Origin: Microcoleus sp. FACHB-DQ6
Lineage (GTDB): Bacteria; Cyanobacteriota; Cyanobacteriia; Cyanobacteriales; Microcoleaceae
DNA length: 32,379 nt
Reading direction: 5' to 3'
NCBI GenBank assembly: GCA_014695175.1
Contig: JACJNV010000107.1
Location: forward strand, 1 to 32,379
Shown here: positions 1 to 32,379 of the stretch, piece by piece
Numbering within the stretch: position 1 is the stretch's first letter
Layout: each line of letters starts with the position of its first letter
Notes under the pieces: generated by a model
Seen by the model: only the letters and a program-made list of their open reading frames with translations
Databases searched by the model: none
Told to the model about the DNA's origin: nothing
Position numbers and translations under genes: made by a program

Positions 1-27
1 ACTTTAGTTATTACTAATTTTGACAGT

Positions 28-1194
28 ATGAGCGAACAAGCTAGCGAGCTAATCAAGCAGGGGATTTCGCAATATCAGGCGCGCCAATTTGAGGCGGCGC
101 TGGGTTCTTGGCAGGAAGCGCTGGCGCTGTATCGCTCAATCGACGATAAGCGCCGATCGGGTGCGGCGCTCGGTAATATGGGCGTAGCTTACGAAGCGCT
201 GGGAAATTATGCTCACGCGATCGAGTGCTACCAGCAGCATTTGGTGTTAGCGCGGGAAATTGGCGATCGCCGGGGCGAGGCTAATGCTTTGGGAAATCTG
301 GGCAATGCTTGTTGTGCTCTGGAGGATTTTTCTAGTGCTATTGATTACCAGCAACAGCGTTTGGCGATCGCGCGGGACACTGGCGACGGGCGCTCTGAAT
401 TGGAAACTTTGGGCAATTTGGCGCTAGCTTACGATGCTAAGGGAGATTTGCCTGGTGCGATCGAATGCTATCACGAGCAGTTGTCGATCGCGCGCGCGAG
501 CAAGGACGATCGCATTGAGCGCAATGCTCTCAAGAATTTGAAGCTTGCTTACAAGTATTTAGCAGATTACGAGAAGGCTAACCAGTACCGACAGCAGCAA
601 TTGGCGATCGTCCGGCAACTGTTTTTAACTGATAAAAATAAGAATTTTGTACAACTTGCAGAAACAGTGGGTTTGAATCTGGTTGAGGATTTTGCCGGGG
701 CTAATTTAAGCGGTTTTGACTTGCACTACGCTGATTTTAACGGTGCGGATTTGCGCGAGACAAATCTCCGGGGCGCAGATTTGACTTTGGCGGATCTCAG
801 CGGTGCTTTGCTGAGCGCGGCTATTTTAATTGATGCTAATTTGTGCAATGCTAATTTGCGGGATGCTGAACTCAGCAGCGCCAATTTAAGCGGTGCAGAT
901 TTGCGGACAAAGCTGCCCCGGGCTAATTTGAGCGGTGCAAATTTAACCAACGCCAATTTGAGCAGTGCTTATTTACCGAATGCGATTTTAGTAAATGCAA
1001 ATTTGACAAATACTGATTTTAAGAATGCTGATTTGAGCGGTGTTAATTTGAGTGGTGCGAATTTAAACGGTGCTGATTTGAGCCGCGCTGATTTGACAAA
1101 TACGGTGGTTGACAATGCGAAGTTTTTTTGTTGTCTGGGAATTTCGGATGCCCTGAAGGTTGAATTGACGGCACGGGGCGGGATTTTTGAGTAG
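28..1194 (+). CDS. TPR and pentapeptide-repeat protein
   Basis: A 388-residue protein in two halves. Residues about 1-205 form tetratricopeptide repeats with a period near 40 residues; each repeat has the pattern ALGNLG..Y...GDY..AIE.Y.Q.LAIAR. Residues about 220-370 are pentapeptide repeats of the A(D/N)LSG type, predicted to fold as a right-handed quadrilateral beta-helix. The C-terminus (ALKVELTARGGIFE) is a cap also seen, in variant form, in the pentapeptide protein at 2640. Both folds normally serve protein-protein contact, so this is probably a cytoplasmic scaffold; no enzymatic motif is seen. The reading frame is open to the left window edge, so the ATG at 28 is a choice based on a typical TPR start (MSEQASELIKQG) rather than a proven start, and no clear ribosome binding site precedes it. 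Confidence 0.85.
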   Translation: MSEQASELIKQGISQYQARQFEAALGSWQEALALYRSIDDKRRSGAALGNMGVAYEALGNYAHAIECYQQHLVLAREIGDRRGEANALGNLGNACCALEDFSSAIDYQQQRLAIARDTGDGRSELETLGNLALAYDAKGDLPGAIECYHEQLSIARASKDDRIERNALKNLKLAYKYLADYEKANQYRQQQLAIVRQLFLTDKNKNFVQLAETVGLNLVEDFAGANLSGFDLHYADFNGADLRETNLRGADLTLADLSGALLSAAILIDANLCNANLRDAELSSANLSGADLRTKLPRANLSGANLTNANLSSAYLPNAILVNANLTNTDFKNADLSGVNLSGANLNGADLSRADLTNTVVDNAKFFCCLGISDALKVELTARGGIFE

Positions 1195-1237
1195 AATTAA
1201 CTGGAAAGGTTGGTAATTGTAGAGGGTAAGAAAAGCT

Positions 1238-1813
1238 ATGACTGCCGTAACTGCAAAACGATTCTCGATCGCCGAATATCACCGTTTGGGAGAACAGGGA
1301 TTTTTCGCCCCCGACGAACGAGTTGAATTGATTCGCGGAGAACTTATCCTCAAGGCTGCTAAAGGTAGACTGCACTCTGTTTGTAACAGTCTTTTAGTTG
1401 AGGAGTTAATCCTTTTACTGGCAAGACGCGCTCGCGTGCGCGCACAAGAGCCAATTATTTTGTCTGATGATAGCGAACCAGAGCTTGATGTTGTTATTGC
1501 CCGCAAGCATTCTGACAATTATTTATCTTCTCACCCGGAGCCTGCTGATATTTTGTTGGTAATTGAGGTTTCCGATTCTACGTTGAAGTACGATCGCACA
1601 ACCAAGTTGTCTCTCTATGCTGAGACTGGAATTTCTAATTATTGGATATTTAATTTGGTTGATAATCAACTGGAAATGCACAGCGAACCTTATCAGAAAC
1701 AAAACGGGAGTTGTAGTTATCAACTGCAACGAGTTGTTTTGCCAAATCAGACGGTGGTAATTCCGGCTTTTCCCGAGTTGTCTCTGGATTTGTCTTTGGT
1801 ATTTCCCGCCTAG
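1238..1813 (+). CDS. Uma2 family (DUF820) restriction-endonuclease-fold protein
   Basis: A 191-residue protein with the hallmarks of the Uma2/DUF820 family, which is greatly expanded in cyanobacteria. Seen in order: an N-terminal RFSIAEYHRLGEQGFF segment, then ERVELIRGEL, the acidic PELDVV motif, the core strand DILLVIEVSDST, and YDRTTKLSLYAETGISNYWI. The D, E and K positions in these segments match the PD-(D/E)XK nuclease core, so the catalytic residues appear intact. The cellular role of the family is not established; many members sit near repeats and transposons. The length is usual for the family. The start codon follows a purine-rich GGTAAGAAAAG stretch. A second Uma2 gene lies directly downstream but is clearly diverged, so the two are not a recent duplication. 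Confidence 0.88.
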   Translation: MTAVTAKRFSIAEYHRLGEQGFFAPDERVELIRGELILKAAKGRLHSVCNSLLVEELILLLARRARVRAQEPIILSDDSEPELDVVIARKHSDNYLSSHPEPADILLVIEVSDSTLKYDRTTKLSLYAETGISNYWIFNLVDNQLEMHSEPYQKQNGSCSYQLQRVVLPNQTVVIPAFPELSLDLSLVFPA

Positions 1814-1827
1814 GCTTCCTTCGATGA

Positions 1828-1833
1828 TATAAT
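1828..1833 (+). promoter_or_regulatory. Possible -10 box upstream of second Uma2 gene
   Basis: A perfect TATAAT hexamer lies in the 80-bp gap between the two Uma2 genes, about 60 bp before the preferred start at 1894. No convincing -35 box is visible at the expected distance, so this is only a candidate promoter. Confidence 0.3.
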
Positions 1834-1839
1834 ACAAAA

Positions 1840-1880
1840 GTGCGATGGCTACGCCCCGGCTTGCGCCTACGAACTCTTCA
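1840..1880. repeat. Cyanobacterial interspersed repeat fragment (GTGCGATGGCTACGCC type)
   Basis: The sequence GTGCGATGGCTACGCC followed by a TTGCGCCTACG stretch is a widespread interspersed repeat in filamentous cyanobacteria. Here it happens to create an ATG in frame with the downstream Uma2 gene, adding 18 arginine/leucine-rich residues that match no family. Assignment to the repeat family is from memory and was not checked by search. Confidence 0.45.
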
Positions 1881-1893
1881 CGAAAATAGCACT

Positions 1894-2532
1894 ATGACCG
1901 CTCAAACTCTCGCTCCACCCGAACAAATTGTCGAGCTATCGGGTATCAGTTGGCAAACCTACGAAACTTTGCTTGCCGAAATCGGCGATCGGCAAATTCG
2001 ACTGACATATAATCGCGGCAATCTGGAAATTATGGTACCTTCTCCAGAACACGAACGCTTCAAAACAATAATGGGTCGATTTGTTGAAACCTTAGCGGAA
2101 GAATTAGAGGTGAGAATTGAACCCCTTGGTTCCACAACTTTCAAGCGTCCTGAACTTAGCGGGGTAGAACCGGATGAATGTTTTTACATCCAGAATATTA
2201 GTGCAGTTAAAGGCAAAAAAAGAATTGACCTGAATCAAGATCCGCCGCCGGATTTAGTGGTGGAAATTGATATTACCAGCCGTTCGGAAAATAGCTTGCA
2301 GGTTTATGCGGATCTGGGAGTGCCGGAAGTTTGGATTTATAATGGACTGCGACTCAGAATCAACAGATTAGAAAATGGAGAATACGTTGAGGGCGAGATC
2401 AGTTTAGCATTTCCCAGCTTACCGATATTAGAGATTGTTAGATTTTTGGAACAAGCAGAAACAATGGACTATTTGGAATTAGTGAAAGCATTTCGGAATT
2501 GGGTAAAAAGCCAAATTCAGCAAAACCAATGA
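1894..2532 (+). CDS. Uma2 family (DUF820) restriction-endonuclease-fold protein
   Basis: A 212-residue Uma2/DUF820 protein starting MTAQTLAPPEQIVELSGISW. Family landmarks are RLTYNRGNLEIMVPSPEHE near the N-terminus, GVEPDECFYIQN, the core DPPPDLVVEIDITSRS with the acidic residues expected of a PD-(D/E)XK fold, and LQVYADLGVPEVWIYNG. The helix that usually carries the catalytic lysine is less clear in this subtype. An upstream in-frame ATG at 1840 would add 18 residues encoded by an interspersed repeat; the start at 1894 fits the family better. The gene is on the same strand as the first Uma2 gene but an 80-bp gap with its own candidate -10 box lies between them. Function is unknown beyond the predicted nuclease fold. 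Confidence 0.88.
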   Translation: MTAQTLAPPEQIVELSGISWQTYETLLAEIGDRQIRLTYNRGNLEIMVPSPEHERFKTIMGRFVETLAEELEVRIEPLGSTTFKRPELSGVEPDECFYIQNISAVKGKKRIDLNQDPPPDLVVEIDITSRSENSLQVYADLGVPEVWIYNGLRLRINRLENGEYVEGEISLAFPSLPILEIVRFLEQAETMDYLELVKAFRNWVKSQIQQNQ

Positions 2533-2639
2533 CTTGCGGATCAAATTAAACAAAATTTACAATTCTACCCACGAAAAAAAGCTGTGTTGTGATAAAATAG
2601 AGATGATAAACTAATTTAAATATCAATTACAGGCTGGTA

Positions 2640-3872
2640 GTGCCAGCAATTCTACCCGATATGCGATCGCTAGAGTCTCACAACAAATACCCAGATTGCT
2701 TGTGGATGCAATTAGAAGCAATTCCAGTTCCATCGGTTGCACCCCAAACCCAGCAGCTCGACATTCACTTGAGCCTGAATTTTAACGAGCATTGGGAACC
2801 CCTGCTAGGTGGTCGCGTCAAATTTGGTTTGCAAGGCGGGACGCTCAAACTCTATCTAGAAAACTGCGAAATACCCGTAGCATCACGTCAGTTAGTCGGT
2901 TCTTTCCAGCTTTTGCCAATAGAAGAAACCCTGGCCATTCAAACCAGTGCAGAAAATTTAGTAACCGAAAGTCAGCGGGGAGTTCAGGGCGGGGAGAAGG
3001 CGGAAAAAACTAAGGAAACAGAGAGCATATTTTGTCACGTTTCCACAATCAGCGATGATACAACGCCAGCTTGGATTTTTGCAGTAGAACAGGGCAAATC
3101 AGTATTAAAAGGTTTGCTAAAAAGTGCTAAGCTGGGAGAATTAGCTGCCAAAGAATTTCGGCTGGCAGCGGCTTTTGAAGTTGCTAAAGAAGATATTAAT
3201 CTCACAGATGCGGAGGGTTTGTGGCCGCACGATATCACGCCAAATCAACATTCGGTTTTAGAAAGAATCCTGACTATATACCTGCAAGCAAATAAACTCC
3301 AGCCTGCCCTGAGTTGGGCGGTGTTGTCCTACAATTTGCCTCCGGTTGAACCGCGCGAAGTGAAAATTGTCCCGGAAGCTGAATCGGAATTGCAGGAAAT
3401 GGTCGATCGCATTATCTCTGCTGAAACCGACAACTTTGTAGAGTTGGCCACCATCGCCAATCTCAACCCAGCACTAGATTTCGCGGGTAGCACCTTGCGC
3501 GGAACGACTTTAAGTGCAGTGGATTTTAGCAGCGCAAATCTCAAGCGGGCAAATTTCCGGGGTGCAACCTTAAACGATGCCGATTTCAGCGACGCCAACC
3601 TGCAAAATGCCAAATTCGGCGGTGCAGATTTGAGTGGGGCTTTCTTAGGAAATGCTGATTTAAGCGGTGCAGATTTGCACAAAGCAAGTCTAGCTTTAGC
3701 TAACCTCAGCGGTGCCAATTTGAGCGGCGCAAACCTGCTGGAAGTGAACTTCACAAATACTAATTTCAGCGGTGCGAATGTCGAGTCAGCCAGATTCGGG
3801 AACAATTCAGGAATTGATGAGGAGATGCAGGTGAATCTACAGCAGCGAGGCGCAATTTTTGAGGAGGTTTAG
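2640..3872 (+). CDS. Pentapeptide-repeat protein with uncharacterised N-terminal domain
   Basis: Up to 410 residues. Residues 1-275 match no family I recognise; they include a beta-rich stretch (LDIHLSLNFNEHWEPLLGG, then VKFGLQGGTLKLYLENCEI) and a helical region near residues 155-240. Residues about 278-385 are some 20 pentapeptide repeats (A(N/D)LSGA type), capped by a VNLQQRGAIFEEV tail. The linker and cap resemble those of the TPR-pentapeptide protein at 28, so the two proteins share a C-terminal module on different N-terminal domains. A GTG start at 2640 gives the full length; an ATG at 2661 is an equally plausible start. An upstream GATAAAAT stretch near 2590 could be a -10 box. Function is unknown, probably a scaffold. 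Confidence 0.8.
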   Translation: MPAILPDMRSLESHNKYPDCLWMQLEAIPVPSVAPQTQQLDIHLSLNFNEHWEPLLGGRVKFGLQGGTLKLYLENCEIPVASRQLVGSFQLLPIEETLAIQTSAENLVTESQRGVQGGEKAEKTKETESIFCHVSTISDDTTPAWIFAVEQGKSVLKGLLKSAKLGELAAKEFRLAAAFEVAKEDINLTDAEGLWPHDITPNQHSVLERILTIYLQANKLQPALSWAVLSYNLPPVEPREVKIVPEAESELQEMVDRIISAETDNFVELATIANLNPALDFAGSTLRGTTLSAVDFSSANLKRANFRGATLNDADFSDANLQNAKFGGADLSGAFLGNADLSGADLHKASLALANLSGANLSGANLLEVNFTNTNFSGANVESARFGNNSGIDEEMQVNLQQRGAIFEEV

Positions 3873-3950
3873 TCCGTAAGTGCGAGCTCCCCTTTATCCA
3901 TCTGCGTCCATCCCCGTTTATCTGTCTGCATCTGCGGTTCACAAAGAGCG

Positions 3951-3977
3951 TGAAGCGTAGCTATCCCGTAGGGAATC
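3951..3977. repeat. Cyanobacterial interspersed repeat (GAAGCGTAGCTATCCCGTAGGG type)
   Basis: The string GAAGCGTAGCTATCCC followed by GTAGGGAATCG is a frequent short interspersed repeat in cyanobacterial intergenic DNA. It lies between the pentapeptide gene and the toxin-antitoxin pair. Nearby text (ATCCATCTGCGTCCATC, and a variant near 4583) is another low-copy intergenic motif. Confidence 0.45.
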
Positions 3978-4060
3978 GACCATCATCAAACCTTGTAAAA
4001 AAAAATCGCTGTTAAAATAGAACCATCATACCCTCCCAACTCATCTCAACATAAAAGTAT

Positions 4061-4270
4061 ATGAAGATAGAAGATTATCCACTTGCCAAAAAATTGATAT
4101 TAGATGCCGAAGGCAACATTACTCAAGTCATTCTAGATTATACCGACTATCAGTATTTCCTAGAAGCTATAGAAGATAGAGGACTTCTGTTGGCTATGCG
4201 CGAAGTAAAAAATGAAAAGCCGTTAAATTTACGGCAAGCACTTGCAGAACTGGAAACAGAAGGAAAGTAG
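4061..4270 (+). CDS. Type II antitoxin (RelB/Phd-like)
   Basis: A 69-residue protein directly upstream of a RelE-like toxin, the usual order for type II toxin-antitoxin modules. The N-terminal half (LILDAEGNITQVILDYTDYQYFLEAIED) resembles the short Phd/RelB-like antitoxins common in cyanobacteria, and the C-terminal half is acidic and probably disordered, as expected for the toxin-binding tail. It would bind and neutralise the downstream toxin and may repress its own operon. The ATG at 4061 is the natural start. Family placement rests on size, context and general similarity, not on a diagnostic motif. Confidence 0.7.
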   Translation: MKIEDYPLAKKLILDAEGNITQVILDYTDYQYFLEAIEDRGLLLAMREVKNEKPLNLRQALAELETEGK

Positions 4271-4287
4271 AATATCTGCCCAGTTTT

Positions 4288-4533
4288 GTGAAGGATTTAA
4301 AAGCTCTTAAAAGTACGCCTGTTTTTCAGCAAATCAAGGAGTTTGCTTTTGCGGAAATTCCTAATGTTAATGATTTACAGACAATAGTTAACTTAAAAAA
4401 ATTGAAAGGCGATGATAATGCGTATCGGTTTCGGGTTGGCGACTATCGAATAGGTTTTTATTTTGATGGCGAAACAGTTACTTTTGCAAGAGTTCTTCAC
4501 CGGAAAGATATTTATCGCTACTTTCCACCCTAA
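4288..4533 (+). CDS. RelE/ParE-type toxin, possibly lacking its normal start
   Basis: An 81-residue RelE/ParE-superfamily protein. Seen are the N-terminal helices (VKDLKALKSTPVFQQIKEF), the central LKKLKGDDNAYRFRVGDYRIGF strand pair and the C-terminal RVLHRKDIYRYFPP, typical of toxins that cut mRNA on the ribosome. It follows the antitoxin by 17 bp. The reading frame continues upstream of the GTG at 4288 and encodes KVEYLPSF, which looks like the first beta-strand of RelE toxins, but no ATG, GTG or TTG is found in frame before it. Translation from GTG 4288 would therefore omit strand one. The toxin may be weakened, or it may use an unusual start overlapping the antitoxin. Confidence 0.75.
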   Translation: MKDLKALKSTPVFQQIKEFAFAEIPNVNDLQTIVNLKKLKGDDNAYRFRVGDYRIGFYFDGETVTFARVLHRKDIYRYFPP

Positions 4534-4603
4534 AGCTGTTTTCACTCTTACAGTTTGATTAAACAAAAAGCGATCGCCCTTTTATCCATATCCGTCCATC
4601 GTG

Positions 4604-4624
4604 GCACAGGCGTCTCGCCTGTGC
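4604..4624. repeat. GCACAGGCG-TCT-CGCCTGTGC palindrome
   Basis: A perfect 9-bp stem with a 3-nt loop in the gap between the toxin and the convergent helicase gene. It belongs to the same general class (GGCACAGGC.TCTTGCCTGT) as the palindromes in the tandem array at 8161-8660 and could act as a bidirectional terminator. Confidence 0.55.
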
Positions 4625-4666
4625 TTCCGAATCGGGTCAAAAAGAGCGATCGCCCTCCCAAACAAA

Positions 4667-7600
4667 TTATCCTTCATCCTCCGACTTTACAGGAGGACGC
4701 CCAGAAATCACAATAAATCCCACAGACTCAAGAGTCATGTGCGGGCGGCGAATACCAGCTAAAACCGCTTGACTCAACAAACTTTCGGTATTGATTTCAT
4801 CAGCTAAAACCGATTCTAAAAGTTGTTCGGATTTAGAAAGTCGATTCAAGCGCAACTGCAATTGATTCACCCGGTTTTCGAGTTGGGTAGCAGCAGTGAC
4901 AGCAGATCGATCGCACATTTCCACAAAAGCCGATCGCCCGCGCAGCAATTCCTCCGATACCACCCGTCCCTTTTGACAAAAATCATCCCATTCTAGCGCA
5001 TCGACAAAACTGTCAATCAGCGACGTGCGATTTTTCGACAAATTGTAATCCCGAGTCGGCCCGCCTTTCCCCTTATAAGCCCGCTGCAAAATCGCTAGAA
5101 GTTCCGCATCTTCCACCAGAGACATCGGCTCGCTGCGAGCATCTACAAACACAGTTTCAAAAGTTGGGAGAAACAGAGCATCAGCGCGGCGCTGCAAAGC
5201 TTTCAAGTTGTAATTTTCGATGTTTTGTGCTTGCAAAACTTGCTCGGCTGGCTGCACATCAGTCTGGATTGAATAATTAAACTGAAAGCCGAACCACTCC
5301 ATCCCTTCCCCAGCATCCCAACTTTCATCATGCCGCCACATGGCAAAAGCTTGCCCGCGATCGTCCCAGCGAATATAAGAGCCAAGTGCATCGATCAATC
5401 CCTCACCAATGCGGTAAAGAGCCACATCCGCATTCTGATAAGCAATACGGCGATTGTAACTGCCATATTGCTGGCAATAAGGAACCAATCTGGTCATCAA
5501 ATCGTTCGAGGGAATCAACGTTTTTTGAGTAGGTTTATAGCGCATCAACCCCGAGATACTCGGATGTTCGATTTGTTTGAAGTGGAGAGCTTGACACAAC
5601 CAACCTTCAGTTGCCCGCTGCATTTCTTTATGCTTAGCATCGCAGTTGTCGAGAGATTCAAAATACTGAGATGCACTGTCATCAAGAGTATCAATTTCAT
5701 CGAGAACGTACTGTTCGTCAATTTTGATTTTCTCTTGTTCAATTTCAGTTTTAATCGCTTCAATTTCGCTGGATAAGCCCTTGCCTCCCTCAGCAAACAA
5801 CTTTTCTTCAAGTTTGAGAAGTTTTTCCTCAGCATAAAACTGAAGGCTGGCAATAGATTTGTTAAAGATATCAAACCCATCTTTTAAAACTTGAAACCAA
5901 GCTTCGTGGGGACTCTCCGCCAAATCCGGGCCTGCAAACAAACAAAATTGCACTCCCATTTTGCTGCCAATGCGATCGACTCTGCCGAGTCTTTGTTCTA
6001 ACTGGTTGGGAAACCACGGCAAATCGAAGTGAACTAACCAATCTGTCACTTGTAGATTTACCCCTACTTCCGCCGATCGATCGCACACTAAGATAAAACA
6101 ATGCGGCTCAGTCTTAAACCGCTTGAGACTAGCCTCAACATCATTAGCCGATTTGCTCGTGTCATGGCTGGCGATCGCATTTTTACCAAAGATTTTAGCT
6201 AAATTTTCCGCAATCTCTTTACAAGTTGCCGTAAAACTGGTAAAAATCACAATTTTCGGGAAACGCTCGCCCGGAATCGGTCGTTTAATTTGCTGTTGAA
6301 TTCTCGACAGCAAATCGCGAGGTTTGCTGTGATACTCGCGCGGAACCTTCAAAGCAACTGCCAGAAATCGGAGAATGGCGATTCGTAACAAACTCAGTCG
6401 GTCGAGTCCTTCCTGGGGCTTTTCCAGGGTGTTAAGCAAGGTTTCCAGCATTTCCCTTTCTTCGGGAAACAGCGCAGTTTTGGTCAAAATTGCCGTGTCA
6501 TTTTGTCCAAATTCGCGATCGAGTTCTGGAGTCGATTTTTTCTGCAAACGAGCTTTGACAACCCGTTCTAAAACATTCAGCCAAGTACCGGAAGCGCGGA
6601 AAAACAGCAGAAAAATTCTCTGATATTCGCTCGACTTGGGAGCGACTGTGCGCCATTTATCGAGTACGGTTTGAATTTCCGACCACTGTTCATCATTCAG
6701 ATCATACTCAGTTTTGGGGACAGCATCTCGCTCGAAAATCACATCTTCGACCGCATCCCGGCGGTTGCGAAGGATGCGACGATGCAGGCGGTAGGTATCG
6801 CTAACGTGAGTGCGAATAGTTCGGACAAGCCGAGCCTGTTCTGCGGTTTCTTCCGTTTTCAAACAACTTTCTAACTCTGTTGCTAATCCGATTAAATAAT
6901 CATCTTTGGCAAAAAGAGTGCGAAGTTGAGCGAGTTTTGTTTGCAAAACAGCAGGCTTGGCATTTTCTCGGAAATCGAGCAAAGCGCGGCCGATTTCTTG
7001 ACGGTTTTGCACCTGTTCTTTGAAGCTTTCCAGGTCATCAAGACGGTAAGTTGTGGGCTCTAGCAAGTGCAGCATCGTTAGAAAATCTTGCTCGCGGCCG
7101 AGAACTGGCGTTGCAGATAATAACAATACATTTTTGCTTTTCTGAGCTAGTTTCTGACAGAGTTCAAACGACTGCTGCTGAGCGCGATCGCTCGAATGTG
7201 CCATTGCCGCCACATCATGCGCTTCATCCACAATCAGAAAATCTAGGTTAGCGTTGCGGCTAATTTGATTGATGTCGCTAACAGCAACAAGCTGCACTCG
7301 GTCAGCAAAATGAGACAAATAGAATTTATTTTCCAACTCCTGCCGCCACTGTTCGAGCAAGTATTTCGGAACCAGTACCACAGCGCGGCCGTTGGGGTCA
7401 TCTAGCAGGAATTGGCGGAGAATTGTTCCGGCTTCTACTGTTTTTCCGAGTCCTGGTTCGTCTGCCAATAAATACCGCACGATTGGGTCTTCTAGGACGC
7501 GCCGGACAACTTCAACTTGGTGCGGATAGAGGTCTATGTTAGCAGAAATTAAACCGGTCATGCCGCGGCTGACGGCCCGCTGTTCGATCGCAGATTGAAC

Positions 7601-8002
7601 GAATGCCAATCGGCGATCGTGAAAATACGGCGTTTCTTGGCCTTTGACTGCTAAAATGTCGATCGGATCGGCGATCGGGATATTGCAGCGAACGTAAAGT
7701 TCGGTTTCGACAGCTTGCAAACTTTGGCTGTCGGGCAGGTCAATTTCGTACTCTAATTTATCTTCATCCCAGTCATAAACTCGCCCAATTATCCATCTTT
7801 CCTGAGTGGTACTCCAGAGATAGCAGCGGGTTTGGCGCTGAAGTCTAGCTTCTTGCAGTAGACTTAAGGGCACAGTTTTGCGGATGCGGTTTTTAACTGA
7901 GCAAAAATATTCAACTACGGCATCAGTACGCGATACCTCGACAACTTTTCCGACTCCCAAATCGTTTCTGGGCGATCGCACTAACGAACCAACATCAATC
8001 AT
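4667..8002 (-). CDS. SNF2-family DEAD/DEAH helicase, DpdE/RapA-like
   Basis: A 1111-residue superfamily 2 helicase. An N-terminal beta-rich region (residues 1-110, starting MIDVGSLVRSPRNDLGVGKV) resembles the small barrel domains preceding RapA-type ATPases. Motif I is DEPGLGKT (181-188), motif II DEAH (259-262), motif III SATP (296-299), and the C-terminal helicase lobe (about 580-720) ends in motif VI, QRLGRVDRIG (670-679). All ATPase residues look intact. About 400 residues follow without a recognisable domain. The overall design recalls DpdE, the SNF2 protein of the 7-deazaguanine DNA-modification cluster, but that is recalled similarity, and no dpdA-D or other Dpd, BREX or DISARM partner is in the window. 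It is transcribed alone. A role in nucleic-acid remodelling or defence is an inference. Confidence 0.85.
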   Translation of the reverse strand: MIDVGSLVRSPRNDLGVGKVVEVSRTDAVVEYFCSVKNRIRKTVPLSLLQEARLQRQTRCYLWSTTQERWIIGRVYDWDEDKLEYEIDLPDSQSLQAVETELYVRCNIPIADPIDILAVKGQETPYFHDRRLAFVQSAIEQRAVSRGMTGLISANIDLYPHQVEVVRRVLEDPIVRYLLADEPGLGKTVEAGTILRQFLLDDPNGRAVVLVPKYLLEQWRQELENKFYLSHFADRVQLVAVSDINQISRNANLDFLIVDEAHDVAAMAHSSDRAQQQSFELCQKLAQKSKNVLLLSATPVLGREQDFLTMLHLLEPTTYRLDDLESFKEQVQNRQEIGRALLDFRENAKPAVLQTKLAQLRTLFAKDDYLIGLATELESCLKTEETAEQARLVRTIRTHVSDTYRLHRRILRNRRDAVEDVIFERDAVPKTEYDLNDEQWSEIQTVLDKWRTVAPKSSEYQRIFLLFFRASGTWLNVLERVVKARLQKKSTPELDREFGQNDTAILTKTALFPEEREMLETLLNTLEKPQEGLDRLSLLRIAILRFLAVALKVPREYHSKPRDLLSRIQQQIKRPIPGERFPKIVIFTSFTATCKEIAENLAKIFGKNAIASHDTSKSANDVEASLKRFKTEPHCFILVCDRSAEVGVNLQVTDWLVHFDLPWFPNQLEQRLGRVDRIGSKMGVQFCLFAGPDLAESPHEAWFQVLKDGFDIFNKSIASLQFYAEEKLLKLEEKLFAEGGKGLSSEIEAIKTEIEQEKIKIDEQYVLDEIDTLDDSASQYFESLDNCDAKHKEMQRATEGWLCQALHFKQIEHPSISGLMRYKPTQKTLIPSNDLMTRLVPYCQQYGSYNRRIAYQNADVALYRIGEGLIDALGSYIRWDDRGQAFAMWRHDESWDAGEGMEWFGFQFNYSIQTDVQPAEQVLQAQNIENYNLKALQRRADALFLPTFETVFVDARSEPMSLVEDAELLAILQRAYKGKGGPTRDYNLSKNRTSLIDSFVDALEWDDFCQKGRVVSEELLRGRSAFVEMCDRSAVTAATQLENRVNQLQLRLNRLSKSEQLLESVLADEINTESLLSQAVLAGIRRPHMTLESVGFIVISGRPPVKSEDEG

Positions 8003-8142
8003 AATTATTACAACCTGACAATACTTACTAGATTACAATAAATCCTTTCCAGTTAAAAATTCTAGCAAAATGCGATTTTTGCCTGCGTCACTTTTCTAGT
8101 CAAATGACAGCAAATCTTGTATTCTGAAAAAAATAAGTTTAA

Positions 8143-8158
8143 CATGGTAACTAACATT
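8143..8158 (+). repeat. Left copy of 16-bp direct repeat flanking the tandem array
   Basis: CATGGTAACTAACATT occurs at 8143-8158 and again, identically, at 8662-8677, on either side of the four-unit array. It could be a duplicated target or a relic of the spacer sequence, since one internal spacer also contains ACTAACAT. Confidence 0.8.
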
Positions 8159-8160
8159 TT

Positions 8161-8660
8161 GCACCATTCTCAAGAACGGGCAAGATGCCCGTTCCACAAA
8201 AGATAAATTTTCTTGTGGAACAGGCATCTTGCCTGTTCCTAAAAGGTTAATTGAGAATGGTGCAAGATATAAGTTAAAAGTCACATCTTGCACCATTCTC
8301 AAGAACGGGCAAGATGCCCGTTCCACAAAAGATAAATTTTCTTGTGGAACAGGCATCTTGCCTGTTCCTAAAAGGTTAATTGAGAATGGTGCAAGATATA
8401 AGTTAAAAGTCACATCTTGCACCATTCTCAAGAACGGGCAAGATGCCCGTTCCACAAAAGATAAATTTTCTTGTGGAACAGGCATCTTGCCTGTTCCTAA
8501 AAGGCTAATTGAGAATGGTGCAACCTATGAGTTAAAACTAACATCTTGCACCATTCTCAAGAACGGGCAAGATGCCCGTTCCACAAAAGATAAATTTTCT
8601 TGTGGAACAGGCATCTTGCCTGTTCCTAAAAGGCTAATTGAGAATGGTGCAAGATATAAG
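8161..8660. repeat. Tandem array, four copies of a 129-bp nested-palindrome unit
   Basis: Units begin at 8161, 8290, 8419 and 8548 with an exact 129-bp period. Each starts GCACCATTCTCAA and ends with its reverse complement TTGAGAATGGTGC, so each unit is one long inverted repeat. Inside are two smaller palindromes, GAACGGGCAAGATGCCCGTTC and GGAACAGGCATCTTGCCTGTTCC, which are themselves near reverse complements of each other. A short spacer (for example AAGATATAAGTTAAAAGTC) separates units; the third spacer differs at several bases (AACCTATGAG, then TTAAAACTAA). The copies are nearly identical, indicating recent or homogenised duplication. Confidence 0.92.
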
Positions 8661-8661
8661 G

Positions 8662-8677
8662 CATGGTAACTAACATT
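8662..8677 (+). repeat. Right copy of 16-bp direct repeat flanking the tandem array
   Basis: Identical to 8143-8158 (CATGGTAACTAACATT). It lies directly after the last, partial spacer of the array. Confidence 0.8.
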
Positions 8678-8747
8678 AGAAAACGTAGTGAAACAATCTC
8701 AAACCCTGGATTCAACGCCCTTGAGTGCGTAAATCCTGAATCACTAA

Positions 8748-9404
8748 TTACGAAGAAGGAAAAATAACGCCTAGATTACCAGATTCCCATTTCGGATATT
8801 TCTGCATCACACTGCTATAAATTTCCGACTCTGTGAACCCTGCTAACCAAGCTTGTAGCGGCGGCCAAGGCTGTTCGTTGAACCAAGCTTGATCTGTATG
8901 AGCAAATTGACGAACAAAAGGTGCGATCGCCATATCAGCCAATGCTACATTGTTACCAAACAAATATTTAGTCGCGCTTAACTGTGCATTTAGTCGGCCC
9001 AGATATAAAGAACCTTCATACCGATGTACTTGGGCCTCAACACCTGGATAACGATCCGGGTACTTATAACGGTCAAGATGATATTTAAACCCCTCATCAA
9101 ATAAAGCGATAAGTTCCAGCATTTCTGTAAGAGAACCTTGCTGTGGCATTAACCATTTTTCAGGATCGTGTTCTCTCAATGCCCACAACATGATATCGAT
9201 ACTTTGATCGAGTACACGCCCATCCACATCAATCAATATTGGTACTGTACCTTTGGGAGATACTTCCAACATCTCTGGTGGTTTGTCTCGCAAAACAACT
9301 TCCCGCAACTCACACACCCGATTGCTAACCATCAAGGCCAAGCGCGCGCGCATAGCATAGGGACAGCGGCGGAAGGAATACAAAATCGGGTATGTTGCTG
9401 ACAT
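8748..9404 (-). CDS. Glutathione S-transferase family protein
   Basis: A 218-residue protein with an N-terminal thioredoxin-like domain (residues 1-80) and a helical C-terminal domain (about 95-210). The active-site region reads FRRCPYAMR with Cys14 in the usual redox position, followed by the cis-proline motif GTVPIL and the glutathione-contact segment LDQSIDIMLW. This is a cytosolic GST of the glutaredoxin-2 or omega-like type; such enzymes conjugate or reduce substrates with glutathione. The substrate cannot be told. The ATG at 9402-9404 sits only a few bases from a palindromic repeat (ATATCAATTCCGG), so the normal upstream ribosome binding region is made of repeat sequence. The gene stands alone. 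Confidence 0.88.
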   Translation of the reverse strand: MSATYPILYSFRRCPYAMRARLALMVSNRVCELREVVLRDKPPEMLEVSPKGTVPILIDVDGRVLDQSIDIMLWALREHDPEKWLMPQQGSLTEMLELIALFDEGFKYHLDRYKYPDRYPGVEAQVHRYEGSLYLGRLNAQLSATKYLFGNNVALADMAIAPFVRQFAHTDQAWFNEQPWPPLQAWLAGFTESEIYSSVMQKYPKWESGNLGVIFPSS

Positions 9405-9709
9405 ATAATATCAATTCCGGTTGCACCGGAATTATTGTTGACTGTTGACTGTTGACTGTTGACTGTTGACTGTTGGTCAAAGAAATGAAAATAGCGCGAA
9501 TTATTTGTTGGCCTCGGGATTCGACTTTACGCCCGACTCCCGAAGCGCGGATTTGATATCATTCCGGCAGTAAGGCCGGAATTGATATAATTAGTCGATC
9601 GCACGATCGGGTTTTTCGGGTCCGAAACCCGGTTGCTTTCGATATTTCTCGTCGCCACACAAGATTTTTCGTAGAAACCGGGTTTCTTTGAGCTTAGTGA
9701 ATAATAATA
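9405..9709. repeat. Composite repeat: palindrome, heptamer array, hairpin element
   Basis: No gene is visible. In order the gap holds the palindrome TATCAATTCCGG-TTGCA-CCGGAATTATT (9409-9436), five TTGACTG heptamers (9438-9472), copy 1 of a roughly 110-bp element (9476-9588), and two GAAACCGGGTTTC-type motifs (near 9626 and 9673). The last could act as a terminator for trhO. Confidence 0.8.
9476..9588 (+). repeat. Hairpin-bearing interspersed element, copy 1
   Basis: Starts GTCAAAGAAATGAAAATAGC, contains the conserved loop TTCGACTTTA between arms TCGGGA (9514-9519) and TCCCGA (9538-9543), then GAAGCGCGGATTTGATATC, and ends with a CATTCCGG...CCGGAATTGATAT palindrome. Two further copies lie at 16376 and 16514. 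Confidence 0.85.
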
Positions 9710-10657
9710 TTAGTCGATCGCACCATCTACTTTTTCCTTCGCATCGTAGCGCGCGCCTATATGTACTTGGTTGCGACGCTTAGCAAGCTCAATCTGACGT
9801 TGACGTTCAGATAAAGCTTGTTTTTTGGTTTCAGTTTTTGAGTCATGACAATGAGGACAACTCACACCAAGTACAAATAATTCAGAAGCCTTATCTTCCT
9901 GACTAATCGGGTGACGACAACCGCGACAAAGTTCATAGTTTCCCGGCTTTAAGTCCTTACCAACAGAAACCCGTTCATCAAAGACAAAACATTCACCTTC
10001 CCAACGACTTTCTGCTTCCGGCACTGTTTCCAAATATTTTAAGATTCCGCCTTCGAGATGATAGACTTCCTCAAAACCTTGAGTACGCAAAAAAGCAGTA
10101 GATTTCTCGCAGCGAATACCACCGGTGCAAAACATTGCCACCTTGGGTTTATTGCGTAAAGCAGTTTCCCGCAGCACCCATTCAGGTAACTCGGAAAAGC
10201 TTTTTGTTTTTGGATTAATAGCGCCTTCAAAAGTACCCATAGATACCTCGAAGTCATTACGCACATCAACCACGACAACATCGGGATCGTCAAGCAGCTT
10301 ATTCCACTCATCAGGCTTCACATATTTGCCAGCCATGAGGCGGGGATTAATGTCCGGTACTCCCATCGTGACTATTTCGCGCTTCAAGCGTATTTTCAGG
10401 CGGTAAAAAGGTGCTTTTTCCGAGAAAGATTCCTTGTGCACGAGATCGGCAAAACGCGGGTCACTACGCAAGAATGCCAGCACTGCGTGTACGCCCTCGG
10501 ACGGGCCGGCAATCGTGCCATTGATGCCTTCTTGGGCCAGCAAGATAGTGCCTTTAACGTTGTTGTTGTTGCAACAATCGAGTAGCGGTGTTTTCAGATC
10601 AGCAAAATCAGGTAGTTCAACGAACTTATATAAAGCAGCGGTTAAGAAATAAGCCAT
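9710..10657 (-). CDS. trhO: Oxygen-dependent tRNA uridine(34) hydroxylase (rhodanese-like)
   Basis: A 315-residue protein of the TrhO/YceA family, which hydroxylates uridine 34 in the anticodon wobble position of certain tRNAs, the first step to 5-methoxyuridine or cmo5U. An N-terminal acylphosphatase-like domain (about 1-95, with GTILLAQEGINGTIAG) precedes a rhodanese domain (about 115-215) carrying the active loop FCTGGIRCEKS with Cys177 and Cys183. The C-terminal region has a CRGC...CPHC zinc-ribbon-like cysteine set (near residues 245-275). Length and domain order match the family. It is transcribed alone, with its start 60 bp from a duplicated tRNA-Gly end. Confidence 0.93.
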   Translation of the reverse strand: MAYFLTAALYKFVELPDFADLKTPLLDCCNNNNVKGTILLAQEGINGTIAGPSEGVHAVLAFLRSDPRFADLVHKESFSEKAPFYRLKIRLKREIVTMGVPDINPRLMAGKYVKPDEWNKLLDDPDVVVVDVRNDFEVSMGTFEGAINPKTKSFSELPEWVLRETALRNKPKVAMFCTGGIRCEKSTAFLRTQGFEEVYHLEGGILKYLETVPEAESRWEGECFVFDERVSVGKDLKPGNYELCRGCRHPISQEDKASELFVLGVSCPHCHDSKTETKKQALSERQRQIELAKRRNQVHIGARYDAKEKVDGAID

Positions 10658-10717
10658 AGATTGAATGGATAAGAGTAATTAAATTTCATAATTAAATTAT
10701 ATGAAAATTCAGTCAAA

Positions 10718-10751
10718 GCGGACGGTGGGACTCGAACCCACGAGGTTCAGC
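10718..10751 (-). repeat. Duplicated tRNA-Gly 3' end (candidate attachment site)
   Basis: Matches 11184-11217 at 33 of 34 bases, covering the acceptor 3' strand, the T-arm, variable loop and part of the anticodon stem. Beyond 10751 the match to the tRNA stops, so this is not a complete tRNA gene. It is best read as an att-type repeat. Confidence 0.8.
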
Positions 10752-10818
10752 GGAAGAGGTAAGCATCACTCATGGAACCCGATACTGGCAAAGGGTTACA
10801 TCCTCCGAGCTGATTTTT

Positions 10819-10852
10819 GTATCCAGTTTGGTCTCCAAATTGTCTCCAAAGT
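10819..10852 (+). repeat. Iteron cluster, left (GTCTCCAAATT type)
   Basis: Three tandem motifs: GTATCCAGTTTG (10819-10830), GTCTCCAAATT (10831-10841) and GTCTCCAAAGT (10842-10852). The spacing is 11-12 bp, about one helical turn, as expected for cooperative protein-binding sites. Confidence 0.75.
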
Positions 10853-10886
10853 GCTAACCTTGTCCTGTCGCTTTTGAAATTTTACC

Positions 10887-11006
10887 ATGAGCCATACGTC
10901 TAGTAGAGGTGCGGAATGTGGGTTAAAAGCACCACGCAAAAAGTCGAGGGCTGATTTGGGGGATATGGAAACTGTGCTGGACGTATTGGCAGAGCTAGGC
11001 GCTTAA
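10887..11006 (+). CDS. Short ORF inside the tRNA-Gly element (39 aa)
   Basis: ATG to TAA encodes 39 residues, starting MSHTSSRGAECGLKAPRKKS and ending DLGDMETVLDVLAELGA. No ribosome binding site is clear and I recognise no family. The C-terminal amphipathic helix and basic centre would suit either a small DNA-binding protein or the tail of a larger lost protein. It lies between the two iteron clusters, which is the only reason to take it seriously. Confidence 0.3.
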   Translation: MSHTSSRGAECGLKAPRKKSRADLGDMETVLDVLAELGA

Positions 11007-11025
11007 CCCAAGCCATATTTAGAGA

Positions 11026-11069
11026 CACTCCAAATACTCTCCACATTGTCTCCAAATTGTCTCCAAGTA
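11026..11069 (+). repeat. Iteron cluster, right (GTCTCCAAATT type)
   Basis: Four motifs in exact 11-bp steps: CACTCCAAATA, CTCTCCACATT, GTCTCCAAATT, GTCTCCAAGTA. A looser match (ATCTCCAAAAA) follows at 11091. They have the same orientation as the left cluster. Confidence 0.8.
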
Positions 11070-11182
11070 GCTATCCAAAACCCGATGTTTATCTCCAAAA
11101 ACATCCTGTGCAACCACAGAGACCAAGCCCTAGAAACGCCAAAACCCTTGATTTCTCAAGAGTTTTAAAGACTGTTCGCGCA

Positions 11183-11254
11183 AGCGGACGGTGGGACTCG
11201 AACCCACGACGTTCAGCATGGGAAGCTGACATTCTACCACTGAATTACGCCCGC
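11183..11254 (-). tRNA. tRNA-Gly (anticodon CCC)
   Basis: Read on the minus strand the sequence starts GCGGGCGTAATTCAGTGGTA and folds as a cloverleaf: acceptor stem GCGGGCG/CGTCCGC with one G-U pair, D-arm with AGTGGTAGA, anticodon stem TCAGC/GCTGA around the loop TTCCCAT (anticodon CCC), and T-arm GTGGGTTCGAGTCCCAC. CCA is not encoded. Its 3' end is repeated at 10718. Confidence 0.95.
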
Positions 11255-11390
11255 GCTTAGTGTTTTTTACTTGCTTTCACCTTCTTTCACCTTGGAGGGT
11301 CGCGGTAAAAAACGACTAGAAAAACATTGTACAACTATTTTCTGATTTTGAGTATAGCATTTTGACAATCAATTTGGGGGGCAGCCGATC

Positions 11391-11735
11391 GTACACCGGA
11401 GCCATCAACTGCGGCGGACGAGCAAATTGTCATCGCCACGAAAAGCTGCACCGAACATTGACAAAGAGTTAGCGGCTTCTGCGCCCACATTCCGATCGCG
11501 ATCGAACTGCATCATTTTTAACACCGCCACCAAAGCTTCCGCAATTTGAGTCTGTCGCCATCCCATCACCACGAACATCGCACCGTAAACTCCCCATCCT
11601 TCACTTTCCTCAGCAACATAGGTAGCGCCACCGCAGAATCGCACTTTCTCACAGCCGTTACCCCCCGCAGCCTGTCTTGAGAATCCGAACTATGCAGCGC
11701 TGCTTGGATTTCCCTAATTTCCCTCGCGCCATTAA
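11391..11735 (-). pseudogene. HEAT-repeat protein remnant, frameshifted
   Basis: The minus strand encodes two stretches typical of cyanobacterial HEAT-repeat proteins but in different frames. The upstream stretch reads IQAALHSSDSQDRLRGVTAV...LPMLLRKVKDGEFTVR and the downstream stretch FVVMG...ALVAVLKMMQFDRDRN, then AEAANSLSMFGAAF...LLVRRS. The frame changes near 11577-11582, and the normal LGRK-type stretch after VVMG is also shortened. It ends at a stop right after LVRRS, where intact homologues would go on. It is therefore a truncated, frameshifted copy. Intact relatives often act in phycobilisome or other scaffold roles, but this copy is unlikely to be functional. Confidence 0.6.
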
Positions 11736-11805
11736 AATATATTTTTGTTACTTTTATTTAAGATATTAGCAAAAAGTGCCGGATTGTGGGAAAATAAAAA
11801 GTTAA

Positions 11806-12020
11806 CTTATTAGATTGTGTCTGCAAATTAACAGCATCAAACTTCAACCCCAGAAGAAGTTCAGAAAGTAATTGCTGACTTTGAGCAATATTGGCAACCG
11901 CTAATCGACGATACTCTGGAAATGACTCAAAAGGTAAAAAGGCCCCAGCAAGCAGTGATGAAGCAGTTAGAAAATAATCCAGAGAGAGTTTATATCGACG
12001 CGGCGCTAGCGAATTTGTGA
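11806..12020 (+). pseudogene. Decayed small gene, unknown family
   Basis: One plus-strand frame reads LDCVCKLTASNFNP and then shifts; the next frame reads EEVQKVIADFEQYWQPLIDD, continues TLEMTQKVKRPQQAVMKQLE and ends DAALANL at a stop (12018-12020). Removing one C from the CCCC run near 11852 would join the two. The sequence has the look of a conserved small helical protein, but no start codon is found and I cannot name the family. An overlapping minus-strand frame is probably a shadow. Confidence 0.4.
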
Positions 12021-12148
12021 TCGCCACAACCTGCATAAAAACGAGATTAATTACGGTTCTGTATGGTGTTCTGTTGCTTGAGAAGGGTGGACAAGATTCC
12101 GGTTGGAATTTTATTGAGAAGTTGGGGCATTTAGGGAACTCCACTTGA
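12017..12148 (+). CDS. Possible short ORF after the decayed gene (43 aa)
   Basis: A GTG overlapping the stop of the previous frame (GTGA) opens 43 codons reading VIATTCIKTRLITVLYGVLL and ending EKLGHLGNST. No ribosome binding site and no recognised family. It may be another piece of the decayed gene in a third frame. Listed only as a possibility. Confidence 0.15.
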   Translation: MIATTCIKTRLITVLYGVLLLEKGGQDSGWNFIEKLGHLGNST

Positions 12149-12261
12149 TCGCAAACATTCATTGAATTGCTACGATCGCAGAATCTGGAAAGTTCACTGA
12201 TTCTCCACTCTTAACAGTACAATTTAGTAGAAATTTTAAGGGATTTCCCGTTTCAATGTTG

Positions 12262-12282
12262 TCCCCCGCTAGGAAAGGGGGA
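12262..12282. repeat. TCCCCC...GGGGGA hairpin (intergenic repeat)
   Basis: Arms TCCCCC (12262-12267) and GGGGGA (12277-12282) enclose GCTAGGAAA. This CCCCCGCTAGGAAAGGGGG type of hairpin is common between cyanobacterial genes. Confidence 0.5.
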
Positions 12283-12452
12283 ACTCCAAAATAAGGATTT
12301 TAAAATCGCTTGATTGCACCCGCCGAGTTCGCGTAGATATTATATCGGCAGGTAGATGACTCATTATTCATTTTAATATATATATATATATATATTAAAT
12401 ATAAAGACAAGATAACTATAATACGTCGCCAGCAATATATCTGGTAGAAAAA

Positions 12453-15400
12453 ATGAGTCAGAATAAGTATTCCAAGAAATCTCAACCTAAAGCTGGTATC
12501 AAAACTGAGCGAAAGCAGCAAAACAATCAAAACGACTTATTTCCTGTAGTCGGAATAGGAGCCTCTGCAGGTGGATTGGAAGCCTTTATCGAATTACTGA
12601 GCCATTTGCCGATCGATACCGGCATGGCCTTTGTAATAATTCAGCATATGTTGCCGACTCAGGAAAGTGTGTTGAGTGTGATTCTGGCTCGATCGACCCA
12701 GATGCCCGTGCATGAGGTGACAGATGGGATGCTCATAGGACCGAATGAGGTCTACGTTATCCCCCCGAATGTCAGCATGAGAATCGATCGATCGATGCTG
12801 AAGCTAACGCCTCGCGGCAGAGGAAAGGGGGTATTTATGTCCGTCGATATTTTTCTGTTGTCCCTCGCCGAAGAACGGGGGAACAAAGCCATCGGCGTCA
12901 TTTTGTCCGGGAGCGACGGCGATGGTGCCCAAGGGTTAAAAGCAATTAAGGCCGCGGGCGGTATTACTTTTGCCCAATGTCAAGACTCGGCACAAGTTAG
13001 CAGTATGCCCAACACTGCCGCGGCTACGGGTCAGGTAGACTTTATCTCGACACCGGAAAAAATTGCCCAGAAAATAGCAGAGCTCGCCCGTCATCCCTAC
13101 ATGGTCGAGCGGCTTTTGACAGAATCGACAACCAGCGAAGATGCGATCAAAAGTGAAGATGCGATCAAAAGTAAAGATGCGATCGCCACGATCTACAGTT
13201 TGCTGCGGGCGGCTACAGGAGTTGACTTTACTTACTACAAGCAAACCACCTTGAAGCGGCGGATAGATCGGCGGATGTTCCTCTACAAGCTGGAACGCAT
13301 CGAAGATTATGCCGAATATCTCCAAAACACCCCGGCAGAAGTAACGGCGCTGTATCACGATGTCTTAATTCATGTCACCAGCTTTTTCCGCGACCCCGAA
13401 AGCTTTGATGCCTTAATCACCAATGTTTTTCCCGCAATCGTCAAAGATAAATCGCCGAAAACACCGATCCGAATTTGGATTGCCGGCTGTTCAACGGGTG
13501 AAGAAGCTTACTCGATGGCCATCTGCTTGCTAGAGTTTTTAGCAGCTCGATCTACTAACTTGCTGATTCAGATTTATGCCACAGACATCAGCGAAAGTGC
13601 GATCGCGATCGCCCGCACTGGCTTTTATACCCAGGCCCAAGTCGCGGATGTTTCAGCCGAACGCCTACATCGGTTCTTTGTCCAAGTCGAGGGCGGATAC
13701 CAAATCACTAAGGCCGTGCGCGAACTCTGCGTCTTTGCTAAACAAAACCTGATCGCCGATCCGCCATTTTCCCAGATGGATTTGATTGCCTGTCGGAACG
13801 TGCTGATCTATCTGGGGTCCGAGTTGCAGAAAAAACTGCTGCCAATGTTCCACTATGGGCTTCGGCCCGCGGGCTTTCTGCTGTTAGGCACTTCGGAAAC
13901 GGTTGGTGAGTTTTCAGAATTGTTTGCGCTATTCGATAAAAAGAACAAAATTTATAGTAAAAAACTGCTGTCGCATTGCCTCAGCATGGATTTAACTGCT
14001 AGCAACTATCCTCTGACACCCCTCAACCCTCCACCGCTGCTGACGGAAAGCTGGAACGAAATAGAAATGGAGAAACAGGCCGATCGCATTGTTTTGAATC
14101 ACTATGCCCCTGTCGGGGTCGTGATTAACTCAGCCAGCGAGATTCTGCAATTTCGAGGACAGACGAATGCCTACCTAGAACCAGCTCCCGGTAGGGCGAG
14201 TTTTAGCCTGCTGAGAATGGCAAAAGAAGGATTGCGCGTGGAACTGCGAACTGCAATTCAAGAAGCCTCACAGCAGAAGCAGCCGATCGCACGGGCAGGC
14301 TTGCAAGTTAAAGAGGGCGAGAGCATCCGGCAGGTCGGAATTAATGTGATTCCATTCCAAGCCGGCGCTGTGGCAAAAGACTATTTTTTAGTGTTGTTTC
14401 AAGAGGAGTCCCCGACGATCTCTGCAATGCCTGCTGCTGACAATGCTAGAGTCAACTCCGATCCTTCACAGGCTGAAAGTCTGGAGATTGCAAGGCTGCT
14501 AGAGGAACTGAAAACCACAAAAGAACATCTCGGAGCGATCGTCCAAGAACATCAAGCCGCTAATCAAGATTTGAGAGCCGCCAACGAAGAGATTTTGTCG
14601 AGCAACGAAGAGTTGCAAAGCATGAATGAGGAACTCGAAACGGCGAAAGAAGAGATTCAGGCAACCAATGAAGAACTCAACACGATTAATGACGAATTGC
14701 AGCGGCGCAATCTTGAATCGACTCTGGTGAGCAACGATTTAGAGAATCTGCTGGCCAGCATCAATATTCCGATCCTGATGCTGGGAGGCGACCTGCGAAT
14801 CCGCCGGTTTACTCCCGCAATCGAAGGTATCTTCAACTTGATTTCTAGCGATGTCGGGCGGTCTTTGAGCCACATCACTCACAAGTTAATAGTGCCGGAC
14901 TTAGAGCAACGGATTTTAGAGGTGATCCGCACGCTCAATTTGAAAGTTCAGGAGGTTCAAGATCGAGACGGTCGTTGGTACGATCTGCACATTCGACCCT
15001 ATCGGACGATCGACAACAAGATTGAGGGGGCTGTGCTGATGTTGGTGGATATCAACGAGCTAAAAGTGAGCGCCCAGCATTTGATGGAAGCGAAAAATTA
15101 CGCCGAAACGATCGTGGAAACCGTGATGCAACCGTTGGTAGTGCTCGATCTCGACCTGCGGGCGATCACTGCCAACCGTTCTTTCTACGAGACGTTTCAG
15201 GTGATGCCGAGCCAAACAGAGCAGCGCTCATTGTTCGATATGGGTAATGGACAGTGGAATATTCCCAAGTTGCGATCGCTCCTCCAAGAAATTCTGGCAG
15301 GCACTCCCCAGTTTCAAAATTTTGAGGTCGAGCATGATTTTGAGCAGATCGGGCATAAAATAATGCTGCTCAATGCCCGCAAAATGCCTCCGGTTGGCGA

Positions 15401-16208
15401 TACACAGATGATTCTGTTGGCGATCGAGGATATCACGCAGCAAAAACAGTTCGAGACAGAACGCAGCCTTCGGATTCAAGAACAATCGGCTCGTGCGGCT
15501 GCTGAGGAGGCCAACCGCATCAAAGATGAGTTTTTGTCCGTCCTCTCTCACGAACTGCGGACGCCGCTCAATGCGATGATTGGCTGGACACAGTTGCTGC
15601 GCCTGAAAAAATTTGACGAGACTAAAACCGAGGAGGCGCTAAAAACGATCGAGCGCGCCGCCAAAGCACAAAACCAGCTCATCGATGACATCTTAGACGT
15701 TTCGCGGATTACCACAGGCAAATTTCGGCTCAATCCTTCTGAAATTGAGATCGATCCACTGGTTGAAAATGCGATCGGGGTGATTCGTTTCGCCGCAGAA
15801 GCCAAAAATATTCAAATTGAATCCAGGCTAAGTCCTTTAAAACCAAAAATTTTGGGCGATCCAAGTCGCTTACAACAGGTGCTGTGGAATCTACTTTCAA
15901 ACGCCATTAAATTCACCCCAGCCGGAGGAAAAATTGACATCTCATTAGACTACATGGATGGAATCGCTGAAATCCAAGTTAGCGATACTGGTAAGGGGAT
16001 TGACCCTAATTTTCTCCCCTATGTGTTCGATCGCTTCCGTCAGGCCGATAGTAGCTACTCTCGCAGAGACTCTGGATTGGGGCTAGGATTGTCGATCGTC
16101 CGTCATTTAGTAGAACTCCACGGCGGTACAGTTATTGCAACAAGTGCGGGTGAGGGAAAAGGGGCAACGTTTACCGTGAGGTTGCCGCTACGAACGGATA
16201 TCCCATGA
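12453..16208 (+). CDS. CheB-CheR-PAS hybrid sensor histidine kinase
   Basis: A 1251-residue fusion with no transmembrane segment. Residues 30-210 are a CheB methylesterase domain with Ser38 (GIGASAGG), His65 (IIQHM) and Asp157 (GSDGDGA). Residues about 240-510 are a CheR methyltransferase with RRIDRRM and the SAM-binding IAGCSTGEEAYSMAI. Residues about 675-755 form a coiled coil (repeated NEEL..MNEELE and TNEELNTINDELQRRN). Two PAS-like regions follow (about 760-865 and 880-1000), then a HisKA domain with His1033 (LSHELRTPLNAMIGW) and an ATPase domain (NLLSNAIKFTPAGG, then DSGLGLGLSIVRHL). There is no CheB receiver and no terminal receiver, so a separate response regulator is expected but none is nearby. 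The stop codon abuts a 23-unit heptamer array. Confidence 0.93.
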   Translation: MSQNKYSKKSQPKAGIKTERKQQNNQNDLFPVVGIGASAGGLEAFIELLSHLPIDTGMAFVIIQHMLPTQESVLSVILARSTQMPVHEVTDGMLIGPNEVYVIPPNVSMRIDRSMLKLTPRGRGKGVFMSVDIFLLSLAEERGNKAIGVILSGSDGDGAQGLKAIKAAGGITFAQCQDSAQVSSMPNTAAATGQVDFISTPEKIAQKIAELARHPYMVERLLTESTTSEDAIKSEDAIKSKDAIATIYSLLRAATGVDFTYYKQTTLKRRIDRRMFLYKLERIEDYAEYLQNTPAEVTALYHDVLIHVTSFFRDPESFDALITNVFPAIVKDKSPKTPIRIWIAGCSTGEEAYSMAICLLEFLAARSTNLLIQIYATDISESAIAIARTGFYTQAQVADVSAERLHRFFVQVEGGYQITKAVRELCVFAKQNLIADPPFSQMDLIACRNVLIYLGSELQKKLLPMFHYGLRPAGFLLLGTSETVGEFSELFALFDKKNKIYSKKLLSHCLSMDLTASNYPLTPLNPPPLLTESWNEIEMEKQADRIVLNHYAPVGVVINSASEILQFRGQTNAYLEPAPGRASFSLLRMAKEGLRVELRTAIQEASQQKQPIARAGLQVKEGESIRQVGINVIPFQAGAVAKDYFLVLFQEESPTISAMPAADNARVNSDPSQAESLEIARLLEELKTTKEHLGAIVQEHQAANQDLRAANEEILSSNEELQSMNEELETAKEEIQATNEELNTINDELQRRNLESTLVSNDLENLLASINIPILMLGGDLRIRRFTPAIEGIFNLISSDVGRSLSHITHKLIVPDLEQRILEVIRTLNLKVQEVQDRDGRWYDLHIRPYRTIDNKIEGAVLMLVDINELKVSAQHLMEAKNYAETIVETVMQPLVVLDLDLRAITANRSFYETFQVMPSQTEQRSLFDMGNGQWNIPKLRSLLQEILAGTPQFQNFEVEHDFEQIGHKIMLLNARKMPPVGDTQMILLAIEDITQQKQFETERSLRIQEQSARAAAEEANRIKDEFLSVLSHELRTPLNAMIGWTQLLRLKKFDETKTEEALKTIERAAKAQNQLIDDILDVSRITTGKFRLNPSEIEIDPLVENAIGVIRFAAEAKNIQIESRLSPLKPKILGDPSRLQQVLWNLLSNAIKFTPAGGKIDISLDYMDGIAEIQVSDTGKGIDPNFLPYVFDRFRQADSSYSRRDSGLGLGLSIVRHLVELHGGTVIATSAGEGKGATFTVRLPLRTDIP

Positions 16209-16211
16209 TTG

Positions 16212-16372
16212 TTGACTGTTGACTGTTGACTGTTGACTGTTGACTGTTGACTGTTGACTGTTGACTGTTGACTGTTGACTGTTGACTGTTGATTGTTGAC
16301 TGTTGACTGTTGACTGTTGACTGTTGATTGTTGACTGTTGACTGTTGACTGTTGACTGTTGACTGTTGATTG
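16212..16372 (+). repeat. Heptanucleotide array (TTGACTG)23
   Basis: Twenty-three 7-bp units, 161 bp, of which three are TTGATTG variants. This is the classical short tandemly repeated repetitive sequence class of filamentous cyanobacteria. It begins within four bases of the kinase stop codon. Confidence 0.95.
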
Positions 16373-16375
16373 TGA

Positions 16376-16483
16376 GTCAAAAAAATGAAAATTGCGCGAA
16401 TTATTTGTTAGCAGCTTGATTCGACTTTATCAAGGCGATGAAGCGCGGATTTGATATCATTCCGGCGCAACCGGAATTGATAT
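16376..16483 (+). repeat. Hairpin-bearing interspersed element, copy 2
   Basis: Starts GTCAAAAAAATGAAAATTGC and ends CCGGAATTGATAT. The central hairpin can pair GCTTGAT (16414-16420) with ATGAAGC (16438-16444) with one mismatch, or pair CTTGAT with the closer ATCAAG without mismatch. Confidence 0.85.
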
Positions 16484-16513
16484 GACTGTTGACTGTTGAC
16501 TGTTGAAGGAGGG

Positions 16514-16620
16514 GTCAAAAAAATGAAAATTGCGCGAATTATTTGTTAGCAGCTTCATTCGACTTTATCAGGACGATGAAGCGCGGATTTGATATCATTC
16601 CGGCGCAACCGGGATTGTAT
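16514..16620 (+). repeat. Hairpin-bearing interspersed element, copy 3
   Basis: Nearly identical to copy 2 outside the hairpin. Here the arms GCTTCAT (16552-16558) and ATGAAGC (16576-16582) pair perfectly. The terminal palindrome has decayed to CCGGGATTGTATT. Confidence 0.85.
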
Positions 16621-16682
16621 TATTTCTAATCTTATCTCCTGATCTGATATAGTTTCCGGTTGCATCACAATAATAAAATCGA

Positions 16683-16739
16683 GTCAACAGTCAACAGTCA
16701 ACAGTCAACAGTCAACAGTTAACAATCAACAGTCAACAA
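16683..16739 (-). repeat. Heptanucleotide array, inverted orientation (CAGTCAA)8
   Basis: About eight 7-bp units, two of them variants (CAGTTAA, CAATCAA), in the opposite orientation to the 16212 array. The two arrays could pair over a loop of roughly 300 bp. Confidence 0.88.
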
Positions 16740-16768
16740 TGATTGCGCTGCAACCGGAATCGATATAA

Positions 16769-18556
16769 CTATTTACCAACCTTAACCGTATCGCCATCCT
16801 TAAGAAAACCAGCCCCAGTAACAACCACGCGATCGCCCGCCTTCAAACCCTTTTTAACCTCTACCTTAGCAGCAGTCAAATCGCCCACAGCACCCCCGGA
16901 AATTTCCCCTATTTCCACTGGTTGAGCCTGCACCTTGTCCTCGCCGACAAGTTTATAAACCATAGAACTGCCGTCAGGTTGGGGTAAAATAGCTTTAGCG
17001 GGGACTTTCAAACCTTGAGCCGTTGCCGTCGCAATGGATGCGCGCAAGAACATTCCCGATCGCAAAAACTCGCTTGCCGGCAAATCAATCTTCACCGTAG
17101 CTTGCCGATTTTGCGGGTCAACTACCGGCGAAATCTCTCGCACAGTTCCTGACAACTTAATCCGCTTGTCAGAATCCGAAGTAATTTGCACTGCTGTTCC
17201 CGGCCGCACTTGCGAAAGCTGAGTTTCCGGCACTTTCAATTGCAGTTCCAGCTTGTTGCCGCGAATAATCGAAAATAGTTTTTGACTTCCCGAAGAAACA
17301 TCCCCAACTCGACCAATTCTTTCAGCCACAGTGCCGCTATCCGGCGCTCGAACAATTGTTTGTTCTAGTTGAGTTTGTAACTGTTTGACTTGTGCATCAT
17401 TGCTGCGGACACTTGCTGCGTTATTTCCGACATTTGCTCTGGCACTGCTGACACTCGCTCCGGCCGTATTTACTTTAGCACGAGCGCTGGCGAGGGCTGC
17501 TCTAGCCGTACTGATATTAGCTTCAGCAGTAGCTACTTTAGCAATAGAAGATTGCACTTCTTCCGCTGCTTTATTCTGTTCTTGCAAAGCTGTATTCAAG
17601 TCAGCTTTAGCTTTGTTCAAGTCTTGAACAGCAGTCTGCCGTTCCGTCTTTCGCCTTTCTAAATCTTGCTGACTAATTACTCCCTGAGCAGCCAAATCTT
17701 GGGTGCGATTTACTTCTCTTTGAGCTTGATCTAATTTAGCCTGGGCGGAGGCAATGCCGGCTTTAGCTTGAGTGACACCGGCTTTAGCTTGTTCCACACC
17801 GGCCCTTGCCTGGCCCACGCCTGTTTTGGCTTGCGCTGCGTCAGCGATGGCTTTTTCAACGCCAGCTTGGGCTTGAGCAACGCCGGCTTGGGCTTCTTGT
17901 TGGGCTGACTCGGCTTGCTGTACCTGAGCTTGGGCTTGTTCTACCGTAGAATTGGCCGATTGTACTCCCGCAAGCGCTTCGGCAATTTGCGATCGTAGCA
18001 CCGAATCGTCCAAAACCGCCATCGTCTGACCTTTTTTTACCGCATCCCCTTCATTTACCAACACTTGCTTGATTTGCAAACCGTTGGCCTGTGGCAGCAC
18101 TGGCAGCAAGTCATAGGCTGCGACGGTGCCGGTCGCTTCCAGAGTTTCACCCACCTGGGCAGATTCCACAGGCGCCACTGTCACCGTCGGAGCCGCCGCC
18201 TGCTGGTTTACCGGTGGAATTGGAGCTGCGGGACGCGAACTCTGATTGCCCCCAGTCAAGTTGACTGCTAGCAGCGTTGCAGCCACGCCAACCCCTGCGC
18301 CCGCCAACAAGGCAGGCCACCTAATTTCTTTGCGGGGCCCAACTTCAGTTGCTTCTGGTTCCCAAACTTGTTCCCCCTCGATTTCTGGAACTTCCAGCGC
18401 CACTTCTCGTTCATCATCCTCACCGGAGAATTGCCAGCGAGAGTTGTCTGAGACTTCACTTTCAGTTACATCCACTGCTGAGTTCCTGTCGCGCCCGCTC
18501 TCCACGGGGGAAAGGGGTGGCTTTTCTTCGGCTTCTGAAAAAACTTTATTAGTCAC
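16769..18556 (-). CDS. Membrane fusion protein (HlyD/RND efflux adaptor)
   Basis: A 595-residue periplasmic adaptor. An acidic cytoplasmic N-terminus (about 1-75) precedes one transmembrane helix (WPALLAGAGVGVAATLLAVN, near residue 80). A biotinyl-lipoyl half domain follows (VLVNEGDAVKKGQTMAVLDD). Then comes an unusually long alpha-helical hairpin of about 220 residues, full of AQAGV and AKAGV heptads, the second lipoyl half (IVRAPDSGTVAERIGRVGDV), and beta-barrel and membrane-proximal domains ending TGAGFLKDGDTVKVGK. Such adaptors join an inner-membrane pump (RND or ABC) to an outer-membrane channel; neither partner is in this window. The start is GTG at 18554-18556, preceded by AGAGGAA at a good distance. 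The extended acidic N-terminus is unusual for RND adaptors. Confidence 0.9.
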   Translation of the reverse strand: MTNKVFSEAEEKPPLSPVESGRDRNSAVDVTESEVSDNSRWQFSGEDDEREVALEVPEIEGEQVWEPEATEVGPRKEIRWPALLAGAGVGVAATLLAVNLTGGNQSSRPAAPIPPVNQQAAAPTVTVAPVESAQVGETLEATGTVAAYDLLPVLPQANGLQIKQVLVNEGDAVKKGQTMAVLDDSVLRSQIAEALAGVQSANSTVEQAQAQVQQAESAQQEAQAGVAQAQAGVEKAIADAAQAKTGVGQARAGVEQAKAGVTQAKAGIASAQAKLDQAQREVNRTQDLAAQGVISQQDLERRKTERQTAVQDLNKAKADLNTALQEQNKAAEEVQSSIAKVATAEANISTARAALASARAKVNTAGASVSSARANVGNNAASVRSNDAQVKQLQTQLEQTIVRAPDSGTVAERIGRVGDVSSGSQKLFSIIRGNKLELQLKVPETQLSQVRPGTAVQITSDSDKRIKLSGTVREISPVVDPQNRQATVKIDLPASEFLRSGMFLRASIATATAQGLKVPAKAILPQPDGSSMVYKLVGEDKVQAQPVEIGEISGGAVGDLTAAKVEVKKGLKAGDRVVVTGAGFLKDGDTVKVGK

Positions 18557-18672
18557 GGTAGTTCCTCTCGCCAGTATGGGCCTTTCCTTTTTTTTTTATA
18601 TTGTAAAGAAAGATTACGATATTATTTAGTTCATTTTAGCCGAGGGTATCTGGAGTAGCGCTTCCTCCTTTT

Positions 18673-18697
18673 GGGTGAGTATGGCGCCGTTTCACCC
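18673..18697. repeat. GGGTGA...TCACCC hairpin with GGCGCC loop
   Basis: Arms GGGTGA (18673-18678) and TCACCC (18692-18697) enclose GTATGGCGCCGTT. It resembles the widespread GTAGGGTG-type intergenic repeats of cyanobacteria. Confidence 0.45.
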
Positions 18698-18789
18698 TAC
18701 AATGGCAATTTTGATTAAATGTCGATCGAAGTTTGTACGATCGAGATTAAATTTGAGCTGCCTGCGGGGCTAAGAGCTGTATCGTAATT

Positions 18790-18809
18790 TCTAGACAAAT
18801 CTAGACAAA
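18790..18809 (+). repeat. Tandem TCTAGACAAA pair, likely TnpB element left end
   Basis: Two adjacent copies of TCTAGACAAA lie about 60 bp before the TnpB start. The core TCTAGAC recurs in the palindrome near the 3' end of the TnpB gene, which suggests both belong to the element's ends. Confidence 0.45.
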
Positions 18810-18866
18810 ACTCCTCAATCGTCCATAATCAGTAATAGCAAAGCAAATACATCGGAGGTCGAAACG

Positions 18867-20129
18867 ATGCTTATTTCATTCAAAACGGCATTAGTCCTAA
18901 ATAACAAACAGGTAACAGCGTTTCGTAAGCATTGCGGCGTTGCTCGTCATGCCTACAATTGGGGTAATGCAGTAATTCGGGAGATTCTCGAACTCAGAGA
19001 AACCGATAAATCGATTAAAGTGCCTAGCTCGATTGACTTACATAAACGTCTAGTTGCTGAGGTTAAGCCTGAGAATCCCTGGTATTATCAAGTTTCCAAG
19101 GCATCGCCTCAGCAAGCCTTAGCAGAGTTGCGTACAGCCTGGGATAGATGCTTCAAGAAAGTGTCTAAACAACCTCGCTATAAGAAGAAAGGACGTTCAC
19201 ACGATTCTTTTTATTTAGAGCAAGGAACCAAAGCTAAACCAGGAATTCGTAACGATGGCAAGCGAGTCAAGCTTCCTAAAATCGGTTGGGTGAGATTGAC
19301 AGAGGCGTTGCCTGTAAATTCAGTTCATAACTGTGTGATTAGTCGCACAGGTGATAGTTGGTTTATTGCCATCAAGTATGAAATCGAAAAGCCTGTAGTG
19401 GCTACAAATCGACCTACGATAGGTGTTGATATCGGTATCAAAGAATTGGCTGTAACCAGTGATTGCAAGGTGTTTTCCAATCCCAAAGCTTACCGAAGAA
19501 TGAGCAAGAAAATGAAGCGTCTACAGCGTTCTGTCAGTCGCAAGGTCAAAGGCTCTAAAAATCGGTGGTCGGCGATTCGATTACTAGCAAGACATCATGC
19601 AGCCGTTGCCAATATTCGCAAGGACGCGATTCATAAGCTCACGAATCATCTCGCTAAAAACCACAGCGTTGTGAAGATTGAAGACTTGAGTGTCAAAGCT
19701 TTCTTGAAAAATCCTAAGTTGGCAGGCGCTATTGCAGATTGTGGAATGTACGAATTCAAGCGTCAACTAGAGTACAAGACTGAAAAGTTTTCTAGCCAGT
19801 TAATTCTAGTTGATCGTTTCTTTCCTAGCTCTCAAATCTGCTCCGGTTGCCATGTGCATCGTCACAAAATGCCACTTAAAAACCGCGTCTATCATTGTCC
19901 TGAGTGCGGACACACTGAAAACAGAGATTTGAACGCGGCTAAAAATATCGAACGATGGTTTGAAGGAATTTATATTCCGATTAGTTCGGATCAAACGGTA
20001 AGTTCTACCGAGATTGCTTGTGGAGCAGACAAACCTCTTAAGAGTCATCTTGAGACTGCCTTGAAACAGGAAGTAAGCACCGAAACCACCAATGTCCAGT
20101 TAAGTCTAGACTTAGGTAGTTTTGGGTAG
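18867..20129 (+). CDS. tnpB: RNA-guided endonuclease TnpB (IS200/IS605-type, orphan)
   Basis: A 420-residue TnpB. The helical N-terminal part (CGVARHAYNWG, then KASPQQALAELRTAWDRCF) is followed by the RuvC-like nuclease core with Asp188 (GVDIGIKELAV), Glu272 (KIEDLSV) and Asp354 (NRDLNAAKNI). A zinc finger with Cys325/328 and Cys344/347 is inserted before the last Asp. All catalytic residues are present. TnpB proteins cut DNA under guidance of a reRNA made from the 3' end of the element, which promotes keeping the transposon. There is no TnpA, so the unit is an orphan (IS1341-like) that depends on a transposase elsewhere. A CGGAGG ribosome binding site (18853-18858) supports the ATG. The 3' coding end overlaps the expected reRNA region. 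Confidence 0.93.
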   Translation: MLISFKTALVLNNKQVTAFRKHCGVARHAYNWGNAVIREILELRETDKSIKVPSSIDLHKRLVAEVKPENPWYYQVSKASPQQALAELRTAWDRCFKKVSKQPRYKKKGRSHDSFYLEQGTKAKPGIRNDGKRVKLPKIGWVRLTEALPVNSVHNCVISRTGDSWFIAIKYEIEKPVVATNRPTIGVDIGIKELAVTSDCKVFSNPKAYRRMSKKMKRLQRSVSRKVKGSKNRWSAIRLLARHHAAVANIRKDAIHKLTNHLAKNHSVVKIEDLSVKAFLKNPKLAGAIADCGMYEFKRQLEYKTEKFSSQLILVDRFFPSSQICSGCHVHRHKMPLKNRVYHCPECGHTENRDLNAAKNIERWFEGIYIPISSDQTVSSTEIACGADKPLKSHLETALKQEVSTETTNVQLSLDLGSFG

Positions 20130-20130
20130 G
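20000..20130 (+). ncRNA. Probable reRNA (omega RNA) scaffold region of TnpB
   Basis: In IS605-type elements the guide RNA scaffold overlaps the 3' end of tnpB and runs past the right end. Here this region holds the TCTACCGAGATTGCTTGTGG stretch and the perfect palindrome TAAGTCTAGACTTA (20101-20114). The boundary to the guide segment, probably near the TTTTGGGTAG around 20129, is not determined. Confidence 0.4.
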
Positions 20131-20151
20131 TCTTATAGAACGGCATACTGA

Positions 20152-20325
20152 ATATTAGCGCAATGGGCGATCGTCGGGGCGATCGCGATCGCATTGTCTG
20201 TCCCCGAGCGGTTTTGCTGTCACCAACTCATCAATGCTGAGAAAATGCAGTCTAATCTTGAACTGATTATTGCTAATCTATACTCTAATGTGTTTGTCGT
20301 AGAACTCGACAAATCGGCTCAGTAA
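20152..20325 (+). pseudogene. Truncated ORF directly after the TnpB element
   Basis: An open frame of 57 codons without a start reads LAQWAIVGAIAIALSVPERF, continues CCHQLINAEKMQSNLELIIA and ends VFVVELDKSAQ. It starts right after the TnpB right-end region, which suggests its 5' part was removed or separated by the insertion. A hydrophobic segment is followed by a helical one. The family is not recognised, and no matching 5' part is seen upstream of TnpB. Confidence 0.35.
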
Positions 20326-20355
20326 GTTGTACCAGTTTAATTGACAAAAATCACA

Positions 20356-21489
20356 ATGAATAGTCTCTTTTCTCCCCTCCAACAGTTTCTAATTACTTGG
20401 CTGCTAGTGCTAGTGACGGGATGGTTTACCCTGACTGCTGTCAGTTATGTTGGGGAACTGGTCAGCATTTTAGTAACAGCGGGACTCATTGCATTTTTAT
20501 TAAATTATGCAGTAAAAAGACTGCAAGTATTTTTGCCGCGGGGAGTAGCTGCGGCGCTGGTTTATTTAACTGCGGGTGTGATAGTAGTAGTAATCGGTTT
20601 AACTATTGTGCCGCCGGTGTTCAACCAAGCTAGCCAGTTGGGGGTGAGGTTGCCGGAATTGCTGGAGTCGGGGCGGCTGCAGCTAGGTGAATTTCAAGCC
20701 TGGAGTGCGGAGCGCAATTTACCGTTTGACGTGCAAATATTGGAGCAGCAACTGTCAGCTAGAGTCCAGGGAGAAGTCCAGGCGATCGCCGGTACGGGTT
20801 TAGGCTTAGTTGTAGGTACTGTTAACTGGTTTGTGGACTTAATTTTTATTGTGGTGATTTCCTTTTATATGCTCCTAGACGGGAAAAGAGTGTGGCAGGG
20901 TTTGACCAGCATTTTTTCCCCAGAAATTCGCTATGTTTTAACAGAGACTTTGGAGCGAAACCTCCAGCGATTTGTATCGGGACAGTTATTGCTGGGACTA
21001 TTTATGGCCATCTCGCTAACTATGGCTTTTTGGTGGCTGCAAGTTCCGTTTTTTCTGTTGTTTGCCGTGTTTATAGGATTGACGGAAATAATTCCGTTTA
21101 TTGGAGCAACTTTGGGAATTGGCACTGTTAGTATAATTGTAGCGTTTATTGATTGGTGGCTGGCGCTGCAAGTGTTGGTAGTGGCGATCGGTCTTCAGCA
21201 AATCAAGGATAATTTAGTAGCTCCCCGAATCATGGGCAATCTCACCGGATTAAGCCCGGTAATTATTTTCACAGCTTTGCTGTTAGGAGGTAGAGTGGGA
21301 GGATTGTTGGGAGTTATCCTGGCAATTCCGCTAACTGGGGTTGTAAAAAGTATAGTAGAAATTGTACTCAATCCCAAATTGCCACCCCAAACAGGCTCAT
21401 TTTTCTACAACCCTTTTAGCGGCGAGCAATTGGGAAAAATACCAGAAGAGGAAAGTAGAATAATCTTGGTTGCAGATGAACAAAAGTAG
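20356..21489 (+). CDS. AI-2E/PerM family membrane transporter
   Basis: A 377-residue polytopic protein of the AI-2E transporter (PerM/TqsA) family. It has about eight hydrophobic segments: two at the N-terminus, then a soluble region of about 70 residues (LPELLESGRLQLGEFQAW), then five or more helices including GQLLLGLFMAISLTMAFWW. The family's signature is present as GLTEIIPFIGATLG and the LQQIKDNLVAPRIMG segment, followed by GLSPVIIFTALLLGGRVGG. Members have been linked to autoinducer export or Na+/H+ antiport; the substrate here is unknown. ATG 20356 is preferred over an in-frame TTG at 20341. A strong terminator-like hairpin follows. Confidence 0.9.
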   Translation: MNSLFSPLQQFLITWLLVLVTGWFTLTAVSYVGELVSILVTAGLIAFLLNYAVKRLQVFLPRGVAAALVYLTAGVIVVVIGLTIVPPVFNQASQLGVRLPELLESGRLQLGEFQAWSAERNLPFDVQILEQQLSARVQGEVQAIAGTGLGLVVGTVNWFVDLIFIVVISFYMLLDGKRVWQGLTSIFSPEIRYVLTETLERNLQRFVSGQLLLGLFMAISLTMAFWWLQVPFFLLFAVFIGLTEIIPFIGATLGIGTVSIIVAFIDWWLALQVLVVAIGLQQIKDNLVAPRIMGNLTGLSPVIIFTALLLGGRVGGLLGVILAIPLTGVVKSIVEIVLNPKLPPQTGSFFYNPFSGEQLGKIPEEESRIILVADEQK

Positions 21490-21573
21490 TCTAATTTGTG
21501 TAGTAAGTAATTCTGTTATGAAAACTTTTATAAGTCAGGAATTAACTTTTTGCTGCTGAGTCCATTAAGAACA

Positions 21574-21608
21574 GACTAAAGTTTCTACAAAGAACTTTAG
21601 TCTTTATT
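21574..21608 (+). terminator. Intrinsic terminator after the AI-2E family gene
   Basis: GACTAAAGTT (21574-21583) and AACTTTAGTC (21593-21602) form a perfect 10-bp stem with a 9-nt loop, followed by TTTATT. It separates the transporter from the ABC permease gene. Confidence 0.75.
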
Positions 21609-21642
21609 ACTAACCCACTTAAAATCTCAAACCTAAAAACTT

Positions 21643-22710
21643 ATGAAATGGTGGCAAAATCTTAGAAACAATCCTCTAGCTCGGTTGGGAGCCGTGCTGC
21701 TGTTAATTTTTTATACAGTCGCCCTTTTGGCCGAATTTGTGGCACCTTACGACCCCTACGACTCTCAATTAAACGGTTCATTGCTGCCACCGACTCAGAT
21801 TTATTTAAGCACCCAAGATGGGCGCTTTATCGGGCCCCACGTTTATCCGACTACTCAGGGCCCGGTGGATGCGAATACTGGCGCTCGTGAGGTAATTGTA
21901 GACTGGCAAAAACCCTCGGCTCTAGGTTTGTTTGTCAAAGGTTCTCCCTATAAGTTTTTAGGAGTTTTGCCATTAGACAGGCACTTGTTTGGTACTACAG
22001 GAGAAGGCCAAATTAATCTTTTAGGCACAGATGAACAAGCTCGCGATCAATTCAGCCGCTTAGTACACGGCAGCAGAATTAGCCTCTGCATCGGTTTAGT
22101 AGGAATAGCAATTTCTTTCCCCTTGGGATTGTTTATCGGAGGCATATCGGGTTATTTCGGCAGTTGGATTGATAGTATTTTAATGCGTTTCGCCGAAGTA
22201 TTGATGACGATTCCCGGTCTTTATTTATTAGTAGCGCTAGCAGCAGTATTGCCACCGGGATTGACAAGCGCTCAGCGATTTATATTGATTGTGCTGATTA
22301 CTTCATTTATCAGTTGGGCGAGTTTAGCGCGGGTGATTCGGGGTCAGGTACTGTCAATTAAACAGCTAGAATTCGTGCAAGCGGCGCGGGCAATGGGCGC
22401 CAATCCAATTTATATTATTGTCCGCCACGTTTTGCCACAAACTGCTACTTATGTAATTATTTCTGCTACTTTGTCGGTTCCGGGTTTTATTGTGGCGGAG
22501 TCGGTTTTGAGTTTAATTGGCTTGGGAATTCAACAGCCCGATCCTTCTTGGGGAAATTTACTGTCCCTGTCTACTAATGCTTCAATTTTAGTGTTGCAGC
22601 CTTGGTTGGTTTGGCCTCCGGCGATACTGATTATTTTGACTGTTTTGGCGTTTAATCTATTGGGGGATGGGTTGCGGGATGCTCTCGATCCGAGAAGCAT
22701 TCAAAGGTAA
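21643..22710 (+). CDS. ABC transporter permease, DppC/OppC type
   Basis: A 355-residue inner-membrane permease of the peptide/nickel (Dpp/Opp) import class. The first helix (GAVLLLIFYTVALLAEFVAP) is followed by the N-terminal OppC-type region, here enlarged to about 100 residues with periplasmic loop sequence. Five helices follow. The cytoplasmic EAA loop reads EFVQAARAMGANPIYIIVRH and contacts the ATPase. The end, LLGDGLRDALDPRSIQR, is typical of DppC. Its partner permease (DppB type) lies at 29244 on the same strand, and the binding protein and ATPases are outside the window. Substrate is unknown. The stop codon is fused to a palindromic repeat (TAATATCATTTCCGG). Confidence 0.92.
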   Translation: MKWWQNLRNNPLARLGAVLLLIFYTVALLAEFVAPYDPYDSQLNGSLLPPTQIYLSTQDGRFIGPHVYPTTQGPVDANTGAREVIVDWQKPSALGLFVKGSPYKFLGVLPLDRHLFGTTGEGQINLLGTDEQARDQFSRLVHGSRISLCIGLVGIAISFPLGLFIGGISGYFGSWIDSILMRFAEVLMTIPGLYLLVALAAVLPPGLTSAQRFILIVLITSFISWASLARVIRGQVLSIKQLEFVQAARAMGANPIYIIVRHVLPQTATYVIISATLSVPGFIVAESVLSLIGLGIQQPDPSWGNLLSLSTNASILVLQPWLVWPPAILIILTVLAFNLLGDGLRDALDPRSIQR

Positions 22711-22832
22711 TATCATTTCCGGTTACACCGGAATGATGTTGACGGTTCACGGTTGACTGTTCACTGTCAACAGTCAACCGTGAACAGTCAACTCGAATTT
22801 ACTATTCCGATGCTAACGGATTTGATATAATT
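22708..22832. repeat. Composite palindromic repeat after dppC
   Basis: Begins TAATATCATTTCCGG-TTACA-CCGGAATGAT on the stop codon. It continues with TTCACGGTTGACTGTT and its exact reverse complement AACAGTCAACCGTGAA around a CACTGTC loop, and ends with CGGATTTGATATAATTG. It shares its palindrome and TTGACTG units with the repeats at 9405 and 16209. Confidence 0.85.
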
Positions 22833-22880
22833 GGGAGTTAGTAATTTGTAGTTTCCAGGCAGAGCCAGTGTAACAGTTAC

Positions 22881-23079
22881 GCCCCCTAATTTTGCAGATT
22901 AACCCGCAAGCGAATGGTGAAAGTAGAACCAACACCCTCCTGACTTTTTACTGAAATATTGCCGCCCATCATGAGGCAAAAACGCTGGCTGATTGCCAGT
23001 CCCAAACCGGTGCCGCCGTACTTGCGGGTGGTGGAAGCGTCTGCTTGGGTAAAGGGTTGGAAAATTTGCTGCAACTGTG
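22881..23079 (-). pseudogene. Duplicated 3' fragment of a histidine kinase gene
   Basis: About 200 bp encode [20 protein letters not shown], then [12 protein letters not shown], and on to the stop. This is the last 60 residues of the kinase at 24648-28061, nearly identical in DNA. It has no HisKA, no N box and no start of its own. The fragment and the intact 3' end face the same way and flank the TPR gene at 23156-24487, so a local duplication or insertion is implied. Beyond the TTGCAGCA near 23075 the match is lost. Confidence 0.85.
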
Positions 23080-23155
23080 GGCTACAATTATCTTCAAGTA
23101 TAAACCTGCAATTCGCTGTAAACTTTTTCAGTAATCTAATTATTCCAGTCCGATC

Positions 23156-24487
23156 GTGAAATTAGAACAGGCCTTAGCTCAATATACTGATGCTCTCACT
23201 AACCTAAAATTGGCAAAGTCTGAACCCTCAGAAATAGAAATTCTCCATATTTTAGTTGCTCGCGATGCGATCGAAGAAGCACTCAGCGAGAAAACCCAGC
23301 TTTCTGTGGAAAGTTTGGCTAAACTACTCGAATTAGACAACTTCCTGAAACAACAAGCCCATGCGATCGCCGGAGGAGCAAATTTGGCAGAATGGCGAGC
23401 TACATTTCACCCCTCCACAGAAGCTTGGTGGTGGTTTCTCGAACCCACCTCCGACGAGGAAGTTTCCCACTCACATCCCCTCGATCCGTTGTTCAACGGG
23501 CTGACTATCGCTGGATTGACGGCGGTAGCGGCTTATATGACAACCTTCGTTCAACTCTTTTCCACGGGAGGATTCGGTTTCTTGGAGGCCTTAGGCCTGC
23601 TGGGACAAGGAGGGTTAATTCTCACGTTAATCCGCACCTTGCAGAACACAGGACAAGAAAAGATTAAAAACCTGCTCAAAAAACTCAATATTTCTCCCCA
23701 GTTTCACAGTCAAGCAACCTTGGGAATTACCGCAATGTTATTGTTGGCTTCTGTGGGAGTCAATAACTCTTTGCCTGAGATTGGGAAATGGAACTATCGA
23801 GAAGGAAAAAAACTCTACGAAAAAGGTTTACTGGTAAAAGCCAAAGCGCAATACGAGCAAGCGGCCAAAATAGCTCCCCAGGATTCTGACATTCTAATGG
23901 CCTTGGGAGAAATATACGAATCTTTGGGAGATCTAGATCCAGCTCAAAAGCTGTATCAAAGAGTTGTAGAGCGAGGAGATGCCCGCGCCTTTAATAATTT
24001 AGGTCGCGTTTATATTAGCAAAAAAAAACTGAGTGACGCTGAATCTTTACTGCGAATTGGATTAGAAGAGTTTACTAAAGGATCTAGAAAAAAAGACGAT
24101 CAACTCAACTATGAACTGCATCTAAACTTGGGCTGGGTACTGCTCGAACAAGGATTTTACGAGGAGGCTGAAAAAGAACTCCGAAAAGCAGTTGCTCTCG
24201 ACGAAAAAATTCTAGAAAAACAGCTCGGTGGAGGCATGGCTTATTGCTTACTCCCAGAGGCTATGAAAAAGGTTATGGAAGGGAGAAAAGATCAAACAAA
24301 AGAAAAACAGCGAGCGGACGATCAAAAAGAGAAATTGGACTGGGAAAAAAAGTGTATGAGCAAGGCTCGTCCCGAAACGATCGATCAGTATAAATGGTTT
24401 ATTGATAAGAAAAAACGAGAGATGATTGAGTATATAGATACGAGTGGGGTGGTGACTCCAGAATCTCAGCCAAGTACAGAGCCGTGA
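23156..24487 (+). CDS. Membrane TPR protein with uncharacterised N-terminal module
   Basis: A 443-residue protein. Residues 1-80 are a helical module ([20 protein letters not shown]), followed by [18 protein letters not shown] (80-97). Three hydrophobic helices lie at about 114-134, 141-160 and 187-204, and TPR units at about 211-352 ([20 protein letters not shown], then [15 protein letters not shown]). The tail is highly charged. The N-terminal module with its WWWF motif seems to occur in other Oscillatoriales proteins on various C-terminal domains; this is recalled, not searched. The protein probably displays TPRs on a membrane surface. The GTG start has no strong ribosome binding site. It lies between two copies of a kinase 3' end, so it may have arrived as a cassette. 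Confidence 0.8.
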
Positions 24488-24517
24488 TGAGTAAGATAAA
24501 AGTAAGAAATAAAAAAT

Positions 24518-24542
24518 AAAAAGAATGTTCTTTTTACTTTTT
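24518..24542 (+). terminator. Possible terminator after the membrane TPR gene
   Basis: AAAAAGAA (24518-24525) pairs with TTCTTTTT (24528-24535), followed by ACTTTTTG. The stem is A/T-rich with a tight loop, so its strength is doubtful. Confidence 0.4.
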
Positions 24543-24600
24543 GTTTCCCTACTTGGTTTGAAGTCTCCCTTCTTTAGGGGCACTTCCCTTGTAAGGTGCG

Positions 24601-24633
24601 CCAGCATTCTTTTTTTCTGAAATTGAATGCTGG
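24601..24633. repeat. CCAGCATTC...GAATGCTGG hairpin
   Basis: A perfect 9-bp stem around a 15-nt T-rich loop, in a GGTGCGCCAGCATT context that is common in cyanobacterial intergenic DNA. It lies just after the kinase stop codon on the minus strand and may act as a terminator for that gene. Confidence 0.5.
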
Positions 24634-24647
24634 GTGTGCGATCCGCC

Positions 24648-27600
24648 CTAATTTGGCGGATTAACAGGTAAGCGGATCGTAAAAGTAGAACCAACACCCT
24701 CCTGACTTTTTACTGAAATATTGCCGCCCATCATTAGGCAAAAACGCTGGCTGATTGCTAGTCCCAAACCGGTGCCGCCGTACTTGCGCGTGGTGGAAGC
24801 GTCTGCTTGGGTAAAGGGTTGGAAAATGTGCTGCAACTGGTCGGGAGTCATCCCAATTCCTGTATCTGTACAATTAACAACTAAAAATTCTTTACTAGCA
24901 ATTGAATATTGAGAACTTGCCACAGGTTCAGAAGAGTTTTCTTGTTTTGCTTCGCTACTTTCAGCCGCCATTTTTTCTCGGCTGGCTGTGAGGGTAATTG
25001 TACCGTTTTGAGTGAATTTGGCGGCATTGCTCAGCAAATTTAATAAAATCTGCTGCACTTTGGTAATGTCACCGTGCATAGTGCCGATATTCGTAATTCG
25101 ATCCAAGTTAAGGGTGTTGCCGTTTTTCTCAATTAGCGGCGCGGCGGTGGAGGCGACATCTTCAATCAAGGCGGCGATGTCGAAGGTTTCTAAGTAAAGA
25201 TCCATGCGGCCGGCTTCGATTTTAGAAATGTCGAGAATGTCGTTAATTAGCGATAGCAAGTGTCTGCCGGAAGTGCGAATTTTGTCTAAATCTGGGGTGA
25301 GTTCATCGTAACCCAATTCTGCGGTTTCTTCTTGGAGCATTTCGCTGTAGCCGATGATGGCATTCAGAGGTGTTCGCAGTTCGTGGCTCATGTTTGCCAA
25401 AAATGCGCTTTTTGCGGTGGAAGCGGCTTCGGCTGCTTCTAGGGCGAGTTGCAAGGCGGATTCAAAGACTTTGCGATCGCTAATATCCTCGACGCTGCCT
25501 TCATAGTAGAGTACCTCGCCGTCCGCGTCGCAGACTGCACGCGCGCTTTCGGAAATCCAAATTACACTGCCGTCAACGCGGTAAACTTCTGACTCAAACC
25601 CCGAAATTTCTCCGAATTCTTCCATCACCCGCATAAACTTGTCGCCCTGCTGAGGATTGACGTAAGCTTGCTGTCTGATGTTTGTGAGATTTGATGTTAA
25701 TTCTTCGGGACTGGCGTAGCCGTAGATGCGCGCTAAAGCTGGATTTACGCTCAAGAAGTGGCCTTCGGGGGTTCTTTGAAAAATGCCTTCGACGGCATTT
25801 TCAAAGATGCTGCGATATTTTTGTTCTGCTTGACGCAAAGCGATTTGTGTACGATCGCGCTCACTGGCTTCGATCGCCAATGATACCAAATCTGCCAGGG
25901 AAGCAGCAAAATTTTGTTCTTCTAATGTCCAGTTGCGAGTAGTTCCCACTTGTTCGATACAGATGACTCCCACTGTTTGTCCGCCGAGGCGCACTGGCGC
26001 GTCTAAGGTAGAAGTAGTGCCAGCTTGTGAAAAGTAAGATTCGGCAAATTCTCTAGTTCTAATATCTGAGAGAGCGTCCTCGGCTGCGATCGTCCGGTGT
26101 TCTTCCAAAGCTTGAAAATAAGCTGGATAGTCTGCTGCTGCGAGTTCATTACCTTGGTAATGCTGGTGCTTGCTGCGGCTAAATTGGTCGAGACATTGCA
26201 GTTTCGATCGACTCTCATCATACAGCCACGCCCCAGCTTTTTCTGTCTGTAAGGTATGAGCCGCCGCTTCGGTGATTTGCCTCAAAGCTACTTGCAAATC
26301 GCCTCGATACAGCGCTTTATTTCTTGCCAATTCTACCAAAACCGTATTGTGTTTGAGCAATTGTTTTTGCCTTTGGCGTCGCGCCGATTCGCCTCGCTTC
26401 TGTTCGGTAATGTCGCGGGCTACCACAATGACGGATTCTTCTGAAAGCGGTGAAATGCTGGCGGCAAAATAAACGTCGCGGTCTTCAAGGGTTAAATCGT
26501 ACTCGATGCTGAGAGTTTGCTGAGTATCTAAAGCTGCTCGGATGTGGTTGAGAAAATTGTCGGCTGTAGCTTGCGGAAACACCTCTCTGACTGTTTTGCC
26601 AACTAATTCTTCGGCTGGTTTGTAGAGCAGAGAAAGATTTGTGGGCGCGATTTTTAAATAGCGACCGCTGGCGTCCACAACTATAATTAATTCGTTCATA
26701 GCTGCAAACAAAGCCCGCAATTCTGCTTCGGCCACTTCGAGTTCGGCAGTCCGCTCTGCTACTCGCTGTTCTAAACTAGAGTTGGTTTGTTCTAGGGCAA
26801 TAAAAGACGATCGCAATTGTCGGGCCATTTGGTTGAAAGACTGAGCTAGAAGGCCGAGTTCTTTGACGCCTTGAACTTCGACTTCGCCGTTTAATTCTGC
26901 GGAGGTGAAGTCGGATGATTCGGACATTTTTTTTAAAGCTTTGGAAGCTTCCAGCAATCGGGTAATCGGTTTGACAACCCAGCGAGAGGTGAAAATTCCG
27001 AGTGCGATCGCCAGTAAGAAGGCAAAAAAGCACAATAAGATAGTTGTGCGAGTGTTGGCGTTAATTTGCTCCATAAAGTCTGCTTCCGGGATTGCGACTA
27101 CAACCAGCCAATCGAGGCCACGACCGTCTTGCAGGGGAGCAACGGTAATGAATTGACGTTTGCCGTCTATCTCGAAGGTAAACTGTCCTTTTCTGTCAAT
27201 GCGTTCAAAACTACCAAATCGTTTTTGCAAATATGTGGAGGCCGATCGAATTAGCAAGTTTTTGCTCTGTGTCGCCAACAGCCGTTTTTGTCCGTCTTTG
27301 TCGGTGACAAAGGGCAATTCGTCTGTGGAACTGGCGACTATTTGGCCGCTGCGTTCGATCGCGAAAATTTGTCCCGACGGGCTAATTTTGATACTTTTGA
27401 GAAAATCGCTGATTTGAGAAAGAGTCAGGTCAATTGCCAATACCCCCCGCAGGTTTCCTGTTTCATTGTAAATAGGCATCACCGGCGTAATCCCCAGAAC
27501 TGGCGGGGCTGCGAAGACGTAGATGGGAGACCAAGTGGCTTTTCCTGACTTTTTGGCAGCTTTGTACCACGGTCTAGTACGGGGGTCATAGAACACGGTT

Positions 27601-28061
27601 TGGATTAGCTCAGTGCGATTTCCTTGGCTGTCCAGGCGATAAATTTGGCGGTTTGGAGCGGTTGATTCGTCTCTGATGTATACTAAGTCTTCTGCTTCTC
27701 GCCTGAGCAAGAGGAATTTGCCCTGTTCGTCGCCGTAGTAGATGGTTGTAGTTCGATCGCTCAGCTTGGTCTGGTTCCACAAATAGCGCTCTAAGTTGGG
27801 GAAGTCTTCCGGGTCTATGTTTCCAGAGGCGATCGCAGCAGTATTCATTTGCAGGAATAAATGAGACACATCCCCAAAACTGCGGAAATTTTCTTTAGTC
27901 CTCGCTGCGACTTCCAAGCTTAACCTAGTAGCAAGGTCATTGACGGCTTTCTGGCCGTTGCGAAACGAAAGCCATCCAGTCACGCCGACTGCTACGGAGA
28001 TTTGCACCACCAGCGGTATCAACAAGACTAGGCTCAGTGACATCTTGGGGGAGCTTTTCAT
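24648..28061 (-). CDS. Cache-HAMP-PAS-GAF-PAS sensor histidine kinase
   Basis: An inner-membrane sensor kinase of 1137 residues from the preferred ATG at 28061 (MKSSPKMSLSLVLLIPLVVQ). Helix 1 (7-30) and helix 2 (about 339-358) bracket a double-Cache periplasmic sensor (FYDPRTRPWYKAAKKSG is the Cache signature). A HAMP domain (about 360-415), a coiled coil, PAS (about 448-560), GAF (about 600-760) and PAS/PAC (about 775-890) follow. HisKA carries His893 (NMSHELRTPLNAIIGYSEML), and the ATPase domain ends [13 protein letters not shown]. No receiver domain is present. A longer frame reaches 28349 but its first 96 residues do not look like protein; ATG 28091 is another option. The sensed ligand is unknown; Cache domains often bind small organic molecules. 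No response regulator is adjacent. Confidence 0.92.
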   Translation of the reverse strand: MKSSPKMSLSLVLLIPLVVQISVAVGVTGWLSFRNGQKAVNDLATRLSLEVAARTKENFRSFGDVSHLFLQMNTAAIASGNIDPEDFPNLERYLWNQTKLSDRTTTIYYGDEQGKFLLLRREAEDLVYIRDESTAPNRQIYRLDSQGNRTELIQTVFYDPRTRPWYKAAKKSGKATWSPIYVFAAPPVLGITPVMPIYNETGNLRGVLAIDLTLSQISDFLKSIKISPSGQIFAIERSGQIVASSTDELPFVTDKDGQKRLLATQSKNLLIRSASTYLQKRFGSFERIDRKGQFTFEIDGKRQFITVAPLQDGRGLDWLVVVAIPEADFMEQINANTRTTILLCFFAFLLAIALGIFTSRWVVKPITRLLEASKALKKMSESSDFTSAELNGEVEVQGVKELGLLAQSFNQMARQLRSSFIALEQTNSSLEQRVAERTAELEVAEAELRALFAAMNELIIVVDASGRYLKIAPTNLSLLYKPAEELVGKTVREVFPQATADNFLNHIRAALDTQQTLSIEYDLTLEDRDVYFAASISPLSEESVIVVARDITEQKRGESARRQRQKQLLKHNTVLVELARNKALYRGDLQVALRQITEAAAHTLQTEKAGAWLYDESRSKLQCLDQFSRSKHQHYQGNELAAADYPAYFQALEEHRTIAAEDALSDIRTREFAESYFSQAGTTSTLDAPVRLGGQTVGVICIEQVGTTRNWTLEEQNFAASLADLVSLAIEASERDRTQIALRQAEQKYRSIFENAVEGIFQRTPEGHFLSVNPALARIYGYASPEELTSNLTNIRQQAYVNPQQGDKFMRVMEEFGEISGFESEVYRVDGSVIWISESARAVCDADGEVLYYEGSVEDISDRKVFESALQLALEAAEAASTAKSAFLANMSHELRTPLNAIIGYSEMLQEETAELGYDELTPDLDKIRTSGRHLLSLINDILDISKIEAGRMDLYLETFDIAALIEDVASTAAPLIEKNGNTLNLDRITNIGTMHGDITKVQQILLNLLSNAAKFTQNGTITLTASREKMAAESSEAKQENSSEPVASSQYSIASKEFLVVNCTDTGIGMTPDQLQHIFQPFTQADASTTRKYGGTGLGLAISQRFCLMMGGNISVKSQEGVGSTFTIRLPVNPPN

Positions 28062-28690
28062 CAGACAACTGTTCAGACTTTTCAATAACATCAATATTCT
28101 GACACCTACCGAGTTTGCCGATCGTTTGTCGTTTAAAAGATGCCCTAGATATAAGTTACAAAATTGTACAGCAATAGTGAAGTGCGGTAGCCGATCGCTC
28201 AAAACGGGGCTGAGGTTTCCACCGCTACTGTAAAAAATTGTAATATTAATCATGCCACTACTTGCCTGAATGTGGCGATCTCTCTGGGGACTCGCGGTCA
28301 AAAAGTCACACCAAGTTAGAACAAATGCAATTGTAGACCCGCGATCCAACCCTGGTTGTCATCAGTCATTCCCAATTATTCAATTCTTTAATCTAAAATT
28401 TAAAATCTCAAATCTAAAACTGTATCAGTTCCTCCGGCTGCAGATGCCCCACCTTACCCCTGCTTAATAAAAATTTGATTTTCATTTTTTCTACAGTGCC
28501 AGGACAAATGTAAATTCTGTGACAATCGAGTGTTAAAAAATTTGCTATTAATAAGATAAGCCGCCAAAATCCCGATCGAACAAAGAGGATAATTGAAGCA
28601 TCTGCATTTCATCAACGCCAGCCAAGTAAAGCGTTTTTGGCTTTTTTGGACGCTCGACATTTTGGCAAAATAATACTTCTGGAGGATGAC
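28062..28690. other. Intergenic region with divergent promoters
   Basis: A 629-bp gap between the kinase and the small conserved gene. It contains an AATCTAAAATTTAAAATC-type A/T repeat (about 28390-28425), a terminator-like hairpin at 28620-28647 and the GGAGG site for the next gene. No gene is convincing here. Confidence 0.6.
28620..28647 (+). promoter_or_regulatory. Terminator-like hairpin in a 5' leader (possible attenuator)
   Basis: AGCCAA (28620-28625) pairs with TTGGCT (28637-28642), directly followed by TTTTT, 43 bp before the ATG at 28691. The shape is that of an intrinsic terminator in the leader of the next gene; a leftover terminator of nothing upstream is also possible. Confidence 0.4.
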
Positions 28691-29035
28691 ATGAACTATA
28701 CATTTGAAATCCTGGGCGTATCTCCAACTTTAACATTTTTTAACCAGCAGCAGGAATTGCTGAAACAACAGGAGCCGTCGGGTGTAGAATACTTGGGAAA
28801 CTGGAAGTGTACTCTCGATGCGTTTGTGGCATCCGTGGAGACAGTTTCTCCTTACCGGGGCTGGGATGTCGATCGAGTTGTAGACACCGTGATTAGTTTC
28901 TGGATGAACAACTCCGATAGCATCCAGTATTGGAGGCATAGGCTGGAGGATGCCGGCAGCGAAAACTTGTTAGTAGCCAGAGTAGGCGATATCAAGTCTT
29001 TGCAAGCCGCCTTTGAATCGCTGCTGGGCGAATAG
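28691..29035 (+). CDS. Conserved cyanobacterial small protein, function unknown
   Basis: A 114-residue protein starting MNYTFEILGVSPTLTFFNQQ. GGAGG at 28681-28685, five bases before the ATG, fixes this start over a longer frame from 28637. Conserved-looking blocks are SGVEYLGNWKCTLDAFV, GWDVDRVVDTVISFWMNN and RLEDAGSENLLVARVGDIKS. No signal peptide, membrane segment or catalytic motif is visible, so it is probably a small cytoplasmic alpha/beta protein. I recall similar proteins in other filamentous cyanobacteria but no function. A perfect 30-bp palindrome follows the stop. Confidence 0.75.
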   Translation: MNYTFEILGVSPTLTFFNQQQELLKQQEPSGVEYLGNWKCTLDAFVASVETVSPYRGWDVDRVVDTVISFWMNNSDSIQYWRHRLEDAGSENLLVARVGDIKSLQAAFESLLGE

Positions 29036-29047
29036 GAAAATCGCCAA

Positions 29048-29077
29048 TTGCGAAAAAGTCGATCGACTTTTTCGCAA
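29048..29077. terminator. Perfect 30-bp palindrome after the small gene
   Basis: TTGCGAAAAAGTCGA is followed directly by its reverse complement TCGACTTTTTCGCAA. As RNA it gives a hairpin with an internal U-run in the 3' arm, which can act as a terminator in both directions. The centre is a GTCGATCGAC site. Confidence 0.6.
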
Positions 29078-29243
29078 AAATCAACTCAACTGTCTATTCG
29101 CAATTCCCAATTCCCCTGATTCGCGGCACGGAAGTCGCAGATATAAAATATCTGTTTTTTCCAGCTTCTAGCTTCCATCTGCCTGATGCCTTGAACATCT
29201 GGCTAATGACTAATGACTTCGCAATTGGCAATTCCCAAATATT

Positions 29244-30269
29244 ATGTCTCGTTCCAAAGCCCTGCAATCTTATATTTTTGTCCGCTTGCTCCTCGCACCG
29301 CTAATGTTGTGGACAATCACCACAGCAGTATTTTTGTTGCTGCGGGCCACTCCGGGCGACCCCATAGATGCCATTCTCGGCTCACGAGCTCCCGCAGGCG
29401 CCAAAGAAGCAATGCGAACTCAACTCGGCCTCGATGCACCCCTGTGGCAGCAATATCTCAAATACATGAAAGACTTGTTGAGCTTCGACTTGGGAACCTC
29501 CATCACCACTCGCGGACAAACCGTGTGGCAAATTATCGGAGATTATTTCCCCGCTACAGTGGAATTAGCAGTTTGTAGCATGGCCATAGCTTTAATTGTC
29601 GGCATAAGTATCGGTTCCCTGGCAGCATCCCGCCCCAACAGTATTTTCGATGCTGCAGGTCGTTTGTTTGGCATTATCACTTACTCGCTGCCCGCTTTTT
29701 GGGCCGGCATGGTTTTGCAATTGATTTTCGCAGTGCAGTTGGGATGGTTTCCTTTGGGAACTCGCTTTCCCGTCACATTCCCCGCCCCCGAAGGCTACAC
29801 AGGACTATACACTATTGACAGTCTCCTGAGCGCTAACCCTGGTCAGTTTCTCACATCTTTGCATTATTTGGCACTTCCGAGTTTGACCTTGGGGATTCTT
29901 TTGAGCGGCATTTTCGAGCGCATTGTCAGAGTGAATCTCAAGCAAACTTTGCAAGCAGATTATGTCGAAGCAGCTAGAGCTAGAGGCATTCCCGAATTCC
30001 AGATTTTATGGGCTCACGCTCTGAAAAATGCACTAATTCCGGTGATTACTGTCTTAGGATTGACTTTTGCTGCACTGTTGGGCGGTGCTATTTTAACAGA
30101 GGTTACTTTTTCTTGGCCGGGGTTGGCAAATCGTCTTTACGAAGCGATTAGCTTGCGGGATTATCCAACTGTTCAAGGTATTGTGGTGTTTTTTGCAGCA
30201 ATTGTCGTAATTGCCAGCATTGTAATTGATATTTTGAATGCTTACGTTGACCCGCGAATTCGGTACTAA
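29244..30269 (+). CDS. ABC transporter permease, DppB/OppB type
   Basis: A 341-residue inner-membrane permease of the peptide/nickel import class. The N-terminal TM_PBP1-type segment includes TAVFLLLRATPGDPIDAILG, then LGLDAPLWQQYLKYMKDLLS and FDLGTSITTRGQTVW, as in DppB/OppB proteins. Six helices are predicted. The EAA loop reads DYVEAARARGIPEFQILWAH and the end LNAYVDPRIRY is typical. It should form a heterodimer with the DppC-type subunit encoded at 21643, although the two genes are 6.5 kb apart and in the order C then B. No ribosome binding site is clear before the ATG; the leader holds CAATTCCCAA repeats. Confidence 0.92.
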   Translation: MSRSKALQSYIFVRLLLAPLMLWTITTAVFLLLRATPGDPIDAILGSRAPAGAKEAMRTQLGLDAPLWQQYLKYMKDLLSFDLGTSITTRGQTVWQIIGDYFPATVELAVCSMAIALIVGISIGSLAASRPNSIFDAAGRLFGIITYSLPAFWAGMVLQLIFAVQLGWFPLGTRFPVTFPAPEGYTGLYTIDSLLSANPGQFLTSLHYLALPSLTLGILLSGIFERIVRVNLKQTLQADYVEAARARGIPEFQILWAHALKNALIPVITVLGLTFAALLGGAILTEVTFSWPGLANRLYEAISLRDYPTVQGIVVFFAAIVVIASIVIDILNAYVDPRIRY

Positions 30270-30294
30270 AAATATCAAGGAAGAAGGGGAACGG

Positions 30295-30414
30295 ATGCGC
30301 GACTGTTGCACTTTCGGCTTTTTCTACCTGTATTTTCTGCGTTCGCGAGATGTTGCAGCCAGCGGTGACCCTGTAGAAGCAGTTGTCAAAAAGATCGATC
30401 GGCTTTTAGAGTGA
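30295..30414 (+). CDS. Possible small ORF after dppB (39 aa)
   Basis: ATG to TGA encodes MRDCCTFGFFYLYFLRSRDV and on to EAVVKKIDRLLE. An AGAAGGGGAA stretch a few bases before the ATG is a plausible ribosome binding site, and the gene starts 25 bp after dppB, so it could be co-transcribed. No family is recognised. Confidence 0.3.
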   Translation: MRDCCTFGFFYLYFLRSRDVAASGDPVEAVVKKIDRLLE

Positions 30415-30477
30415 CGACACTTAGCAATTTATGGGCAATACTGGAGAAAATAAAATTATACATTTGAGGAAACGCTG

Positions 30478-31248
30478 ATGAGATTATTGCGAACAATCGC
30501 CGCTCTATCGGCGGCCTTGACCCCACTGATGGCTGAAGCTGCCTTTAGCCGTCCCATGCCGGGAACAGCCGACTTTCCCAGAGCCTCAAACCCCCAAGTA
30601 AATGTGCCGGTGTGCTTCATCGAAACCCGAGGCGGCACAACTTTTGATTTAGTCAGCTTGTGCGGCAGCAATGCTGCTCCCCAAAACACTAATCCGGTTG
30701 CGGGCAACCCCGCCAATGCTCCTGCAAATAACCCCAATGCAGGCACTCCGCCTGCTCCCCCGAACCCCAACGCCATCACCAGAGATGGTACCGGCACCCC
30801 GATAACTACTCCTGCAGGCACGGCAAATCCCAACAATCAGAATAATCAGAATCCGGGAACTTCGCCCAATACCAATCAGAATCCGGGAAGTTCGCCCAAT
30901 ACCAATCAGAATCCGGGAACTTCGCCCGCAGGTACTCCCAATGCCAATCCGGGAAGTTCACCGAGTACCAATCCCAATAATCTCAATCCGGGAAGTTCGC
31001 CCTATGTCACTCCCAATAATGCCAATCCGGGAACTTCGCCGAATACCAATCAGAATAATCTCAATCCGGGAAGTTCACCGAGTACCGGTCCCAATAATAG
31101 TGCGTCTCCCACGGGTGGAACTGCTGGCGATAGCAACGGGGATTTAGTTCCCAATCCCAATCTCAATCTTCCGAGAGTGCCGCCGAGTTCCTTTAGCCCT
31201 GGAGGTGTTGCACCGACTAGAGATGCGATTGATGGCCCCCGCCAGTAA
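30478..31248 (+). CDS. Secreted Asn/Pro/Ser-rich repeat protein
   Basis: A 256-residue protein with a signal peptide (about 1-22, cleaved near MAEAA). A short folded-looking segment has two cysteines (VPVCFIETRGGTTFDLVSLC), a pattern I associate with exported cyanobacterial proteins. From about residue 68 the sequence is low complexity, including seven NPG(S/T)SP motifs spaced by Asn/Thr/Gln linkers (about 120-205). The DNA repeats too (AATCCGGGAACTTCGCCC), so unit number is likely variable. It is probably an extracellular or cell-wall linker protein; no enzyme domain is present. GAGGAAACG before the ATG is a good ribosome binding site. Confidence 0.8.
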   Translation: MRLLRTIAALSAALTPLMAEAAFSRPMPGTADFPRASNPQVNVPVCFIETRGGTTFDLVSLCGSNAAPQNTNPVAGNPANAPANNPNAGTPPAPPNPNAITRDGTGTPITTPAGTANPNNQNNQNPGTSPNTNQNPGSSPNTNQNPGTSPAGTPNANPGSSPSTNPNNLNPGSSPYVTPNNANPGTSPNTNQNNLNPGSSPSTGPNNSASPTGGTAGDSNGDLVPNPNLNLPRVPPSSFSPGGVAPTRDAIDGPRQ

Positions 31249-31677
31249 TAGGCGAAGTGTCAGAACTTTTACAGAAACCGGGTTTCTCGGAAACGTTCTC
31301 TTTTTAAGGGATATTTCACCCGCGAGAAAGCCGGAATATTTATTTGCCTGCGTAATATTGATGTCAGGTGCGATCGGCATATTTTGTAGCAGAGTAGCGA
31401 AATAAAAGTTAAGCTAAGAACTTGTAGACGCTATCAGCCAAGCACTCTTTTAAAACTGGACAACCAGGTAGAAGCAGTGATAGATAGCTAGCTTTAATCC
31501 GTAACAGGATTAGTTATCAGCACAGGTTAAAATTATTCCCAGGCGGGTGTTCGCCAGCTCCAAGTTCTCAAGCTAAACCATTCAACAGGCATATTTTTGT
31601 TAAGCCAGTGTGGTTTGGAAAGTACCGGCTGATAACATTAGCGAGACAAAATTAACCCGATTATTCGGAGGCTCTTG
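31249..31677 (+). other. Long leader or intergenic region, no gene seen
   Basis: A GAAACCGGGTTTC repeat lies at about 31275-31287. GTTATCAGC (about 31511) and GCTGATAAC (about 31628) are inverted copies about 110 bp apart, with a GGCGGGTGTTCGCC hairpin between them. This may be the structured 5' leader of the genes at 31678 and 31752. I match no known riboswitch. Confidence 0.45.
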
Positions 31678-31752
31678 ATGAGCAAAATATTTGTTTTAAT
31701 AAATTGGAACAAAATTGCTCTAGACCCGATCGCACTTGAGGAGGACATCTAG
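31678..31752 (+). CDS. Small leader ORF (24 aa) overlapping the next gene
   Basis: ATG to TAG encodes MSKIFVLINWNKIALDPIAL then EEDI. CGGAGG lies six bases before the ATG. The stop TAG shares its G with the GTG start of the next gene (TAGTG), a layout typical of translational coupling. No family is recognised; too short to judge by composition. Confidence 0.5.
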   Translation: MSKIFVLINWNKIALDPIALEEDI

Positions 31753-32379
31753 TGTCAAACTTAGTTCAACGCTTAGAAATAACCGCTCATCCGCAACTAG
31801 AAAAATCCCTCGGCTATCGAGGAGATAGTCGCTGGGTAGCTTGGCGCTGGGAACCCGACATCGACCAACTTATATCCAGCGACGGCAAAACAGTCGGCAC
31901 TGGCAATAATATGGCTTGGCTGGTGTTTTTGCAGCACGATTTAGTCGATCCTGCGGTACAAGAGTACAACCTCGGCGAGGGCGATCGCTACTGGCTGCTT
32001 TTAGACACCGAAACTAGAAATCTCTACGTCGGCGAAGGGAAAACCGTTCAAAGTCTGCTCGAACAGCCGGAAAGTTTAGGTTTATTGGCTTGTCTCGATG
32101 GTGGCAATGCCGATCAAACTGGTGAAACTTGGCAGCAAACGCTATCTCAACTAACAGCCAAACCAGTTGTTCGCCACCTCACAAATGCCCTTCCTTTCGG
32201 TATCGCGGCTGCTTTGATAGGTGCTTTAGGTATCGGAACCGGATTGTGGGTAGTGCCGGCGGTGCAGCAGAAACTAGCCGAAAAAGCTGCTTTTATTTCC
32301 CCAATTAGTTCTGGCGCCAACTGCGGGCTTGGCGGTTCCGACGATTTTTCAGCTTATATCGGTTCCTCCAGCGGAAATA
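31752..32379 (+). CDS. Unknown protein with one transmembrane helix (3' end outside window)
   Basis: Partial gene, 209 codons to the window edge without a stop. The GTG start is supported by GAGGAGGA eight bases upstream. Residues 1-140 look like a soluble alpha/beta domain (LGYRGDSRWVAWRWEPDIDQ, then NNMAWLVFLQHDLVDPAV and LGEGDRYWLLLDTETRN). One strong transmembrane helix (about 146-171, FGIAAALIGALGIGTGLWVV) follows, then the beginning of another region, CGLGGSDDFSAYIGSS. The soluble part probably faces the cytoplasm. I do not recognise the family and assign no function. Confidence 0.75.
   Translation, partial: MSNLVQRLEITAHPQLEKSLGYRGDSRWVAWRWEPDIDQLISSDGKTVGTGNNMAWLVFLQHDLVDPAVQEYNLGEGDRYWLLLDTETRNLYVGEGKTVQSLLEQPESLGLLACLDGGNADQTGETWQQTLSQLTAKPVVRHLTNALPFGIAAALIGALGIGTGLWVVPAVQQKLAEKAAFISPISSGANCGLGGSDDFSAYIGSSSGN

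Follow-up and report, generated by a model that had tools for sequence, protein, structure and literature searches.

A 431-bp insert beside the tRNA-Gly(CCC) gene of Microcoleus sp. FACHB-DQ6 is, at a probability that we put at about 90%, the remnant of a larger mobile element from which nearly all genes have been deleted. It lies in the window, the whole 32,379-nt stretch of DNA analyzed herein, on contig C10 of the draft genome of this strain (G000; 6.7 Mb, 402 contigs, 98%). Directly observed are empty sites in related genomes, sites occupied by larger elements, and both element ends in the window. Genomes, contigs, loci, and proteins are designated below by the letters G, C, L, and P, respectively.

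Duplication of the tRNA-Gly(CCC) 3' end

As had been claimed in the initial annotation of this DNA, the 3' end of the tRNA-Gly(CCC) gene was found to be duplicated in direct orientation 466 bp away, with the second copy on the downstream side of the tRNA 3' end; positions 11182-11217 recur in the outer copy listed in Table 1, and the agreement is now counted at 35/36 bases. A chance origin of this repeat is ruled out by the next best 36-base match elsewhere in the window, which reached 23/36 on the plus strand and 21/36 on the minus strand. When compared without gaps with the 45-nt core of the relatives, the outer copy agreed at 37/45 positions, since three bases are absent close to its inner edge; this gap is common to both carriers of the insert (G000 and G020), and the bases are present in G015, G003, G026, and G001. 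The interval between the two copies (10752-11182) comprises the 431-bp insert, which contains no integrase gene except for its first codons, the gene being intact in relatives. The tRNA gene and its 3' fragment thus stand in the order and orientation expected of a tRNA-integrated tyrosine-integrase element. Elsewhere in the window, at 8096-8669, ORFs on both strands arise from a tandemly repeated peptide (MPVPQENLSFVERASCPFLRMVQDV...), and this segment appears to be repeat DNA rather than genes.

Occupancy of the site among relatives

The status of the site was assessed by searching for its tRNA side and outer flank in 29 genomes of the genus, including that of the strain itself. The site was empty in 13 of them (G004, G007, G009, G011, G012, G013, G016, G018, G019, G023, G024, G027, and G028), in which the flank is directly joined to the tRNA 3' end with a single core copy. 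The 431-bp insert was present in two (G000 and G020; 402/429 positions identical), and in another two (G015 and G003) the flank is followed by a 44-nt core copy and then by the interior of a larger element having the same left end. The flank was seen at tRNA-Gly(CCC) in none of the remaining 12 genomes: in G001, G002, and G026, pieces of elements lie at the core or tRNA; in G005, G010, G014, G017, G022, and G025, the tRNA has different flanks, with a single core copy per stretch examined; and a full-length match to tRNA-Gly(CCC) was not found in G006, G008, and G021. The empty G018 and the occupied G015 are identical across 60 bp outside the core. An assembly artefact was ruled out by the same insert in G020, which is a one-contig assembly.

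The proposal of site-specific integration into the tRNA 3' end was strongly supported by the 13 empty genomes together with the relatives that share the same ends or repeats and encode a tyrosine integrase; the latter also supplied the larger, recombinase-bearing kin that had been envisaged. In the search for further copies of the interval, strains carrying an empty tRNA-Gly were found and additional sites were not: G000 has one copy, and the 58 relatives yielded one full-length match, at the same locus.

Anatomy of the insert

The ends of the insert were aligned with those of the larger elements in G002, G015, G003, and G001, and both the left and the right end were found to correspond to theirs. 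The bases up to approximately 10908 represent the left end, consisting of the core, the arm repeats, and the integrase gene start (Table 1), where the G002 integrase has MTDTSSRAKKGSVVVQ in place of MSHTSSR. The phased iterons and the small ORF noted in the initial annotation are both present, the former being most likely integrase arm sites and the latter a by-product of deletion: because an integrase start is joined to the tail of the gene at the opposite element boundary (hereafter the boundary gene), the 39-aa ORF was regarded as a fusion from an internal deletion. With 3 replacement versus 2 silent changes between G000 and G020, it was rejected as a real gene.

Table 1. Features of the insert and its target gene in the window
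Feature	Position	Strand	Basis or remark
tRNA-Gly(CCC), intact, target gene	11183..11254	minus	ARAGORN; Rfam RF00005, 66.7 bits
Inner att core, 3' part of tRNA, 45 nt common with relatives	11183..11227	minus	45/45 versus relatives' core
Outer att copy, 35/36 to tRNA 3' end, three bases gone at inner edge	10716..10751	minus	
Left putative arm repeats, TTGTCTCCAAA type, 3/1/0 mismatches	10817..10850	plus	Same place in G002, G015, and G003
First codons (MSHTSSR) of deleted tyrosine integrase gene	10887..10908	plus	Left-end alignment with G002, G015, and G003
Half palindromic repeat at putative deletion joint	10909..10928	plus	Whole palindrome at same boundary-gene point in L116 (G026)
Boundary-gene second-frame tail, last 27 codons and stop (LKAPRKKSRADL...)	10923..11006	plus	
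39-aa ORF, probable fusion created by deletion	10887..11006	plus	
Right putative arm repeats (11035-11045, 11046-11056, 11057-11067, and 11089-11099)	11035..11099	plus	Same place in G001 and G002
Terminator-like hairpin, element right end	11141..11166		Read by eye, absent from repeat-finding output; similar sequence at relatives' element ends

These features are best explained by a history in which an integrative element, of 7-9 kb in its complete relatives and there equipped with a tyrosine integrase, a phage/plasmid-type primase-helicase, and a boundary gene, integrated at the tRNA-Gly(CCC) 3' end, leaving the tRNA intact and placing the second core copy on its far side. We infer the order of the subsequent deletion as follows: the boundary gene would have acquired a palindromic repeat in its 3' end, and an internal deletion would then have removed everything between this palindrome and about codon 7-8 of the integrase, resulting in 431 bp that retained both arms, with the 11-bp repeats as presumptive arm-type sites, and lost the recombinase. 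The remnant would now be passive, being inherited, swapped by homologous recombination, or lost via recombination between the two repeats, the last of which would recreate the empty site.

Full-size relatives

The complete relatives measure 7-9 kb and carry an integrase, a primase/helicase, and a boundary gene. The G021 element has a perfect 43-bp core repeat and spans 9,002 bp from the core to tRNA-Gly(TCC), and that of G011, likewise at tRNA-Gly(TCC), has a 43-bp core repeat and spans 9,063 bp. In G004 (L176, 2708-16931), two 7,112-bp copies with 47-bp cores and 4 differences between them are arranged in tandem at tRNA-Arg(TCT), and their near-identity suggests recent activity or duplication. 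All three genomes encode a tyrosine integrase of 411-412 aa near the outer core, reading inward. The primase/helicase contains DUF3987 in G021 and DUF5906 in G011 and G004, and for the G011 protein a match to the P4 primase family, under its cut-off, was obtained as well.

At tRNA-Gly(CCC), the G002 element has been reduced to the integrase and both arms, and its outer core is absent on its 3.4-kb contig. In G001, an end resembling the right end of the insert is followed by a core and then by the integrase of a second element, an arrangement that is a tandem accretion. The G026 element is split between two contigs. The elements of G015 and G003 either end abruptly or show decay, with broken integrases, and the tRNA side of G003 is unlike the right end of the insert; a complete element at tRNA-Gly(CCC) was for these reasons seen on no single contig, which is a counterpoint to our reading of the insert. 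The interior beside the outer core on contig C15 of G003 (L105, 1-12000) encodes, beside the broken integrase, many unnamed proteins, one of them with a weak tape-measure match.

As for the affiliation of the parent elements, a scan of the viral_contigs collection found no encoder of the parent integrase, and the integrase matches in phage and plasmid records (5 and 3 records, respectively) showed at most 31% identity. The G011 primase was nearest to those of cyanobacterial plasmids (37-44% identity for the ten listed of 48 records, with 1/48 in the 60-80% band), and phage and satellite primases matched as well. Relatives of the integrase with approximately 46-48% identity also occur in Nostocales (L180-L191 and L193), where at 7 of 13 loci the gene is situated between tRNA-Thr(GGT) and tRNA-Arg(TCT), and a convincing duplicate of a tRNA 3' end was not seen there; this integrase is perhaps fixed or domesticated.

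The 11-bp repeats as candidate arm sites

The 11-bp repeats lie in one orientation close to both ends of the insert. Five plus-strand copies of TTGTCTCCAAA with at most two mismatches were counted in the 431 bp, whereas 500 dinucleotide shuffles of the interval gave 0.12 copies on average and never more than 2. When 243 genomes of the order were searched for the exact iteron pattern, the genome of the strain alone matched; the pattern was too strict, as the relatives carry repeat variants.

The left repeats and the protein sequences of seven integrases, a small sample of related proteins, were set against each other, and the repeat type was found to track residues 1-45 of the integrase. The TTGTCTCCAA repeats are paired with an N-terminal AKKGSVVVQTRSGRLRLQLPR in G002, G021, and one integrase of G026 (G026b), the TTGTATCCA or TTGTATTCA repeats with AKKGSVVVQTN.GRLRLQMPR in G006 and G011, and the TAGTCA-type repeats with KAS.GSVVV in G001 and the other integrase of G026 (G026a). 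In particular, the integrases of G021 and G011 are 96% identical past residue 78 and 71% identical over residues 1-45, and their repeats differ. The repeat type does not match the target tRNA, as it differs between G002 and G001, both at tRNA-Gly(CCC). As a counterpoint, the right end of the G011 element carries two kinds of repeat, TTGTATTCAA and TTGTCTCCAA. The Pfam domain Arm-DNA-bind_2 was recognized at the N-terminus of the G002 and G021 integrases above the cut-off, and in G004 slightly under it.

Judging from this co-variation and the Arm-DNA-bind_2 match, the iterons are most likely arm-type sites of the integrase. That they serve instead as replication iterons is less likely, given that they flank the integrase gene and vary with its N-terminus, although some other protein, for instance the boundary protein, may bind them.

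The boundary gene and its apparent -1 frameshift

The boundary gene of the parent elements consists of two overlapping frames. Their junction, GGGAAAATTGAGTGCCTGA with at most two mismatches, was found at 25 places (L194-L218) in 15 of the 29 genomes and nowhere in G000, and the reversed GGGAAAATTGAGTGCCTGA, searched as a control in the same 29 genomes, gave no match. At all 25 sites the heptamer GGGAAAA stands in the G_GGA_AAA phase, the heptamer itself being contained in the search pattern. The -1 frame is open for 93-150 codons at 22 sites and broken at three (L213, L215, and L218). A tRNA gene follows the second frame after 66-210 bp in 18 of these 22, and none was present within the stretch examined in the other four; the tRNAs are of nine kinds (Ser-CGA, Ser-TGA, Leu-TAG, Arg-CCG, Arg-TCT, Pro-CGG, Val-GAC, Gly-TCC, and Lys-CTT).

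At 20/25 sites, a hairpin with 10 or more of its 12 pairs formed starts five bases past the heptamer; it is absent in L196, L198, L211, L213, and L215, three of which retain an intact second frame. The pair count covered 21 rows out of 25 (all 20 that have a hairpin, plus L213), corresponding to 13 distinct rows, in which 91.7% of the hairpin cells were paired, a share raised by the choice of rows for hairpin presence, versus 86.2% in shuffles and at most 34.6% when the hairpin was slid. The covariation score was 0.184 versus 0.069 in shuffles, 0/500 of which reached it; two-sided changes were seen at 2/12 pairs, as equalled in 133/500 shuffles. In synonymous resampling, 19 of 22 sequences gave z values of -2.9 or lower, and the three that failed lack the hairpin. 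In 19/25, a GAGG or AGGA resembling a Shine-Dalgarno sequence is situated 11-12 bases upstream. A slippery heptamer in phase and a downstream structure, as expected of -1 frameshifting, are thus present, the former at all 25 sites and the latter at 20.

Changes in the second frame concentrate at third codon positions (4764, 3529, and 8664 pairwise differences at the first, second, and third positions of 22 sequences), and the excess is less clear in the first frame (6689, 5362, and 7855). The second frame has no ATG before codon 35, and sometimes none at all, but a TTG is found at codon 18 in 16/22, from which internal initiation may occur. Homologues fused in frame were also identified, namely P0001 (217 aa, 76% identity with the joined query across 96% of its length) and P0002 (EERLGKIEVLSDGG...). 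In another genus of the family (G258; L223, 1465-2069), GGGAAAG with a shorter hairpin occupies the same place, and G_GG.A_AA.G is among the most efficient frameshift motifs in Escherichia coli (PMC4066793). From these sequence features, the boundary gene appears to be decoded by -1 programmed frameshifting.

Searches with the boundary protein in Pfam, NCBIfam, and PDB returned coiled-coil-like matches alone, none of which reached a curated cut-off where one exists. The predicted structure of P0001 (mean pLDDT 63.7, pTM 0.23) contains a long helix at residues 75-173 with short helices on either side, and in this low-confidence model the frame junction would fall inside the long helix. By eye, the N-terminus appears ribbon-helix-helix-like. 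A second decayed piece of a boundary gene was observed in G000 near tRNA-Leu(TAA) (contig C132, 12045-12218; L225), and G018 has a boundary-gene match (L224) near the same tRNA-Leu(TAA).

Mobility of the insert and alternative readings

The initial annotation had further proposed a live non-autonomous element moved by an integrase elsewhere in the genome. Such a mini-element, composed of att sites and arms and excised or integrated by an integrase supplied in trans, would account for the retention of both arm sets and both core copies and for the patchy presence of the insert, and tandem accretion does occur at tRNA-Gly(CCC) in G001. The proposal is nevertheless left unsupported and we consider it improbable, as the insert is a single copy at the same locus in both carriers and its outer core lacks 3 bp. 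The parent integrase gave no match in the G000 assembly at 1e-10, and the PF00589 integrases found there are three fragments, none intact, although an unassembled integrase is possible in this draft of 402 contigs at 98%; G020 has one intact integrase of 460 aa, which is different from the parent integrase. In a flank tree of 16 rows, from which G024 was omitted for its short flank, G020 groups with the empty G018 at 100/100, apart from G000, as might be expected if the insert had arrived on its own. The genes near the site in G020 are indeed 94.7-98.0% like those of G018, but the 76 bp beside its core are 94.7% G000-like and 78.9% G018-like, which rules out a fresh insertion into the background of G020. 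Taken with the flank tree, these G000-like 76 bp amid G018-like genes indicate that insert and flank remained together or moved together; the distribution of the insert fits inheritance plus loss, or homologous exchange, and nothing in these data suggests present-day movement.

It is more improbable still that the remnant has been put to use, whether by giving tRNA-Gly(CCC) a new terminator or regulatory region or through the 39-aa ORF as a gene. The terminator-like hairpin after the tRNA and the ORF kept open in both carriers would agree with such a role, but the replacement and silent changes in the ORF noted above speak against it, and the interval differs at 27/429 positions, about like the intergenic flank (3/59). 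Hardly any weight can be given to the outer copy as a vestige of an ordinary tandem tRNA-Gly gene. That it matches just the 3' part of the tRNA gene would suit such a vestige, yet the interval aligns with the ends of integrase elements, and the idea is refuted by the 13/29 genomes in which a single copy joins flank and tRNA directly. A decayed integrase element is thus the reading that we retain.

Relation to known elements and implications

Element remnants beside tRNA genes are a familiar finding, one example being Sulfolobus, as far as the available text of that report goes (PMC3718332). Among the systems compared, CIMEs, as portrayed in the available portions of their descriptions (PMC5704250, PMC3146451), resemble the insert in being decayed elements between att copies whose integration genes were lost, and in the tandem accretion seen here in the relatives of the insert. 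Integration and transfer genes are likewise missing from the 431 bp, which hold one 39-aa ORF, and the arms and cores corresponding to attL and attR are present, the outer core minus 3 bp. Unlike CIMEs, the insert is only 431 bp long, cargo-free, and damaged at the outer core, with no sign of conjugative parents. Islander-type tRNA islands, according to the accessible text (PMC4383910), share with it an intact tRNA gene, a displaced 3' fragment lying downstream and oriented like the gene, and a core reaching the anticodon region; the insert differs in having no integrase and being below 2 kb, both of which the Islander filters reject. Tycheposons, compared by description from the accessible text (PMC10872708, PMC11389934), are likewise cyanobacterial and tRNA-bordered, with a tyrosine recombinase as in the parents, whose 7-9 kb fall within the tycheposon range of 4-200 kb; the insert itself has no recombinase or cargo and is not a tycheposon. 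To the extent that these sources describe their systems, the insert is a decayed tRNA-integrated element near the CIME idea, and its kind is already known.

As for the parents, a literature search that covered few subscription papers returned no description of the family or its frameshift and is hence weak evidence of novelty; the frameshift is not described in the available text of two papers on frameshifting (PMC3711429, PMC5009743). We lean toward the view that they constitute an undescribed family of plasmid-like elements that occupies many tRNA genes in Microcoleus-type cyanobacteria, has a gene with -1 frameshifting at its tRNA-side border, and employs arm-swapping integrases. If this is true, the border gene would yield two products, one short and one long, the latter ending in a coiled-coil tail, and the integrases would trade their N-terminal domains and the arm repeats that match them as a unit. 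The long form may control excision, by analogy with FseA of ICEMlSymR7A in Mesorhizobium, which does so and in which two frames are fused by a programmed frameshift as appears to occur in the boundary gene (PMC5882170, available text).

The insert itself represents ordinary decay, but the decay is unusually clear, with an empty site, a larger element, an integrase-only derivative, and a 431-bp scar all found in one genus. Such scars are possibly under-counted, because the published Islander filters, as given in the accessible text, reject integrase-less cases and those below 2 kb (PMC4383910). The relatives, in turn, make two ideas testable, namely that arm sites are read by an exchangeable N-terminus of the integrase and that frameshifting serves as a control of the boundary gene.
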